Source: Microbacterium oxydans
GTDB lineage: Bacteria > Actinomycetota > Actinomycetes > Actinomycetales > Microbacteriaceae
Length of the DNA: 64,000 bases
Assembly (NCBI RefSeq): GCF_900095745.1
Contig: NZ_FMIR01000009.1
Coordinates: forward strand, 62,001-126,000
Reading direction: 5' to 3'
Part shown: positions 1 through 64,000 of the stretch, in pieces
Numbering within the stretch: position 1 is the first letter of the stretch
How the letters are laid out: every line of letters begins with the position of its first letter
The notes under the pieces: model-generated
Databases searched by the model: none
What the model was told of the DNA's origin: nothing
Seen by the model: the letters and a program-made list of their open reading frames with translations, nothing else
Position numbers and translations under genes: made by a program

Positions 1-743
1 TCGGCGATGTCGCTGGATCGGGTGGTCATGTACTCGTCTGCCGTGAGGCCCGTGTCCTGACGCTGCTCGGCCTCGAAGGCGATGTCGGTCGCCAGGGACT
101 TGACGTGGCTGAAGACGATGACGCTGATGTACATCAGCGTCTCCATGCTCAGCCGGAGTGGAGCCAGAGCCCGCAGGCACCACTCGGTGTAGCGGAAACC
201 GTTGGGGACGAGCTGCGGCCGCGAGATCGACATCACCCCCGCGAGCCAGGGATGCCGTTGGAAGCTCGCCCACTGCAGTCGCGCCGACACCTCCAGATCG
301 GCGCGCCAGTCCGCTGACGGCTCGGGGAATGACTCCTCCCCGAGCACCGCGTCGATCATGAGCAGGATCAGTCCGTCTTTGCTCTCGACGTGCCGGTAGA
401 GGGACATGGTGGCGGTGCCGAGCTCGGCGGCTATCCGCCGCATCGAGATCGCCTCGATGCCTTCGGCGTCCGCCATCGCGATCGCGGTCGCGACAACGGT
501 CGCGGTCGTCAGCGAGGGGGTGGGCGTCGTCGTGGGGGAGGCGACGACGCTGCCGATGCCCGGTGTCGAGACGATCAGGCCCTGCTGCTGCAGGTGCGCA
601 AGGGCCTTGGTGGCGGTGGCGATCGCGACGCCCCAGTCGCGGGTGATCCCGCGCGCCGACGGCACCCGGTCGCCGGGGTGCAGTTCTCCGGAGGTGATCC
701 GGTCGGCGATCTCCGCCGCGATGGTCTGTGAAGTTGCTCGCAC
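1..743 (-). CDS. Dual-domain GntR/TetR transcriptional regulator (3' end beyond window)
   Basis: The reading frame opens at a GTG (741-743, complement) and runs off the left edge, so 247 residues are visible and the C-terminus is missing. Residues about 1-68 form a GntR winged helix, with the typical run LHPGDRVPSARGITRDWGV. After a Thr/Pro linker (about 69-80), residues about 85-125 form a TetR helix-turn-helix (MRRIAAELGTATMSLYRHV), followed by a TetR_C-like helical region. Two different DNA-binding domains in one chain is unusual, though GntR proteins with TetR-type C-termini occur in actinobacteria. It is divergent from the flavin monooxygenase across about 70 bp of inverted repeats, so it probably controls that gene and itself. 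The ligand is unknown. Confidence 0.85.
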   Translation of the reverse strand, partial: MRATSQTIAAEIADRITSGELHPGDRVPSARGITRDWGVAIATATKALAHLQQQGLIVSTPGIGSVVASPTTTPTPSLTTATVVATAIAMADAEGIEAISMRRIAAELGTATMSLYRHVESKDGLILLMIDAVLGEESFPEPSADWRADLEVSARLQWASFQRHPWLAGVMSISRPQLVPNGFRYTEWCLRALAPLRLSMETLMYISVIVFSHVKSLATDIAFEAEQRQDTGLTADEYMTTRSSDIA

Positions 744-744
744 C

Positions 745-799
745 GTACTAGTACACCACTCTTCTAACTAGAACACTTGTACAGCGTATATTCGCTGTA
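745..799. promoter_or_regulatory. Divergent operator region with three inverted repeats
   Basis: Three palindromes lie between the GntR/TetR regulator and the monooxygenase: GTACTAGTAC (745-754), TTCTAACTAGAA (762-773), and arms TACAGCG/CGCTGTA around a 6-bp centre (780-799). The half-site TACAGCGTA (780-788) recurs just inside the monooxygenase at 823-831. A -10 like TATTAT (798-803) lies 10 bases before the monooxygenase ATG, and TTGTAC (777-782) could be its -35, so the third palindrome would block that promoter. Which DNA-binding domain reads which site is inference. Confidence 0.6.
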
Positions 800-813
800 T
801 TATCGTGCTTCTC

Positions 814-2028
814 ATGAACGAATACAGCGTACTCATCTCCGGCGCCGGCATCGCAGGACCCGCCCTCGCCCACTGGCTCCACAGGCAGGGCATCCGCTCC
901 ACGATCGTCGAGCAGACGCCCGACGTCCGCCTCGGAGGGCAGGCCGTCGATCTCCGCGGACTCGGCGAGGTCGTCGCCGAGCGGATGGGCATCATGCCCC
1001 GCGTGCGCGAGCGCATCGTGCACGAGAAGGGGCTGCGCTACATCGACAGCGCGGGCCGCGAGCTCGCCACGATGCCTGCCGATCTCTTCGTCGGCGACGG
1101 CAGTCCCGTGACTGAGATCGAGATCATGAAGGGCGACCTGACGGAGATCCTCCTCGATCTCATCGACGACCACACCGAGGTCATCTACGGCGACCGGATC
1201 GAGTCGATGGTGGAGGGCCCGGGTGGCGTCGAGGTCACTTTCCGCAGCGGTCTGGTCCGCACCTTCGACGTCGTCGTCGGTGCCGACGGCATCCACTCCG
1301 GTGTGCGGGCGCTCGCCTTCGGTCCGGAGGTCGACTACGTCGTGCACCTCGGCGCGTACCTCGGCTACTGCACCGTGCCGGACGCCGGTCCGCTCGATGA
1401 CTGGTTCGACATGTACAGCGAGCCGGGGCGGATGCTTGCGCTGCGGCCCGAGCGCGGCGGTTCGGCGAAGGTGATGCTGGCGTTCGCCGCCACCGGCGCG
1501 GACGTGGATCGGCGCGACGTCGCCAGCCAGAAGCGGCTCCTGCGCGAGGTCTTCGATGGGATGGGCTGGCGGGCCGGAGAACTGCTCGCGGCGGCGGATG
1601 CCGATGCCGACTTCCATCTCGACACCGTCAGCCAGGTGCACATGGACAGCTGGACCCGAGGGCGCGTCGCCCTGCTCGGGGATGCCGGCTATTGCGGGTC
1701 GCCCCTCACGGGGATGGGCACGAGTCTCGCTCTCGTCGGCGCGTATGTCCTGGCGGGCGAGCTCGGACGTGCCGCGGGAGATCATGCCGCGGCGTTCGCC
1801 CGCTACGAGGAGATCATGCGGCCCTACGTCGCGACGGCCCACACACTGGCGCCCGGTGGCGTCGACGGCTTCCTTCCGCGCAGTCGATTCATGCTCCGGA
1901 TGCGGGTGCTCTCCGCGCGACTCATGCATCACTGGCCGATGCGTCAGATCGTCGCGCGAATGCTCGACAAGTCCGAAGCGATCGAGCTCCCGGACTACGC
2001 CTCGACCTCGGTCGCTGCGATGCCTTGA
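814..2028 (+). CDS. FAD-dependent aromatic-ring/TetX-like monooxygenase
   Basis: This 404-residue flavoprotein monooxygenase has the PHBH fold. It has an N-terminal FAD dinucleotide fold (GAGIAG at 10-15), the central GADG motif (about 156-159) used for FAD and NAD(P)H contacts, and the GD motif (289-290, LLGDAGYCGSP) that binds the FAD ribityl chain. It has no signal peptide. The family hydroxylates aromatic or polyketide substrates, and TetX members inactivate tetracyclines; the substrate here cannot be read from sequence. The ATG at 814 is chosen over the GTG at 805 because only it fits the protein start and a short leader after TATTAT (798-803). The divergent dual-domain regulator suggests substrate-induced expression. 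Confidence 0.85.
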   Translation: MNEYSVLISGAGIAGPALAHWLHRQGIRSTIVEQTPDVRLGGQAVDLRGLGEVVAERMGIMPRVRERIVHEKGLRYIDSAGRELATMPADLFVGDGSPVTEIEIMKGDLTEILLDLIDDHTEVIYGDRIESMVEGPGGVEVTFRSGLVRTFDVVVGADGIHSGVRALAFGPEVDYVVHLGAYLGYCTVPDAGPLDDWFDMYSEPGRMLALRPERGGSAKVMLAFAATGADVDRRDVASQKRLLREVFDGMGWRAGELLAAADADADFHLDTVSQVHMDSWTRGRVALLGDAGYCGSPLTGMGTSLALVGAYVLAGELGRAAGDHAAAFARYEEIMRPYVATAHTLAPGGVDGFLPRSRFMLRMRVLSARLMHHWPMRQIVARMLDKSEAIELPDYASTSVAAMP

Positions 2029-2053
2029 TCAACCTCGTCGCATCTGAGGGCGA

Positions 2054-2668
2054 TCAAGCTCGGGATTCGGCGATCGTGGCTTCGATCGGTGCCCAGCCGC
2101 TGTCGAGCAGCCGGAATCCCGCGTCCAGGGTGCCGAGAGGGTCGTCACTGTCGTTGACGAGCAGCTGCATCTGCAGCACGAACCGGGCGTAGACGCGGAT
2201 CTCGGCGATCGGCTCGGCGAGACCGAGTTCCTCGGCGATGGCGTCGGCCAGGGCGTCTTCGTGCCGGAGCCACATCTTCGCCGCGTAGTCGCGCAGTGCC
2301 GGTGTCTCGTTGAGGAAGCGCAGGAACACGCGGGTGACGTCGTTGCCGTGCTCGTCGACGTTCGCGCGGAGTTCGGCCGTATAGAACTCGTGGATCGCGC
2401 GGTTGATCGTGGTCCCCGTCTGCCGGTCTCGGACGGTGGAGACGAGGCGGTCGCGCTGCTCGTCGTCCTCGTCGAAGACGAGGGCCTCCTTCTGGGGGAA
2501 GTGCGCGAAGACGGTGGTCGGGGAGACGTCGGCGGCGTCGGCGACCTCGCGGATGCTCACGTTGTCGAAGCCGCGCTCGAGGAACATCATCGTCGCGACG
2601 TCGGAGATCGCCTTGCGGGTCGCGGCCTTCTTCCGTTCGCGGCGCCCGAGGGGCTCTGGGGTCGTCAT
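2054..2668 (-). CDS. TetR family transcriptional regulator
   Basis: This 204-residue TetR repressor has a helix-turn-helix at about 34-58 (IREVADAADVSPTTVFAHFPQK) preceded by a basic N-terminus, and a helical ligand-binding C-terminal domain. The ATG at 2668 is preferred to longer in-frame extensions: TAGGGT lies seven bases upstream of it, and the upstream codons would run through the promoter region of the pump gene. It is divergent from the MFS pump and convergent with the monooxygenase. It very likely represses the pump through the CCA-TGG sites between them. Confidence 0.9.
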   Translation of the reverse strand: MTTPEPLGRRERKKAATRKAISDVATMMFLERGFDNVSIREVADAADVSPTTVFAHFPQKEALVFDEDDEQRDRLVSTVRDRQTGTTINRAIHEFYTAELRANVDEHGNDVTRVFLRFLNETPALRDYAAKMWLRHEDALADAIAEELGLAEPIAEIRVYARFVLQMQLLVNDSDDPLGTLDAGFRLLDSGWAPIEATIAESRA

Positions 2669-2696
2669 GGTCCTCACCCTATCGTGAACCGACCAC

Positions 2697-2733
2697 AAAA
2701 CTGGCTTGACACCAAAACTGGTATCGCTACACT
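2697..2733 (+). promoter_or_regulatory. Promoter and probable TetR operator of the MFS pump
   Basis: TTGACA (2706-2711) and TACACT (2728-2733) are separated by 16 bp, and the pump ATG follows TACACT after six bases, so the mRNA is probably leaderless. AAAACTGG occurs twice (2697-2704 and 2714-2721), each time inside a CCA...TGG dyad. One copy lies just upstream of the -35 and the other in the spacer, which is a classic repressor placement. Confidence 0.7.
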
Positions 2734-2739
2734 TTCGGT

Positions 2740-4026
2740 ATGACTTCACCCAACACCCTCACGCGCCGGGAACAGAACCGCGCCTGGATCATGCTCATCG
2801 TGCTGACGATGCTCACCGTCATCGGGATGACGGTCGTCCTCCCCGTCCTTCCCTTCGTCGTGCTCCAGTACGTCTCCCACGAGAGCGACCTCGCCATCTG
2901 GGTGGGCGTGCTCGAGGCGGTCAACGGGCTCTGCGCCTTCCTGGCCGCGCCGTTCCTCGGTCGCCTCTCCGACCGGTTCGGCCGCCGACCCGTCATCGTC
3001 GTCGCCGCGTTCGGGGCCGCGTTCTCGATGGCGCTGTTCGGCATCGGCGGAGCGATCTGGGTCCTCGTCCTGGCCCGGGTCATCCAGGGCCTGACAGCCG
3101 GCGACCTCCCTGCCCTCTTCGCGTACCTCGCCGACATCACCCCACCCGAGCAGCGTGCCAAGCGCTTCGGCCTGCTCGGTGCGCTGTCCGGCATCGGGAC
3201 CATGATCGGCCCGGGGATCGGCGGTCTGCTCGCCGCCGTGAGCCTCCAACTCCCGGTCTTCCTCACTGCCGCGGTCGCCCTCACGATCGCGATCCTCAGT
3301 ATCTTCCTGCTCCCCGAGAGCCTGAAGCCCGGCAACCGCATCGCCACGATCAAGCTCCGTGACGTGCAGCCCTTCGCGGTGTTCAAAGAGGCGTTCGGAC
3401 GAAAGGAGCTGCGCGGGCTCATGATCGGCTTCGGCCTGCTCGCCCTGCCGTTCGGCTTCTTCGTGAACAACTTCAGCGTGCTGGCACTCGACTCGATTCA
3501 GTGGGGACCGACGCAGATCGGACTCCTGACCGCCGCGGTCGGCATCATCGACATCCTCATCCAGGGTGTGCTGCTCGGCATCCTGCTCCCGCGCATCGGG
3601 GAGCGCGGTGTGATCGTGAGCGGCATCATCGCGCAGATGATCGGCCTCGCGGCCCTCGCCATCGTGGCCTCGATCTTCGCTCAGCCGTGGGTGTTCATCG
3701 TCGGCGCGCTCATGCTCGCCGCCGGCCAGGGTGCCTCGCAGGCCGCGATGGACGGTGCCATGTCGAACGCCGTCGGTGACGATGAGCAGGGCTGGCTCGG
3801 CGGAGCGACGCAGTCGCTGAACGCGGCCATGGGCACGGCCGCGCCGCTCATCGCGGGCGCGCTCTACGCCCTGGTCAGCCCCGCCGCGCCGTACTGGCTG
3901 GGTGTCGCGATCATGATCGTCGCGGTGATCGTCGTCAGCCGCGCGCACATCGCGAACACCGCCAAGCGCCCGGTCGGCGATGCCTCAGGTGAGGCACCGG
4001 TCGAGCTGGCGGATGCGGTGGGTTGA
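2740..4026 (+). CDS. MFS (DHA1) drug efflux transporter, TetA-like
   Basis: This 428-residue, roughly 12-TM drug:proton antiporter has the signature motif A between TM2 and TM3 (GRLSDRFGRRPV, about 74-85), and motif C in TM5 (GTMIGPGIGG), diagnostic of DHA1 exporters such as tetracycline pumps. The start is fixed by the ATG six bases after a TACACT box. With the TetR gene it forms a normal regulated efflux pair, and it sits about 700 bp from a TetX-like monooxygenase. The substrate is unknown. Confidence 0.88.
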   Translation: MTSPNTLTRREQNRAWIMLIVLTMLTVIGMTVVLPVLPFVVLQYVSHESDLAIWVGVLEAVNGLCAFLAAPFLGRLSDRFGRRPVIVVAAFGAAFSMALFGIGGAIWVLVLARVIQGLTAGDLPALFAYLADITPPEQRAKRFGLLGALSGIGTMIGPGIGGLLAAVSLQLPVFLTAAVALTIAILSIFLLPESLKPGNRIATIKLRDVQPFAVFKEAFGRKELRGLMIGFGLLALPFGFFVNNFSVLALDSIQWGPTQIGLLTAAVGIIDILIQGVLLGILLPRIGERGVIVSGIIAQMIGLAALAIVASIFAQPWVFIVGALMLAAGQGASQAAMDGAMSNAVGDDEQGWLGGATQSLNAAMGTAAPLIAGALYALVSPAAPYWLGVAIMIVAVIVVSRAHIANTAKRPVGDASGEAPVELADAVG

Positions 4027-4070
4027 GGGGAGCAACCTCGCCGACGAGTTCGACTTGCGCGCGACCCTCG

Positions 4071-4919
4071 TCAGTCGGACTCCGGTGCGTTCTCCGGGGT
4101 GCCGGGGCGGGGGAGCCCGCGCAGTCGCGCGATCGATGCGAGCAGCTCCCCAGGGGAGGTGCCGAGGCTCCCGAGCGCCTCGGCGGCCGCCGCACTGAAC
4201 CCGCGGGTGTCGATCCGCAGGCGCGCGACGTTCGTCACGAGGCCCTTCTCGTTCGTGACCCAGTTGCCGGCCGAGGCGTGCCACGCATGCGCGGTGAGCA
4301 TCGTCGTCGTGGTTCCGCACAGCGACACGTAGGCGACGTCACCGGACTTCGCCCCCTTCAGGGCGGCGTTCAGCAGGAAGTCGACCTGCCAGAGGTTCGC
4401 GAGGAACGCGTCCCGCAGAGCCTCCGGGTAGGGGGTCACGCTGCGAGCCAGCCCGACCAGGATCCCGTCCGGATCCCGCAGCGGCACACTCGTCGCGACT
4501 TCGCCGGCATAGGCGACGTCGAGGAAGCCGAGCGGATGCCCCGGCTGGGTGTGGAAGGCGAACTCGCCTCTCGCGGCGCGAGCGCACTGCGCGGCCACCC
4601 GGTCCACGTCGCGGAGGATGAGGTCTACCGGCACTCCGTCGACGATGAGCCAGGCGCCGCCGTCGACCCATGGTCCCCAGCCGCCCCGTTCGGCGATCTC
4701 GACAGGCGCACCCGTCCAGCTGCTCGCCACACGCCCCAGGCCCGCGCGGTCGACGTCCGCGTCGACGTAGAGACCCAGATCGATGTCGGAGTCCGGGCGG
4801 TGCGTGCCCCGAGCCCGGCTGCCTCCGAGTGCGACCGCCCGCACGCCGTGCACGGTGGTGAGTTCGTCGGCCATGGAGCGGAGGCGGTCTTCATCGAGCA
4901 CGACACCGATCGTACTCAC
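4071..4919 (-). CDS. Nucleotidyltransferase-domain protein (Pol beta/aminoglycoside NT fold)
   Basis: This 282-residue protein has the minimal nucleotidyltransferase signature GGS (32-34) followed by DSDIDLG, giving metal ligands D45 and D47, with a probable third acidic residue at D99 (PVDLIL). The helical C-terminal half resembles the substrate domain of aminoglycoside or nucleotide-modifying transferases, but the acceptor cannot be named. A GTG at 4901 (residue 7) lies seven bases after TACGAT and could be the true leaderless start; the longer GTG start is given. It is convergent with the MFS pump and downstream of a 27-bp-spaced direct repeat. Confidence 0.75.
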   Translation of the reverse strand: MSTIGVVLDEDRLRSMADELTTVHGVRAVALGGSRARGTHRPDSDIDLGLYVDADVDRAGLGRVASSWTGAPVEIAERGGWGPWVDGGAWLIVDGVPVDLILRDVDRVAAQCARAARGEFAFHTQPGHPLGFLDVAYAGEVATSVPLRDPDGILVGLARSVTPYPEALRDAFLANLWQVDFLLNAALKGAKSGDVAYVSLCGTTTTMLTAHAWHASAGNWVTNEKGLVTNVARLRIDTRGFSAAAAEALGSLGTSPGELLASIARLRGLPRPGTPENAPESD

Positions 4920-4945
4920 GCCGCGGCCGCCGGGTGCGGGGCGGG

Positions 4946-4985
4946 TGTTATCCGGAAATCCGCATAGCGTTGTGTTATCCGGAAA
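4946..4985. repeat. Direct repeat TGTTATCCGGAAA x2
   Basis: The 13-mer TGTTATCCGGAAA occurs at 4946-4958 and 4973-4985, spaced 27 bp. It lies between the start of the nucleotidyltransferase gene and the stop of the DUF2156 gene, in a stretch more AT-rich than its surroundings. It may be tandem regulator sites upstream of the nucleotidyltransferase; no regulator is evident. Confidence 0.5.
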
Positions 4986-4994
4986 ACGTAATAG

Positions 4995-7073
4995 TCAGTC
5001 TTTGCCACCGCCGCGCACGAGTTCGAGTCCGGCCCCGGCGAACTGCCGCAACGTGGCGTCGGGGAGGAATGCCCGCGTGAGCGCGCCGCCGATGCGGGTG
5101 AGGTCGCTCTCGTCGCGGAACAGGAGATACATGGTCTCGTAGCGCGGATGGAACTTCTGCTTGAAGCGGTGCAGCGACCCGAAGCCGTAGACCGGTTCCA
5201 GAGCGTCCGCCAGCCGGTCGCTGAGTGCGGCGATCACTCCCGCATCCGGCGGATAGTCGTGGGCGAGCGGTGCGCCGGAGAGCGACATGACCTGCGCGCC
5301 CTCTTCCGAGAACTGCTTCGCGGAAGACCCGATGAGGTACTCCATCACCGGGCCGAACCCGCCGTCGCGGCGGCGCATCAGATCGAGCGTCCACCCGCGC
5401 ACCGCGCCGTCGCCGCCGTACACGGGGAGCCACGAGAGGAAGCCGTCGATGTCGCCGTTGGGTGCGACGGCCAGCGCGAGTCGCACCTCCGGGTCCTCCG
5501 CCTCATCGAGCGTGCCGAGGGTGAAGCGCATCTCCGGCAGATCCTTGTCGCCGACCCAGGCTTCGGAGATCGCCCGCAGCTGCTGCTGCACACCCCAGGA
5601 CTCGGCCTTCAGGTGCGTCATCCGGAAGGTCATGTCGTCCCGGCCGGCCCTGTTGAGCGAGGTGCGCACCGAGTTCCACCGCTTGCCCGTGAACTCCAGC
5701 CCCGGCAGGTCGACGATCGTGTCGTCGGCCACGACGATGCTGCGCCAGGTCGAGGGCACCGCGGCGCGGGTGGCCTCATCGGCGCTGAAGAAGCACGGCA
5801 CCAGACCCGCCTGCTCAGCAGTGCGGATGAACCCCGTCACGGCCTCGCCGCGAGCGTCCGCCGGCCCGATCGGGTCGGCGAGCGCCAGAGCCACGCCGTT
5901 GCGGCGCTGGTACGCGACGATGCCGCCGGTCACGCGGGCGTAGCTGTTGCCGTCCCAGGTCGTCATCCACGACAGGGTGCCTCCGCCATGCGTGCGCAGT
6001 TCCTTCTTCATGTCATCCGCCGTGGGGGAGGGCTGGATGCCGAGCTTCGACTTGCGCTTCGCCCCGAACGCCCGGCGCACCCAGATGAGGTAGACGAGCA
6101 TGACCAGCCAGAGGAATCCGTTCGCCAGGGAGAGCTCGGTCTCGCCGTCCCAGCGGAAGTCGACCTGGGCCTGGCTGAAGACGGTGATGAGCGTGAGCAC
6201 GAGCGCCGCGACCAGGACGTTGAAGAGGCCGAGCAGCAGTGCGAGCACCCAGGTCCAGCGGCGGCCGCGGCGCAGACCGTTCACGAGCACCAGGATCACG
6301 ACGACGTCGATCGCGAGGTCGATGAAGCCGCCGGATGCGGGCTCGGTGGGACCGAACGGGCCGTCGGTGGGCAGGAGGGTGGTGATGATCTCGACCGCGC
6401 CGAGCACCAGGATGGCGATCACCGCGATCAGTCGCTGCTCACGGACGGTCGTGTGCCGCACGCGCAGTGAACGGTCGACCGCGAGGATCAGCAGCACGGC
6501 GAGCAGGTGCTCGAGATCGGCGATCTTGCCCCAGAACAGCATCGCGATGAACACGAACCCGAGCAGGATGAGCCAGCCGCGCACCCGCCACGGCGGGCGG
6601 AAGAGGCCGACGGCTGCGGCGATGCAGGCCATGGTTCCCCCGGATGCTCCGACGTCGAGCGCCTGCGCCTGGGTCGTGGCCCACTCCCAGGGGAACTGCG
6701 AGAGCAGGAGGAGCAGCAGCGCGGTGGCGAAGATCGCGAACAGCTGACCGATCCAGTAGTACGCGAGTGCGACCCGCGATCCGCGGCGGAACTCCAGGTA
6801 CGCCATGCCCCAGAACCCGGCGATCGTGAACACGTAGACCCACGGCTGGTTCACGAAGAACGTGCCGGTCACAGGGGTCCACCACTTGCCGTCGACGAGA
6901 TTCGGCAGGCCGTAGGCCACGGTCTGGAACAGCTTCGTGTCCTCGAACGGCGCCCAGAGCCCATTCCAGACGAGCCCGACGATGAGGATCAGCAGCACCA
7001 TGATCAGCGTCGCCGGGATGCGGCGGACGACGGCGATGGCCGGGTGGGGCGTGGGAGAGCGCTCCTCAGTCAT
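4995..7073 (-). CDS. Rhomboid-like/DUF2156 fusion, MprF-type aminoacyl-phospholipid synthase candidate
   Basis: This is a 692-residue polytopic membrane protein. Residues about 20-200 look rhomboid-like: GASGG with a candidate nucleophile S144 and H189 in ADLEHLLA, spaced as in the rhomboid Ser/His dyad, although the usual His/Asn of the second helix are absent. More TM helices follow to about residue 370. The soluble C-terminal domain (about 400-690) is a DUF2156 acyltransferase fold as in the catalytic half of MprF/LysX, with typical runs such as GFLSWLPVY and RFKQKFHPRYE. MprF enzymes transfer an amino acid from tRNA to phosphatidylglycerol; here the flippase part is replaced by a rhomboid-like module. 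The start at 7073 is set by TACGCT six bases upstream. Confidence 0.75.
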   Translation of the reverse strand: MTEERSPTPHPAIAVVRRIPATLIMVLLILIVGLVWNGLWAPFEDTKLFQTVAYGLPNLVDGKWWTPVTGTFFVNQPWVYVFTIAGFWGMAYLEFRRGSRVALAYYWIGQLFAIFATALLLLLLSQFPWEWATTQAQALDVGASGGTMACIAAAVGLFRPPWRVRGWLILLGFVFIAMLFWGKIADLEHLLAVLLILAVDRSLRVRHTTVREQRLIAVIAILVLGAVEIITTLLPTDGPFGPTEPASGGFIDLAIDVVVILVLVNGLRRGRRWTWVLALLLGLFNVLVAALVLTLITVFSQAQVDFRWDGETELSLANGFLWLVMLVYLIWVRRAFGAKRKSKLGIQPSPTADDMKKELRTHGGGTLSWMTTWDGNSYARVTGGIVAYQRRNGVALALADPIGPADARGEAVTGFIRTAEQAGLVPCFFSADEATRAAVPSTWRSIVVADDTIVDLPGLEFTGKRWNSVRTSLNRAGRDDMTFRMTHLKAESWGVQQQLRAISEAWVGDKDLPEMRFTLGTLDEAEDPEVRLALAVAPNGDIDGFLSWLPVYGGDGAVRGWTLDLMRRRDGGFGPVMEYLIGSSAKQFSEEGAQVMSLSGAPLAHDYPPDAGVIAALSDRLADALEPVYGFGSLHRFKQKFHPRYETMYLLFRDESDLTRIGGALTRAFLPDATLRQFAGAGLELVRGGGKD

Positions 7074-7079
7074 GCGCTC

Positions 7080-7085
7080 AGCGTA
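7080..7085 (-). promoter_or_regulatory. -10 box of leaderless DUF2156 gene
   Basis: TACGCT (complement) ends six bases before the ATG at 7073. This is the same spacing as at a dozen other starts in the window, and it decides against the 49-codon-longer reading frame. Confidence 0.55.
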
Positions 7086-7117
7086 GCGATGGCGCTCACC
7101 TACCGGGAGTGCGCCGG

Positions 7118-7924
7118 CTACTCGCCGCGCAGCACTCGGCGCAGGTCCGCGATCTCCTCGTCGGTCATGCCGCCGCTGCGCAGATAGCCCGAGACGTCGC
7201 CGTGGTTCGCGTCGATCCACTCCAGGGCCGCCTCGATCGCCGAGGCGGGAGACTCTGTCGCGAGCGTCTTCAGGCTCGGCGTGAGAGGCACACCGAGGGA
7301 GGTGATGAGCGCGGTGAGCGCCTCGGCGAAACCGAGCGCGAGGTTCTTCTCCGTCTGCGTGTAGTCCTCGACGATCGCCTCGCGCGGCACCCCGGCGACC
7401 GACAGCAGGACGGCCGCGGCGAGCCCTGTGCGATCCTTGCCTGCGGTGCAGTGGAACAGCACTCCGGGGCGGTCGGTGCGCGACGCGGCGAGCACGGTGC
7501 GCGCGACGGTCGCGAACTGCGCGGCGCTCGCCTCCAGGATGGCCACGTACAGCCCCTCCAGCGTCGGCACCTGCTTGAGCACGTCGGCGACCTGCGTGAC
7601 CGACAGGCTCGCGCCACCCGCTGCGGGAAGCAGCCGCTTCACCATCTCGTCCATGGCGCCGCCCTGCATCGGCAGGGGCAGCAGGGTCACGCTGCCGTCC
7701 TCGGGAAGCCGGTCCGCCGCGCGGGACCGCTCGCCGTCGGTGCGCAGGTCGATCACGGTCCCGATGCGGAGGTCGACGAGTTCCTGCAGCCCCTCGTCGG
7801 TGAGCCCTGCGAGGGCGTCGGAGCGGAAGAGGAGACCGGAGGCGAGCGTTCCGCCGCCGGTGAGCGGGAGCCCGGTGAGCTCTCGAGCGTTGTGCGTCCC
7901 CTGCAGAATCGACGTCAGTTCCAT
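7118..7924 (-). CDS. Tyrosine-protein phosphatase (PTP/Y_phosphatase3 type)
   Basis: This 268-residue protein has the CX5R signature HCTAGKDRTG (158-167), with C159 as the nucleophile and R165 in the P-loop, plus the family's N-terminal pattern NARELTGLP and the RSDAL and VIDLRTDGE segments. Homologues include the mycobacterial PtpB-like phosphatases acting on phosphotyrosine or phosphoinositides. The long upstream extension of the reading frame overlaps the next gene and is rejected. The ATG at 7924 is followed by a standard family N-terminus. Confidence 0.88.
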   Translation of the reverse strand: MELTSILQGTHNARELTGLPLTGGGTLASGLLFRSDALAGLTDEGLQELVDLRIGTVIDLRTDGERSRAADRLPEDGSVTLLPLPMQGGAMDEMVKRLLPAAGGASLSVTQVADVLKQVPTLEGLYVAILEASAAQFATVARTVLAASRTDRPGVLFHCTAGKDRTGLAAAVLLSVAGVPREAIVEDYTQTEKNLALGFAEALTALITSLGVPLTPSLKTLATESPASAIEAALEWIDANHGDVSGYLRSGGMTDEEIADLRRVLRGE

Positions 7925-8031
7925 GGTCGTCCGGGCCCTCTCCCTGATCTTGATCTCAGCGTATCGGGACCGCAGGACGACGGGACCGTCCGCGCCGGAT
8001 GCTGTGGGGCGGACGATCCCGTCACCGAGAC

Positions 8032-8682
8032 TCAGCCGTTGACGGCCTTCTCGATCGCCTGCTCGAGGTCGTCCCACTTCTGCAGCTCGAGCTGTTCCCC
8101 GTCGACGAAGAACGTCGGGGTGCTGCTCACTTCGAGCTTCTCGCCGTCGCTCTTGTCGGCCTGCACGCGTTCCGCGGTGGCGGGATCGGCGATCGCGGCG
8201 TCGTACGCGGCCAGGTCGAGGCCGAGGTCTTCGGCGAACGCGCGGAACACCTCGGGGGTCTCCTCCGCCTGCCCGCCCCACTGCGCCTGGGTGTCGAACA
8301 GCCGGTGGTACATGTCCTCGAACCGGTCCTGCTGCGCCGCGGCCTCGGCGGCGAGGGCGGCCTGGGTGGAGTTGATGTGCCCCGGCAGGGGGAAGTAGCG
8401 GACGACGTAGGTGATCTCGCCGTCGTACTTCTCGCGGAGCTCTTCGACGATCGGGTAGAACGCCCCGCACGCCTCGCACTCGAAGTCGAGGAACTCGACC
8501 ACGGTCACGGCCCCGTCGCCGCCGTCGCCGAGCACATGGGAGTCGGTGCGGACGGTCTGCCGCTGTTCGCCTTCGGGCGGCGCGCTCGCCGCTTTCTGGT
8601 TGAGGGCGATCACGAGGCCGACGATCAGCAGCACGATGGCGACGGCGATGGCGATCAGGGTCGCTTTGACAGAGTTCTTCAT
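8032..8682 (-). CDS. Membrane-anchored DsbA-like thioredoxin protein
   Basis: This 216-residue protein has one N-terminal TM anchor (about 7-27) and an extracytoplasmic thioredoxin fold with the redox motif C69-E-A-C72 and a cis-proline loop (SSTPTFFVDG). Such proteins oxidise or shuffle disulfides in exported proteins, with a vitamin K epoxide reductase or DsbB-type partner. The start at 8682 has the purine-rich TGGAGA a few bases upstream. It lies about 70 bp downstream of a small membrane protein on the same strand, probably in one transcript. Confidence 0.88.
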   Translation of the reverse strand: MKNSVKATLIAIAVAIVLLIVGLVIALNQKAASAPPEGEQRQTVRTDSHVLGDGGDGAVTVVEFLDFECEACGAFYPIVEELREKYDGEITYVVRYFPLPGHINSTQAALAAEAAAQQDRFEDMYHRLFDTQAQWGGQAEETPEVFRAFAEDLGLDLAAYDAAIADPATAERVQADKSDGEKLEVSSTPTFFVDGEQLELQKWDDLEQAIEKAVNG

Positions 8683-8752
8683 GGGGTCTCCAGACACACG
8701 GGTACGACGGGGAAGGATGCCGCGCGAGGCGGCTCGATGCACGCGTCGGAGT

Positions 8753-9181
8753 TCAGGTGCGGGAGATCGAGAGCTGGGTGAGGGAGAGCGCGGGGACGAC
8801 GAGGCGCGGGCCGGCACGGCTCGGCGACGTCAGGCGGGGAATGCGGGCGCCGAGAGGTCGCGCGCCCCGACCGCGAAGCCGGAGGAACAGCAGCACCAGG
8901 GCGATGCCGCACAGCACGGCGAGCACGCAGACGCCGATGTCGGAGGAGAGCACATCGACCGCCGTCGCGCTGTCGGTGCCTCGGTCGGGGGCCACGGTGT
9001 CAACCGGCGACGAGACGCCGGACGCCAGGCAGAGGGTGGCGTGCACATCGGCCGGGCCGTGGGAGCTGGACCAGGCGCCGATCACGAGCAGGAGCGCGAG
9101 GCCGACGGCCGTGACCGCGCGGGCGATCAGCGTCCGATCAGCCCGCACTCGCAGCATCCGATCCGGCGATGAGGGCAGCAT
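8753..9181 (-). CDS. Small membrane protein, possibly DUF6153-like
   Basis: This 142-residue protein has two hydrophobic helices: about 20-38, and about 82-101 (IGVCVLAVLCGIALVLLF). Between them lies an extracytoplasmic loop with single cysteines. The C-terminal end, PALSLTQLSISRT, resembles the LPxLSxLQLLRx ending of actinobacterial DUF6153 proteins, a tentative match. TAGACT lies nine bases before the ATG. A start at the ATG of residue 9 (9157) is possible. It precedes the DsbA-like gene, which hints at a disulfide-related role. Confidence 0.6.
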   Translation of the reverse strand: MLPSSPDRMLRVRADRTLIARAVTAVGLALLLVIGAWSSSHGPADVHATLCLASGVSSPVDTVAPDRGTDSATAVDVLSSDIGVCVLAVLCGIALVLLFLRLRGRGARPLGARIPRLTSPSRAGPRLVVPALSLTQLSISRT

Positions 9182-9243
9182 TTCCCGCGCAGTCTAGCAA
9201 CCGCGCCTCTGTCTCTCCGGGGCCGGGCCGGCGCTGACACGCC

Positions 9244-9249
9244 TACACT
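9244..9249 (+). promoter_or_regulatory. -10 box of leaderless PLDc_N gene
   Basis: TACACT ends six bases before the GTG at 9256. The intervening GGAGGG touches the start codon, too close for a working Shine-Dalgarno, so leaderless translation is likely. Confidence 0.55.
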
Positions 9250-9255
9250 GGAGGG

Positions 9256-9606
9256 GTGGCGAGACTACTGATCGTCGGCGGCTTCCTCGCCGCCGTGTTC
9301 TGGGTGTACAGCATCGTCGATTGCGCAGTGCAGCCGGCGACGCGTCACCGGGGTGTGTCCAAAGCCGCCTGGATCGCGATCGTGGTGCTCCTGCCCGTGA
9401 TCGGTGGAATCCTGTGGTTCGTGATCGGCCGGCGCCGTGCGAACGATTCCGGTACTCGCCCCGTCATCGCGCCGGACGACGATCCTGCGTTCCTGCGCAG
9501 CATCAGCAAGACCGAGCAGGATGCGCGCATCCGCCGCCTCGAAGAGGAGCTCGCCCGTCTGGACGAGGAGACCGACGAGCCTCCCGCCTCGGACCCGCGC
9601 CCGTGA
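9256..9606 (+). CDS. PLDc_N-type two-TM membrane protein
   Basis: This 116-residue protein has two TM segments (about 4-22 and 37-57). The pattern SIVDCAVQPATRHRGVSKAAWI and the glycine- and tryptophan-containing second helix are typical of the phospholipase D nuclease N-terminal (PLDc_N) family. The charged, coiled-coil-prone tail (about 58-116) is cytoplasmic. The function is unknown. Its TGA overlaps the GTG of menD (GTGA), so the two are translationally coupled. Confidence 0.8.
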   Translation: MARLLIVGGFLAAVFWVYSIVDCAVQPATRHRGVSKAAWIAIVVLLPVIGGILWFVIGRRRANDSGTRPVIAPDDDPAFLRSISKTEQDARIRRLEEELARLDEETDEPPASDPRP

Positions 9607-11270
9607 CGTCGTCGCCGGCGATGGAGGCGGCGTCCTCCCTGATCGCCGACCTCGTCTCGAACGGCGTGCGTGACATCGTGCTGTCGCCGGGCTCGCGCTC
9701 GCAGGCGCTCGCGCTCGCCGCGGTGCGCTTCGCCGATGATGGGCACGTGCGGGTGCACGTACGCATCGACGAACGCGTCGCCGGGTTCACCGCGCTCGGG
9801 ATCGCCCGCGAGACGGGTGTGCCCGCGGCCGTGATCTGCACCTCGGGCACGGCCGTCGCCAACCTGCTCCCCGCGGTGCTCGAGGCGTTCCACTCCGGTG
9901 TGCCGCTGCTGCTGCTCACCGCCGATCGTCCGCCGGAACTCCGCGGCGTCGGCGCCAACCAGGCGACGCTCCAAGAAGGTCTCTTCCACCCGTGGGTGCG
10001 CGACCAGGTCGATGCGCCGGTGCCGGGAGACGGCGACTGGGCCGGGCTCGCCGAGCGCGCCGTCGCGACCGCGATGGGCGCGCGCGAGGTCGATGGTGCG
10101 CTGCCCGGCGTGGCAGGACCCGTGCACCTCAACCTTCCCGCGAGGGAGCCGCTCTCGGGGGCACTCTCCGCGCTCTCGGTGGTCCCCGGCGAAGCACCTC
10201 GTCCGCTCGCACAAGAACCGTTCGAGCTCGACCGCGGCCCGCGCACCGTCGTGATCGCCGGGGCCGATGCGGGAGCGGATGCCGAGGAGGTCGCCTACGC
10301 GGGCGGCTGGCCGCTGATCGCGGAGATCGTCAGCGGCGCCCGGTTCGGGCGACAGCTCGTGCACGGGTACCGCCGACTGCTGGCGCGCGAAGAGCTCGGC
10401 GGCCGGATCGAACGCGTCGTCGTCCTCGGCCACCCGACGCTCAGCCGTGAAGCGGCAGCTGTCCTTTCGCGCGCGGATGTCGAGGTGGTCGCGGTGCGCC
10501 GGGGTGGGGAGGAGCTGAACCTCAACCACCGCACCCGTGCCGTCGGCGCCGTATCCGTCGCCCCCGGCCCCGCCGATCGCGCCTGGCTCGGCGACTGGCT
10601 CCAGGCCTCGGCCGCCGAGGTCGTCGACCTGAGCGAGGACGCCCCCGACCCCGACGGGCTGGCCTCCACGGACTTCGCCGCCCGCAGAGAAGCCGTCAAG
10701 GCCGAGCTCGACGCCGTCCGCCGCCCGCTCGACCGTGCACTCCTGGTCGATGCCGTGTGGCGGGCCACCTGGCCGCACGACCGGCTGGTGTTCGGCTCTT
10801 CGCGGCTGGTGCGCGTCGCCGATCAGGTGCTCGGAGGCAAGAAGGTGCCCGTGCACGCCAACCGCGGACTCGCCGGGATCGACGGCACCATCGCGACCGC
10901 GACCGGCATCGCACTCGCCAGCCAGGCGGCCGGAGCCCCCGGTGTGACGAGGGTGCTGCTGGGCGACCTCGCCTTCCTGCACGACGTCGGCGCGCTGCTG
11001 CTGCCCCCGGACGAGACCGAACCGCGGCTCCAGGTGATCGTCGGCAACGACGGCGGCGGCACCATCTTCGACTCCCTGGAGGTGGCAGGGTCTGCACGTT
11101 CTGCCGACCTCGATCGCGCTTTCTACACTCCGCACACCGTGCGCCTGGAGCACCTCGCGCTGGCCTACGGCTGGGAGTACCAGCGGGTCACGACCCGCAC
11201 GGCGCTCGATCAGGCACTGACCTCCCCGCGTGGCGGCCGTCAGATCATCGAGGTGCCGCTGCCGCGTTGA
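9603..11270 (+). CDS. menD: 2-succinyl-5-enolpyruvyl-6-hydroxy-3-cyclohexene-1-carboxylate synthase (MenD)
   Basis: This 555-residue ThDP enzyme joins 2-oxoglutarate to isochorismate in menaquinone synthesis. It shows the family N-terminus RDIVLSPGSRSQALALA, the ThDP-activating glutamate region (RIDERVAGFTALG), CTSGTAVANLLPAV, and a C-terminal ThDP/Mg2+ region (LLGDLAFLHDVGALL, VGNDGGGTIF). The GTG at 9603 overlaps the upstream stop and gives the usual N-terminal length; the track's longer frame begins inside the previous gene. menF lies about 0.9 kb away on the other strand, with menG beyond it. Confidence 0.95.
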   Translation: MTSSPAMEAASSLIADLVSNGVRDIVLSPGSRSQALALAAVRFADDGHVRVHVRIDERVAGFTALGIARETGVPAAVICTSGTAVANLLPAVLEAFHSGVPLLLLTADRPPELRGVGANQATLQEGLFHPWVRDQVDAPVPGDGDWAGLAERAVATAMGAREVDGALPGVAGPVHLNLPAREPLSGALSALSVVPGEAPRPLAQEPFELDRGPRTVVIAGADAGADAEEVAYAGGWPLIAEIVSGARFGRQLVHGYRRLLAREELGGRIERVVVLGHPTLSREAAAVLSRADVEVVAVRRGGEELNLNHRTRAVGAVSVAPGPADRAWLGDWLQASAAEVVDLSEDAPDPDGLASTDFAARREAVKAELDAVRRPLDRALLVDAVWRATWPHDRLVFGSSRLVRVADQVLGGKKVPVHANRGLAGIDGTIATATGIALASQAAGAPGVTRVLLGDLAFLHDVGALLLPPDETEPRLQVIVGNDGGGTIFDSLEVAGSARSADLDRAFYTPHTVRLEHLALAYGWEYQRVTTRTALDQALTSPRGGRQIIEVPLPR

Positions 11271-11274
11271 CTGG

Positions 11275-11280
11275 CAGGAT
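11275..11280 (+). promoter_or_regulatory. -10-like box of PPK2 gene
   Basis: CAGGAT ends six bases before the ATG at 11287, just after the menD stop. It differs by one base from the TAGGAT form seen at yajQ, so the PPK2 gene may have its own leaderless transcript. Confidence 0.4.
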
Positions 11281-11286
11281 GTGCGT

Positions 11287-12129
11287 ATGGACGCGCACAG
11301 CTGGACGCAGACACTGCGAGTGGACGAGGGATTCCGCCTCGCCGATCTCGACCCCGACTCCAAGCCCGGATACGTCGGCGGCAAGTCGCACGGCGCCCGC
11401 GATCTCGCGGCAGGGCTCGAGAAGCTGAACGATCTGCAGGAGCGGCTGTTCGCCGAGAGCAGGGTCGGGGTGGCGAAGGATGCCGTGCTGCTGGTGCTGC
11501 AGGCGATGGACTCGGCCGGCAAAGGCGGGATCGTGCGGCACGTGGTCGGCGGTGTCGATCCGCAGGGCGTCGCGCTCGCCGCGTTCAAGGCGCCGACGCC
11601 TGAGGAGCGCAGTCACGACTTCCTGTGGCGCATCGAGAAGCGCCTGCCGGAGCCGGGCTTCATCGGGGTCTTCGACCGCTCCCACTATGAAGACGTCCTG
11701 ATCGGCAAGGTGCGTGAGCTGGCGGACGCACCGGAGATCGAGCGCCGTTACGACGCCATCAACGAGTTCGAGGCCCGTGTCGCGGCATCCGGCACCCGCA
11801 TCATCAAGGTCATGCTGCACATCTCGCCGGACGAGCAGAAGGAGCGGCTCATGGAGCGGCTCGAACGCCCCGACAAGTACTGGAAGTACAACCCCGGCGA
11901 TGTGGACGAGCGGATGCTGTGGCCGCAGTACATGCAGGCGTACCAGACCGTGTTCGACCGCACCTCCACCGAGGCGGCCCCGTGGCACGTGATCCCGGCG
12001 AACGCCAAGTGGTATGCCCGTCTCGCGGTGCAGGAGCTGCTGCTCGCGGCTCTCGAGGACATCGACCCGCAGTGGCCGGTCGCCGACTTCGACGTCGAGG
12101 CCGAGAAGAAGCGTCTCGCCGCGAGCTGA
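11287..12129 (+). CDS. Polyphosphate kinase 2 family protein (PPK2)
   Basis: This 280-residue single-domain PPK2 has Walker A QAMDSAGKGG (72-81), the Walker B/catalytic segment VFDRSHYED (128-136), and the lid-region pattern RRYDAINEFE. PPK2 enzymes use polyphosphate to phosphorylate ADP, GDP or AMP; the length and motifs fit a one-domain class I or III enzyme, and the acceptor is uncertain. It follows menD closely but is functionally unrelated to menaquinone synthesis. It is convergent with menF. Confidence 0.9.
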   Translation: MDAHSWTQTLRVDEGFRLADLDPDSKPGYVGGKSHGARDLAAGLEKLNDLQERLFAESRVGVAKDAVLLVLQAMDSAGKGGIVRHVVGGVDPQGVALAAFKAPTPEERSHDFLWRIEKRLPEPGFIGVFDRSHYEDVLIGKVRELADAPEIERRYDAINEFEARVAASGTRIIKVMLHISPDEQKERLMERLERPDKYWKYNPGDVDERMLWPQYMQAYQTVFDRTSTEAAPWHVIPANAKWYARLAVQELLLAALEDIDPQWPVADFDVEAEKKRLAAS

Positions 12130-12135
12130 GCGCGC

Positions 12136-13389
12136 TCAGGCCAGCGCGTCGACCAGCGGCCGGAACTTCACGCGTGTCTCGAGCAGTTCGCTCTCGGGAT
12201 CGGAACCCGCGACGATCCCGGCGCCGGCGTATGCGGTGACCCCGATCTCGCCCGAGCCGGCCGTGAACTGCGCGCAGCGCAGCGCGATCGCCCACTCGCC
12301 GTTGCCCGCGGCGTCCACCCAGCCGACCGGCCCGGCGTAGCGTCCGCGGTCGAAGGGCTCGAGATCGCGGATGGCGGCGATGGCTGCGGGGGTCGGCGTG
12401 CCGGCGACGGCGGCGGTCGGATGCAGCACCTGCACCAGGTCGAGAGCCGATTCGCCGTCGGCGAGTTCGCCCTCGACGTCTGTCGCGAGATGGAAGAGGT
12501 TCGGGAGCTTCAGCAGGAACGGCTGCTCGCTCGCGGCCAGTGCCCTCGTGTGCGTCCGCAGCGAGGCGAGGACGCTCTGCACGGCGTACTGGTGCTCGTC
12601 GAGATCCTTGGTGCTCGAGGCGAGGTGGGAGGATGCTGCGGTGTCGGCATCCGCATCCGCGCCTCGGCCGATGGTGCCGGCGAGCACACGAGCGGTGACC
12701 GTGCCGTCGTGCACCGTGACCAGGGTCTCCGGGCTCGCGCCGATCAGCCCGTCCACGGCGAAGGCCCACGTGTCGGGGTAGCCGGTCGACAGGGCGCGCA
12801 CGAGGCGGCGCAGGTCCGACCCCGCAGGGATGGTGCCGGTGAGGTCGCGCGCCAGCACGACCTTGCTCAGCTCGCCGTCGGCGATGCGGGTCAGAGCCCG
12901 GCGCACCGAGTCCTGGTAGCCCTGCGGACTCTGGGCTCCCGGTCCGACCGTGCCGGCCCAGTGCGGACCGTACGGCTGCGTGGCGAAGACCTCGTCGGCG
13001 GCGGGCGACGCGGCGATCCGGATGCGGGTCTCCCAGAAGCGATCGCCGTGACGCCCGAGCACCTGACTCGGGACGACGAGCACACTGTCGGCCGCGGATT
13101 CCTCGTCGAATGCGAACGCGCCGAACGCCACCAGCCCGCTGCCGGGCAGCCCCACGGGGTCGGAGATCTCGGCCTGAGCGGTCATGTCGCGCCACAGGGC
13201 CGCGACGACGGCGGTGCGTGATTCGCCGGTGGATGCCGGAGGGCGGAGCTCGGCGAGCGGCTCTCCGACCGCGACGATGCCGTCTCCGCGCCGCAGCCAG
13301 GCGAGCGGGCGAGCGGGATCCGCGTAGGCGAGGAGGTCTTCGACCGGGTCGATCTCTCGGGTCTCCACGACCAGGTGGGTGGTGTGCAC
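12136..13389 (-). CDS. menF: Isochorismate synthase (MenF/EntC type)
   Basis: This 417-residue chorismate-utilising enzyme shows ELSKVVLARDL, IGASPETLVTV, and the C-terminal Mg2+/chorismate segment (ELLETRVKFRPL) with FDRGRYAGPVGWVD before it. It converts chorismate to isochorismate, feeding MenD next door. The first 100 residues are the variable family domain. The GTG start at 13389 lies six bases after TAGGCT (complement). It is divergent from the DUF402 gene, with both -10 boxes in a 56-bp gap. Confidence 0.92.
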   Translation of the reverse strand: MHTTHLVVETREIDPVEDLLAYADPARPLAWLRRGDGIVAVGEPLAELRPPASTGESRTAVVAALWRDMTAQAEISDPVGLPGSGLVAFGAFAFDEESAADSVLVVPSQVLGRHGDRFWETRIRIAASPAADEVFATQPYGPHWAGTVGPGAQSPQGYQDSVRRALTRIADGELSKVVLARDLTGTIPAGSDLRRLVRALSTGYPDTWAFAVDGLIGASPETLVTVHDGTVTARVLAGTIGRGADADADTAASSHLASSTKDLDEHQYAVQSVLASLRTHTRALAASEQPFLLKLPNLFHLATDVEGELADGESALDLVQVLHPTAAVAGTPTPAAIAAIRDLEPFDRGRYAGPVGWVDAAGNGEWAIALRCAQFTAGSGEIGVTAYAGAGIVAGSDPESELLETRVKFRPLVDALA

Positions 13390-13395
13390 GCATCC

Positions 13396-13439
13396 AGCCT
13401 ATGCCGCACAGGAGCCACGGATTCGCGCCGTCGTAGGGT
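13396..13439. promoter_or_regulatory. Divergent -10 boxes for menF and the DUF402 gene
   Basis: TAGGCT (complement, 13396-13401) is six bases from the menF GTG. TAGGGT (13434-13439) is six bases from the DUF402 ATG at 13446. Both genes are therefore probably leaderless, from back-to-back promoters. Confidence 0.55.
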
Positions 13440-13445
13440 GAACGG

Positions 13446-14009
13446 ATGAGCGATGCACGCCCCGCACCCGGCACCGAGATGGTCTTCCAGTGGCGCAAGT
13501 GGGACGGGTCGCCGCACTGGCGGCACGAGTGCGTGTATCTCGGCGCCGACGAGTGGGGCGACTGGATCGGGCAGCCGGTGGGCTGGCACAGCTTCCGGCC
13601 CGGGGCCGAGTTCCACGCGGGCGGTCCCAACGTCACTCTCGTCCCGGCGAGCGGTGACCACGCTGTGACGGTGAACCGGCGCCACCGCCGCGGCATGCGC
13701 ATCTACATCGACCTGGGCTGGGACATCCACTGGTCCGACGACCCGCTCCTCGCGACCGGCATCGACATGGACCTCGATGTCGTTCGCGTGGCCGGGGCTC
13801 GGGGCACCTGGGTCGACGACCGCGACGAGTGGGCTGAGCACAGCGCCCGCTACGGGTATCCCGCCGACGTCATGGCGCACCTCGAGGCGCTCGCCCTCGA
13901 CCTCGAGGAGCGGGTGCGCGCGCAGGTCGCACCGTTCGACGATGCCACCGCCGATCCGTGGCTCGACCGCCTCGAGGCCCTGGGCCTCGCGCCTAGACTG
14001 AACGCGTGA
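13446..14009 (+). CDS. DUF402 domain protein
   Basis: This 187-residue protein has the DUF402/FomD-like pattern: an N-terminal beta barrel-like part (about 10-70), then MRIYIDLGWDIHW and GIDMDLDVVR, where the aspartates are likely metal ligands, and a helical C-terminus. Family members include nucleoside di-/triphosphate hydrolases such as Ntdp. The exact substrate is not known. Its stop overlaps the menG GTG (GTGA). Confidence 0.8.
   Translation: MSDARPAPGTEMVFQWRKWDGSPHWRHECVYLGADEWGDWIGQPVGWHSFRPGAEFHAGGPNVTLVPASGDHAVTVNRRHRRGMRIYIDLGWDIHWSDDPLLATGIDMDLDVVRVAGARGTWVDDRDEWAEHSARYGYPADVMAHLEALALDLEERVRAQVAPFDDATADPWLDRLEALGLAPRLNA
13994..13999 (+). promoter_or_regulatory. -10 box of menG
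   Basis: TAGACT ends six bases before the menG GTG (14006), inside the end of the DUF402 gene. menG can thus be both coupled to DUF402 and separately transcribed as a leaderless message. Confidence 0.5.
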
Positions 14010-14725
14010 CTTCGAACGAGAAGAACCGCGCCGATCTCGGCAAGGACCCCGCCCGCGTCAGCGGCATGTTCGACCAGGTCGCCGCCGGGTACGACCGCAC
14101 CAACACGGCCATGACCTTCGGCAACGACGTGCTGTGGCGCGCGGCGACCACCCGTGCGGTCGCCCCGAAGCCGGGGGAGCGGATCCTCGACCTCGGGGCA
14201 GGTACCGCCTCGTCGTCGGCGTCGCTCGCCCGCAGCGGTGCTGACGTCGTCGCGGCCGACTTCTCACCCGGGATGCTGGCCGAGGGTGAACGTCGCCACG
14301 GTGCGATGCGCAACCTCTCGTTCGTGCAGGCGGATGCCACGGCGCTGCCGTTCGCCGATGCCGAGTTCGACGCGGTCACGATGTCGTATGCACTGCGCAA
14401 CGTCAACGACCCGAAGAAGGCGCTGAGTGAGCTGTACCGGGTGACCAAGCCGGGCGGCCGGCTCGTGATCAACGAATTCTCCACGCCTCCGGGCGCGCTG
14501 TTCCGCGGTGCGTACCGCTTCTACAACGCGCAGGTGCTGCCCCGCGTCGCCCGGGTGGCGGGCACCAACGGCGACGCGTACGACTACCTCAACGAGTCGA
14601 TCCGCGAGTGGCCCGACCAGCAGAAGTTGTCGGCCTGGATCCGCGAGGCGGGCTGGAGCGACGTGGCCTACCGCAACCTCACGTTCGGCATCGTCGCCCT
14701 GCACCGAGCGCGCAAGCCCGCGTGA
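14006..14725 (+). CDS. menG: Demethylmenaquinone methyltransferase (MenG/UbiE)
   Basis: This 239-residue class I SAM methyltransferase performs the last step of menaquinone synthesis. It shows the UbiE N-terminus (VSGMFDQVAAGYDRTN), SAM motif I ILDLGAGTASSS, motif II-like DAVTMSYALRNVND, and the post-I signature KPGGRLVINEFS. It is placed between menF/menD and the polyprenyl synthase that makes its substrate's side chain. The GTG start overlaps the upstream stop. Confidence 0.95.
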   Translation: MTSNEKNRADLGKDPARVSGMFDQVAAGYDRTNTAMTFGNDVLWRAATTRAVAPKPGERILDLGAGTASSSASLARSGADVVAADFSPGMLAEGERRHGAMRNLSFVQADATALPFADAEFDAVTMSYALRNVNDPKKALSELYRVTKPGGRLVINEFSTPPGALFRGAYRFYNAQVLPRVARVAGTNGDAYDYLNESIREWPDQQKLSAWIREAGWSDVAYRNLTFGIVALHRARKPA

Positions 14726-14760
14726 GCGCCGCGCACGCAACTGCGGCATCCCGGCGCAGG

Positions 14761-14766
14761 TAGGCT
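14761..14766 (+). promoter_or_regulatory. -10 box of polyprenyl synthase gene
   Basis: TAGGCT ends six bases before the GTG at 14773 and lies in the menG-synthase gap. No Shine-Dalgarno is present. Confidence 0.5.
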
Positions 14767-14772
14767 GGGACC

Positions 14773-15834
14773 GTGACTTCGAGCCCCATCGCCCCGGGTT
14801 CGCGGCTGGCGAGCCGTCTGGGGTTCAGCGACCGCGTCTTCATCGGCCCTGCCGCACGCAAGGTCGCCCGCGCGATCGAAGACGGCCTCGAGCTCGTCGA
14901 GACCGGCCTCGCGCAAGACGTCCGTGTCGCCGACCCACTGGCCGACGCTGCCAGCCGCTACCTGTACGAGGCGGGCGGCAAGCGCATCCGTCCCGTGCTC
15001 ACGCTCCTCGCCGCCCAGCTCGGCGACGGCAACACCTCCGAGGTGATCGATGTCGCCAAGGCGCTCGAGATCACCCACCTGGGCTCGCTCTATCACGACG
15101 ACGTCATGGACGGCGCCGACCGCCGTCGTGGCGTGCCGGCGGCGCATGCCGTGTGGGGCAACAACATCGCCATCCTCACGGGCGACATCCTCTTCTCCCG
15201 CGCCAGCCAGCTGATGTCCCGGCTCGGCGAACGCGCCATCCGGCTCCAGGCCGACACGTTCGAGCGCCTGGTCCTCGGCCAGATGCACGAGACCCTCGGG
15301 CCGCAGCAGAATGACGACCCGATCGCGTTCTACATCCAGGTGCTCGCCGACAAGACCGGTTCGCTCATCGCCGCCGCCACGCAGGGCGGTGTGATCTTCT
15401 CCAACGCGCCGAGCGAGTACGAGGAGCCGCTGCGGGTGTACGGCGAGAAGATCGGCGTCGCGTTCCAGCTGCTCGACGATGTGATCGACCTGTCGGCCAA
15501 GCCCGAAGAGACCGGCAAGGTGCCGGGCACCGATCTCCGCGCCGGCGTCCCGACCATGCCGTACCTGCTGTTGAAGGCCGAGCCCGATGACGCCGCCGTC
15601 GACCTCGCCGCGCGCATCGACGACGGTGTGGCCCTCATCGCCGATGGGGCAGACCCCTCGATCCTCGACGGCCCGCTCGACGAGCTGCGCGATCACCTGG
15701 TGACGCAGAAGACCCTCGAACTCGCGCATGCGTGGACGAGGGATGCCGTCGATGCGCTCGCACCGCTGCCGCGCGGCACCGTGCGCGAGGCGCTGACCCG
15801 ATTCGCAGAGACCCTCGCCGAACGCTCCAGCTGA
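14773..15834 (+). CDS. Long-chain polyprenyl diphosphate synthase
   Basis: This 353-residue trans-isoprenyl diphosphate synthase has a first aspartate-rich motif DDVMD (109-113) in LYHDDVMDGADRRRG and a second, DDVID (about 235-239), both binding Mg2+-diphosphate. It also has the GGKRIRP segment for IPP binding. It probably makes the menaquinone side chain (hepta- to nonaprenyl); chain length is not readable with confidence. It lies directly after menG. Confidence 0.92.
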   Translation: MTSSPIAPGSRLASRLGFSDRVFIGPAARKVARAIEDGLELVETGLAQDVRVADPLADAASRYLYEAGGKRIRPVLTLLAAQLGDGNTSEVIDVAKALEITHLGSLYHDDVMDGADRRRGVPAAHAVWGNNIAILTGDILFSRASQLMSRLGERAIRLQADTFERLVLGQMHETLGPQQNDDPIAFYIQVLADKTGSLIAAATQGGVIFSNAPSEYEEPLRVYGEKIGVAFQLLDDVIDLSAKPEETGKVPGTDLRAGVPTMPYLLLKAEPDDAAVDLAARIDDGVALIADGADPSILDGPLDELRDHLVTQKTLELAHAWTRDAVDALAPLPRGTVREALTRFAETLAERSS

Positions 15835-15889
15835 CTGCTCGCGACCTTCGGGTCGCACGCCGGTTGCGTCGGCATACGAAAGGACCTCC

Positions 15890-17263
15890 ATGACCAAGCT
15901 CAGACTGGCCATCGTCGGTGCGGGCCCCGCCGGCATCTACGCCGCGGACATCCTGCTGAAGGCCGAGCGCAAGTTCGACGTCTCGATCGATCTCTTCGAG
16001 CAGCTCCCCGCTCCGTACGGACTGGTCCGCTACGGCGTCGCCCCCGATCACCCCCGCATCAAGGGCATCGTCAACGCGCTGCGCGATGTGCTCGACCGCG
16101 GAGACATCCGCCTGTTCGGCAACGTGCGCTTCGGTGAGGACATCACCCTCGACGACCTGAAGAAGCACTACAACGCCGTCGTCTTCGCGACCGGAGCGAT
16201 CCGCGACACGTCCATGGAGATCCCCGGGATCGATGCTGTCGCGTCCTACGGTGCCGCCGACTACGTCAGCTGGTTCGACGGACATCCCGACGTGCCGCGC
16301 GAGTGGCCGCTGGATGCCGCATCCGTCGGAGTGCTCGGCAACGGCAACGTGGCGCTCGACGTCGCGCGCATGCTCGCGAAGCACGCCGAGGATCTGCTGG
16401 TCACCGAGGTGCCGGCCAACGTCTACGAGGGTCTCAAGGCCAGCGAGATCACCGACGTGCACGTCTTCGGACGCCGCGGACCGGCGCAGGTGAAGTTCAC
16501 TCCGCTGGAGCTCCGCGAGCTCGGCGAGCTGCGCGATGTCGACATGGTCGTCTACGACGAGGACTTCGACTACGACGAGGCCTCGAAGGATGCTGTCGCC
16601 AGCAACAAGCAGGTCATGGTCATCGACCGCATCCTGCAGTCCTGGCGCAAGCGCGACTCGGTGAACAACGCTGGGGGCACGGCATCGCGCCGACTGCACC
16701 TGCATTTCTGGGCGCGCCCGGTCGAGGTGCGCAAGGACGAGAACGGTCGCGTCGCGGCACTCGTCTACGAGCGCACACAGCCCGACGGTCAGGGCGGCGC
16801 GGTGGGAACCGGTGAGATGCGTGAGGTGCCGCTCCAGGCGCTGTACCGCGCCATCGGCTACTTCGGCTCGCCCCTTCCCGGCGTGCCCTTCGACAAGAAG
16901 CACGGTGTCATCCCGAACCGCGAGGGTCAGGTGCTCGCGAAGGATTCCAACGAGCGGGTCTCCGGCATCTACGCGACCGGCTGGATCAAGCGCGGCCCGG
17001 TGGGGCTGATCGGGCACACCAAGTCCGACGCGATGGAGACCGTGCGGCACATCATCAACGACCAGGGCTCCTGGTGGCACCCGGAGGATCCGTCCGAGGA
17101 GGCCGTCGTCGAGCTGCTGCGGGAGCGCGGCGTGCGCTGGACCGATCTCGAGGGCTGGCACCGTCTCGACGAGCACGAGATCGCCCTCGGTGCTCCCGAC
17201 GAGCGCGCCCGCGTCAAGGTCGTCCCGCGCGACGAGATGGTGCGCGTCTCCCGCGGCGAGTAG
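15890..17263 (+). CDS. FprA-type ferredoxin/adrenodoxin-like NADP+ reductase
   Basis: This 457-residue flavoprotein is homologous to mycobacterial FprA and adrenodoxin reductase. It has an FAD Rossmann motif GAGPAGIYAA (9-18), the typical YGLVRYGVAPDHPRIKG, and an NADPH fold GNGNVALDVARML (about 149-161). It has the FAD-closing segment IYATGWIKRGPVGLIGHTKSDA and passes electrons between NADPH and ferredoxins. AAAGGA before the ATG is a normal ribosome site. No ferredoxin or P450 gene is adjacent. Confidence 0.93.
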   Translation: MTKLRLAIVGAGPAGIYAADILLKAERKFDVSIDLFEQLPAPYGLVRYGVAPDHPRIKGIVNALRDVLDRGDIRLFGNVRFGEDITLDDLKKHYNAVVFATGAIRDTSMEIPGIDAVASYGAADYVSWFDGHPDVPREWPLDAASVGVLGNGNVALDVARMLAKHAEDLLVTEVPANVYEGLKASEITDVHVFGRRGPAQVKFTPLELRELGELRDVDMVVYDEDFDYDEASKDAVASNKQVMVIDRILQSWRKRDSVNNAGGTASRRLHLHFWARPVEVRKDENGRVAALVYERTQPDGQGGAVGTGEMREVPLQALYRAIGYFGSPLPGVPFDKKHGVIPNREGQVLAKDSNERVSGIYATGWIKRGPVGLIGHTKSDAMETVRHIINDQGSWWHPEDPSEEAVVELLRERGVRWTDLEGWHRLDEHEIALGAPDERARVKVVPRDEMVRVSRGE

Positions 17264-17325
17264 GAGGTTCGCCTCCATCGCCCCCGTGCTCGTCGGCTAG
17301 CCTGGCGACGACGGGGGAGGAATGC

Positions 17326-18333
17326 ATGACCGAATGGATCCGGGATGTGCTCGGCGATGAGTTCCAGCAGCTGACTCTCGACCTCGGCACCGATGAGCAG
17401 GGTCCGGTGGTGGCGACCCTGGTGCGCGCGCTCCCGGCCGAGCCGGATCTCTGGCATCGCATCCGTGGGCGCTGGCCGCTGCTCGACGGCGTCGACGTGC
17501 TCTACGTGCACGGCTGGTCAGACTACTTCTTCCAGAAGCGACTCGCGCGTTTCTGGACGTCGCGGGGCGCCCGCTTCTTCGCCCTCGACCTCCGCAAGTA
17601 CGGACGCAGCCTCCGCGACGGGCAGACGCCGGGCTACGTCGCCGACCTCGCCACCTACGACGAGGACATCGGGGCGGCGTTGGAGGCCATGGGGCGGGGG
17701 AGCGGCGGCACCGAGTCCTCCCGGCGTCTGGTTCTGCTCGGTCATTCGACGGGCGGGCTCACGCTGAGTCTCTGGGCGTCACGTCATCCGGGTGCGGCGG
17801 ATGCGGTGATCCTGAACAGCCCCTGGCTGGAGTTCCAGTTCGCGCCGGCGCGGGCGGCGATCGCGCCGATGGTCGAGCTGCAGGCGCGGATTCGGCCGAT
17901 GGAGGCGGCGCCGCAGGTCGACCTCGGCTTCTACACCCGCGCTCAGCAGGAGGTCGCCGACCCGGATGATCCGATGGAGGTGAACGCGCTGTGGCGCCCG
18001 GCGCAGACCATGGCCGTGTACGCGGGCTGGTTGCACGCGATCCTCTCCGGGCACAAGACCGTGGCCGCGGGGCTGTCGATCACGGCTCCGGTGTGCGTGC
18101 TGCTCTCGGCGCGGTTCGCGCCCCCGACGCGGTGGTCGGAAGAGCTCACCAGCGCCGACTCCGTGCTCGTCGTCGACGACATCGCGCGCGCGGCGCTGCG
18201 GCTCGGGGCGAGCGTGACGGTGGAACGCATCGACGGCGCGCTCCACGACGTCTTCCTCTCGCGCCACGACGCGCGCGAGGACGCCTACCGACGCCTCGAG
18301 CGTTGGGTCACGGGTTGGCGAGCGACCCTCTGA
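17326..18333 (+). CDS. Alpha/beta hydrolase (S33/lysophospholipase-like)
   Basis: This 335-residue serine hydrolase has a nucleophile elbow GHSTG (S141), an early VLYVHGWSDYFFQKR oxyanion region, and a probable catalytic histidine H307 in GALHDVFLS. It looks like the monoglyceride lipase/lysophospholipase group. The ATG at 17326 has GGAGGAA just upstream, and TAGCCT (17298-17303) is a likely -10, so this gene has a short leader. The longer open frame upstream overlaps fprA and is rejected. It is convergent with the GntR regulator. Confidence 0.82.
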   Translation: MTEWIRDVLGDEFQQLTLDLGTDEQGPVVATLVRALPAEPDLWHRIRGRWPLLDGVDVLYVHGWSDYFFQKRLARFWTSRGARFFALDLRKYGRSLRDGQTPGYVADLATYDEDIGAALEAMGRGSGGTESSRRLVLLGHSTGGLTLSLWASRHPGAADAVILNSPWLEFQFAPARAAIAPMVELQARIRPMEAAPQVDLGFYTRAQQEVADPDDPMEVNALWRPAQTMAVYAGWLHAILSGHKTVAAGLSITAPVCVLLSARFAPPTRWSEELTSADSVLVVDDIARAALRLGASVTVERIDGALHDVFLSRHDAREDAYRRLERWVTGWRATL

Positions 18334-18340
18334 TCGCGCG

Positions 18341-18973
18341 TCACAGGTAGTACATCGCCCGGACCAGGCGCTCCGCCTCATCGCCGTCACCGTTTCGGAC
18401 GGCTCCGGCGAAGGCGATGTACACATCCCGCATCCGAGCGCGGTCCTTCGCGGGGACCACCCAGTCGCGGAGGTTGCGGAACAGCACCATGCTCGCGTCT
18501 TCCATCAGCGTGCGATGCTGCGCGTTCCCGCTCCGATCTCCGAGATACGAGAACACCGCCCATCGTGCGTCCGAGGTCGTCGCCGTGTCCTCGAGGGACG
18601 CGTGCATCGCGGCCACGAGTCGGACGACGTGATCGCGCTGGCCGTCGCTGATGCGCGGAACGGCCAGCCGTGCGGCGATCGCCGCCTGGTACCCGGCGAA
18701 CTCGAGCGACTGCGTGATCGTCTCCGAGGTCACCTCGGTCACCTCGGTGTACCGGCTCGGATACATCGTCACCATCCCCAGCCGCTCCAGCCGCTGAAGC
18801 GCTTCGCGAACGGGTGTTCGCGACACGTGCAGCTCTTCGGCCACGTCGACGTCGCGGATGCGTTCGCCGGCCGCGAGCGTGCCCTCGATGATCTGTCTGC
18901 CGAGGTGGTGGAACACCTCTTCGGCCAGAAGCTGCTTGCTCTCGCCGACACTCGTCGATCCGATAATGCTCAT
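18341..18973 (-). CDS. GntR family (FCD/FadR-type) transcriptional regulator
   Basis: This 210-residue protein has an N-terminal winged helix (about 15-80) with the GntR pattern AAGERIRDVDVAEELHVSRTPVREALQRL. Its all-helical C-terminal FCD-like domain binds a small carboxylate or metal-linked ligand in relatives. A purine-rich GGGGGCAGG lies before the ATG. No divergent catabolic gene is next to it, so its target is unclear. A 9-bp inverted repeat lies 37-75 bp upstream. Confidence 0.85.
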   Translation of the reverse strand: MSIIGSTSVGESKQLLAEEVFHHLGRQIIEGTLAAGERIRDVDVAEELHVSRTPVREALQRLERLGMVTMYPSRYTEVTEVTSETITQSLEFAGYQAAIAARLAVPRISDGQRDHVVRLVAAMHASLEDTATTSDARWAVFSYLGDRSGNAQHRTLMEDASMVLFRNLRDWVVPAKDRARMRDVYIAFAGAVRNGDGDEAERLVRAMYYL

Positions 18974-19009
18974 GGACCTGCCCCCAGTTGCCCTTCATTT
19001 CCCGAGCAT

Positions 19010-19048
19010 CCTCATGATCAGCCCCGGGTGGGCCACCGCATCATGAGG
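19010..19048. repeat. 9-bp inverted repeat upstream of the GntR gene
   Basis: CCTCATGAT (19010-19018) is perfectly complementary to ATCATGAGG (19040-19048), with 21 bp between. It may be a paired operator or a leader hairpin for the GntR gene. Apart from this repeat and the yajQ terminator, the 291-bp gap 18974-19264 holds nothing I can identify. Confidence 0.45.
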
Positions 19049-19200
19049 TCGCGTCGGTCTCCAACACGATCTACGCCTGTCGTCGCGTGTGGGGGCACAC
19101 GGCTGTCGGCGACTTTTCCAGTCTTGGCCACTCACGCCGATATTCCGGTATGCGATCCTACTGCTCGGCTCCGGAAGACCGAAGTCGCGGCCGTGGGCAG

Positions 19201-19242
19201 ACGAAAGGCCCCACTCGGCCTTTCGCCGAGTGGGGCCTTTCG
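19201..19242 (-). terminator. Rho-independent terminator of yajQ
   Basis: ACGAAAGGCCCCACTCGGC pairs perfectly with its complement around a short loop, and the arm includes a T-rich CTTTCGT. It lies 23 bp past the yajQ stop. Confidence 0.8.
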
Positions 19243-19264
19243 TCGTGCAAGCGGGAGGTTCGCG

Positions 19265-19753
19265 CTAGCGGTAGTTGATGAACTGCAGGTCGAGATCGAG
19301 GTCGGCGCCCTTCAGCAGCGCGATGACCGACTGCAGGTCGTCGCGGCTCTTGGACTGCACGCGCAGTTCGTCGCCCTGGATCTGGCTCTTGACGCCCTTG
19401 GGGCCCTCGTCGCGGATGATCTTGCCGATCTTCTTCGCGTTCTCCGAGGAGATGCCGTCCTTGAGCGTCGAGACGATGCGGAACTCCTTGCCGCTGGCGA
19501 ACGGGTCGCCCGACTCGAGGCTCTTCAGCGAGATGCCGCGCTTGATGAGCTTGGACTGGAACACGTCGAGCACGGCCTTCGCCCGCTCCTCGGTGTTCGC
19601 GATGATCAGGATGCTCTCGCCGCTCCAGGCGATCGACGCACCCGTGCCCTTGAAGTCGTAGCGCTGCTCGATCTCCTTGCGGGCCTGGTTCAGGGCGTTC
19701 TCGGCCTCCTGATGATCCACCTTCGAGACGATGTCAAAAGAACTGTCAGCCAT
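19265..19753 (-). CDS. YajQ/DUF520 family nucleotide-binding protein
   Basis: This 162-residue protein has the two-ferredoxin-fold YajQ pattern: start [33 protein letters not shown], the repeat [20 protein letters not shown], and end [12 protein letters not shown]. Family members bind nucleotides, and one Xanthomonas homologue binds cyclic di-GMP; the role here is unknown. The ATG at 19753 lies six bases after TAGGAT, so the mRNA is probably leaderless. Confidence 0.93.
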
Positions 19754-19759
19754 GGTTTC

Positions 19760-19765
19760 ATCCTA
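19760..19765 (-). promoter_or_regulatory. -10 box of yajQ
   Basis: TAGGAT (complement) lies six bases upstream of the ATG. It overlaps the end of the upstream lipoprotein gene. Confidence 0.5.
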
Positions 19766-19766
19766 C

Positions 19767-20198
19767 TCAGGGGCTCAGTGCGTACACATTGTCGGAGATC
19801 CTGGTTGCTCCGTCCGGAGTGGGGTAGTCGTCCGGCACCGTCGTGAAGTGACCCGCCGGTCCGCTCATCTCCACAGGACCGCGCTCCCCGCCGCAGCCCA
19901 TGCCCCACTCGTCCTCGTCGCGGTAGGCGAGTACGCAGACCGTCGACGGCTCGACGCCCCGCAGCAGCCAGATCGAGCTGCCGGAGTGCTCGCCGACCAA
20001 GCGCGCCGACGAGAGGTCGGCGACGTCGCCGGAGTCCTGCTCGACCACCCCGTCCGGCACGGTGTCCGCAGCCTCCGCGTCTCGATCCAGCACGGCGTAG
20101 TTCGTGGCGAACGCCGTGCAGCCGCTCAGGGCGATCGCCGACAGCGTCAGGAGGAGACCCGCCGCTGTTCGCGCGACACGAAGGGAACGATCCGTCAT
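19767..20198 (-). CDS. Putative lipoprotein of unknown function
   Basis: This 143-residue protein has a lipoprotein signal peptide: basic MTDRSLRVAR, a hydrophobic stretch, and lipobox LSGC with the cysteine at about residue 27. The mature part has two further cysteines (TVCVLAYR, WGMGCGG) that may pair. I do not recognise a family. The ATG at 20198 is chosen over the one at 20204 because TAGACT (20205-20210) lies exactly six bases before it. Confidence 0.7.
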   Translation of the reverse strand: MTDRSLRVARTAAGLLLTLSAIALSGCTAFATNYAVLDRDAEAADTVPDGVVEQDSGDVADLSSARLVGEHSGSSIWLLRGVEPSTVCVLAYRDEDEWGMGCGGERGPVEMSGPAGHFTTVPDDYPTPDGATRISDNVYALSP

Positions 20199-20204
20199 CC
20201 CCAC

Positions 20205-20210
20205 AGTCTA
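20205..20210 (-). promoter_or_regulatory. -10 box of the lipoprotein gene
   Basis: TAGACT (complement) is six bases before the ATG at 20198. The LacI-type site at 20232-20249 lies close to where a -35 would be. Confidence 0.5.
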
Positions 20211-20231
20211 CGAGCGCTCCCTGTCGAGTCC

Positions 20232-20249
20232 TGTGGAAGCGTTTTCACA
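20232..20249. promoter_or_regulatory. LacI-type operator, distal copy
   Basis: TGTGGAAGCGTTTTCACA is an imperfect 18-bp dyad around a central CG, the hallmark of LacI/GalR-family operators. It lies between the lipoprotein gene and the maltose-type operon and could serve either. Confidence 0.6.
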
Positions 20250-20301
20250 CCCGGCGCTTCCGATCTGCCCGGTCACGGGTTGGTATCGACGCTCTTCTTC
20301 G

Positions 20302-20345
20302 TTGCAAAAGGAGTCGTATCCGATGCATACTGTAAGCGCTTGCAG
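20302..20345 (+). promoter_or_regulatory. Promoter and LacI-type operator of the maltose-type ABC operon
   Basis: TTGCAA (20302-20307) and CATACT (20326-20331) are spaced 18 bp. Directly after them, CTGTAAGCGCTTGCAG (20330-20345) is a LacI-type dyad centred on CG and would cover the transcription start. This predicts repression lifted by sugar. No LacI gene is in the window. Confidence 0.65.
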
Positions 20346-20383
20346 TCTGTGCAGGCCACCAGCACCGAGAGAGGCACACACCA

Positions 20384-21592
20384 ATGAAGGTGAACAAGAG
20401 GGGCATCGCCGCCGCAGGCGCGATCGCCATCGTTTCGACTCTGACGCTTGCCGGCTGCTCCGCAGGGACCAGCGGCGACGACACCTCCGACTCCAAAGGC
20501 AGCGGCAAGCTGGTCGTCTGGGTCGACGCCGAGCGCGTGGACGCGCTGCAGACCGCGGCGGACTCCTACGAGGACAAGACCGGCGTCAAGGTCGAGCTCG
20601 TCGGCAAGTCGGTCGACGACATGAAGGACGACTTCATCCAGCAGGTCCCGACCGGCAAAGGCCCTGACGTGGTCATGGGTGCGCACGACTGGCTGGGCGA
20701 GCTCTCCACCAACGGCGTCGTCGCGCCGATCGAGCTCGGCGACAGCTCCGAGGACTACCTTCCGGTCGCGCTGCAGGCCGCAACCTACGAGGGCACCGTG
20801 TACATGCTTCCGTACGCGGTCGAGAACATCGCCGTGCTGCGCAACGCCGACCTCGTCCCGGCCGCCGCGACCAGCTTCGACGACATGGTCTCGAAGGGCA
20901 CCTTCGTCGTCGAGCAGGGCGCCGAGGGCAACCCGTACCACCTGTACCCGTTCCAGACCGCGTTCGGTGCCCCGGTCTTCGGCACCGATGACTCGGGCAG
21001 CTACGACCCCACCGACCTGCAGCTCGGCAGTGAGGGCGGCTTCGCCTTCGCCGACTGGCTGGGTGTGCAGGGCGCTGCGGGCGTGCTGAACACCGACGTC
21101 GACGGCGAGATCGCCAAGCAGCAGTTCCTCGACGGCACGGCCGCCTTCTGGCTGACCGGCCCGTGGAACGTGGGGGCCGCAACCGACGCCGGCATCAACG
21201 TCGCGATCGACCCGATCCCCAGCCCGACCGGTGAGACCGCTTCGCCGTTCGCCGGCGTCAAGGGCTTCTTCGTCAGCTCCGAGTCGAAGAACAAGGTCGC
21301 CGCGAACGACTTCCTCGTCAACTACATCGGCACCGAAGACGTGCAGCTCGAGCTGTTCAAGGCCGGCAACGTCCTGCCGGCGCTCACCGCTGCCGCCGAC
21401 ACCGCGGCGTCCGACCCGATCATCGCCGGCTTCCAGGCCGTCGGCGAAGACGCCGTGCCGATGCCGGCTATCCCGGCGATGGGCGCGGTGTGGGAATTCT
21501 GGGGCGTGGCCGAGGCCGCGATCATCAACGGCGCGGACCCGAAGACGACGTGGCAGAAGCTCGTCGACGACGTGACCGCCGCGATCAAGTAA
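20384..21592 (+). CDS. Extracellular solute-binding lipoprotein, maltose/maltodextrin type
   Basis: This 402-residue lipoprotein has a signal peptide with lipobox LAGC (C25), a Ser/Asp-rich linker, then a MalE-like fold: KLVVWVDAERVDALQTAADSYEDKTGVKVEL, VVMGAHDWLGELSTNGVVAPIEL, and AFWLTGPWNV. It captures maltose, maltodextrin or a related oligosaccharide outside the cell for the following permeases. GAGAGG lies upstream of the ATG. It is first in a three-gene operon under LacI-type operators. Confidence 0.88.
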   Translation: MKVNKRGIAAAGAIAIVSTLTLAGCSAGTSGDDTSDSKGSGKLVVWVDAERVDALQTAADSYEDKTGVKVELVGKSVDDMKDDFIQQVPTGKGPDVVMGAHDWLGELSTNGVVAPIELGDSSEDYLPVALQAATYEGTVYMLPYAVENIAVLRNADLVPAAATSFDDMVSKGTFVVEQGAEGNPYHLYPFQTAFGAPVFGTDDSGSYDPTDLQLGSEGGFAFADWLGVQGAAGVLNTDVDGEIAKQQFLDGTAAFWLTGPWNVGAATDAGINVAIDPIPSPTGETASPFAGVKGFFVSSESKNKVAANDFLVNYIGTEDVQLELFKAGNVLPALTAAADTAASDPIIAGFQAVGEDAVPMPAIPAMGAVWEFWGVAEAAIINGADPKTTWQKLVDDVTAAIK

Positions 21593-21608
21593 CAGCCATC
21601 ACACTGAC

Positions 21609-21644
21609 CCTGCCGGGGTGGACTCCTCCGTCCGCCCCGGCAGG
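21609..21644 (+). other. Intra-operon hairpin between binding protein and first permease
   Basis: CCTGCCGGGG (21609-21618) pairs perfectly with CCCCGGCAGG (21635-21644), with no T tract behind it. Such hairpins after binding-protein genes typically stabilise that segment of mRNA or partly stop transcription, giving excess binding protein. Confidence 0.65.
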
Positions 21645-21661
21645 ATCATGACGAGGACGAC

Positions 21662-23266
21662 ATGACTGACATCGACGAGCGCACCGCTCCTCCGACCAGA
21701 CGCCAGCGCCAGGCCGCGAAGATCGCCGAGGCGGCATCCGGCCCGATCGGCTGGATGCTGCTGAAGATCCTCCTGCTGGCCGTCGTCGACGCGATCGCCC
21801 TGTATGCGGCGTTCGTGCTCTTCGCCCACCAGGAGTGGCTGATCCTCGGCATCGTCGTCGCGGTCGCCGTCCTCGTCAACTACATCTACTTCTCCCGCAA
21901 GCGCATCGCGGCGAAGTACCTGACACCCGGCATCATCTTCCTGATCCTGTTCCAGGTGTTCACGCTGCTCTACACCGGCTACATCGGGTTCACGAACTAC
22001 GGCACCGGGCACAACGGCACGAAAGACCAGGCCATCTCCTCTCTCCTCGCGTCGGCGCAGGAGCGGGTCGAGGACTCGCCCACCTATCCGGTGACGGTCG
22101 TCGAGCAGTTCGGCACCTACGGTCTTCTCGTCACCGACCCGGACTCCGGCGACGCGCTTCTCGGCACGGCCGAGCAGCCGCTCGAAGAGGTCGACGCGCA
22201 GTTCGAGGGCGGACAGGCCGTCGCGGTCGACGGCTGGACGACGCTCCCGCTGGCTACCGTGTTCACCCTCTCGGAAGAACTCGAGAAGCTGTCGGTCCCC
22301 TTCAGCGACGACCCGAACGACGGCAGCCTGCGCGCGCCGGACGGACAGAAGGGGTACCTCTACGTCTCGACGCTCGAGTACGACGAGGCCGCCGACACCA
22401 TCACCGACACCACCACGGGCACGGTGTACGCCGACACGGGCGACGGAGCCTTCACCGCCGACGACGGCGAGCAGCTGCTGCCGGGATGGCAGACCACGGT
22501 CGGCTTCGACAACTTCGTGCGCGCGGTCACCGACTCCTCGATCCGCGGACCGCTCATCTCGGTGACGGTGTGGACCTTCGCGTTCGCGCTGATCTCGGTC
22601 GCGACGACATTCTTCCTCGGGCTCCTGCTCGCGCTGGTGTTCAACAACACCCGGATGCGGTTCCGCAACGGGTACCGGATCATCCTGATCCTTCCTTACG
22701 CGTTCCCCGCGTTCCTGTCCGCACTCGTCTGGGCCGGCATGATGAACGAGAGCTTCGGCTTCATCAACCAGGTCATCTTCGGGGGAGCGGACATCCCCTG
22801 GCTCACCGATCCGACGCTGGCCAAGGTGTCGGTGCTCCTGGTGAACCTGTGGCTGGGCTTCCCCTACATGTTCCTCGTCTGCATGGGCGCACTGCAGGGC
22901 ATCCCGGAGGACGTGAACGAGGCCGCCGTGATGGACGGCGCGAATCCGTGGCAGGTCTTCCGGCGGATCAAGCTGCCGCTGCTGCTCGTCACGGTCGCGC
23001 CGCTGCTGATCTCGTCGTTCGCGTTCAACTTCAACAACTTCAACCTGATCTACATGCTCACCAACGGCGGGCCGCGCTTCAGCGACGTGTCCATCCCGGT
23101 CGGGCACACCGACATCCTGATCTCGATGGTCTACAAGGTGGCCTTCACCGGGCAGACCCGTGACTACGGCCTGGCTTCGGCGTTCACCATCCTGATCTTC
23201 ATCGTGGTCGCGACCATCTCGATCATCAGCTTCCGCAAGACCAAGGCCCTCGAGGAGCTGAACTGA
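21662..23266 (+). CDS. Maltose/maltodextrin-type ABC permease (MalF-like)
   Basis: This 534-residue protein has three N-terminal TM helices, a long extracytoplasmic insert (about 115-275) as in MalF, then five further TM helices. The EAA loop that contacts the ATPase is EDVNEAAVMDGANPWQVFRRIKLP. The insert probably docks the binding protein. The GACGAGGAC before the ATG is a fair ribosome site. It is followed one base after its stop by the second permease. Confidence 0.9.
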   Translation: MTDIDERTAPPTRRQRQAAKIAEAASGPIGWMLLKILLLAVVDAIALYAAFVLFAHQEWLILGIVVAVAVLVNYIYFSRKRIAAKYLTPGIIFLILFQVFTLLYTGYIGFTNYGTGHNGTKDQAISSLLASAQERVEDSPTYPVTVVEQFGTYGLLVTDPDSGDALLGTAEQPLEEVDAQFEGGQAVAVDGWTTLPLATVFTLSEELEKLSVPFSDDPNDGSLRAPDGQKGYLYVSTLEYDEAADTITDTTTGTVYADTGDGAFTADDGEQLLPGWQTTVGFDNFVRAVTDSSIRGPLISVTVWTFAFALISVATTFFLGLLLALVFNNTRMRFRNGYRIILILPYAFPAFLSALVWAGMMNESFGFINQVIFGGADIPWLTDPTLAKVSVLLVNLWLGFPYMFLVCMGALQGIPEDVNEAAVMDGANPWQVFRRIKLPLLLVTVAPLLISSFAFNFNNFNLIYMLTNGGPRFSDVSIPVGHTDILISMVYKVAFTGQTRDYGLASAFTILIFIVVATISIISFRKTKALEELN

Positions 23267-23267
23267 C

Positions 23268-24191
23268 ATGAGCACCACTCGCTCCACCACCGCTCACGCT
23301 GCCACCGATGGGCCGAGTCTCGCCCCGCGTCGCCGCAGCTTCGGTGCCTGGTTCGCCGATACCGGATGGCGGCATCTCGTCGCGATCGTGGTCAGCGCCT
23401 TCGCCTTGTTCCCGCTTCTGTACGTCGTCTCGGCGTCGCTGAACCCGAAGGGGACGCTGACCGGATCGAACCAGCTGTTCTCCGCGATCGGGATCGACAG
23501 TTACGTGCGCATCCTGAGCGACCCGCAGAACCCGTACGGCATGTGGTTCCTCAACACCCTGCTGATCGCCGTCGTGACCGGGGCGGTCACGGTCTTCATC
23601 GGCGCCTGCGCGGCGTATGCCTTCTCGCGTATGCGGTTCGCCGGGCGCCGCGTCGGGCTCGTCACGATCGTGGTCGTGCAGATGTTCCCGCAGCTGCTCG
23701 CGGTCGTCGCGATCTTCCTGCTCATGTCGACGCTGGGGGACTGGTTCCCCGCCATCGGCCTGAACACCCACACCGGCCTGATCCTGGTCTACCTCGGCGG
23801 CGCGCTCGGTGTGAACACCTACCTGATGTACGGGTTCTTCAACACGATCCCGAAGGAGATCGACGAGGCCGCTCGCATCGACGGCGCCGGTCACGCACGC
23901 ATCTTCTTCACCATCATCCTGCGCCTGGTCGCGCCCATCCTCGCGGTGGTCGGACTGCTCTCCTTCATCGGCACGGTCAACGAGTATGTGATCGCGAGCG
24001 TCATGCTCGTCGACGTGGAGCAGCAGACGCTGGTCGTCGGGCTCACCAAGCTCGTCGCGAACCCGCGCTATGCGGACTGGTCGGCGTTCTCCGCGGGCGC
24101 CGTGATGGCGGCCATCCCGGTGATGATCCTGTTCCTCTTCCTGCAGAAGTACATCGTCGGCGGTCTCACCGCGGGCGCGACGAAGGGCTGA
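23268..24191 (+). CDS. Maltose-type ABC permease (MalG-like)
   Basis: This 307-residue protein has six TM helices and the EAA loop KEIDEAARIDGAGHARIFFTIILRLV. It pairs with the upstream permease. No ABC ATPase gene follows, so the complex must borrow a shared MsmX/MalK-type ATPase encoded elsewhere, as is common in Gram-positives. Confidence 0.9.
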   Translation: MSTTRSTTAHAATDGPSLAPRRRSFGAWFADTGWRHLVAIVVSAFALFPLLYVVSASLNPKGTLTGSNQLFSAIGIDSYVRILSDPQNPYGMWFLNTLLIAVVTGAVTVFIGACAAYAFSRMRFAGRRVGLVTIVVVQMFPQLLAVVAIFLLMSTLGDWFPAIGLNTHTGLILVYLGGALGVNTYLMYGFFNTIPKEIDEAARIDGAGHARIFFTIILRLVAPILAVVGLLSFIGTVNEYVIASVMLVDVEQQTLVVGLTKLVANPRYADWSAFSAGAVMAAIPVMILFLFLQKYIVGGLTAGATKG

Positions 24192-24212
24192 ACGCCCCCG
24201 CGGCGCACTCGG

Positions 24213-24224
24213 CACGGATCCGTG
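24213..24224. repeat. 12-bp perfect palindrome after the permease operon
   Basis: CACGGATCCGTG lies in the 70-bp gap between the MalG-like permease and the PadR gene. There is no T tract, so it is more likely a protein site than a terminator. Low certainty. Confidence 0.3.
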
Positions 24225-24248
24225 TCGGAGGTAACGTGCATCGCATGG

Positions 24249-24267
24249 TAGCTTGTCATGCATGACA
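24249..24267 (+). promoter_or_regulatory. PadR autoregulatory operator over the -10 and start codon
   Basis: TGTCATGCATGACA (24254-24267) is a perfect 14-bp palindrome that contains the padR ATG (24262) and abuts TAGCTT (24249-24254), a likely -10 seven bases upstream of the ATG. PadR proteins classically bind ATGT/ACAT-type dyads in their own promoters, so this is a strong autorepression candidate. Confidence 0.6.
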
Positions 24268-24594
24268 GCTGATGTCGGATCGCAGATGCGCAAAGGGGTG
24301 GTCGAGTACTGCGTGCTCGGACTCCTCGCGCGTGAGCCGATGTACGGCTGGCAGCTGGCCGATGCGCTCACCGGCGCCGGGCTGATCGCCAGCATCGGCA
24401 CGCTCTACCCGCTGCTGGGACGGCTGCGGGACAACGGCTGGGTCAGCACGTTCGACCTGCCGTCGGAGAGCGGACCCGTGCGCAAGTACTACCGGCTCAC
24501 CGAGTCGGGTACCGAGCAGCTCGAGCGCTTCCGAGTGCAGTGGACCCCGTTCGCCCGTGTGGTGACGGGCATCGTCGGAGAGGGACGACCATGA
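24262..24594 (+). CDS. PadR family transcriptional regulator
   Basis: This 110-residue winged-helix protein of the short PadR type shows MRKGVVEYCVLGLLAREPMYGWQLADAL, then IGTLYPLLGRLRDNGWV and RKYYRLTESG, the canonical recognition and wing segments. The ATG at 24262 is preferred over TTG at 24253 because the operator and -10 place the transcript start there. It is coupled by ATGA overlap to the HAAS-type membrane protein, the usual arrangement in which PadR controls a membrane-stress partner. Confidence 0.88.
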   Translation: MTADVGSQMRKGVVEYCVLGLLAREPMYGWQLADALTGAGLIASIGTLYPLLGRLRDNGWVSTFDLPSESGPVRKYYRLTESGTEQLERFRVQWTPFARVVTGIVGEGRP

Positions 24595-25244
24595 CAGAGA
24601 CGACAGCAGACACCCTGCGCGAGGAGTACCTCGCCCGGCTCGACGAGGCGATGCGCGGGCTCCCGCACGGCGTCGCGTCGGACATCCGCGGCGGAATCGT
24701 CGAAGAGCTGCAGGGCCTCGACGCCGCGGAGACCGCCGCGCGGATCGCTCGACTCGGTGATCCGGTGGCCATCGCGAGGGAAGCGCAGGATGAGGTGCCG
24801 GCGAGCCCCACCATCATGGTCGCCGCGCCGGTGGCGGCCCCGCCCGCGCCCCGACCGTCGACGACATCGACGCGCGGCTTCGCGATCGCCGCCGCATTGA
24901 CGCTGAGCTTCGGCGGTTTCCTGCTTCCGGTGCTCGGATGGTTCGTCGGCGCGGTGCTCGTCAGCATCAGCACCCTCTGGAAGACGTGGGAGAAGGTCGT
25001 GGCGATCATCGTGCCGTTCGTCTTCGGAGCGCTCTCGTTGTTCCTGGTGCAGTTCATGAGCTTCGTCGAGTTCAGTTCGACCGGAAGTTCCTCCGGCACC
25101 GGCACCCCACCCGAGGAGGTCGTGAACAACCCGCTGCTGCCGAGCTTCAGCGCCTGGCATGCGCTCCTCCTCCTCGGGTTCCTCCTGATCCCGGCGTCGG
25201 GTCTCTGGCTGCTCTGGCGGCTCCGGGGGCGAACCGCTCGCTGA
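24591..25244 (+). CDS. HAAS/DUF1700-type membrane protein, PadR partner
   Basis: This 217-residue protein has an N-terminal HAAS-like helical domain (about 5-65: REEYLARLDEAMRGLPHGVASDIRGGIVEEL, with LGDPVAIA), a Pro/Ala linker, and then about four TM helices (about 98-118, 121-135, 138-158, 190-212). HAAS proteins are often paired with PadR regulators in envelope-stress modules. The start at 24591 overlaps the padR stop. The role is inferred from pairing. Confidence 0.75.
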   Translation: MTETTADTLREEYLARLDEAMRGLPHGVASDIRGGIVEELQGLDAAETAARIARLGDPVAIAREAQDEVPASPTIMVAAPVAAPPAPRPSTTSTRGFAIAAALTLSFGGFLLPVLGWFVGAVLVSISTLWKTWEKVVAIIVPFVFGALSLFLVQFMSFVEFSSTGSSSGTGTPPEEVVNNPLLPSFSAWHALLLLGFLLIPASGLWLLWRLRGRTAR

Positions 25245-25319
25245 GCCGCACCAACCCATGCGCGAGCATGCTCGGCGTTGCGCCCGGCCAGTATCCCGGT
25301 CGGGCCATAGCGTGGAGGC

Positions 25320-25472
25320 ATGGCACGGGTGGCGGGGCGCAATCTGGCGATGAGCTGGTTCGCCGGCATCGTGTGCGCCGGAGTCATCGGGGCGCTGATC
25401 TGGCTGTCCCTCCCGATCCTTCCCGCTCTCGCTGAGTTCGCGGGGACCGCGCTTCGCAACGCCCTTCCATGA
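25320..25472 (+). CDS. Small (50 aa) single-TM membrane protein
   Basis: This is a short ORF, MARVAGRNLAMSWFAGIVCA onward, with one hydrophobic helix (about 13-38) and ending LRNALP. TAGCGT (25308-25313) ends six bases before the ATG, matching the leaderless layout used by longer genes here. That is the main argument that it is expressed. I recognise no family. Confidence 0.5.
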   Translation: MARVAGRNLAMSWFAGIVCAGVIGALIWLSLPILPALAEFAGTALRNALP

Positions 25473-25586
25473 TGGTCCGCCACGAGGCATCGACGCGCGT
25501 ATCCCGACACGTCGGCACGCCTGCGTCGGGGGCCGTTCGCCCGGCGGTACCCTCACAATGCACGTATCCGATGAGAGGCGCACCCC

Positions 25587-26621
25587 ATGAGTGACCCCGA
25601 CGCTCCCCAGCCCGAGAAGCCGACTGACGTCGACGACGTCGTCGGCAGCGCGAACGCCGGCCTCGACGCCGCCGCCGCCGCGGGTGCGGATGTTCCCGGT
25701 TCCGCCGATGCGCCGGAGAACCGGCCGGCCGAACCGATCGACGAGAAGGCCGGCGACCCCGACCTCGCCGCATTCGAAGCCGCCGAGCGTGACCACCCGG
25801 GGACGTTCGCATCCCCGCCCCCGGCCGTCGTGTCGTCCCCGGCCGTCGAATCGCGTGAGAGCGTGCGCGACGTCAGAGCCGAGGCCGACGCGGAGACCGC
25901 GTCGTTCTTCCCCGAGCCGGTCGTGGGCGAGCCCGTGCCGTTCGGCCACGAACAGTCCGGTCTGGCCGGTGCCGCCTACGCGCAGTACGGCGACGAGGCC
26001 GAGACGCGGATCGTCCCGTCGGAGCCGCTGATCGGTGCGACCGGCGCGGCGCAGCCCCAGCCCATCTTCGTGCAGGCGCCCGAGCCGCCCCGCGACCGCG
26101 GCAACCGCGGCACCGGCGGCCTCATCGGCCTGCTCGCGACCCTCGTCTTCGCCGTGCTCTACCTCGGCACGGCCCTGGGCCTCGGCGCGATCGCCGGCGA
26201 TGTGAACGGCGAGAACATCGGCGAAGCCGCGCTCGCGCCGCTGATGACCTGGGGATACTGGACGCCGGTCGTCGTCTTCTTCCTCGGCTTCTGGCTGCTC
26301 GGCGCGATCATCAACCGCGGTCGCTGGGGGCTCTGGGTCGTCTTCGGCATCATCGTCGGTGTCATCGCCTATGCGGGCCACATCCTCGGACAGCTGTTCG
26401 AGGCGCCGTTCTGGAAGCTCACGTCGTCTCAGGGCCTCGACTTGGTCGGCGAGCAGCTGCTCGCCCCGCTCGCGATCGCCGCGTTCGTGTTCGCCCGTGA
26501 GCTGACCATCTGGTTCGGCGCGTGGGTCTCCCGCAGCGGCGCGCGCAAGACCGAACTGAACGCCGAGGCGCAGCGCGAGTACGAGCGCACCCTCGAAGCC
26601 GGTCCGACACTGTCGAGGTAA
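25587..26621 (+). CDS. Unrecognised membrane protein with long disordered N-terminus
   Basis: This 344-residue protein has an acidic, Pro/Ala-rich, probably disordered cytoplasmic region (about 1-165), followed by four TM helices (about 175-195, 215-240, 245-265, 290-310) and a charged tail. GAGAGG lies before the ATG, and TACCCT (25548-25553) may be the -10. No family recognised. A clear terminator follows at 26642-26672. Confidence 0.75.
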   Translation: MSDPDAPQPEKPTDVDDVVGSANAGLDAAAAAGADVPGSADAPENRPAEPIDEKAGDPDLAAFEAAERDHPGTFASPPPAVVSSPAVESRESVRDVRAEADAETASFFPEPVVGEPVPFGHEQSGLAGAAYAQYGDEAETRIVPSEPLIGATGAAQPQPIFVQAPEPPRDRGNRGTGGLIGLLATLVFAVLYLGTALGLGAIAGDVNGENIGEAALAPLMTWGYWTPVVVFFLGFWLLGAIINRGRWGLWVVFGIIVGVIAYAGHILGQLFEAPFWKLTSSQGLDLVGEQLLAPLAIAAFVFARELTIWFGAWVSRSGARKTELNAEAQREYERTLEAGPTLSR

Positions 26622-26641
26622 TCACGCACTCCACCACGCCG

Positions 26642-26672
26642 AACCCCCGCGGGCCCGAGTCCGCGGGGGTTT
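26642..26672 (+). terminator. Rho-independent terminator of the 25587-26621 gene
   Basis: AACCCCCGCGG (26642-26652) pairs with CCGCGGGGGTT (26661-26671) and is followed by TTTC. It lies 20 bp past the stop codon. Confidence 0.75.
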
Positions 26673-26686
26673 CGGCTGTCCTGGCG

Positions 26687-27124
26687 GTGGTTCTCGCGAC
26701 GATCGGCTTCTTCGCGCTCGCGGTGTTCGGGCTCGGGGCGCTCAGCGTGGCCACCGACACCGACATCATCGCGGTTCCGGGGTTGGGGCAGGCACCCGGT
26801 GCGATCGGGATGCTGTCGGCGGTCATCGTCTTCGCGCTCATGCTGTGGTCGACGCTCCGACGGGGTAACCCGTCCTACGTGGCGACCGTCGCGATCGCCC
26901 TCCTCGCCGGGATCACGCATCTCGCGGCGGTGTGGATCACGGTGCTGATCGGTTCGTCCGACCTCGTGATAGCCACTGCCGTCGCGGGTGACCTCGTCCG
27001 CGGCGGTGTGAGTGCGGTGCTGGTGGTCGCGGGGCTGATCGCCGCGTGGGGCGGTATCGCCCTTCGGCGCACCCGGGCGGAACATCCGCGCTGGCCCTGG
27101 GAGCGCGACGACGACGGCGAGTGA
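26687..27124 (+). CDS. Unrecognised four-TM membrane protein, start uncertain
   Basis: This conserved-looking hydrophobic protein has about four TM helices and a basic Trp-rich tail (RRTRAEHPRWPWERDDDGE). The open frame extends back to an ATG at 26522, but that would overlap the previous gene by 100 bp and read through its terminator. The GTG at 26687 gives a 145-residue protein beginning inside the first helix. The peptide THSTTPNPRGPESAGVSA just upstream looks like a natural N-terminus but has no standard start codon. Function unknown. Confidence 0.5.
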   Translation: MVLATIGFFALAVFGLGALSVATDTDIIAVPGLGQAPGAIGMLSAVIVFALMLWSTLRRGNPSYVATVAIALLAGITHLAAVWITVLIGSSDLVIATAVAGDLVRGGVSAVLVVAGLIAAWGGIALRRTRAEHPRWPWERDDDGE

Positions 27125-27178
27125 CGCGGTCGCCCCGCCGCGACGAGCGAAATCGCGGCGACGGCGTGCGACGCGCCG

Positions 27179-27184
27179 TACGCT
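27179..27184 (+). promoter_or_regulatory. -10 box of the 27191 gene
   Basis: TACGCT ends six bases before the GTG at 27191. The intervening GGTGGG abuts the start codon, again favouring leaderless expression. Confidence 0.5.
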
Positions 27185-27190
27185 GGTGGG

Positions 27191-27838
27191 GTGGAGCGCT
27201 CATTGGAGACGCAGGTCGACCAGGCCGTCGAGACCTGGTTGCGCTGGGTGCCGCGCTGGGAGCCGGCGACCCACCGCGGTCGCGTCGCGCCATGCCGCCG
27301 CTGTCTGGGATCACCGATCCTCTCGGCGGCGGGAATCGGCGCGAACACCCCGCACGGCGTGCAGCACGGACTCTCGACACGCATCAAGACCATCGTCGAT
27401 CACGCCGTCGCGGACTACACGGCCCGGAATCTCCCCATGCTGCAGCGCGAGCTCGATCAGCAGGCGGCCCGCAATCGTGCCCGCAGCTACCGCCCTGCCG
27501 AAGACCTCGATCCGGAGTTCGACGGCCTCCCGCTCGACCCCGAGCCGGTTCCCGGCGCGCCGTTCCTGTTCACCATCGCCGGGCTCGCCGACGACTCGGC
27601 CGCAGAGCTCCCGGCGCTGCCGCCTCTCACCGAGGAAGCCAAGATCGCCCTCCGGCAGGAGGTCGCCCTCGCCGACGAGTACGCCAACATGGTCGGGCGA
27701 GAGATCTGCGGCATCCTGCTGCGCCATCGGATCCACATCCAGGCCGCCATCTCCCAGCACGTCGAACCGCAGATCGAGGCACTGCTCGCCGAGTTGACGG
27801 AGTCTCTGGACTCGCCGTTCGACCCCGACGTGCCGTGA
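27191..27838 (+). CDS. Unrecognised soluble protein with CxxC motif
   Basis: This 215-residue protein has an N-terminal part with CRRC (about 36-39), which could be half of a metal site. An acidic central linker (about 100-145) and a helical C-terminus (about 147-205, LRQEVALADEYANMVGREICGILLRHRIHIQ) follow. It has no TM or signal. No family recognised. It is the last gene before the rpsL promoter. Confidence 0.65.
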   Translation: MERSLETQVDQAVETWLRWVPRWEPATHRGRVAPCRRCLGSPILSAAGIGANTPHGVQHGLSTRIKTIVDHAVADYTARNLPMLQRELDQQAARNRARSYRPAEDLDPEFDGLPLDPEPVPGAPFLFTIAGLADDSAAELPALPPLTEEAKIALRQEVALADEYANMVGREICGILLRHRIHIQAAISQHVEPQIEALLAELTESLDSPFDPDVP

Positions 27839-27880
27839 CCCCGGGCGCTGGCCCCACCGGCGCCCGGCGCCTGCGCTCAT

Positions 27881-27909
27881 TTGACCGCCACGTTACGCGG
27901 CATTACACT
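27881..27909 (+). promoter_or_regulatory. rpsL operon promoter
   Basis: TTGACC (27881-27886) and TACACT (27904-27909) are spaced 17 bp, a strong housekeeping sigma promoter. The predicted leader to rpsL is about 160 bases and could carry S7- or S12-linked control. No leader structure was established. Confidence 0.75.
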
Positions 27910-28075
27910 TGATCAGGTGTGTGCACGTCTCGACGTGCGCACTGGGCGTCGGCACCATGCCGGTCCGCCCCCACGGCATACCCACCACACCAAAAGCTCG
28001 TCGATTCCGGCGTGCCGGTGGGGCATGATGTGAAACCCATCACGCTGTCACCGTGCAGCACTATGAGGAGAGAAC

Positions 28076-28444
28076 GTGCCAACCATTCAGCAGTTGGTTC
28101 GCAAGGGTCGCTCGCCGAAGGTCACCAAGACCAAGACGCCAGCCCTGAAGTCGAACCCGCAGCAGGCCGGGGTCTGCACCCGCGTCTACACCACCACCCC
28201 GAAGAAGCCGAACTCGGCGATGCGCAAGGTCGCCCGTGTGAAGCTTCGCAACGGCACCGAGGTCACCGCGTACATCCCCGGTGAGGGCCACAACCTGCAG
28301 GAGCACTCGCTGGTGCTCGTGCGCGGCGGTCGTGTGAAGGACCTCCCCGGTGTGCGTTACAAGATCGTCCGTGGCGCCCTGGACACCCAGGCAGTCAAGA
28401 ACCGTAAGCAGGCTCGTTCCCGCTACGGCGCGAAGAAGGGTTGA
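28076..28444 (+). CDS. rpsL: 30S ribosomal protein S12
   Basis: This 122-residue S12 lies in the decoding centre. The conserved [13 protein letters not shown] (39-51) has the wild-type lysines K43/K44, and [15 protein letters not shown] is intact, so none of the classic streptomycin-resistance substitutions is seen. The GTG start has GAGGAGAG upstream. It is first gene of the str operon. Confidence 0.98.
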
Positions 28445-28449
28445 GTTAG

Positions 28450-28923
28450 ATGCCTCGTAAGGGTCCCGCCCCTAAGCGCCCCGTCGTCAACGACCCGGTA
28501 TACGGCGCTCCGATCGTCACCTCGCTGGTGAACAAGATCCTCGTCGACGGCAAGAAGTCGCTGGCCGAGTCGATCGTCTACGGCGCCCTCCGCGGCGTCG
28601 AGGCGAAGAACGGCGGCCAGGATGCTGTCGCCACCCTCAAGAAGGCGCTCGACAACGTGCGCCCCACCCTCGAGGTCCGCAGCCGCCGCGTCGGTGGCTC
28701 GACCTACCAGGTGCCGATCGAGGTCAAGCCGCACCGTGCGAACACTCTCGCGCTGCGCTGGCTCGTCAGCTACGCCAAGGGCCGTCGTGAGAAGACGATG
28801 ACCGAGCGTCTCCAGAACGAGATCCTCGACGCGTCGAACGGCCTGGGTGCCGCGGTCAAGCGCCGCGAGGACACTCACAAGATGGCCGAGTCGAACCGCG
28901 CGTTCGCTCACTACCGCTGGTAA
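28450..28923 (+). CDS. rpsG: 30S ribosomal protein S7
   Basis: This 157-residue S7 nucleates the 30S head. It shows [12 protein letters not shown], then [14 protein letters not shown], and ends in AHYRW. It follows rpsL by five bases. A 14-bp hairpin after its stop separates it from fusA. Confidence 0.98.
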
Positions 28924-28931
28924 ACAGCTTC

Positions 28932-28964
28932 GCCCGCCCCTCGGCCACTCGCCGAGGGGCGGGC
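28932..28964 (+). other. rpsG-fusA intercistronic hairpin
   Basis: GCCCGCCCCTCGGC (28932-28945) pairs perfectly with GCCGAGGGGCGGGC (28951-28964), followed by ACCCCCTCTT. It may be a partial terminator or mRNA processing site that sets the ratio of fusA to rpsLG expression. Confidence 0.6.
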
Positions 28965-29010
28965 ACCCCCTCTTCGCAGTACGACTGCTCCAAAAGATAA
29001 GGACACTCCT

Positions 29011-31125
29011 GTGGCACAAGACGTGCTCACGGACCTGAGCAAGGTCCGCAACATCGGCATCATGGCGCACATCGATGCCGGCAAGACCACGACGACCGAG
29101 CGCATCCTGTTCTACACGGGCGTCAACCACAAGCTCGGCGAGACGCACGATGGCGCCTCGACCACCGACTGGATGGAGCAGGAGAAGGAGCGCGGCATCA
29201 CGATCACGTCTGCCGCCGTGACCTGCTTCTGGAACAAGAACCAGATCAACATCATCGACACCCCCGGTCACGTGGACTTCACGGTCGAGGTGGAGCGTTC
29301 GCTCCGCGTCCTCGACGGTGCCGTCGCCGTCTTCGACGGCAAGGAGGGCGTCGAGCCCCAGTCCGAGACCGTGTGGCGTCAGGCCGACAAGTACAACGTT
29401 CCCCGCATCTGCTTCGTCAACAAGATGGACAAGCTCGGCGCGGACTTCTACTTCACCGTCGACACCATCATCAACCGTCTGGGCGCGAAGCCCCTCGTCA
29501 TCCAGCTGCCCATCGGCGCGGAGAACGACTTCGTCGGCGTCATCGACCTGGTCGAGATGCGCGCGCTGGTGTGGGCCGGAGACTCCAAGGGTGACGTCAC
29601 CATGGGCGCCTCCTACGAGATCCAGGAGATCCCGGAAGACCTCAAGGAGAAGGCGGCCGATTACCGGCAGCAGCTCCTCGAGACCGTCGCCGAGACCGAC
29701 GACGCGCTGCTCGAGAAGTTCTTCGGTGGCGAAGAGCTCACGGTCGCCGAGATCAAGGGCGCGATCCGCAAGCTGACCGTCGCCTCGGAGATCTACCCGG
29801 TGCTGTGTGGTTCCGCGTTCAAGAACCGCGGTGTCCAGCCGATGCTCGACGCGGTCGTCGACTACCTCCCTAACCCGCTCGACGTGGGCTCGATCGAGGC
29901 GCACGACCCCAAGGACTACGACACGATCATCGAGCGTCACCCCGACGCGAATGACCCGTTCGCAGCTCTCGCGTTCAAGGTCGCCGTGCACCCGTTCTTC
30001 GGTCGCCTCACCTACGTCCGCGTCTACTCGGGTCACCTCGACTCCGGTTCTCCGGTCATCAACTCGACCAAGAACAAGAAGGAGCGCATCGGGAAGATCT
30101 TCCAGATGCACGCCAACAAGGAGATCCCGGTTCCCTCGGTCACCGCCGGCAACATCTACGCGGTCATCGGTCTGAAGGACACCACCACGGGTGACACCCT
30201 CACCGACCCGGCGTCTCCGGTCGTCCTCGAGTCGATGACGTTCCCCGAGCCCGTCATCGAGGTCGCGATCGAGCCGAAGACCAAGGCCGACCAGGAGAAG
30301 CTGGGTGTCGCCATCCAGAAGCTCGCTGAAGAGGACCCGACCTTCCGCACGGAGCTCAACCCCGAGACCGGTCAGACGACCATCAAGGGCATGGGCGAGC
30401 TTCACCTCGACATCCTCGTCGACCGCATGAAGCGCGAGTTCAACGTCGAGGCCAACGTCGGCAAGCCCCAGGTGGCGTACCGCGAGACGATCAAGAAGAT
30501 CGTCGAGAAGCACGACTACACGCACAAGAAGCAGACCGGTGGCTCCGGCCAGTTCGCGAAGATCCAGTTCACCATCGAGCCGATGGACCTGGACTCCGAG
30601 AAGACCTACGAGTTCGTGAACGCGGTCACCGGTGGTCGCATCCCTCGTGAGTACATCGGCTCGATCGATGCCGGTTTCCAGGACGCGATGAACGTCGGAG
30701 TCCTCGCGGGCTACCCGATGGTGGGCGTCAAGGCAACCATCACCGATGGTGCGGCTCACGACGTCGACTCCTCGGAGATGGCGTTCAAGATCGCGGGTTC
30801 CATGGGCTTCAAGGAGGCCGCACGCCGTGCCAACGCCGTGCTGCTCGAGCCGCTGATGGCCGTCGAGGTCCGTACTCCTGAGGAGTACATGGGCGACGTC
30901 ATCGGCGACTTGAACTCGCGTCGTGGCCAGATCCAGTCGATGGAAGACGCCGCCGGCGTCAAGGTCGTCCGTGCTCAGGTTCCGCTGTCCGAGATGTTCG
31001 GCTACATCGGCGACCTGCGCTCGAAGACCTCGGGTCGTGCCGTCTACTCCATGGAGTTCCACAGCTACGCTGAGGTTCCCCGCGCTGTGGCCGACGAGAT
31101 CGTCCAGAAGACCAAGGGCGAGTAA
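29011..31125 (+). CDS. fusA: Elongation factor G
   Basis: This 704-residue translocation GTPase has G1 [13 protein letters not shown] (19-31), the switch region [14 protein letters not shown]3 DTPGHVDFT, and G4 NKMD. Domains II-V follow, including [21 protein letters not shown]. The GTG start has AAGGACA before it. Full length for the family. It is third in the str operon. Confidence 0.98.
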
Positions 31126-31133
31126 TCGCCCTT

Positions 31134-31182
31134 CTGGGTACCCCGCGGCGCCGAGCACGGCGAAGCGCTGCGGGGTTCCCAG
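31134..31182 (+). other. fusA-tuf intercistronic hairpin
   Basis: The 18-base arms 31134-31151 and 31165-31182 pair with one wobble and one mismatch. There is no T tract. It probably acts as an attenuator or 3' stabiliser ahead of the separate tuf promoter. Confidence 0.55.
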
Positions 31183-31188
31183 GTCCCC

Positions 31189-31218
31189 TACAACTTCACA
31201 TTCCCTCTCTACTAAACT
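31189..31218 (+). promoter_or_regulatory. tuf promoter
   Basis: TAAACT (31213-31218) is a good -10, and TACAAC (31189-31194) 18 bp upstream is a weak -35. The leader to tuf is about 70 bases. This explains extra EF-Tu output relative to fusA. Confidence 0.55.
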
Positions 31219-31295
31219 GAGAACCTAAACCCGTAGAGAACCGGTCGCAAACCAGTGCCCGGTCACCTTTACAACGACGTCCTGAGGAGGACCCA

Positions 31296-32486
<1,191 letters not shown>

Positions 32487-32499
32487 GTACCTGCTTCCT

Positions 32500-32541
32500 C
32501 ACAGAGGGGTCGGACCTTCGGGTCCGGCCCCTCTGTGTTTT
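32500..32541 (+). terminator. Terminator of tuf
   Basis: CACAGAGGGGTCGGACC (32500-32516), loop TTCG, and the complementary arm 32521-32537 (one G-T pair) are followed by TTTTGT. This is a textbook intrinsic terminator. Confidence 0.92.
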
Positions 32542-32632
32542 GTATCGTGTCGGGAGTTTCCTCCGCGCGCCAAGACGTGCACAATGATCTCGTCGGCCTC
32601 TTCGTCGACGCACACCTGAGAAGGGGATTCAC

Positions 32633-32845
32633 ATGGGTATCGATGACGCGGTGAACAAGGGCAAAGACCTCTACGAGCAGAACAAGGACAAGATCGCCGA
32701 GGCCGTCAAGAGCGACCAGGCCGAGGACATCAGCGACAAGGTCCTCGATGGCGTCGCGGACTTCGCGAAGAAGATCGCTCCGGGTGCCGCCGACAAGATC
32801 GACGAGATCCGGGACAGCGCGGACAAGTCCGTCGGCAACGAGTAA
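32633..32845 (+). CDS. MT0933/Rv0909-type antitoxin-like small protein
   Basis: This 70-residue, highly charged, helical protein (DDAVNKGKDLYEQNKDKIAE, then ADFAKKIAPGAADKIDEIRD) resembles the MT0933-like antitoxin family. No toxin-like gene is adjacent, so the antitoxin label is by family only; it may be a stress or CsbD-like protein. GAGAAGGGG is the ribosome site. Confidence 0.65.
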   Translation: MGIDDAVNKGKDLYEQNKDKIAEAVKSDQAEDISDKVLDGVADFAKKIAPGAADKIDEIRDSADKSVGNE

Positions 32846-32862
32846 CAGCCCCGCACTCTTCG

Positions 32863-32894
32863 AGCGGCGGTCCACCACCCGGTGGATCGCCGCT
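32863..32894 (+). terminator. Terminator of the antitoxin-like gene
   Basis: AGCGGCGGTCCACC (32863-32876) pairs with GGTGGATCGCCGCT (32881-32894) with one wobble, followed by TTCGTAT. Confidence 0.7.
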
Positions 32895-32964
32895 TTCGTA
32901 TACAGAGGCACGCCCCGTTCGATCTGGTGGTCGTCAAATGTGGCGGATTCGCAGATGTATCGAG

Positions 32965-33275
32965 TAGGATCGTCTCGACCGCCTGGGGATCTTGCGGTCG
33001 GGGAAGCCGAAGGGGTTCGGTTTCCCGAAGCACGCGGGCTTTCCGCGTTGAAACTGGGGATAAGCGATCTTGGGGATCATCGTGCGACGCGCGCACTCTG
33101 TGCGCCTGAGCGTCACCCTGCCTGCGCGGCGGGTCTTCCGCCGCGCCCTCGAACGAGGAGTTCGGCGTCCCTTCACGCCGGGCTACTCGCGTTCGGTGTG
33201 CCCCCTCGCACTGAACGCCCTCCCCAAGCGGGGCGAGGCATGGGGATGCCTCGCCCCGCTATCTCCCTCCTTCTG
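32965..33275 (+). ncRNA. Candidate structured RNA of about 300 nt between tuf and the S10 operon
   Basis: No convincing ORF lies here. After TAGGAT (32965-32970, a possible -10) come consecutive stable hairpins: 32976-33000 (7 bp), 33001-33026 (11 bp, GGGG loop), 33032-33048 (6 bp), 33086-33114 (5+6 bp), 33124-33146 (9 bp), 33163-33180 (6 bp), 33191-33216 (8 bp), and a perfect 15-bp terminator (33227-33260). The motif TGGGGAT recurs at three unpaired or loop positions. It does not show the conserved cores of RNase P RNA, tmRNA or SRP RNA. An Ms1-like RNA or an extended leader of the S10 operon are alternatives. The -35 is weak. Confidence 0.4.
33227..33260 (+). terminator. Perfect 15-bp terminator hairpin closing the candidate RNA
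   Basis: AGCGGGGCGAGGCAT (33227-33241), loop GGGG, and the perfect complement (33246-33260) are followed by ATCTCCCTCCTTCT. The pyrimidine-rich tail favours the plus strand. No protein gene ends nearby on this strand, so it must end some other transcript. Confidence 0.75.
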
Positions 33276-33329
33276 ACCCGGAATTCGACGTCCGTCACCG
33301 GCTCCCCGAGGGGCGCGACACGCCCGGGT

Positions 33330-33359
33330 TTGCAGAAGTGAAATCAGCCGTGGCAGAAT
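33330..33359 (+). promoter_or_regulatory. Candidate S10 operon promoter
   Basis: TTGCAG (33330-33335) and CAGAAT (33354-33359) are spaced 18 bp, in a local AT-rich patch about 335 bp ahead of rpsJ. Confidence 0.5.
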
Positions 33360-33693
33360 AGACAGGTTCGATATTCCGTCGCCGCTGTGCGTGCGCCGGA
33401 TCACTGCCAGGGCAGTGCATAGACGGCGGTTCCTCATGGGGGCTGCAGGGTTCTAGGCCGCGGGTAGCAGAACACACACCCCGACACCCTTCTCACCGAG
33501 GGGTTCGCCGTGCGCGGCGGAGGTCGGGCATCCGGTCGCCTCGCGGCGTCCGGCTGACAGAAGAACAGTGGTGCAGCAGATCGACTCGAGAGAGCCGTTC
33601 TCGTGCCGAGGCGCGAACAGCGCCGACGTGCGTCCAATGCCCCAGGGCCACCCGGTCCCGGACGGTATGACGCCTAAAGAGAGAGAGCAGACA
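33360..33693 (+). promoter_or_regulatory. Long S10 operon leader
   Basis: About 330 bases precede rpsJ, with no supported ORF. CACTGCC/GGCAGTG (33402-33417) forms a perfect hairpin nested in CCGTC/GACGG (33376-33380 and 33422-33426). S10 leaders in several phyla bind a ribosomal protein for feedback; that role here is inference. AGAGAGAG lies before the rpsJ ATG. Confidence 0.5.
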
Positions 33694-34002
33694 ATGGCGG
33701 GACAGAAGATCCGCATTCGCCTGAAGTCGTATGACCACGAGGTCATCGACACGTCCGCACGCAAGATCGTCGACACCGTGACCCGTGCGGGTGCGACCGT
33801 CGTCGGACCCGTGCCCCTTCCGACCGAGAAGAACGTCGTGTGCGTCATCCGGTCGCCGCACAAGTACAAGGACAGCCGCGAGCACTTCGAGATGCGCACC
33901 CACAAGCGTCTGATCGACATCGTCGACCCGACGCCCAAGGCCGTCGACTCGCTGATGCGTCTCGACCTGCCTGCCGATGTCAACATCGAGATCAAGCTCT
34001 GA
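33694..34002 (+). CDS. rpsJ: 30S ribosomal protein S10
   Basis: This 102-residue S10/NusE has [25 protein letters not shown] at its start and the [13 protein letters not shown]-type end. It also serves as NusE in antitermination. The ATG at 33694 follows a purine-rich ribosome site. The longer frame upstream (33568) is rejected as non-homologous. It is first gene of the S10 operon. Confidence 0.98.
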
Positions 34003-34010
34003 GGTCGGAC

Positions 34011-34670
34011 ATGGTTGACATCAACTCCAAGATTTCCAAGGGCATGCTGGGCACGAAGCTCGGTATGACCCAGGTCTGGAACGAGAGCGGCAAGCTCGTT
34101 CCCGTCACCGTCATCGAGCTCGCCTCGAACGTGGTCACGCAGATCCGTACCCCCGAGAAGGACGGCTACAACGCCGTGCAGATCGCGTACGGCCAGATCG
34201 ACCCCCGCAAGGTGAACAAGCCCCTCACGGCTCACTTCGAGGCAGCCGGCGTCACGCCGCGTCGTCACGTCACCGAGATCCGCACCGCGGACGCCGGCGA
34301 CTACAGCCTGGGCCAGGAGCTCACGGTCGACGGCACCTTCGAAGCCGGCCAGCTCGTCGACGTCGTCGGCACGAGCAAGGGCAAGGGCTTCGCCGGTGTC
34401 ATGAAGCGTCACAACTTCAAGGGCGTCTCGGCTTCGCACGGTTCGCACCGCAACCACCGCAAGCCCGGCTCGATCGGCGCATCGTCGACCCCGAGCCGCG
34501 TCTTCAAGGGCATGCGCATGGCCGGCCGTATGGGTGGCGAGCGTGTGACCGTCCTCAACCTCACGGTGCACGCCGTCGACATCGAGAAGGGTCTGCTGCT
34601 CGTCAAGGGCGCCGTCCCCGGTGCTCGTGGCCGCATCGTCTATGTCCGCAACGCAGTGAAGGGTGCCTGA
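34011..34670 (+). CDS. rplC: 50S ribosomal protein L3
   Basis: This 219-residue L3 has [14 protein letters not shown] at its N-terminus, then the loop reaching the peptidyl transferase centre ([25 protein letters not shown]). The ATG at 34011 gives the family length. The longer frame starting inside rpsJ is rejected. It lies eight bases after rpsJ. Confidence 0.98.
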
Positions 34671-34672
34671 AC

Positions 34673-35335
34673 ATGGCTGACTCCACTCTCGCGCTCGACG
34701 TCCTCAAGGCAGACGGCAAGAAAGCAAGCTCCATCGAGCTTCCCGCCGCGCTGTTCGACGCCAAGACGAACATCCCGCTCATCCACCAGGTCGTCGTCGC
34801 GCAGCTCGCGGCGGCTCGCCAGGGCACGCACTCGACCAAGCGTCGTGGCGAGGTCTCCGGTGCCGGCCGCAAGCCCTTCAAGCAGAAGGGCACGGGTAAC
34901 GCCCGTCAGGGTTCCATCCGCGCGCCGCACATGACCGGTGGTGGCATCGTCCACGGCCCGAAGCCGCGTGACTACTCGCAGCGCACCCCCAAGAAGATGA
35001 TCGCCGCCGCCCTGCTGGGCGCGCTCAGCGACCGCTTCCGCGGTGACCGCATCCACGCCATCGAGTCCTTCGGGATCGACGGCACGCCCTCGACGAAGAC
35101 CGCGGTGAACTTCCTCACCAACGTCGTCTCGTCGAAGAACGTGCTCGTCGTGATCGAGCGCAACGACGACGTGACGCTGAAGAGCATCCGCAACCTGTCG
35201 AACCTGCACGTGCTGACGTTCGACCAGCTCAACGCATACGACGTGCTCGTCTCCGACGACATCGTCTTCACCCAGGCCGCGCTCGAGGGCTTCATCGCCT
35301 CCAAGTCCGGCGCCAACCAGGAGGTCTCCGCATGA
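34673..35335 (+). CDS. rplD: 50S ribosomal protein L4
   Basis: This 220-residue L4 has the exit-tunnel loop [32 protein letters not shown] (about 58-90), unaltered at the macrolide-relevant segment. In other bacteria L4 represses its own operon, which fits the long leader seen here. Its stop overlaps the rplW start (ATGA). Confidence 0.98.
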
Positions 35336-35655
35336 GCGAGCAGGCATCTGTTCTCCAGACGGCCCTGAACAAGGACCCGCGCGACATCATCCTGAAGCCG
35401 GTCGTGTCCGAGAAGAGCTACGGGCTCATCGATGAAGGAAAGTACACCTTCCTCGTCGACCCGCGCGCTTCGAAGACCGAGATCAAGCTCGCCATCGAGA
35501 AGATCTTCGGCGTCAAGGTCGCAGGGGTCAACACCCTCAACCGCGTCGGCAAGGCTCGCCGCACCCGCTTCGGCACCGGCAAGCGCAAGGACACCAAGCG
35601 CGCCATCGTCACCCTGAAGTCGGGCACCATCGACATCTTCACGGCAATCGGCTGA
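35332..35655 (+). CDS. rplW: 50S ribosomal protein L23
   Basis: This 107-residue L23 has [23 protein letters not shown], whose VVSEKS segment docks trigger factor and SRP at the tunnel exit. It carries about 15 extra N-terminal residues relative to short homologues. Coupled to rplD by a four-base overlap. Confidence 0.97.
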
Positions 35656-35675
35656 TCCGGGGGATAAGGACAATA

Positions 35676-36515
35676 ATGGCTATTCGCAAGTACAAGCCCA
35701 CGACCCCGGGCCGTCGAGGCTCGTCGGTGGCTGACTTCGCCGAGATCACTCGATCGACGCCGGAGAAGTCGCTGCTGCGCCCGCTCTCGAAGACCGGTGG
35801 TCGCAACAACCAGGGCCGCATCACGACCCGTCACATCGGTGGTGGCCACAAGCGCCAGTACCGCGTCATCGACTTCCGTCGTAACGACAAGGACGGCGTC
35901 AACGCCAAGGTCGCTCACATCGAGTACGACCCCAACCGCACCGCGCGCATCGCGCTGCTGCACTACTTCGACGGTGAGAAGCGCTACATCCTCGCTCCGG
36001 CGAAGCTGAAGCAGGGCGACGTCGTCGAGTCGGGTGCCGGGGCTGACATCAAGCCGGGCAACAACCTCCCGCTGAAGAACATCCCCACGGGTACCGTCAT
36101 CCACGCGATCGAGCTCCGCCCCGGCGGCGGCGCGAAGATGGCACGTTCGGCCGGTGCATCCGTCCGCCTCGTCGCCAAGGACGGCAACTTCGCCCAGCTG
36201 CGTCTCCCCTCGGGCGAGATCCGCAACGTCGATGCGCGCTGCCGCGCGACCATCGGCGAGGTCGGCAACGCCGAGCAGTCGAACATCAACTGGGGTAAGG
36301 CCGGCCGCATGCGCTGGAAGGGCGTCCGCCCGACCGTGCGTGGTGTCGCGATGAACCCGGTGGATCACCCGCACGGTGGTGGTGAGGGTAAGACCTCTGG
36401 TGGTCGTCACCCCGTCTCCCCGTGGGGCCAGGCTGAGGGTCGTACCCGTCACGCCAACAAGGAAAGCGACAAGTACATCGTGCGTCGTCGTAACGCCGGC
36501 AAGAAGCGTAAGTAG
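35676..36515 (+). CDS. rplB: 50S ribosomal protein L2
   Basis: This 279-residue L2 has the conserved C-terminal [13 protein letters not shown] segment with the histidine near the peptidyl transferase centre. It ends in [18 protein letters not shown] precedes the ATG. Confidence 0.98.
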
Positions 36516-36527
36516 GAGTAAGAGAAG

Positions 36528-36809
36528 ATGCCTCGCAGTCTTAAGAAGGGCCCCTTCGTCGACGATCACCTGCTTCGCAAGGTGGTCGTGCAGAACGAAG
36601 CCGGCACCAAGAACGTCATCAAGACCTGGTCCCGTCGGTCCATGATCATCCCGGCCATGCTGGGTCACACGATCGCGGTCCACGACGGACGCAAGCACAT
36701 CCCTGTGTTCGTGTCCGAGACCATGGTCGGTCACAAGCTGGGCGAGTTCGCGCCCACCCGCACCTTCCGCGGCCACGAGAAGGACGACAAGAAGGGGCGG
36801 CGCCGCTAA
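36528..36809 (+). CDS. rpsS: 30S ribosomal protein S19
   Basis: This 93-residue S19 has [28 protein letters not shown] and [24 protein letters not shown]. It binds the 30S head with S13. Its stop overlaps the rplV ATG (TAATG). Confidence 0.98.
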
Positions 36810-37207
36810 TGGTCGAATCGATCGCACGCGTGCGACACATCCGCGTGACCCCTCAGAAGGCTCGTCGTGTCGTCGCGCTCATCAAGGGCAAGCAGGCCCA
36901 GGAGGCTCTGGCGATCCTGAAGTTCGCGCAGCAGAGCGCCAGTGAGCCGATCTACAAGCTTGTCGCGTCGGCCATGGCCAACGCGCAGGTCAAGGCAGAT
37001 CGCGACGGCGAGTTCCTCGACGAGAAGGACCTGTACGTGGCCAACGCGTACGTCGACGAGGGCACCACGCTCAAGCGTTTCCAGCCCCGTGCACAGGGTC
37101 GCGCTTTCCAGATCAAGAAGCGCACGAGCCACATCACGGTCGTGCTCTCGACGCCTGAGGCAGCTCCGGCCGCCACGGGCGACAGCAACAAGAAGGCGAG
37201 CAAGTAA
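36809..37207 (+). CDS. rplV: 50S ribosomal protein L22
   Basis: This 132-residue L22 has [26 protein letters not shown] and the tunnel beta-hairpin [26 protein letters not shown] Ser/Ala/Lys tail (about 115-132) extends the usual length. Translationally coupled at both ends. Confidence 0.98.
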
Positions 37208-37962
37208 TGGGACAGAAGGTAAACCCGTACGGCTTCCGTCTCGGCATCACGACGGACCACGTCTCGCGTTGGTTCTCTGACTCGACGAAGCCGGGTCAGC
37301 GTTACGCCGACTACGTCGCCGAGGACATCAAGATCCGCAACCTGCTCAAGACGCAGCTCGACCGCGCCGGTGTCTCGAACATCGAGATCGAGCGCACCCG
37401 TGACCGCGTCCGCGTCGACATCCACACCGCCCGTCCGGGCATCGTGATCGGTCGTCGTGGCGCCGAGGCCGAGCGCATCCGCGGCGACCTCGAGAAGCTC
37501 TCGGGCAAGCAGATCCAGCTGAACATCCTCGAGGTCAAGAACCCCGAGGCTGACGCTCAGCTCGTCGCACAGGGCATCGCCGAGCAGCTCTCTGCTCGTG
37601 TGGCGTTCCGTCGTGCGATGCGCAAGGGTCTGCAGGGCGCTCAGCGCGCCGGCGCCAAGGGCATCCGCATCCAGGTCTCCGGCCGCCTCGGCGGCGCCGA
37701 GATGAGCCGTTCGGAGTTCTACCGCGAGGGTCGTGTGCCGCTGCACACGCTTCGCGCGAACATCGACTACGGCTTCTACGAGGCGAAGACCACCTTCGGC
37801 CGTATCGGTGTGAAGGTCTGGATCTACAAGGGCGACCTGACCGCCAAGGAGCTCGCTCGCGAGCAGGCAAACGCACCCAAGGCTCGTCGCGACGACCGTG
37901 GTGGCGACCGCCGCCGTGCCCCGCGCAACGAGGCACCTGTCGCAGAAGGAGCGTCGGCATAA
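37207..37962 (+). CDS. rpsC: 30S ribosomal protein S3
   Basis: This 251-residue S3 has [15 protein letters not shown], a KH domain with [14 protein letters not shown], and the C-terminal S3 domain ([31 protein letters not shown]). The basic, Ala-rich tail is about 40 residues longer than in E. coli. Confidence 0.98.
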
Positions 37963-38381
37963 TGCTCATCCCCCGTAAGGTCAAGTTCCGCAAGCAGCAC
38001 CACCCGGGTCGCTCGGGCCAGGCAACCGGCGGCACGAAGGTCTCCTTCGGCGAGTACGGTATCCAGGCTCTGACCCCCGCTTACGTGACGAACCGTCAGA
38101 TCGAGTCCGCTCGTATCGCGATGACCCGTCACATCAAGCGTGGTGGAAAGGTGTGGATCAACATCTACCCCGACCGTCCGCTCACGAAGAAGCCTGCTGA
38201 GACCCGCATGGGTTCCGGTAAGGGTTCCCCCGAGTGGTGGGTCGCCAACGTCAAGCCGGGCCGTGTCCTCTTCGAGGTCGCGGGTGTCGACGAGGAGCTC
38301 GCACGCGAAGCTCTGACCCGTGCAATTCACAAGCTGCCTCTCAAGGCACGCATCATCAAGCGCGAGGAGGGCGACGCGTAA
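37962..38381 (+). CDS. rplP: 50S ribosomal protein L16
   Basis: This 139-residue L16 has [47 protein letters not shown] and [17 protein letters not shown], near the A site. It overlaps neighbours by single bases (TAATG). Confidence 0.98.
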
Positions 38382-38698
38382 TGGCGATCGGCACCAAGGA
38401 GCTCGCCCCGGCAGAGCTCGATACATTCGAAGACCAGCGCCTCGTCGAGGAGCTGCGCAAGGCCAAGGAGGAGCTGTTCAACCTCCGTTTCCAGTCGGCC
38501 ACCGGCCAGCTGGAGAGCCACGGCCGCATCCGCGCCGTCAAGCGCGACATCGCGCGTCTCTACACGGTGATCCGCGAACGTGAGCTGGGCATCCGTGCGA
38601 CGCCCGCTCCGGTCGAGGTCCCCGCGAAGAAGGCGACCAAGTCGAAGGCGAAGAAGGCGGACTCCGCCGACGACGCCGTGAAGGAAGAGGCTGAGTGA
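38381..38698 (+). CDS. rpmC: 50S ribosomal protein L29 with C-terminal extension
   Basis: This 105-residue L29 has a core (about 1-68: [49 protein letters not shown]) that is normal. Residues about 70-105 are a low-complexity Lys/Ala then acidic tail, about 40 residues beyond the usual 60-70. The start at 38381 overlaps the rplP stop. Confidence 0.96.
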
Positions 38699-39030
38699 TG
38701 GCCACCAAGAAGGAAGCGACTGTGGAGACGCAGGCCGCAGGACACGAGTCGTCTGAGCACGACGTCCGCGACTCCGCTGCCCGCGGTTACCGCAAGGCGC
38801 GTCGCGGCTACGTCGTCAGCGACAAGATGGACAAGACCATCGTGGTCGAGGTCGAGGACCGCGTGAAGCACCCGCTTTACGGCAAGGTCATCCGCCGCAC
38901 CTCGAAGGTCAAGGCGCACGATGAGGCGAACTCCGCCGGCATCGGCGACCTGGTCCTGATCAACGAGACCCGCCCGCTGAGCGCCACGAAGCGCTGGCGC
39001 CTGGTGGAGATTCTGGAGAAGGCCAAGTGA
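38698..39030 (+). CDS. rpsQ: 30S ribosomal protein S17
   Basis: This 110-residue S17 has a core ([46 protein letters not shown]) that is standard. A charged N-terminal extension of about 30 residues precedes it. The ATG at 38698 overlaps the rpmC stop; the GTG three bases earlier is less likely. Confidence 0.96.
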
Positions 39031-39395
39031 TTCAGCAGGAATCCCGACTCAAGGTCGCCGACAACACCGGCGCCAAGGAGCTCCTCACGATTCGCGTCCT
39101 CGGTGGCTCGAAGCGTCGTTACGCCGGTCTCGGCGACACCATCGTCGCGACCGTCAAGGACGCGATCCCCGGTGGCAACGTGAAGAAGGGCGACGTCGTC
39201 AAGGCGGTCATCGTCCGCACCAAGAAGGAGGTCCGTCGTCCGGACGGCTCCTACATCAAGTTCGACGAGAACGCCGCAGTGATCCTGAAGAACGACGGGG
39301 AGCCCCGCGGCACCCGTATCTTCGGGCCGGTCGGTCGTGAGCTTCGCGACAAGAAGTTCATGAAGATCGTCTCGCTGGCGCCGGAGGTCATCTAA
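39027..39395 (+). CDS. rplN: 50S ribosomal protein L14
   Basis: This 122-residue L14 has [35 protein letters not shown], and [23 protein letters not shown], of standard length. The GTG start overlaps the rpsQ stop. Confidence 0.98.
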
Positions 39396-39397
39396 TC

Positions 39398-39757
39398 ATG
39401 GCGAAGATCAAGAAGGGTGACCTGGTTCAGGTCATCACCGGTGCCACGCAGGAGCGTGGCGGCGACCGTGGCAAGCAGGGCAAGGTCCTCGACGTGCTCG
39501 GCGACAAGAACCGCGTGATCGTCGAAGGCGTGAACTACGTCACCAAGCACACCCGCGTCGGACAGACGCAGCGTGGCACCAAGACCGGAGGCATCGAGAC
39601 CGTCGAAGCCTCCATCCACATCTCGAACGTCGCACTCGTCGACCCCTCGACCAAGAAGCCGACCAAGGTCGGCCACCGGGTCGAGGAGCAGACCAAGGAC
39701 GGCGTCAAGCGCACCGTCCGCGTGCGGTACGCGAAGAAGAGCGGTAAGGACCTCTGA
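39398..39757 (+). CDS. rplX: 50S ribosomal protein L24
   Basis: This 119-residue L24 has the KOW motif ([31 protein letters not shown]) at the N-terminus and [29 protein letters not shown]. It initiates 50S assembly. Overlaps the rplE start. Confidence 0.98.
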
Positions 39758-40347
39758 TGAGCACCGACACTGCCGCGCCGGCTGGCAAGATCCAGCCGCG
39801 CCTGAAGCAGAAGTACAACAGCGAGATCAAGAAGGCTCTGCAGGAAGAGTTCGGCTACGCGAACGTCATGCAGATCCCCGGACTGGTCAAGGTCGTCGTG
39901 AACACCGGTGTCGGCGAGGCAGCTCGCGACAGCAAGGTGATCGATGGTGCGGTCGACGACCTCACCAAGATCACCGGCCAGAAGCCGATCGTCACGAAGG
40001 CCCGCAAGTCCATCGCGCAGTTCAAGCTGCGTGAGGGCCAGGCCATCGGCGCGCACGTCACCCTCCGCGGTGACCGCGCGTGGGAGTTCGTTGACCGTCT
40101 CGTGTCGCTGGCACTGCCCCGTATCCGCGACTTCCGCGGTCTCTCGGGCAAGCAGTTCGACGGCAACGGCAACTACACCTTCGGTCTCCAGGAGCAGAGC
40201 GTGTTCCACGAGATCGATCAGGACAAGATCGACCGGGTTCGCGGTTTCGACATCACCGTCGTCACCACCGCGAAGACGGATGACGAGGGTCGGGCACTGC
40301 TCCGTCACCTCGGCTTCCCGTTCCGCTCGGAAGACGCACAGGCGTGA
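39757..40347 (+). CDS. rplE: 50S ribosomal protein L5
   Basis: This 196-residue L5 has [50 protein letters not shown] and [10 protein letters not shown]-like segments, and contacts 5S rRNA. In most bacteria rpsN follows; here a palindromic repeat does. Confidence 0.98.
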
Positions 40348-40349
40348 CC

Positions 40350-40393
40350 CTTCGACAGGCTCAGGGACCCTCGGGTTGCTGAGCCTGTCGAAG
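40350..40393. repeat. REP-like palindrome CTTCGACAGGCTCAG/CTGAGCCTGTCGAAG
   Basis: Perfect 15-bp arms (40350-40364 and 40379-40393) flank a 14-base loop that can itself pair ACCC/GGGT. The sequence CTTCGACAGGCTCAG is the type of dispersed palindrome common in Microbacteriaceae genomes. It starts two bases after the rplE stop, where rpsN is usually found. Confidence 0.7.
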
Positions 40394-40411
40394 CACTCGC
40401 CGACATGCACC

Positions 40412-40417
40412 TACAAT
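40412..40417 (+). promoter_or_regulatory. -10 box ahead of rpsH
   Basis: TACAAT lies about 75 bp before rpsH, just after the palindrome. The -35 is poor (region 40389-40394). It could restart transcription of the rest of the spc operon. Confidence 0.4.
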
Positions 40418-40491
40418 TGAAGATTGCGTGTCATCGCAGGCCGTCTGTCGTGTAACGGCAGCCGGAACCTCATGAACAAAGGAAAACAACA

Positions 40492-40890
40492 ATGACAATG
40501 ACAGACCCGGTCGCAGATCTGCTGACCCGTCTGCGTAACGCGAACTCGGCGCACCACGATTCCGTGACCCTGCCGTCGAGCAAGCTCAAGACGAACATCG
40601 CTCAGATCCTCCAGCAGGAGGGCTACATCGCCGGCTGGGAGACCTCTGACGCTCGCGTCGGACAGAACCTCACGCTGACGCTGAAGTACGGCCCCAACCG
40701 TGAGCGCTCGATCGCTGGTATCAAGCGCGTCTCGAAGCCCGGCCTCCGCGTCTACGCGAAGTCCACCGAGCTCCCCACGGTCCTCGGCGGTCTCGGCGTG
40801 GCCATCCTGTCCACCTCCTCCGGTCTTCTCACCGACCGTCAGGCTGAGCAGAAGGGCGTGGGCGGAGAAGTTCTCGCCTACGTGTGGTAA
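40492..40890 (+). CDS. rpsH: 30S ribosomal protein S8
   Basis: This 132-residue S8 has [20 protein letters not shown], then [25 protein letters not shown] and the end GGEVLAYVW. Two ATGs (40492 and 40498) are both usable. AAAGGA lies before the first. In E. coli S8 represses the spc operon. Confidence 0.98.
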
Positions 40891-40896
40891 TTCGAA

Positions 40897-41433
40897 ATGT
40901 CCCGTATTGGACGACTTCCCATCGACGTTCCCGCGGACGTGACCGTTTCGGTCGCAGGCCGTGTGGTCTCGGTGAAGGGCCCCAAGGGTGAGCTCACCCT
41001 GACGGTGGCCAACCCCATCGAGGTCGCGGTCGAGGAGAACCAGGTTCTGGTCTCCCGTCCCGACGACGAGCGCGAGTCGCGGTCGCTTCACGGCCTGACC
41101 CGCACGCTCATCAACAACAACATCATCGGCGTGACCCAGGGCTACACCAAGGGTCTCGAGGTCGTCGGCACCGGTTACCGCGTGCAGCAGAAGGGGAGCT
41201 CGGTCGAGTTCGCCCTCGGCTTCTCGCACCCGGTCCTGATCGACCCGCCCGCCGGCATCACGCTCACGGTCGAGGGCACCACCAAGCTCACCGTCAGCGG
41301 GATCGACAAGCAGGCTGTCGGCGAGGCAGCTGCCAACATCCGCAAGATCCGCAAGCCCGAGCCGTACAAGGGCAAGGGTGTGCGCTACGCCGGCGAGAAC
41401 GTGCGTCGCAAGGCCGGAAAGAGTGGTAAGTAA
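40897..41433 (+). CDS. rplF: 50S ribosomal protein L6
   Basis: This 178-residue L6 has [17 protein letters not shown], the duplicated L6 fold, [15 protein letters not shown] and the signature [25 protein letters not shown]. Standard length. Confidence 0.98.
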
Positions 41434-41435
41434 CC

Positions 41436-41795
41436 ATGGCTCTCAAGTCAAAGTCTGACGCCCGCGCGCGTCGTCACGCCCGCCTTCGCAAGAAGGTCGT
41501 CGGCACCGAGGTGCGTCCGCGCCTCGTCGTCAACCGCTCGGCCCGCCACGTCTTCGTGCAGCTGGTCGACGACAGCAAGGGTCACACCGTGGCGTCGGCA
41601 TCGACGCTCGAGACCGACCTGCGCTCGCTCGAGGGTGACAAGACCGCCAAGGCCCGCAAGGTCGGCGAGCTCCTCGCCGAGCGTGCGAAGGCTGCCGGCG
41701 TTTCCGAGGCAGTGTTCGACCGTGGCGGTAACCGCTACGCCGGTCGTGTCGCCGCCATCGCCGACGGCGCCCGCGAAGGGGGTCTGGCACTGTGA
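41436..41795 (+). CDS. rplR: 50S ribosomal protein L18
   Basis: This 119-residue L18 has [38 protein letters not shown] and ends in [26 protein letters not shown]. It binds 5S rRNA. Its stop overlaps the GTG of rpsE. Confidence 0.98.
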
Positions 41796-42508
41796 GTGAC
41801 AACAAGGAGAACGAAGTGACCGAAACGGCTGCTGCCGCTCCCGAGGCGGCCGCTGTCGTCTCTGAGACGGCCGCCGGCACGACCCAGGCTGAGCCTGCTC
41901 GCGAAGGCCGCCGTGGCGGCGGTCGCGATCGCAACCAGGGTGGCGGCCGCGACCGCAACTCGCGCGACCGTGGCGACAACCAGTTCCTGGAGCGCGTCGT
42001 CACCATCAACCGCGTCTCGAAGGTCGTGAAGGGTGGTCGTCGCTTCAGCTTCACCGCCCTCGTGGTCGTCGGTGACGGCAACGGTCTGGTCGGCGTCGGC
42101 TATGGCAAGGCCCGAGAGGTCCCCCTGGCGATCTCGAAGGGTGTCGAAGAGGCCAAGCGCAACTTCTTCCGCGTTCCGCGCGTCGGCAGCACCATCCCGC
42201 ACCCGGTGCAGGGTGAGGCCGCCGCTGGTGTGGTCCTGCTCCGTCCGGCCGCTGCCGGTACCGGTGTCATCGCCGGTGGTCCGGTCCGCGCCGTGCTCGA
42301 GTGCGCCGGTATCCACGACGTGCTGTCGAAGTCGCTCGGTTCGTCGAACACGATCAACATCGTGCACGCGACGGTCACCGCCCTGAAGCAGCTCGAGGAG
42401 CCTCGTGCGGTCGCCGCGCGTCGCGGTCTCGAGTTCGACCAGGTCGCCCCTGCCCGCCTCGTGCGTGCAGAGGCCGAGGCCATCGCCGCACAGAAGGTAG
42501 GTGCCTGA
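41792..42508 (+). CDS. rpsE: 30S ribosomal protein S5 with N-terminal extension
   Basis: This 238-residue S5 has its conserved double-stranded RNA-binding and S5 C domains at about 65-225 ([54 protein letters not shown]-like). The first 65 residues are an Ala/Glu- then Arg/Gly-rich extension ([21 protein letters not shown]). GTG start overlaps rplR. Confidence 0.97.
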
Positions 42509-42693
42509 TGGCCGCGCGACTGAAGGTCACGCAGATCAAGTCCAAGGTGAGCGAGAAGCAGAACCAGCGTGACACGCTGCGCAGCCTCGGTCTCAAGCGG
42601 ATCGGTGACACCACCGTCCGCCCCGACGACGCGCAGACGCGCGGTTACGTCAAGACCGTCGCACACCTCGTCAAGGTTGAGGAGATCGACTAA
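42508..42693 (+). CDS. rpmD: 50S ribosomal protein L30
   Basis: This 61-residue L30 has [37 protein letters not shown], of usual size. The ATG overlaps the rpsE stop (TGATG). The longer open frame upstream is an rpsE shadow. Confidence 0.97.
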
Positions 42694-43328
42694 TGGCTGA
42701 GAAGAACGAGGCCGTCGAGGCCGAGAAGGCCCCGAAGAAGGCTGCAGCTCCCAAGGCTGCTGCTGCAAAGAAGCCCGCTGCGAAGAAGGCTCCGGCCAAG
42801 ACCGCTGCGTCCGCCGCCAAGGCTGACGCTCCGGCCAAGAAGCCGGCCGCCAAGAAGGCTGCGCCGGCGAAGGATGCTCCGGCATCCCGCCCCGGCGTGC
42901 TGAAGGTGCACCACCTGCGTCCGGTCCCCGGATCCAACACCGCCAAGACTCGCGTCGGCCGTGGTGAGGGTTCCAAGGGTAAGACCGCTGGTCGTGGTAC
43001 CAAGGGCACCAAGGCGCGCAACACCGTTCGCGTCGGCTTCGAGGGTGGGCAGATGCCGCTGCACATGCGCACCCCGAAGCTGCGCGGGTTCAAGAACCCG
43101 TTCCGCGTCGAGTACCAGGTCGTGAACCTGGAGAAGCTCGCGGAGCTGTACCCCAAGGGTGGCGATGTCACCATCGGCGACCTGGTCGCCAAGGGTGCCG
43201 TTCGCAAGAACGAGAAGGTCAAGGTTCTCGGAAACGGCGACATCGCCGTGAAGCTCACCGTTTCGGTCGACAAGGTCTCGGGTTCTGCCGAGCAGAAGAT
43301 CGTCGCGGCGGGCGGATCCGTCAAGTAA
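42693..43328 (+). CDS. rplO: 50S ribosomal protein L15 with long Lys/Ala N-terminal extension
   Basis: This 211-residue L15 has a canonical body from about residue 69 ([34 protein letters not shown], then [19 protein letters not shown]). The first 68 residues are an Ala/Lys/Pro repeat region ([13 protein letters not shown]-like) resembling histone H1 tails. The usual family length is about 145. It is the last gene before a strong terminator. Confidence 0.97.
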
Positions 43329-43337
43329 CCGCAAGAT

Positions 43338-43368
43338 GAGAGGGGCCGGAGATTCTCCGGCCCCTCTC
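43338..43368 (+). terminator. Terminator after rplO
   Basis: GAGAGGGGCCGGAG (43338-43351) and CTCCGGCCCCTCTC (43355-43368) pair perfectly around ATT, followed by GTCGTTTC. This separates the spc operon from secY, which must have its own promoter in 43370-43510; TACCCT (43455-43460) is a candidate -10 with no clear -35. Confidence 0.85.
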
Positions 43369-43510
43369 GTCGTTTCACACTCCGAGACCTCGCTCTGGGG
43401 CCGCATCCGGCGGGCCTGGTATCGGTGACGAATTCCGGGAACCCCGGATTGCGTTACCCTGGTCTTTCAGCCGTCCTTCGGGAATCGGCAACTTTTCAGG
43501 AGGAACGTCC

Positions 43511-44833
43511 TTGTTTAGCGCCATCGCGCGGATCTTCCGCACCCCGGACCTGCGTCGGAAGATCGGTTTCACCCTCGCCATCATCGCGATCTACCGGCTC
43601 GGCTCCAACGTCCCTGCGCCGTTCGTGAACTTCCCGAACGTCGAGGAGTGCCTTGCGGCGAACGCGGGCACCGACGGCCTGCTCGGACTGGTCAACCTCT
43701 TCTCCGGCGGTGCACTGCTGCAGCTGTCGATCTTCGCCCTCGGCGTCATGCCGTACATCACGGCGACGATCATCACGCAGCTGCTCCGCGTGGTCATCCC
43801 GCACTTCGAGGCACTGCACAAGGAAGGACAGGCCGGTCAGGCCCGTCTGACCCAGTACACGCGGTACCTCACCATCGCTCTCGCGCTGCTGCAGTCGACG
43901 ACTCTCGTCACGGTGGCGCGCAGCGGCCAGCTCTTCGGCTCGACCGATCTCGCGGCCTGCCAGCAGCTCCTGACGAACGACGTGTGGTGGGCGCAGCTGC
44001 TCATCATTATGACTATGACGGCCGGTACCGGTCTCATCATGTGGTTCGCCGAGCTCGTCACCGAGCGTGGCATCGGCAACGGCATGTCGCTCCTCATCTT
44101 CACCTCGATCGCCGCGACGTTCCCCGGCGCCATGGGCCTCATCTGGCAGACCAAGGGCTTCGAGGTCTTCCTGCTGGTGCTGCTGGTCGGAATCATCGTC
44201 ATGGGGCTCGTCGTCTTCGTCGAGCAATCGCAACGACGGATCCCCGTCCAGTACGCGAAGCGCATGGTCGGTCGCCGCACGTACGGCGGCACCAACACGT
44301 ACATCCCGATCAAGGTGAACATGGCGGGTGTGATCCCCGTGATCTTCGCGTCGTCGCTGCTCTACATCCCGGCACTCATCGCGCAGTTCAACACTCCGCA
44401 GGACGGATCGACGCCGCCCGAGTGGGTCAGCTGGATCACCGCGAACTTCACCACGGGCAACAGCCCGGTGTACATGGCCGCGTACTTCCTGCTGATCATC
44501 GGTTTCACCTACTTCTACGTGGCGATCACGTTCAATCCGGTCGAGGTCGCGGACAACATGAAGAAGTACGGCGGGTTCATCCCCGGCATCCGTGCGGGCC
44601 GCCCGACGGCCGAGTACCTCGACTACGTGCTCACCCGCATCACGCTCCCGGGCTCGCTGTACCTCGGCCTGATCGCGCTCATCCCGCTGATCGCACTGGC
44701 CACGGTCGGCGCGAACCAGAACTTCCCGTTCGGCGGCGCCTCGATCCTCATCATCGTCGGTGTGGGTCTCGAGACGGTCAAGCAGATCGACGCGCAGCTG
44801 CAGCAGCGACACTATGAAGGGCTCCTCCGATGA
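43511..44833 (+). CDS. secY: Preprotein translocase subunit SecY
   Basis: This 440-residue, ten-TM channel of the Sec translocon has IFRTPDLRRKIGFTLAIIAIYRLGSNVPAPF, ALGVMPYITATIITQLL, and the cytosolic loop with QRRIPVQYAKR. The start codon is TTG, set by AGGAGGAACG and by homology of the N-terminus. Its stop overlaps adk (ATGA). Confidence 0.97.
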   Translation: MFSAIARIFRTPDLRRKIGFTLAIIAIYRLGSNVPAPFVNFPNVEECLAANAGTDGLLGLVNLFSGGALLQLSIFALGVMPYITATIITQLLRVVIPHFEALHKEGQAGQARLTQYTRYLTIALALLQSTTLVTVARSGQLFGSTDLAACQQLLTNDVWWAQLLIIMTMTAGTGLIMWFAELVTERGIGNGMSLLIFTSIAATFPGAMGLIWQTKGFEVFLLVLLVGIIVMGLVVFVEQSQRRIPVQYAKRMVGRRTYGGTNTYIPIKVNMAGVIPVIFASSLLYIPALIAQFNTPQDGSTPPEWVSWITANFTTGNSPVYMAAYFLLIIGFTYFYVAITFNPVEVADNMKKYGGFIPGIRAGRPTAEYLDYVLTRITLPGSLYLGLIALIPLIALATVGANQNFPFGGASILIIVGVGLETVKQIDAQLQQRHYEGLLR

Positions 44834-45435
44834 CAGCATCCGCCCGTCTTCTCATCGTCGGCCCGCAGGGTTCCGGCAAAGGCACGCAGGGCGTGCGCAT
44901 CGCCGAGTCCTACGGCATCCCGGTCGTGTCGACCGGTGACATCTTCCGCGCGAACATCAAGGAGGGGACGCCGCTGGGCCAGCAGGTCACGGCGATCCTC
45001 GACAAGGGTGACCTCGTTCCGGATGAGTTGACGAGCGAGATCGTGCGCGATCGGCTGTCCCAGGAAGACGCGGCGCACGGATTCCTGCTCGACGGGTTTC
45101 CGCGCAACACCGCGCAGGTCGCCCACCTGGAGTCGTTCCTCGCGGAGCGGGGGGAGTCGCTCGACGCGGTTATCCTCCTCGACGTGCCGCGCGAGGAGAG
45201 CCTGGAGCGTCTGACGCTCCGCGCCACCGAGCAGGGCCGCTCCGACGACACCCCGGAGGCCATCGGCCACCGCCTCGACATCTACGAGCGCGAGACCGCT
45301 CCGATCATCGAGGTCTACGGCCCCAAGGGCATCGTGGACCGCATCGACGGCACCGGCGCTCTCGACGACGTCACCGAGCGGATCACGGCGGCCCTGGCCG
45401 CCCGCGGTCTTCGCCTCGCGGCCTCCGCTTCCTGA
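44830..45435 (+). CDS. adk: Adenylate kinase
   Basis: This 201-residue enzyme interconverts 2 ADP with ATP+AMP. The P-loop is GPQGSGKGTQG (11-21), the AMP site includes STGDIFRANI and DGFPRN, and the LID is the short form without zinc cysteines (LRATEQGRSDDTPEAIGHRL). Classic secY-adk-map order. Confidence 0.97.
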   Translation: MTASARLLIVGPQGSGKGTQGVRIAESYGIPVVSTGDIFRANIKEGTPLGQQVTAILDKGDLVPDELTSEIVRDRLSQEDAAHGFLLDGFPRNTAQVAHLESFLAERGESLDAVILLDVPREESLERLTLRATEQGRSDDTPEAIGHRLDIYERETAPIIEVYGPKGIVDRIDGTGALDDVTERITAALAARGLRLAASAS

Positions 45436-45436
45436 G

Positions 45437-46288
45437 ATGTTCCGCCGGTCGATCTACAAGACCCCGGCTCAGCTGCGAGCCATGGTCGAGCCGGGTCTCA
45501 TCACGGCCGCAGCGCTGGAGGCCGTCCGCCCGTTGATCAAGGCCGGCGTCACGACGCTCGAGCTGGACGCGGTGGCGAACAGTACGATCCTCGCCCGCGG
45601 CGCGGAGTCGAACTTCCAGCTGGTGCGCGGCTACCACCACACGACCTGCATCTCGGTGAACGAGCAGGTCGTGCACGGGATCCCCGGCGAGCGGGTGTTG
45701 CAGCCGGGCGACATCGTCTCGGTCGACTGCGGCGCGCAGTTCAAGGGCTGGAACGGCGATAGCGCGATCACGGTCGTCGTCCCCGACCCGGAGCGGCCCG
45801 AACTGGTCGCGCAGCGCGAAGAGCTCTCCCGCGTGACCGAGGGATCCCTGTGGGCGGGGATCGCCGCGATGGCATCCGTCTCATCGATCGATGAGATCGG
45901 CGCGGCCATCCAGGACTACATCGAGGCGCAGGGGCCCTCAGCGGTGTCGGGGGAGTCGTACGGCATCCTCCGCGAGTACGTCGGGCACGGCATCGGCCGC
46001 AAGATGCACGAGGCTCCCAGCGTCTTCAACTACCGCACGCCCGACCGCGGCGAAGAGGTCAAGCCCGGCCTCGTTCTCGCGATCGAGCCGATGGTCACGG
46101 CGGGCGGGGATTCGACGTTCATCGAGGACGATGACTGGACCGTCACGACGGTCGACGGCACAGACGGCTCCCATTGGGAACATAGCGTCGCCCTGCATGA
46201 TGGGGGTATCTGGGTGCTGACTGCGCCCGATGGCGGAAGAGCCGGACTCGCTCCATTCGGAGTCGAGCCTCGAGAGATCGGAAAGTAA
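45437..46288 (+). CDS. map: Type I methionine aminopeptidase
   Basis: This 283-residue metallo-aminopeptidase removes the initiator Met. Metal ligands are visible in VDCGAQFKGWNGDSA (two Asp), GHGIGRKMHEAPS (His), LAIEPM (Glu) and HWEHSVAL (Glu). Its TAA overlaps the next ATG by one base. Confidence 0.97.
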   Translation: MFRRSIYKTPAQLRAMVEPGLITAAALEAVRPLIKAGVTTLELDAVANSTILARGAESNFQLVRGYHHTTCISVNEQVVHGIPGERVLQPGDIVSVDCGAQFKGWNGDSAITVVVPDPERPELVAQREELSRVTEGSLWAGIAAMASVSSIDEIGAAIQDYIEAQGPSAVSGESYGILREYVGHGIGRKMHEAPSVFNYRTPDRGEEVKPGLVLAIEPMVTAGGDSTFIEDDDWTVTTVDGTDGSHWEHSVALHDGGIWVLTAPDGGRAGLAPFGVEPREIGK

Positions 46289-46950
46289 TGGCAGCGGCGA
46301 AGAGCAACACCAACTGGTTCGCGATCGGCGTCTCCATCGCCGTGGTCGTGGTGCTGGTGGCGATCGGTGGACTCGTGGTGTTCCTCAACAACCAGGCCAC
46401 CGCTCCCGGTGCGGCGCCCAAGAGCGACATCATCAACGAGGAGACCGGCGCGATCTCCTTCGGAGATGGCAAGGACGAGGTCGACACGTTCGTCGACTTC
46501 ATGTGCCCGATCTGCGGCGACTTCGAGAAGCAGTACGGCGAGCAGCTGCAGGCCGCGGCCGCCGATGGCAAGATCACGCTGAACCTGCACCCGATCTCGA
46601 TCCTCGACCGCTACTCGCAGAACACCAAGTTCTCGACGCGTGCGGCCGCAGCGGTCTACTGCGTGGCCGAAAAGGCGCCGGAAGCGGCCCTGGACTACTT
46701 CAACCTGCTCTTCGCGAACCAGCCGGAGGAGAACAGCGCCGGCCTCACCGACGACGAGCTCGCGGCACTCGCTGAGCAGGCCGGCGGGGGAGCCGCGGCC
46801 GACTGCATCGCAGATGGCACGTACATGGACTTCGTCGGGGACCAGACCCAGGCGCACGAGATCGCAGGAACGCCGACCATCGAGGTCAACGGCAAGCGCC
46901 TCGACCTGCAGGCCGGCGAGATCACCGAGATGGAGAAGCTGCTCGGTTGA
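46288..46950 (+). CDS. Membrane-anchored DsbA-like thioredoxin in the map-infA interval
   Basis: This 220-residue protein has one N-terminal TM (about 10-33) and an extracytoplasmic thioredoxin fold with C73-P-I-C76 and a cis-Pro loop (GTPTIEVNG). It belongs to the DsbA family with an inserted helical domain. It starts on the map stop codon, so it is co-translated with a cytosolic housekeeping enzyme, an odd location for a secretory redox protein. A second such protein lies at 8032-8682. Confidence 0.88.
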   Translation: MAAAKSNTNWFAIGVSIAVVVVLVAIGGLVVFLNNQATAPGAAPKSDIINEETGAISFGDGKDEVDTFVDFMCPICGDFEKQYGEQLQAAAADGKITLNLHPISILDRYSQNTKFSTRAAAAVYCVAEKAPEAALDYFNLLFANQPEENSAGLTDDELAALAEQAGGGAAADCIADGTYMDFVGDQTQAHEIAGTPTIEVNGKRLDLQAGEITEMEKLLG

Positions 46951-46981
46951 TCCGACAGCTCCCCGCCCATGGGCGGTCAAG

Positions 46982-47010
46982 TTGCCGGATGCCGCCGGAG
47001 CGTCTAACAT
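46982..47010 (+). promoter_or_regulatory. infA promoter
   Basis: TTGCCG (46982-46987) and TAACAT (47005-47010) are spaced exactly 17 bp. The predicted leader to infA is about 100 bases. Confidence 0.6.
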
Positions 47011-47115
47011 AGATCTTTGGTGCTTTGTGCCTTGATTCGGCGTGTCCGTCGGCGCAGCACCACAATCCAATCACCCACCGCAGATCGACCGATCTGCAGA
47101 AGCGTCAGCGAGGCT

Positions 47116-47337
47116 ATGGCTAAGAAAGACGGTGTCATCGAGATCGAGGGCGTGATCTCCGAGGCTCTGCCCAACGCGATGTTCCGCGTTGAGCTCAGCA
47201 ACGGACACAAGGTCCTTGCAACGATCTCCGGCAAGATGCGGCAGAACTACATCCGTATCATCCCCGAGGACCGTGTGGTCGTGGAGCTCAGCCCCTACGA
47301 CCTGACCCGCGGCCGTATCGTCTACCGCTACCGCTGA
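47116..47337 (+). CDS. infA: Translation initiation factor IF-1
   Basis: This 73-residue OB-fold protein has [27 protein letters not shown] and [29 protein letters not shown]. Standard length and sequence. Confidence 0.98.
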
Positions 47338-47401
47338 TCGGTCGAGAAGTAACGGCCTGCCCCGGTTCGGGGCGGTACGAAGACAGCGAACAGGAAAAAT
47401 C

Positions 47402-47518
47402 ATGAAGGTCAACCCCAGCGTCAAGCCCATCTGCGATCACTGCAAGGTGATCCGCCGTCACGGCCGCGTCATGGTGATCTGCAAGAGCAACCCGCGTCAC
47501 AAGCAGCGCCAGGGCTGA
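47402..47518 (+). CDS. rpmJ: 50S ribosomal protein L36, zinc-ribbon (C+) type
   Basis: This 38-residue protein, [20 protein letters not shown] onward, has zinc ligands C11, C14, C27 and H33 present. It is shorter than 60 codons but unmistakable. CAGGAAA lies before the ATG. Confidence 0.97.
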
Positions 47519-47603
47519 GTCCCCGGCGGGACCGCCGATCCGATCGACGGGCCCGAGCTGCGCGGCATCGCTCACGCACATCTCATAACTGAACACACAA
47601 CGG

Positions 47604-47664
47604 CAGGATCAGAACCCGCGCGAGCGGGGGACACCTCGGGGCGGAGGCCCGGGCACCGATCCTG
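47604..47664 (+). promoter_or_regulatory. Structured leader of rpsM
   Basis: CAGGATC (47604-47610) pairs with GATCCTG (47658-47664) to close a three-way junction with inner hairpins CCCGC/GCGGG (47615-47628) and CCTC/GAGG (47634-47647). It sits in the 178-bp gap before rpsM and may be a ribosomal-protein autoregulation site for the alpha operon. Inference from structure only. Confidence 0.45.
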
Positions 47665-47696
47665 TTCCACACCTCCACAACACCCAGGAGAACCGC

Positions 47697-48071
<375 letters not shown>

Positions 48072-48102
48072 GCGCGGCCCCAGGGACTAGGAGAACACTT
48101 TC

Positions 48103-48501
48103 ATGGCTGCACCCAAGGCCGCCGCGCGCAAGCCGCGCCGCAAGGAAAAGAAGAACATCGCGCTGGGCCAGGCCCACATCAAGTCGACGTTCAACAACAC
48201 GATCGTCTCGATCACCGACCCGTCCGGCGCTGTCATCGCGTGGGCATCGTCGGGTGGCGTGGGCTTCAAGGGCTCCCGCAAGTCGACCCCGTACGCCGCA
48301 GGTCTTGCTGCCGAGTCCGCTGCCCGCCAGGCCGCGGAGCACGGCGTCAAGAAGGTCGACGTCCTCGTGAAGGGTCCGGGCTCCGGCCGCGAGACCGCGA
48401 TCCGCTCGCTGCAGGCCGCAGGCCTCGAGGTGGGTTCGATTCAGGACGTCACGCCCCAGGCGCACAACGGCTGCCGTCCGCCGAAGCGCCGCCGCGTCTG
48501 A
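48103..48501 (+). CDS. rpsK: 30S ribosomal protein S11
   Basis: This 132-residue S11 has [33 protein letters not shown], and ends with [18 protein letters not shown]. Followed by a 12-bp hairpin instead of rpsD. Confidence 0.98.
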
Positions 48502-48510
48502 TACGCGCCT

Positions 48511-48546
48511 CGAGCCGCTCGGCCCATTCGTGGTCCGAGCGGCTCG
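48511..48546 (+). other. rpsK-rpoA intercistronic hairpin
   Basis: CGAGCCGCTCGG (48511-48522) pairs perfectly with CCGAGCGGCTCG (48535-48546), without a T tract. It occupies the 134-bp gap where rpsD lies in many bacteria. Confidence 0.6.
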
Positions 48547-48635
48547 ACGCCCGCGTACGGGCATCGACTTCCACAACTCAAAACCTCACCCCACCACATG
48601 TCATATAGCGGGCATGTGATCGAAAGGAACACAGA

Positions 48636-49625
48636 GTGCTTATTGCACAGCGTCCCACACTGACCGAGGAAAAGATCGTCGAGAACCGTAGCCGGTTCAT
48701 CATCGAGCCTCTGGAGCCCGGCTTCGGTTACACGATCGGCAACGCGCTGCGCCGCAGCCTGCTGTCGTCGATCCCCGGTGCTGCTGTCACCAGCGTTCGC
48801 ATCGACGGCGTGCTGCACGAGTTCAGCACCATCCCCGGCGTGAAGGAGGATGTCACCGAGATCATCCTCAACATCAAGCAGCTGGTCGTCTCCTCGGAGC
48901 GCGACGAGCCCATCACGGCGTACCTGCGCAAGACCGGTTCGGGCGAGGTCACCGCCGCCGACATCTCGGCTCCGGCCGGTGTCGAGGTGCAGAACCCCGA
49001 GCTCGTCATCGCGACGCTGAACGAGACCGCGAAGTTCGAGCTCGAGCTCACCATCGAGCGTGGCCGTGGCTACGTCTCGGCGACGCAGAACCGTAACGAG
49101 TACGCCGAGGCCGGTCAGATCCCGATCGACTCGATCTACTCGCCGGTCCTCAAGGTCAGCTACCGCGTCGAGGCGACTCGTGCCGGAGAGCGCACCGACT
49201 TCGACAAGCTCGTCCTCGACGTCGAGACCAAGTCGGCGATCAGCCCCCGCGACGCCGTCGCTTCGGCTGCCAAGACGCTCACCGAGCTGTTCGGTCTCGC
49301 CCGCGAGCTGAACGTCGAGGCCGAGGGCATCGAGATCGGCCCGGCGCCGGTGGAGGCTGTGAACTCCAGCGAGCTGTCGATGCCGATCGAAGACCTCGAC
49401 CTGTCGGTCCGCTCGTACAACTGCCTGAAGCGTGAGGGCATCAACACTGTTTCGGAGCTCGTCGCCCTGTCGGAGACGCAGCTCATGAACATCCGCAATT
49501 TCGGCCAGAAGTCGGTCGACGAGGTGCGCGACAAGCTCATCTCGCTCGGTCTGTCGCTCAAGGATTCGGTGCCCGGTTTCGACGGCGCCCACTTCTACGG
49601 CGGCAGCGAAGACGAGTCCTTCTGA
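48636..49625 (+). CDS. rpoA: RNA polymerase subunit alpha
   Basis: This 329-residue alpha has an N-terminal dimerisation domain ([32 protein letters not shown]) and a C-terminal DNA/activator-binding domain (about 250-315: [39 protein letters not shown]). The GTG start has GAAAGGAA upstream. Confidence 0.98.
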
Positions 49626-49658
49626 AACCCGACCTTTCTGACCAGGAGTTAGACGATT

Positions 49659-50219
49659 ATGCCCAAGCCCACTAAGGGTCCCCGCCTCGGAGGCGGCCCC
49701 GCACACGAGCGTCTCATGCTTGCCAACCTCGCGGCGGCGCTCTACACCCACAAGTCGATCAAGACGACCGAGACCAAGGCCAAGCGCCTTCGTCCGCTCG
49801 CCGAGCGTCTGATCACCTTCGCCAAGCGTGGCGACCTGCACGCGCGTCGTCGCGTGCTGTCGGTCATCGGTGACAAGGAAGTCGTGCACATCCTGTTCTC
49901 CGAGATCGCACCGCTCGTCGCCGAGCGCGAGGGTGGCTACACCCGCATCACGAAGGTCGGCAACCGCAAGGGCGACAACGCTCCGATGGCCGTGATCGAG
50001 CTCGTTCTCGAGCCCGTCACCCCGAAGGCGAAGTCGACCAAGAAGGCTGCTGCTGCGCCCAAGGCCGAGAAGGCGGAGAAGCCCGCCGAGGTCGTCGAGG
50101 AGGCTCCTGCTGAGGAGGCTCCCGCCGAGGACGCTGCCGACGCCGGCGCCGAGTCGCAGGCCGAGGGCGAAGCAGCCGAGGCTGCCGCCGAGGACGCTGT
50201 CGAGAAGAAGTCCGAGTAA
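49659..50219 (+). CDS. rplQ: 50S ribosomal protein L17 with acidic C-terminal extension
   Basis: This 186-residue L17 has its core (about 1-118: [68 protein letters not shown]) followed by about 65 residues of Lys/Ala then Glu/Ala-rich sequence. Typical bacterial L17 is about 120-130 residues. The alpha operon ends in a strong terminator. Confidence 0.97.
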
Positions 50220-50230
50220 GCACTTCGCTC

Positions 50231-50275
50231 ACGAAGAAGCCCGCCGCCCCGTTTCGGGGTGGCGGGCTTCTTCGT
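50231..50275 (+). terminator. Terminator of the alpha operon
   Basis: ACGAAGAAGCCCGCCGCCCC (50231-50250) pairs with 50256-50275 with one wobble around a short loop, and the second arm ends in CTTCTTCGTTT. Confidence 0.9.
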
Positions 50276-50306
50276 TTCCCGGATGCCGTGGTCGCACCGG
50301 GGCATG

Positions 50307-50852
50307 TCAGGGGGACGGGGGAGTGACCGAGACGACGATCGAGGTCATCGCGTCGCTGTCGTTGAAGTAGCGGTGCGGCTGGCGGGAATCGAAGGTGATC
50401 GACTCGCTGCCCACGATCACATACGTCTGCCCGGCGATCTCGACGGTGAGTTCGCCGCTGATCACGAAGACGCACTCGGTCGACGGGTGCCCCCAGGGGT
50501 GCGTGGAGCTCGCGGCTCCCGGAGGGATGTCGGCGGTGAGGACCTCGAGGTCGCCGCGCCCCGGGGTGAGGCGCTCGTAGACGAAGCCGGCGTCGGACCC
50601 GCTGAGCCGATGCCGGGCTCCCGGGCGACTGACGGAGACGTTCGGCGCATCGGGATCACTGAACAGCGTGGCGATCGAGGCTTCGAACACCTGGGCGAGC
50701 TTCCGCAGCGAGCCGAGACTCGGATCGGCTGAGCCGCTCTCGATCTGGCTGAGCATGCTGACCGAGAGACCGGACAGGTCGGAGAGCTGCCGCAGGGTGA
50801 GACCCTTCGCGGCCCTGAGGGACTTGAGGCGTTCGCCGAGCACGAGATTCAT
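50307..50852 (-). CDS. XRE family regulator with C-terminal cupin
   Basis: This 181-residue protein has an N-terminal lambda-like helix-turn-helix (about 5-60: LGERLKSLRAAKGLTLRQLSDLSGLSVSMLSQIESG) joined to a cupin sensor (about 105-178: STHPWGHPSTECVFVISGELTV, with His/Glu ligands). Such proteins sense small metabolites and control adjacent amine, amino acid or peptide catabolism. The ATG at 50852 has AAAGGA upstream; the ATG at 50897 is less likely. Divergent from the peptide-import operon. Confidence 0.88.
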   Translation of the reverse strand: MNLVLGERLKSLRAAKGLTLRQLSDLSGLSVSMLSQIESGSADPSLGSLRKLAQVFEASIATLFSDPDAPNVSVSRPGARHRLSGSDAGFVYERLTPGRGDLEVLTADIPPGAASSTHPWGHPSTECVFVISGELTVEIAGQTYVIVGSESITFDSRQPHRYFNDSDAMTSIVVSVTPPSP

Positions 50853-50891
50853 CGATCCTTTCGATCGAACGGATGACTGTTGCATGTTCGA

Positions 50892-50946
50892 TTTCAATGT
50901 GATTGTATCTTTTAATCGGATTGAAAATCTCGATCAGATTGAAATC
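50892..50946. promoter_or_regulatory. AT-rich operator cluster between the XRE-cupin gene and the peptide operon
   Basis: Three related sites share GATTG with flanking A/T: TTTCAATGTGATTG (50892-50905), TTTTAATCGGATTGAAAA (50910-50927, near-palindromic) and CGATCAGATTGAAATC (50931-50946). They stand out as AT-rich in GC-rich DNA. They are likely binding sites of the XRE-cupin regulator and overlap promoters for both directions. Confidence 0.55.
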
Positions 50947-51027
50947 CGTTCCCCGAACGCGCGAGCAACCGGATCAACTTCCCAGAACTCTACTGCGTCC
51001 TGCCTCATGATCACAGGAAGATCGACG

Positions 51028-52626
51028 ATGACTTCATCCTTCGCGAAACCCTTCGCCCTGGCCTCATCTCTCGCCGTGGCCGCACTCCTGCTCGCCGGTT
51101 GTTCAGCTTCATCGAACAACGCAGCCTCGGGCGGCGGTGAGACCCTCACGGTCGACACCTCGTTCGTGCTGAAGACCCTCGACCCGGGACTCGTCTACGA
51201 GCAGACCGGCAACATCATCGTGCACGCGCTGTACGACACCCTCGTGACGTACGAAGGCTCCGACGTCACCACCGTCGTGCCCGAACTCGCCAGTGAGTGG
51301 GTGCAGTCCGACGACGGCACGACCTGGACCTTCACGTTGAACCCGGACGCGACGTTCGCCGACGGCTCCGCGGTGACCGCGGACGATGTCGTGTTCAGCC
51401 TCACCCGCCTGCAGAACCTCAAGGGATCCTCTTCCCAGACCGTCGAGGGACTGACCTTCGCGGCGGACGGCGACGACACCGTCGTCGTGACCAGCCCGAC
51501 CCCGAACCCGAACGTCCCGGTCGTCCTCGCGATGCCGGCAGCGAGCATCCTGAACGCCGAGGAGGCGGAGAAGCTCGGAGCGACCGACGCGGCCGATGCA
51601 GCCTCCGCGGACACGGTCGGCACGCAGCTCGACGAGGCCAGCCTCGGTTCGGGTCCGTACAAGATCAAGAGCTACGACTCGAGCTCGAAGGTCGTGCTCG
51701 AGGTGAACGAGGACTACTGGGGCGACGCCCCGGCGTACTCGCGCGTGGTCGTGCAGAACGTCGACGTGCAGAACCAGAAGCTCACGATCTCCCGCGCCAA
51801 GGCCGATGAGATCGCCCTCGACCTCTCGGGCCCGCAGGCCGCCGAGCTCTCCGACGACCTCCAGGTCTCCGGGGTTGCCGACACATCGTACTTCCTCAGC
51901 GTGAACCAGGACCCCGCCGTCTCGGAGATCACCTCCAACCCGGCGTTCCTCGCGGCGCTGCGTGCCAGCGTCGACGGCGCGGGCATCGCCGAGATCTTCG
52001 GTGAGGGTGCGACGGCCGCGGCTGGTCTCGTCCCGCCCGCATTCGGTGGCGCGCTCGACGAGTCCGAGGTACAGCCGCAGGACATCGAGAAGGCGAAGGC
52101 GCTTCTCGAGGAGGCGGGCATCTCCTCGCCGAAGGTGAACCTCGTCTACCCGGCGATCACGTACCGCGGCGTCGACCTCGGCACCATCGTCACGAAGGTG
52201 CAGCAGGACGCGAAGAAGGCCGGCATCGAGATCGAGCTGCAGCCCGAGCCGATCAACGTCTTCCTGCAGTCGCAGTCCGAGGGCAAGAACGAGATCAACT
52301 TCTCGCCGAACAGCCTGAACTACCCGGCTGCGGACTCGCTCGTGAACAACATGGCGCCCGGTGCGTCGACCTCGACGCGTGCGGGATGGACCGTGGAGCG
52401 CGCCGACCCGCGAGCCGTCGAAGCCAGCGACGCCGTGAACGCCGAGGTGACGCCGGAAGGGCGTGCCGAGGCCATGATCGCCTGGCAGAAGGTCATGAAC
52501 GAGACTTCGCCCTTCGTGGTTCTCGCGAACAACGCCGGCATCGTCGTCGCCACCTCGAACCTGGTCGGTGCGTCATACACGCCGGCAGGCTGGACGGTCG
52601 ACCTCGCGGCCATCTCCGCGAAGTAG
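51028..52626 (+). CDS. Peptide/opine-type ABC transporter substrate-binding lipoprotein (family SBP_bac_5)
   Basis: This 532-residue lipoprotein has signal peptide and lipobox LLAGC, then the cluster C fold of DppA/OppA: TLDPGLVYEQTGNIIVHALYDTLV, VPELASEWVQSDDGTTWTFTLNPDATFADGSAVTADDVVFSL. It captures di- or oligopeptides, opines or nickel chelates. The ATG at 51028 has AGGAAG upstream. First gene of a ten-gene operon. Confidence 0.9.
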   Translation: MTSSFAKPFALASSLAVAALLLAGCSASSNNAASGGGETLTVDTSFVLKTLDPGLVYEQTGNIIVHALYDTLVTYEGSDVTTVVPELASEWVQSDDGTTWTFTLNPDATFADGSAVTADDVVFSLTRLQNLKGSSSQTVEGLTFAADGDDTVVVTSPTPNPNVPVVLAMPAASILNAEEAEKLGATDAADAASADTVGTQLDEASLGSGPYKIKSYDSSSKVVLEVNEDYWGDAPAYSRVVVQNVDVQNQKLTISRAKADEIALDLSGPQAAELSDDLQVSGVADTSYFLSVNQDPAVSEITSNPAFLAALRASVDGAGIAEIFGEGATAAAGLVPPAFGGALDESEVQPQDIEKAKALLEEAGISSPKVNLVYPAITYRGVDLGTIVTKVQQDAKKAGIEIELQPEPINVFLQSQSEGKNEINFSPNSLNYPAADSLVNNMAPGASTSTRAGWTVERADPRAVEASDAVNAEVTPEGRAEAMIAWQKVMNETSPFVVLANNAGIVVATSNLVGASYTPAGWTVDLAAISAK

Positions 52627-52706
52627 TCCGCCGCGGTCGGCCGCCTGTCCCTCCTGTCGGGCGGCCGACCTCCGGTTCTCACCACCTCACCGAAGGCGAA
52701 CGAGCA

Positions 52707-53729
52707 ATGCCAGCCCTCCTGCAGATGATCGGCCGCCGGCTGATCAGCGCGATCATCCTCCTCTGGGGGGTCACCCTCGTGACGTTCGCGCTCATGACCA
52801 TCGTCCCCGGGGACCCGGCCGCCGCGAACCTGTCGCAGCAGGCCTACGACGACCCCGAGCTGCGCGCCGCGTTCGAGCAGAAGTGGGGGTTGGACCAGCC
52901 CATCTGGGTGCAGTACGGCCGCTACATCGCGAACCTCTTCCAGGGTGATCTCGGTATCTCGCAGCAGACCCACCGCCCGATCACCCAGGACCTCGCGCAG
53001 TACATCCCCGCGACGCTCGAGGTGGCGCTCCCCGCCATGATCCTCGCGATCATCATCGCCGTGGCACTCGGCATGATCGCCGCCACCCGCAAGGGCTCGG
53101 CCATCGACGGCGGCATCCGCGGCGTGTCCCTCGTCGGGCTCTCGACCCCGCCGTTCTGGCTCGCCCTGGTCGCTCTGTACGTCTTCTTCTACGCGCTCGG
53201 ACTCGTCCCCAACGGCGGGCGACTGAGCAACGAGTACGACCCGCCGCCCACCGTCACCGGCATGTACTCGCTGGACGCCGTGTTCGCCGGGCAGTGGGAC
53301 GTGTTCGCCGACGCCGTCTGGCACCTCATCCTCCCCGTCGGCATCCTCACCGCGCTCACCGTCTCGGGCCTGCTGCGCTTCGTGCGCTCCGCCATGATCG
53401 AGGTGCTGGATGCCGAGTACATCCGCGCCGCCACCGCGAAGGGCCTGCCGGCGCGGACTATCACCTGGCGGCACGTCTTCAAAGCAGGTCTGCTTCCCGT
53501 GCTCACCGTGACCGGGCTGATGTTCGCGTCCCTGCTCGGTGGCGCCGTGCTGGTCGAGCAGGTGCTCTCGTGGCCGGGGCTCGGGCAGTACGCCTACAAG
53601 AGCGCGCTGTCGCTCGATCTGCAGGCGATCCTCGGCGTGACGCTGTTCATCGCCGTCGTCTACACCCTGATCAACCTCCTGGTCGACGTGCTCTACACGA
53701 TCGTGGACCCCCGGATCGGAGCGAAATGA
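52707..53729 (+). CDS. Peptide ABC transporter permease (DppB-like)
   Basis: This 340-residue permease has the DppB N-terminus (GRRLISAIILLWGVTLVTFALMTIVPGDPA), six TM helices and the loop EYIRAATAKGLPARTITWRHVFKAG that contacts the ATPases. The ATG at 52707 is chosen because the upstream extension reads through the binding-protein gene. Stop overlaps the next start (ATGA). Confidence 0.93.
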   Translation: MPALLQMIGRRLISAIILLWGVTLVTFALMTIVPGDPAAANLSQQAYDDPELRAAFEQKWGLDQPIWVQYGRYIANLFQGDLGISQQTHRPITQDLAQYIPATLEVALPAMILAIIIAVALGMIAATRKGSAIDGGIRGVSLVGLSTPPFWLALVALYVFFYALGLVPNGGRLSNEYDPPPTVTGMYSLDAVFAGQWDVFADAVWHLILPVGILTALTVSGLLRFVRSAMIEVLDAEYIRAATAKGLPARTITWRHVFKAGLLPVLTVTGLMFASLLGGAVLVEQVLSWPGLGQYAYKSALSLDLQAILGVTLFIAVVYTLINLLVDVLYTIVDPRIGAK

Positions 53730-54631
53730 CCATCCTGTCCTCCGACCGGCTCGCCGTCGCGAAGGAGCCGCGTCGTCGCGGATTCCGTCGCAGCCGCCGG
53801 TTCACCCCGCGCACCTCGTTCTGGACGCCCGTGACGGTGATCTCCTTCGGCGTGATCGCGGCATGGATCCTCGCGGCGCTCCTCGCCCCGGTCATCGCGC
53901 CGTATGACCCGCTCGAGACGAGCGGACCGTTCCTGGACGCGCCGTCGGCCGCGCACTGGATGGGGACGGACGACCTCGGTCGCGACGTGCTGAGCCGTGT
54001 CATCTACGGCGCCCAGCTCTCGCTGCCGCTCGCCCTCGCGATCGTCGTGTTCTCGCTCCTGGTCGGCGGGACCGTCGGCCTCGCGGCCGGGTACTTCGGC
54101 AAGGCGGCGGACAACGTGCTGATGCGCGTGGCCGACCTCGTGCTGGCGTTCCCGCAGATCATCCTCGCCATGGCGGTGGCCGCGGCCTTCGGACCGAGCG
54201 TCGGAAACGCCGTGCTCGCCCTCGTGATCGTCTCCTGGCCGCTGTACGCGCGCATCATCCGCAGCTCGGTGCTCAGTGTGCGCGAGCAGGAGTACGTCTT
54301 CTCGGGACGGCTGCTCGGGTCGACGACCCTGAAGTCCATCGTCAAGGACGTGATCCCCAACAGCGCCGGCCCGGCGCTCGTGATGGCGACGATCGAGCTC
54401 GGCAACGCCATCCTCATGCTCGCCGCGCTGTCGTTCCTGGGCCTCGGCCCCCGGCCCCCGGCTGCGGAATGGGGCGCGATGATCGCCCTCGGGTCGCAGA
54501 ACCTCGGGAACTGGTGGATCAGCCTGTTCCCCGGCCTCGCGATCCTCACGATCGTGATGGCCTTCAACCTGCTGGGAGACGCCGTCCAGGACTACCTGGA
54601 TCCCCGCTCACGGAATGCGAGGAAGCGATGA
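53726..54631 (+). CDS. Peptide ABC transporter permease (DppC-like)
   Basis: This 301-residue permease has an Arg-rich cytoplasmic N-terminus, the typical HWMGTDDLGRDVLSRVIYGAQLSL, and EQEYVFSGRLLGSTTLKSIVKDVIPNSAGP as the coupling loop. Overlaps both neighbours by four bases. Confidence 0.93.
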   Translation: MTILSSDRLAVAKEPRRRGFRRSRRFTPRTSFWTPVTVISFGVIAAWILAALLAPVIAPYDPLETSGPFLDAPSAAHWMGTDDLGRDVLSRVIYGAQLSLPLALAIVVFSLLVGGTVGLAAGYFGKAADNVLMRVADLVLAFPQIILAMAVAAAFGPSVGNAVLALVIVSWPLYARIIRSSVLSVREQEYVFSGRLLGSTTLKSIVKDVIPNSAGPALVMATIELGNAILMLAALSFLGLGPRPPAAEWGAMIALGSQNLGNWWISLFPGLAILTIVMAFNLLGDAVQDYLDPRSRNARKR

Positions 54632-55452
54632 GCGACGCGACGCTGCTCTCGATCGAGGACCTCTCCGTCGTCATGCCGACGCCGGAGGGCGAGATCGAAC
54701 TCGTGCACGACACGAGCATCCGGATCGGACAGGGTGAGGTCGTCGGCCTCGCCGGCGAGAGCGGCTCGGGAAAGAGCATGACGGCCTCAGCGGTCATGGG
54801 CATCCTTCCCGAGGGCGCGACCGCCTCCGGCCGGGTCCTGTTCGAGGGGCGGGACCTGCTGACCCTCAGCACCCGGGAGCTCAACGAGGTGCGCGGCAAT
54901 CGCATCTCCATCGTGTTCCAGGATCCGACCGCGGCACTGCACCCGCTGCTGCGGATCGGCACGCAGATCACCGAGCACCTCATCCACCACACCGGGGTGA
55001 GCCAGAAGCAGGCGCAGGCGCGAGCGATCGAGCTGCTCGATCTCGTGCGCATCCGCGACCCGCACCAGGCGATCACGGCGTATCCGCACCAGTTCTCCGG
55101 AGGCATGCGCCAGCGTGCGGCCATCGCGATCGCGCTCGCGTGCGAGCCACGCCTGCTGATCGCCGACGAGCCCACCACCGCGCTCGACGTCACGGTGCAG
55201 GCCGGCATCCTCCGCCTGTTCGACCGTCTGGCGCGCGAGACGGGGGTGTCGATGCTGTTCATCACGCACGACCTCGGGGTGATGAGCGCGATCGCCGACC
55301 GGACCTACATCTTCAAGGACGGCACCGTCGTCGAGCACGGTCCGACCACCGAGATCCTCAACACGCCGTCGCACGACTACACCCGCGCGCTGATCGCATC
55401 CAGGGCGCAGTCACTGGCCGCGCAGCGCACCCACCGAGGAGGCGCACGATGA
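54628..55452 (+). CDS. Peptide ABC transporter ATPase (DppD-like)
   Basis: This 274-residue ATPase has Walker A GESGSGKS, Q-loop VFQDPTAALHPLLRIG, signature FSGGMRQRAAIAIALA, and Walker B LLIADEPTTALD. It lacks the C-terminal iron-sulfur segment of some DppD proteins; the tail after the switch histidine is short. Confidence 0.93.
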   Translation: MSDATLLSIEDLSVVMPTPEGEIELVHDTSIRIGQGEVVGLAGESGSGKSMTASAVMGILPEGATASGRVLFEGRDLLTLSTRELNEVRGNRISIVFQDPTAALHPLLRIGTQITEHLIHHTGVSQKQAQARAIELLDLVRIRDPHQAITAYPHQFSGGMRQRAAIAIALACEPRLLIADEPTTALDVTVQAGILRLFDRLARETGVSMLFITHDLGVMSAIADRTYIFKDGTVVEHGPTTEILNTPSHDYTRALIASRAQSLAAQRTHRGGAR

Positions 55453-56285
55453 GCGCGTTGGAGATCGACGACGTCGTCGTCACGCACCGCCGGCGCGGAG
55501 CCCCGCCCGTGCACGCGGTGAAGGGCGTCTCGCTGACCGTCGAGCGCGGCCAGATCGTCGGACTCGTGGGGGAGTCGGGATGCGGCAAGTCGTCGCTGGC
55601 CCGGGTCGCCGTCGGCATCGACCGTCCGACCTCGGGCACGGTGCGCTTCGACGGAGAGCCGCTGCATCCGCTCACGATGCGCCGCCGCCCGAGTCGCGAC
55701 CGCGGGCTGCAGATGGTGTTCCAGAACCCGTACGCCTCGCTGAGTCCCCGTCGCTCGATCGGAGCGCAGCTGCTGGACGGTGCCCCCGATGCGCTGGAGC
55801 GATCCGCCCGTGCCGCCGAGGTCTCGCGACTGCTGCGACTGGTCGGGCTCGACGAGTCGGCCGCCTCTCGCTACCCCACCCAGTTCTCCGGTGGGCAACG
55901 GCAACGGCTCGCGATCGCCCGTGCGCTCGCCGCCCAGCCCAGCGTGGTCGTCGCCGATGAGCCGGTCACCGCCCTCGATGCCTTCTCGTCGGCGCAGATC
56001 GTCGAGTTGCTGCAGGGCCTCGTCCGCGAGCTCGGCATGGCGATGCTGTTCATCTCGCACGACCTGTCGTTGGTGCGGGCCATCGCCGACGAGACCGCGG
56101 TGATGTACGCGGGTGAGATCATCGAGCGCGGGCCCAGCGAACAGCTGTGGCAGCACGCGCAGCACCCCTACACGCAGCGCCTCATCGATGCCATCCCGGA
56201 GATCGGCCCGACGAAGCGGCTGCCGGGCAGAGAAGAAGACCTCGCGGAGGCCGTCGCGGCCCCCGCCACGGGAGGAGAAGCATGA
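55449..56285 (+). CDS. Peptide ABC transporter ATPase (DppF-like)
   Basis: This 278-residue ATPase has Walker A GESGCGKSS, Q-loop VFQNPYASLSPRRSIG, signature FSGGQRQRLAIARAL, Walker B VVVADEPVTALD, and the oligopeptide-type C-terminal HPYTQRLIDAIPEI. Completes the importer. Confidence 0.93.
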   Translation: MSALEIDDVVVTHRRRGAPPVHAVKGVSLTVERGQIVGLVGESGCGKSSLARVAVGIDRPTSGTVRFDGEPLHPLTMRRRPSRDRGLQMVFQNPYASLSPRRSIGAQLLDGAPDALERSARAAEVSRLLRLVGLDESAASRYPTQFSGGQRQRLAIARALAAQPSVVVADEPVTALDAFSSAQIVELLQGLVRELGMAMLFISHDLSLVRAIADETAVMYAGEIIERGPSEQLWQHAQHPYTQRLIDAIPEIGPTKRLPGREEDLAEAVAAPATGGEA

Positions 56286-57508
56286 TCACCATCGCCGAGG
56301 ACCGCCGCGTCCTCCTCACCGGAGCCTGCATCTTCGACGGGCGCTCCGAGCACCTGCGGGACGGGCTCGACATCCTCGTCGACGCCGACGGAGTGATCGC
56401 GGGGCTCGGCGCGACCGGCACCCTCGATGCCGGCGACGCACGCGTGATCGACCTGGCAGGGCGGGTCCTCAGCCCCGGGCTGATCAACATGCACGTGCAC
56501 CTGGGGCTCGCGCTTCCCGGGACGGCCGGGGCGGAGATCGCCTCCAAGGGCGACCCCGACCTGCTGCTGGTGATGGCCGACAGCGCCCGACGAACCCTGC
56601 ATGCGGGTGTCACGACCGCGCGGCTGGTCGGCGAGAGCCGGTACCTCGACTTCGCCCTGCGCCGCGGGATCGACGCCGGGATCGTCGCGGGCCCACGGCT
56701 GTACACCGCCGGACACGCGCTGTGCTGCACCGGTGGGCACGGGTGGGAGTCCGACGCACTGGAGGGCGACGGCGCCGACGACCTGCGCCGACTGACGCGC
56801 CTGCAGATCCGTCACGGCGCCGACCTGATCAAGGTCTGCATCTCCGGCGGGATCGCGGGAGAGCACGAGCAGATCGACACCCCGCAGCTGACCGACGACG
56901 AGATGGCCGCCGTCATCCAGACCGCGCATGACTGGGGCCGCAAGGTCACGGCGCACGTCGGACCGTCCGAGACGCTGCGGCGTGCCATCGAGCTCGGCCT
57001 GGACTGCGTCGAGCACGGCTACGAGCTGACCCGTGAGGTCACCGACCTGATGAGCGAGCGCGGCGTCTGGTACGTGCCGACCATCACGGTCAGCCGCTGC
57101 GAGGAGTTCTTCGATGCGCAGGGTGTGCCCTCCTGGATGAAGGAGCGCGCGCTCGGTGCGGGCCCGCGTCACTGGGAGAGCCTCGAGAACGCGATCGCGA
57201 GCGGGGTGCGCATCGCCATGGGCACCGACATGCCTCCCGCCGCGGACTTCGACGGCACGACGGCGACGGTGCGCGAGATGGAGTTCATGGTCGACGCGGG
57301 CATGACCTCGCTGGACGTCATGCGCTCGGCCACCTCGTCCGCGGCGGAACTGCTCGGCGTCGACGATCTCGGTGTCGTCGAAGTCGGTGCCCGCGCGGAC
57401 TTCATCGCCACGGACGCGGACCCGACAGCGGATGTGGCCGCGCTGCGCGGAATCGACTGGGTCATGCAGGGCGGCGCCGTGCTGCGGGACGACCGGGCCG
57501 GGCGGTGA
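56282..57508 (+). CDS. Metal-dependent amidohydrolase, prolidase/Xaa-dipeptidase-like
   Basis: This 408-residue amidohydrolase has a TIM barrel with metal ligands HVH (H71, H73), a likely carboxylated K184 (LIKVCISGG), H225 (TAHV), H245 (EHGYEL) and D316 (GTDMP). This binuclear pattern matches the Xaa-Pro/Xaa-Arg dipeptidase group of PF01979, and also imidazolonepropionase-like enzymes. Following a peptide importer, it probably cleaves the imported dipeptide. No signal peptide, so cytosolic. Confidence 0.8.
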   Translation: MITIAEDRRVLLTGACIFDGRSEHLRDGLDILVDADGVIAGLGATGTLDAGDARVIDLAGRVLSPGLINMHVHLGLALPGTAGAEIASKGDPDLLLVMADSARRTLHAGVTTARLVGESRYLDFALRRGIDAGIVAGPRLYTAGHALCCTGGHGWESDALEGDGADDLRRLTRLQIRHGADLIKVCISGGIAGEHEQIDTPQLTDDEMAAVIQTAHDWGRKVTAHVGPSETLRRAIELGLDCVEHGYELTREVTDLMSERGVWYVPTITVSRCEEFFDAQGVPSWMKERALGAGPRHWESLENAIASGVRIAMGTDMPPAADFDGTTATVREMEFMVDAGMTSLDVMRSATSSAAELLGVDDLGVVEVGARADFIATDADPTADVAALRGIDWVMQGGAVLRDDRAGR

Positions 57509-59259
57509 ACACCCCGACCTCGGGCACCTCGACCGCGGGCACCCCGACCTCGGGCAGCTCGACCGCAGGCACCCCGACCTCGGGCACCCCGACCGTGCGC
57601 ATCGCCGACGAGTACGTCGCGACACTCGCCGACCACGAGCCGGCCGCTGCGCAGGCGCTGGGCGTCACCGCGCAGGATCGACTGCCCGATCTCAGCGCCG
57701 AGTGGGCGGTCGAACGTCGCGCGCTCGCCGTGCGCACGCGCGACGCCCTGGCAACCGTCGAGCCGACGCCGGAGGATGCAGCGCTGCACGCCGCTCTTCG
57801 GGAACGCATGGACAGCGACATCGCCCTGTTCGACACCGGCTTCACCGCACGGCTGCTCGCACCGCTGGCGACACCGGTTCATCTGGTGCGCGAGGCATTC
57901 GACGACGTCACCGTCACGGATGACGCCGCCGGAGACGAGATCATCACCCGCCTGTCGGGGGTGCCCCGGGCGCTGACCCAGCTCGACGACCGCCTGAAGT
58001 GGGCGCGCGCGGCGGGGGAGCGCGGCGAATTCATCGGCACCGGCATCGCCGCGGAACGGCAGGTGCGTGAAGTCGCGAATCAGATCGCGGGCTGGATCGA
58101 CCCCGACGGAGTCGACTACTTCCGCTCCCTCCGCGCGACAGATCTGTCCGCCTCCCGCCGCATCGCCCTGGATCGTGCGGCACTCGCGGCGACCGACGCG
58201 ATGGCGGGCTTCGAGCGGATGCTGCGCGACGAACTGCTTCCGCACGCGCCGCAGCAGGATGCCGTCGGCGAGGGCGTCTACCGCGCCACCGCCCAGAGCT
58301 TCCTCGGCACCGAACTCGACCTCGACGAGGTGTACGACTACGGCTGGCACGAACTCGATCGACTGTGGCGGCAGGCGCGCGGTGTCGCGGGAGAGATCCT
58401 CGGCACCGGCGCGCCGGCAGACGTCTCGGTCGCTGCACGCACGCTCGCGCAGGACCCGGGGCACCGCGTCGATGCGGACGACGTCGTCGGCTGGCTGCGC
58501 GATCGCCTGGACTGGACCCTGGATCGGGTCGACGGCACGGCCTTCGCGCTGCCCGCGGACGTGCGCGATGTCGACATCGTCGTTCCGCGGGCCGCGAAGG
58601 GCGTCGTCTACTACACGCCCGGAGCGCCCGACGGCTCGGTGCGCAGCAAGATCGTCTGGACGATCCCCGCCGGCGCGACGTCGGTGCCGACCTGGCAGGA
58701 GCTCACGAGTCTCCACCATGAGGGCGTCCCCGGGCACCACCTCGAGCATGCGGTGAACCGGGCCAATGCGTCCCTGCACCCCTGGCAGCGCTACCTGTGC
58801 GAGATCCACGGGTATGCCGAGGGCTGGGCGCATTACTCGGAGGCGCTGTCGGACGAGCTGGGTCTGCTGCGCGATGCCCCGGAACGGCTGGGGATGCTGC
58901 TCGGACAGCTGTGGCGCACGGTGCGCATCGTCGCCGACATCGGGTTGCACACCGGTCGGCCGTTGCGGCGCAACGAGGTCACCGACCAGACGGAATGGAC
59001 GCCGGCGATCGCCCGCGACTTCCTGGTGCACTACGGCCTCGTCGATCCCGTGACCGCACGGTTCGAGGTGGACCGCTACCTCGGCTGGCCGGGGCAGGCA
59101 CTGGCGTTCAAGGTCGGCGCGAAGCTCTGGGCCGAGGCGCGCACGGTGAGCACCGCATCCACACTCGACTTCCACACCCGGGCCCTCGCGCTCGGACCGA
59201 TGGGGCTCGCGCCGCTGCGCGAGCGTCTGCTGCAGGATCTGACGAAGGAACACGCATGA
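57505..59259 (+). CDS. DUF885 family metallopeptidase-like protein
   Basis: This 584-residue cytosolic DUF885 protein has the zinc-type motif HHEGVPGHHLEH (404-415), with E406 as candidate general base. It resembles the distant M32/M3-like gluzincins. Other family marks are KGVVYYTPG, EIHGYAEGWAHYSE and FEVDRYLGWPGQALAFKVG. The first 30 residues are encoded by a 15-bp tandem repeat and look disordered. The GTG at 57505 overlaps the previous stop; the real family homology begins near residue 31 (VRIADEYV). Probably a second peptidase for the imported substrate. Confidence 0.8.
   Translation: MNTPTSGTSTAGTPTSGSSTAGTPTSGTPTVRIADEYVATLADHEPAAAQALGVTAQDRLPDLSAEWAVERRALAVRTRDALATVEPTPEDAALHAALRERMDSDIALFDTGFTARLLAPLATPVHLVREAFDDVTVTDDAAGDEIITRLSGVPRALTQLDDRLKWARAAGERGEFIGTGIAAERQVREVANQIAGWIDPDGVDYFRSLRATDLSASRRIALDRAALAATDAMAGFERMLRDELLPHAPQQDAVGEGVYRATAQSFLGTELDLDEVYDYGWHELDRLWRQARGVAGEILGTGAPADVSVAARTLAQDPGHRVDADDVVGWLRDRLDWTLDRVDGTAFALPADVRDVDIVVPRAAKGVVYYTPGAPDGSVRSKIVWTIPAGATSVPTWQELTSLHHEGVPGHHLEHAVNRANASLHPWQRYLCEIHGYAEGWAHYSEALSDELGLLRDAPERLGMLLGQLWRTVRIVADIGLHTGRPLRRNEVTDQTEWTPAIARDFLVHYGLVDPVTARFEVDRYLGWPGQALAFKVGAKLWAEARTVSTASTLDFHTRALALGPMGLAPLRERLLQDLTKEHA
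57511..57600 (+). repeat. Six-unit 15-bp coding minisatellite
   Basis: Six 15-bp units follow the pattern ACCCCGACCTCGGGC, alternating with variants so that a 30-bp higher-order period appears. They encode TPTSG/TSTAG-type pentapeptides at the N-terminus of the DUF885 protein. The length is a multiple of three, so copy-number change would keep the frame. Confidence 0.85.
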
Positions 59260-59645
59260 CCACCACCGCTGAGCTCGAGAGCTTCATCGTCGCGCTGTAC
59301 GAGGATCTCGCTGACCGCGCCGCGTTCGACGCGCGCCTCGCCGATGACGTGACGGTGTGGGAGACCCCCTGGCCGACGCTCATGCACGGCATCGCCGAAC
59401 TCGACGAGCTGCGGGGTCCTGCTGCCGACCCCGACGAGCGCCGGCGGACGCTGCCGAGCGTCGTGCCGACCGGCATCGTCACGAGCGACTTCGGTGGCAC
59501 CGGGGTGATCCGGTACGTGCTCGAGGTGCGCCCTGCGGTGGGCGAGCCGCTGGTCGAAGTGGTGCGCGTCACGGATGTGGTGCGCCGAGACGCGGACGGA
59601 TGGCGCATCGTGCACCACCACGCCCAGGACATGCCGGTCGAGTGA
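59256..59645 (+). CDS. NTF2/SnoaL-like protein of unknown role
   Basis: This 129-residue protein has the cone-shaped NTF2-like pattern: an N-terminal helix pair LESFIVALYEDLADRAAFDARLADDVTVWETPWP, then beta strands ending DADGWRIVHHHAQDMPVE. Such proteins are small isomerases, dehydratases or ligand-binding accessories. ATGA overlap with the DUF885 gene ties it to the pathway. Substrate unknown. Confidence 0.7.
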   Translation: MTTTAELESFIVALYEDLADRAAFDARLADDVTVWETPWPTLMHGIAELDELRGPAADPDERRRTLPSVVPTGIVTSDFGGTGVIRYVLEVRPAVGEPLVEVVRVTDVVRRDADGWRIVHHHAQDMPVE

Positions 59646-59674
59646 GTCGGACGAGTCGGAGCAAGGAGAGACAG

Positions 59675-60604
59675 ATGGACCGCAACACCGTCGACTGGCA
59701 CGGGTACATTCCCGCGATCACCACCCCGTTCACGCGCGAGGGGGAGCTGGATCCCGTCGCGTTCGAGGGACAGATGCAGTGGCTGGCCGCGCAGGGGATG
59801 CACGGCGTCATCCTCGCCGGCACCTCCGGCGAGTGGTTCAGCATGACCGAGGCCGAACGCGCTGAGCTCTTCACCCTCGGCGGTCGATTCCGCGCGGACA
59901 TGCGCGTGATCGGCGGATGCAACGCGTTCACGGCGGCTGAGGCGATCCGGCATGCGCACGCGGCGGAGGAGGCCGGGCTCGACGGCATCCTCGTGACGCC
60001 CCCGCCCTACATGGTGCCGACCCGCGAGGAGATCCTGGCGTTCTACCAGGAGGTCTCCGACGGCACGTCGCTCCCCGTCACCGTGTACAACTGGCCGCGC
60101 GGCTGCATCGTCGACCTGAGCCCGGACCTCCTGAGCGAACTGGCGGACATCGAGAACGTCGTGGCGATCAAGAACTCGACCGGCGACTTCCGGGCATTCC
60201 TCGACGCCATGTATCTCGTGGAGGATCGCGTGCGCTACTTCGGTGTTCCGACCAACGCGCTGGGAGCCGACCTCGCAACCCTCGGCCACGGTGACGGTCT
60301 CATGGGCTCCGGAGCCCCGCTCGGCAACGACCACCCCGGCTTCTGGGATGCGCTCGCCGCGGGGGATCGGGCGCGGGCGATCGAACTCGGCGCTCGCGAT
60401 CGCGTGGTCATGACCAGCTGGTTCGGGCCGGACTACGGTGCGCAGTTCGGAAACCAGCAGGCGATCATGAAGACTGCTCTGCGCCTGCAGGGCGTTCCGG
60501 CCGGTTTCGTCCGCCGCCCCCTGCTCGAACTCTCGACCGAGCAGGTCGAGCGTGTCCGCACCACGCTGGAGGGGCTCGGCATCGCGACCGTGCCGTTGTC
60601 GTGA
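59675..60604 (+). CDS. Dihydrodipicolinate synthase family lyase/deaminase
   Basis: This 309-residue class I aldolase-fold protein has Schiff-base lysine K166 (VVAIKNSTGD), general-acid tyrosine Y138 (VTVYNWP) and GTSGEWFSMTEAER. The DHDPS family also includes pyrroline-4-hydroxy-2-carboxylate deaminase, N-acetylneuraminate lyase and KDG aldolase. Next to a three-subunit HcnABC-type dehydrogenase, a deaminase of the hydroxyproline route is the best guess. True DapA is unlikely in this setting. GGAGAG is the ribosome site. Confidence 0.85.
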   Translation: MDRNTVDWHGYIPAITTPFTREGELDPVAFEGQMQWLAAQGMHGVILAGTSGEWFSMTEAERAELFTLGGRFRADMRVIGGCNAFTAAEAIRHAHAAEEAGLDGILVTPPPYMVPTREEILAFYQEVSDGTSLPVTVYNWPRGCIVDLSPDLLSELADIENVVAIKNSTGDFRAFLDAMYLVEDRVRYFGVPTNALGADLATLGHGDGLMGSGAPLGNDHPGFWDALAAGDRARAIELGARDRVVMTSWFGPDYGAQFGNQQAIMKTALRLQGVPAGFVRRPLLELSTEQVERVRTTLEGLGIATVPLS

Positions 60605-61779
60605 CCATGCGGTACGACGCGGTCGTCATCGGCGGTGGCCTGCTCGGCGGGGCACTGACCTGGATGCTGGCACGCGAGGGCGCCTCCGTACTGCTGCTGG
60701 AGAAAGACCAGTTGAACCAGCACGCCTCCGGCCAGAACGCCGGCAGCCTGCACTTCCAGCTCGAGTATCGGATGGTCGAGAACGGGTGGGAGTCGGCGCG
60801 CACCGCCGCCGCAGCCATGCCCCTGCATCTGGATGCCGCCGAGGCCTGGACGCGGCTGGGAGATGAGCTGGGCGAATCGGTCGGCGTCGTGCAGCGCGGC
60901 GGCTTCATGCTCGCCGAGACGGCCGAGCAGGTCGCGGTGCTCGAGCGCAAGGTCGGTCTCGAACAGGAGTGGGGGCTGGATGTCACCCTCCTCGACGGCG
61001 ATGAGGCGCGGCGCATCGCGCCGTACCTGTCGGATTCCGTGCTCGCCGCCGCCTTCTGCCCGATCGAGGGCAAGGCCGAGACTCGCACCGCGGGGCCCGC
61101 GCTCGTGCGGGGTGCCGTGAAGCTCGGCGCAGAAGTCCGCACACACACCCGCGTGACCGGGCTCGAGCGCGACGCGCACGGCTGGAAGGTGACCGCCGCC
61201 GGTCCGGACTCGACGCTGAGCATCCACGCCGACACGGTGATGATCGCAGCGGGGGTGTGGACCACCGAGTTGGGCGCGCTCGCCGGGGCCGACCTGCCGA
61301 CCATCCCGCTCGCCCTCATGATGAGCGTGAGCGCGCCGGTCGAACCGTTCATCGGACACCTGATCCAGCACGCCGGCGCCAAGCTCTCGCTCAAGCAGAC
61401 GCAGAACGGCACGGTGCTGATCGGCGGGGGCTGGCCCGCGGCACTCAGCCGCAGCGCGGGCTCGCCGGATCTGGAGACGCGTCCTCGCCTGCTCCCGGAA
61501 TCCATCGTGGGCAATGCCCGCGCGGCGATCGGAGTGGTGCCGGGCACAGCTCGACTGCCCATCGTGCGTTCCTGGGCGGGGACCACGACGATCACCCCGG
61601 ATCAGCTGCCCCTCGTGGGAGAGGTGCCCGGATGCCCGGGGATGTTCGTGGCCACCGGGGGATCGGCCTTCACGCTCGGGCCGAGCTTCGCCCGTTCCCT
61701 CTGCGACCTGGCTGCCGGTCGCACACCTCACATCGACCTGCGGCCCTACGCCCCGGACAGATTCGGAGTCATGGCATGA
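60601..61779 (+). CDS. FAD-dependent dehydrogenase subunit, DAO family (HcnC/opine oxidase B-like)
   Basis: This 392-residue DAO-fold flavoprotein has VVIGGGLLGGALTW (8-21) for FAD, HASGQNAGSLHFQLEYR after it, and a C-terminal FATGGSAFTLGP-like closure. It would be the substrate-oxidising subunit removing hydride from an amino acid or opine C-N bond. Start GTG overlaps the previous stop; an ATG two codons later is possible. Confidence 0.87.
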   Translation: MTMRYDAVVIGGGLLGGALTWMLAREGASVLLLEKDQLNQHASGQNAGSLHFQLEYRMVENGWESARTAAAAMPLHLDAAEAWTRLGDELGESVGVVQRGGFMLAETAEQVAVLERKVGLEQEWGLDVTLLDGDEARRIAPYLSDSVLAAAFCPIEGKAETRTAGPALVRGAVKLGAEVRTHTRVTGLERDAHGWKVTAAGPDSTLSIHADTVMIAAGVWTTELGALAGADLPTIPLALMMSVSAPVEPFIGHLIQHAGAKLSLKQTQNGTVLIGGGWPAALSRSAGSPDLETRPRLLPESIVGNARAAIGVVPGTARLPIVRSWAGTTTITPDQLPLVGEVPGCPGMFVATGGSAFTLGPSFARSLCDLAAGRTPHIDLRPYAPDRFGVMA

Positions 61780-62057
61780 AAGACCAGCCCCTCGCCGATC
61801 GCGCGGTGCCGCGGCGGCTGGACGTGTCCTTCGTCGTGGACGGACGCTCCGTGCGCGCTGCGGCGGGGGAGACCGTGGCGGCGGCGATGCTGGCCGAGGG
61901 CGAGCGGTGCTTCGCCCGGCGGGGCGGCGAGCAGCGCGCGCCGCTGTGCAACATGGGCACCTGCTTCGAGTGCGCGATCACAGTCGACGGCGTGCCGATG
62001 ACCCGCACCTGCCTGACCACCGTCCGCGACGGCATGAACGTGCGGACCGACGCATGA
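61776..62057 (+). CDS. [2Fe-2S] small subunit (HcnA-like, Fer2_4)
   Basis: This 93-residue ferredoxin-like protein has cluster ligands C58, C63, C66 and C79 in LCNMGTCFEC and RTCLT, the pattern of HcnA and the gamma subunit of D-hydroxyproline dehydrogenase. It links the two flavoprotein subunits. ATGA overlaps on both sides. Confidence 0.88.
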   Translation: MKDQPLADRAVPRRLDVSFVVDGRSVRAAAGETVAAAMLAEGERCFARRGGEQRAPLCNMGTCFECAITVDGVPMTRTCLTTVRDGMNVRTDA

Positions 62058-63487
62058 GCGCCGACCTCTACGACCTCGCGATCGTCGGGGCAGGACCGGC
62101 CGGTCTGGCCGCAGCGCTCGAGGCGCACGCACAGGGCCTTCGGACGCTCGTGATCGACGAGCAGCGCGCGGCGGGGGGACAGATCTTCCGTCAGCCGCCG
62201 ACCGAGTTCGACGAGCCGGTGCGGTCTCCGGTCGGATACCCCTGGGCGGCGGATCTGCTCGCGGATGCGGCCGGGGCCACCGGCGTCGACTGGTGGTTCG
62301 AGTCGACGGTGTTCGGTGTGCTCGACGCGCGCTCGACCGGCCGCGACGACTTCGAGGTGCTCGTCACGGGCCCTCAGGGTTCGCGGCGCGCGCACGCCCG
62401 AAGGCTGCTCGTCGCCACCGGCGCCTACGACATGCCGGTGGCGATCCCCGGATGGACGATGCCGGGCGTGCTGATGGCCGGCGCGGCACAGGGACTCCTG
62501 AAGGCGCAGCATGTGCGGGCAGCGGGTCCGGTCGTGCTGGCAGGCTCGCATCCGCTGATGCTGATCGTGGCCGCCCAGCTGGTCCGTTCGGGGGCCGACG
62601 TGGCCGAGGTGGTCTTCGCCCGCGGACTGCCCTCCCTGCGCGAGCTGTTCCTCGCCGCTCCGGCCGTGCCAGGGCATATGCGTCTGCTGGCCGAGCTCGC
62701 CGGCTGCGTGCTCACCCTCGTGCGACACGGCGTCCGGATCACGACGTCGGCGGTCCCCATCGCGATCATCGGCGACGGCGGGGTGACCGGCATCCGACTG
62801 GCGAAGGCCGACCGGGCGTGGCGCGTGCGCGGCCCCGAGCGCGAGGTTCCGGCGCGGACCGTCGTCCTCGGATACGGGTTCCAGGCCTCCACCGAGCTCG
62901 CGCGTCAGCTCGGATGCCCGGTGCGTTGGGACTCGGCCGCCGGCGGGTGGCTCGTGGATGTCGACGGCACCTTCGAGACGGGCGTTCCCGGGGTCTTCGT
63001 CGCGGGTGAGCCCACCGGTGTCTCCGGGGCCGAGCAGTCACGGGCGGAGGGGGCCGCGGCGGCGGCAGCGATCGCCGCCGGTCTCGGCAGGCCCGTGGAC
63101 GCCGTGCGCGCTCGGGCGATCGAACGGGACCTGCGCCGCTCCCGACGGTTCGCCGCGGTCGTGCAGCGGATGTTCGCGCCCGAGCGCCCCGGCCTCACGG
63201 CACTCGCGACGCCGGCGACGACGGTCTGCCGATGCGAGGCGATTCCGCGGTCCGACGTCGACGGGTTCCTCGAGGCGAACCGGCATGCCGACACCGTGGA
63301 TGCGGTCAAGCTGAGCTGCCGCACGGGTATGGGCCCCTGCCAGGGGCGCTACTGCGAGACGACTGTGGCCGGTGCGGTCGCCGCCGCGCGCGGCGGGGCG
63401 GTCTCCGACGCCGGTCGCTTCGCCGCCCAGCTGCCCGTCAAGCCGGTGTCCCTGCAGGCGTACGCCGACCTCTTCGACGCGGACTGA
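62054..63487 (+). CDS. FAD-dependent oxidoreductase with BFD-type [2Fe-2S] domain (HcnB/opine oxidase A-like)
   Basis: This 477-residue NAD(P)H-type flavoprotein has the FAD fold AIVGAGPAGLAAALEA, a second dinucleotide region, VPGVFVAGEPTGVSGAEQSRAEGA, and a C-terminal BFD-like domain with C392, C394, C422, C429 and C434 (CRCE and CRTGMGPCQGRYC); four of these would hold a [2Fe-2S] cluster. The electron acceptor is probably the quinone pool or another carrier. Last gene of the operon. Confidence 0.87.
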   Translation: MSADLYDLAIVGAGPAGLAAALEAHAQGLRTLVIDEQRAAGGQIFRQPPTEFDEPVRSPVGYPWAADLLADAAGATGVDWWFESTVFGVLDARSTGRDDFEVLVTGPQGSRRAHARRLLVATGAYDMPVAIPGWTMPGVLMAGAAQGLLKAQHVRAAGPVVLAGSHPLMLIVAAQLVRSGADVAEVVFARGLPSLRELFLAAPAVPGHMRLLAELAGCVLTLVRHGVRITTSAVPIAIIGDGGVTGIRLAKADRAWRVRGPEREVPARTVVLGYGFQASTELARQLGCPVRWDSAAGGWLVDVDGTFETGVPGVFVAGEPTGVSGAEQSRAEGAAAAAAIAAGLGRPVDAVRARAIERDLRRSRRFAAVVQRMFAPERPGLTALATPATTVCRCEAIPRSDVDGFLEANRHADTVDAVKLSCRTGMGPCQGRYCETTVAGAVAAARGGAVSDAGRFAAQLPVKPVSLQAYADLFDAD

Positions 63488-63491
63488 CCGA

Positions 63492-63517
63492 GGTCGGCGC
63501 CCGGGTGGGCGCCGACC
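63492..63517. terminator. Bidirectional terminator hairpin at convergent gene ends
   Basis: GGTCGGCGCCC (63492-63502) pairs perfectly with GGGCGCCGACC (63507-63517) around GGGT. It lies in the 34-bp gap between the converging oxidoreductase and acyl-CoA synthetase genes. No T tract, so strength is uncertain. Confidence 0.6.
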
Positions 63518-63521
63518 GGCG

Positions 63522-64000
63522 TCAGCGGATCCGCAGATCCTTGCGGAGGATCTTCCCGGAGCTCGACTTCGGGATCACGTCGATGAACTCGACCTGTCGC
63601 ACCTTCTCGTGCGGGGCGACATGGGCGGCGACGTGCGCCATGACGGCATCCGCGTCGAGGTCGGCGTCCGGCTGCCGCACCACGAACGCCTTCGGCACCT
63701 CCTGGCCGTCGTCGTCGAGGGCGCCGATAACGGCGGCGTCGGCGATGGCAGGGTGTTCGAGCAGCACCGCCTCCAGTACGGCGGGGGCGACCTGGTACCC
63801 CTTGTACTTGATGAGCTCCTTGAGCCGGTCGACGATGCGATAGATGCCGTCGTGGGTGACGGTTGCGACATCGCCGGTGTGCAGCCAGCCGTCGGCGTCG
63901 AGCATCTCGGCTGTGGCATCCGGACGGTTGAGATACCCGACCATGACCTGCGGCCCGCGCACCCACAGCTCGCCCGGCTCGCTGGCACCCTCGGCGGGCA
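63522..64000 (-). CDS. AMP-dependent acyl-CoA synthetase/ligase, C-terminal part (5' end beyond window)
   Basis: 159 codons of the C-terminal region are visible, open to the right edge. It shows the adenylate-forming motif GYLNRPDATAEMLDADGWLHTGD, hinge IVDRLKELIKYKGYQVAP, and the catalytic lysine region PKSSSGKILRKDL with the conserved near-terminal Lys. It resembles 4-coumarate/long-chain fatty acid CoA ligases; the substrate cannot be told from this part. Confidence 0.92.
   Translation of the reverse strand, partial: PAEGASEPGELWVRGPQVMVGYLNRPDATAEMLDADGWLHTGDVATVTHDGIYRIVDRLKELIKYKGYQVAPAVLEAVLLEHPAIADAAVIGALDDDGQEVPKAFVVRQPDADLDADAVMAHVAAHVAPHEKVRQVEFIDVIPKSSSGKILRKDLRIR

Follow-up and report, generated by a model that had tools for sequence, protein, structure and literature searches.

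The window analysed here, a 64,000-nt (64-kb) stretch of the genome of Microbacterium oxydans (genome G000 in our survey), carries a predicted structured RNA gene of about 285 nt on the + strand, at ~32978-33262, between tuf and the S10 operon (Table 1). A gene for a 70-aa protein (32633-32845) lies between tuf and the RNA, ending at 32845, and is followed by a short hairpin at 32880-32892. Its product shows sub-threshold similarity to the MT0933-like antitoxins of Pfam (E 5e-5; 23.8 bits against a cut-off of 27), and the gene is found 5' of the RNA in 71 of 77 carriers; it also lies 5' of rpsJ in several genomes that do not carry the RNA. On the 3' side, 76 of the 77 distinct aligned loci have rpsJ downstream in the same orientation, the stretch from the 77th containing no rpsJ. 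The distance from the RNA to rpsJ is 324-622 nt in 75 loci and 2619 nt in one, i.e., carrier G369 (L141 1007-3625), in which 2.6 kb with a 683-aa ORF separates the two.

Table 1. Features of the RNA locus in window positions, with the evidence for each.
Feature	Position	Strand	Evidence
-10-like box TAGGAT	32965..32970	+	TAnnnT in 77/77 aligned carriers, sought in a 19-position stretch (chance there roughly one in ten by our estimate)
Structured RNA gene	32978..33262	+	covariation on 43 and 77 sequences; R1 model matches
Hairpin H1, ACCGC/GCGGU, loop GGGG at 32985-32988	32978..32998	+	5/5 pairs with two-sided changes; 100% of cells paired
Hairpin H2, GGGG tetraloop at 33012-33015	33001..33026	+	7/9 pairs with two-sided changes
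Hairpin H3, variable	33032..33048	+	5/5 pairs with two-sided changes; absent in 3/77
GGGG in the joint linking H3 to the closing helix	33056..33059	+	GGGGA in 77/77
Possible hairpin H4, CGAU/AUCG around CUUGGGGAUC	33065..33082	+	weak
Closing helix, 5' strand UGGGGA	33071..33076	+	pairs with 33221-33226
Hairpin H5, two-part stem	33086..33114	+	8/11 pairs with two-sided changes; 29 nt in 76/77
Hairpin H6	33124..33146	+	6/9 pairs with two-sided changes
Hairpin H7, loop UCCCUUCA at 33168-33175	33155..33188	+	10/13 pairs with two-sided changes
Hairpin H8, loop CCCCCU at 33201-33206	33189..33218	+	5/12 pairs with two-sided changes
Closing helix, 3' strand UCCCCA	33221..33226	+	pairs with 33071-33076
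Terminal hairpin, 15 bp, GGGG loop	33227..33260	+	8/15 pairs with two-sided changes; 7 never vary
S10 promoter-like block, CGACACGCCCGGGTTTGC ... CAGAAT, apart from the RNA	33316..33359	+	putative promoter

From 5' to 3', the predicted structure consists of hairpins H1, H2 and H3, a joint carrying GGGG, a closing helix that encloses H5 to H8, and a terminal hairpin. A sequence-only reading of this stretch had proposed seven hairpins with stems of 6-11 bp; seven were recovered (H1, H2, H3 and H5-H8), with stems that range from 5 to 13 bp. The candidate hairpin H4 was paired in 92.4% of cells on 43 sequences, with two-sided changes in two of its four pairs, and H4 and the closing helix would together form a possible pseudoknot. 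The closing helix was paired in 94.5% of cells; one of its six pairs showed two-sided changes and three departed only by unpaired cells. By eye, this helix reads UUGGG/CCCAA in locus L136 and AUGGG/CCCAU in L139 and L140, and its covariation appears only modest. The two stem parts of H5 had the lowest proportions of paired cells of all helices (86.6% and 89.5%). The 5' part of the RNA varies in length, in H2 and H3. Lengths in the 3' part are fixed or nearly so, with the terminal hairpin at 34 nt in 77/77 copies, H8 at 30 nt in 74, H7 at 34 nt in 71, and the joint between H5 and H6 at 9 nt in 77/77; H6 is the exception.

We infer that the RNA is transcribed on its own, from a start predicted at about 32977-32978. 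A consensus scan of 32400-33800 found no sigma-70-type promoter. At the other end, the strands of the terminal hairpin (33227-33241 and 33246-33260) pair perfectly, as the sequence-only reading had stated in calling it a perfect 15-bp terminator. The terminator scan did not list this hairpin and no T run lies 3' of it; it is probably a terminator without a U run, and its apical 12 nt, GCAUGGGGAUGC (33238-33249), which are invariant in 77/77 copies, make it more than a terminator.

The interval 32965-33275 folds with a free energy of -173.8 kcal/mol, compared to -138.5 ± 4.8 kcal/mol in 100 shuffles (z -7.35; 0/100 as good). For the 285-nt core, the z scores were -5.96 on the + strand and -5.89 on the - strand, and being nearly equal they cannot by themselves tell which strand is the RNA. 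Pairs read on the + strand contained 377 G-U cells compared to 72 A-C cells, and this excess indicates that + is the RNA strand. Energy folding of the exact 285 nt did not return H1; a C-rich linker paired with the GGGG of H1, which makes an exchange between GGGG sites conceivable.

Comparison of the copies showed that the predicted RNA structure is under selection. From 79 unique copies, we picked 45 representatives and aligned 43 of these diverse copies with MAFFT, without structural help (alignment A1); L134 (insertion) and L138 (unsure 5' end) were left out. RNAalifold on A1 returned 77 pairs, 40 of them with two-sided changes. When a 93-pair structure that includes two candidate pseudoknots was scored on A1, 94.0% of cells were paired and two-sided changes occurred in 51/93 pairs, compared to 23.5 in shuffled and 18-22 in slid controls; this alignment is unfitted, but the structure was drawn from the same sequences. 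A second alignment (A3) comprised 77 of the 82 carrier copies, without L063 and L089 (identical to others), L068 and L082 (profile score the same as a neighbour's) and G479 (i.e., L055, which has a full-length match to the covariance model R1). In A3, which was fitted to the covariance model and so leans towards it, 95.6% of pair cells were paired across the 77 copies, 55/85 pairs had two-sided changes (23.2 shuffled, 18-22 slid), and 300 cells carried a two-sided change (72.9 shuffled, 36-64 slid). Kinship among the sequences inflates both controls, shuffled and slid. When column pairs were ranked by corrected mutual information, pairs of the model made up 7 of the top 8, 11 of the top 20 and 20 of the top 90; past the top ranks most pairs lay outside the structure, with no clear tertiary contact.

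Insertions and deletions point in the same direction as the earlier claim that the stretch holds no believable ORF. Relative to the window copy, 279 of the 294 indels in the 77 aligned copies were not multiples of three; these break reading frames, and the locus is thus not a protein gene. In the 3' part, where conservation is highest, a short antisense frame has a start common to 60/77 copies and a stop common to 62/77, and we take this shared frame for a by-product of 3' conservation. Abundant compensatory changes in relatives, together with the conserved -10-like box and the end hairpin of constant length, bear out the proposal of an undescribed stand-alone structured RNA of ~300 nt.

Searches against known families gave no assignment. 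No Rfam family reached its gathering score in the window, and at E <= 10 the region 32850-33710 gave ten matches, all below gathering, with a best E of 0.64. RNase P RNA and SRP RNA, which had been judged absent from this stretch, have their own copies elsewhere in G000 (C2:362524-362880 and C13:11158-11254, respectively), and neither exceeded the cut-off at the RNA locus. 6C RNA (RF01066), a known actinobacterial RNA with C-rich loops, had no match in the region or in G000, in a search of limited sensitivity given that the control search found it in only 1 of 14 named genomes and below the cut-off. Two of the checks that had been named for this RNA, an Rfam search and an alignment of relatives, returned no gathering match and two-sided changes well above the controls. 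A literature search covering titles and abstract openings, with most subscription papers outside its scope, found no report of such an RNA. We consider it highly likely that the locus is a structured, stand-alone RNA gene belonging to no known family; as such it represents a new family within a broad kind of RNA that is already known.

The RNA was found by BLAST (E <= 1e-6) in at least 82 of 366 Microbacterium genomes, with one match in each. Apart from the query itself, the matches were 68-99% identical, and five covered less than about two thirds of the length. Species with the RNA include M. oxydans, M. maritypicum, M. paraoxydans, M. hydrocarbonoxydans, M. murale, M. algeriense, M. sufflavum and M. 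galbinum. The covariance model R1 matched at full length in all 78 carrier loci searched (135 to 315 bits) and in 42/42 further loci, including one with a truncated end. A pattern scan of 84,980 named genomes returned 57 stretches, 41 from Microbacterium and 16 from elsewhere; R1 matched all 41 of the former (one cut at its end) and none of the latter at E <= 10. Across 299 genomes sampled from throughout the family, searched with stricter filters by which weak matches are lost, R1 gave full-length matches only in G000 and G258, both Microbacterium. No match to the RNA was found in phages, plasmids or viral contigs.

Several weaker signals were examined and discarded. The first DNA search of the family gave matches in 56 of the 299 genomes at E <= 0.01, which apart from those in G000 and G258 were just stretches of 20-72 bases. 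Partial R1 matches in other genera (L147-L151, at most 26 bits) covered one hairpin, that in L148 being partial with many mispairs, and were left uncounted. No credible R1 match was present upstream of rpsJ in the 40 + 19 non-carrier loci searched; the weak matches at E <= 10 (five among the 40 loci and four among the 19) were partial or lay elsewhere, and the best full-length match in a non-carrier (L248, 10.8 bits) falls inside tuf.

We placed presence of the RNA on a quick tree of 115 rows (56 of them carriers) built from rpsJ and the sequence that follows it, with hand-picked non-carriers. Four changes are needed to explain its presence; 47 carriers form one group (SH-aLRT 92) and 9 fall in two other places. 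We read this pattern as inheritance in place with losses, though change counts cannot separate gain from loss. With no match in 284 of the 366 Microbacterium genomes and four changes of state on the tree, the RNA is not a universal housekeeping RNA.

The same distribution bears on whether the RNA might associate with RNA polymerase and function like Ms1, 6S or the CoRP RNA of Corynebacterium. Its size and stand-alone character would suit such a role, and Microbacteriaceae lie outside the Micrococcales families with predicted Ms1 in the accessible part of the table in PMC9130861. CoRP is presented in the accessible text of PMC11077062 as a genus-restricted RNA that binds RNA polymerase, with the proposal of one such abundant RNA per species. 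We nevertheless hold this role to be improbable, since an RNA that BLAST does not find in 284/366 genomes of its genus is hardly a universal RNA polymerase RNA; it also lacks an Rfam match, and its fold is a chain of hairpins rather than the long rod with a central bubble that the accessible text of PMC4191392 gives for Ms1. The neighbourhood differs likewise: Ms1 is accompanied by HAD-IB hydrolase and oxidoreductase genes in the accessible text of PMC9130861, and the present RNA is flanked by the MT0933-like gene (71/77) and rpsJ (76/77). On both fold and flanking genes, the suggestion of an Ms1-like RNA made in the sequence-only reading does not hold.

In 76/77 distinct loci the RNA lies shortly before rpsJ and in the same orientation, as would be expected if it were a cis-acting leader or attenuator of the S10 operon. 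However, a conserved promoter-like block precedes rpsJ in carriers and non-carriers (32 loci), with GTAGACT replacing CAGAAT in some non-carriers, and its upstream motif was found in 68 of 72 loci. Because the block lies 3' of the terminal hairpin, and is there with or without the RNA, the S10 operon most likely starts at this point and the RNA is a separate unit. That block and the operon leader behind it, found in carriers and non-carriers alike, together with the carrier in which a 683-aa ORF stands between the RNA and rpsJ, render a role as S10 leader very improbable.

The S10 leader itself, of ~330 nt (window 33316-33693 with the block), contains conserved blocks near GGATCACTGCCAGGGCAGTGCATAG, GGGTTCTAGGCCGCGGG and TGACAGAAGAACAG in carriers and non-carriers. 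RNAalifold on 68 sequences gave 50 pairs, 16 of them with two-sided changes, and no Rfam match was obtained for this segment; it is possibly an undescribed ribosomal-protein leader.

Within the stand-alone RNA, GGGG occurs at five sites, namely the H1 loop, the H2 tetraloop, the joint, one strand of the closing helix and the terminal tetraloop. It is present in 77/77 copies at four of these and in 76/77 in the H2 loop, the exception being CGGGAA in L136. The extended form GGGGA was found in the H1 loop of 71/77 copies, in the joint and the terminal hairpin of 77/77, in the closing strand of 75/77, and in H2 of only 4/77. Four copies of TGGGGAT (32984, 33055, 33071 and 33241) lie in the RNA, out of six on the + strand of the window. 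The motif had been noted before as three exposed copies; the count is four, and the copy at 33071 is probably paired with 33221-33226, so that one GGGG site out of the five probably sits in a helix. The sequence GCATGGGGATGC occurs exactly in two places in G000, the second apparently in coding sequence, and with up to one mismatch in 35 places, compared to 16 for a reversed control pattern.

Two C-rich loops are also conserved, CCCU of the H7 loop and CCCCUC of the H8 loop showing no variation in 77/77 copies. Most stems around the invariant loops do vary. Constant 3' lengths and invariant loops together suggest a rigid 3' core, and loops that are recognised by a partner or by one another.

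Pairing of C-rich loops with G-rich ribosome binding sites is a known mode of action in Gram-positive bacteria, and the RNA could accordingly be a trans-acting antisense RNA. The loops of H7 (UCCCUUCA) and H8 (CCCCCU) would serve as seeds for the G-rich ribosome binding sites of mRNAs, and the GGGG loops as self-inhibitory kissing partners. The invariance of both C-rich loops and the constant lengths of H7 and H8 (71 and 74 of 77) agree with this, and the H2 and H8 loops are complementary. The H2-H8 kissing pair, however, shows no covariation: both loops hardly vary, and the altered H2 loop of L136 has no compensating change. Nor did 6C RNA match in the RNA region or in G000. On balance we regard an antisense function as rather unlikely, though a serious alternative.

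The repeated G-rich motif recalls instead the CsrA sponges CsrB and RsmZ, in which GGA within the loop sequence GGGGA would bind CsrA. Repeated GGA motifs in loops, a trait of CsrB/RsmZ, are found here, most copies having GGGGA at all but one of the five sites. A csrA gene is present in G000, and csrA occurs in 58/82 carriers compared to 48/284 non-carriers. Moreover, GGGGA is missing from H1 in 1/54 copies from genomes with csrA and in 5/23 from genomes without it (0/54 and 2/23, respectively, for the closing strand); this looser A is as relaxed selection after loss of csrA would give, but the copies without csrA are also more divergent, and divergence alone may account for it. Occurrence alongside CsrA, the second trait of CsrB/RsmZ, does not extend to 24 of the 82 carriers, which have no csrA and include whole groups of the tree. 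The 23 aligned copies from such genomes retain GGGG at four sites in every case and in H2 in 22, and keep GGGGA in the joint and the terminal loop throughout. Furthermore, csrA changes 16 times on the tree compared to four times for the RNA, and the two independent pairs on well supported branches are too few for a test. Since carriers without csrA keep GGGG and csrA changes oftener than the RNA, CsrA is unlikely to be the general partner, and a CsrA sponge is a quite improbable description of the RNA as a whole; CsrA may be one partner where it is present. As an observation on csrA itself, the gene comes and goes frequently in the genus (106/366 genomes; 16 changes on the 115-row tree), perhaps with flagella.

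Taken together, the comparisons predict that the locus is very probably an undescribed structured RNA gene that acts in trans. With its own putative promoter and terminal hairpin, the RNA would act away from its site of synthesis, and each of the five GGGG sites would bind an RNA-binding factor, one other than CsrA or additional to it. In the 3' part, with its constant geometry, the C-rich loops would either keep the fold together by loop-loop contacts or base-pair with ribosome binding sites rich in G. As the mechanism we tentatively put forward titration, in which the repeated GGGG would capture an RNA-binding factor, because one motif recurs in loops and joints. In its fullest and equally speculative form, the proposal is that one sub-lineage of Microbacterium has a new class of RNA which acts in trans, displays five GGGG sites and ends in an invariant GCAUGGGGAUGC hairpin serving both for termination and for binding; this RNA would titrate a novel actinobacterial RNA-binding regulator (or RNA polymerase).

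Few regulatory RNAs seem to have been described in Microbacteriaceae, and these bacteria are not known to have Hfq or ProQ. A strongly covarying RNA of ~285 nt with near-invariant loops offers a handle on RNA-based regulation in this family, and its absence from related species of the same genus allows comparative tests of its function.

Four known systems invite comparison. The RNA shares its location upstream of rpsJ with leaders of ribosomal-protein operons, but it ends in a terminal hairpin before the S10 promoter-like block. With Ms1/6S and CoRP RNAs it has in common its size range and its status as a stand-alone gene, and with CoRP also its restriction to a lineage; it differs in having no rod with a central bubble, in its neighbours, in the lack of an Rfam match and in being missing from most of its genus. 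Like 6C RNA (RF01066), it presents conserved C-rich hairpin loops in an actinobacterium, but it does not match the 6C model and carries five GGGG sites. Finally, it resembles CsrB, CsrC and RsmZ in being a stand-alone RNA with a single short G-rich motif that recurs in hairpin loops and joints, and departs from them in its GGGG(A) motif, in its csrA-less carriers, and in its constant 3' hairpins and invariant C-rich loops.
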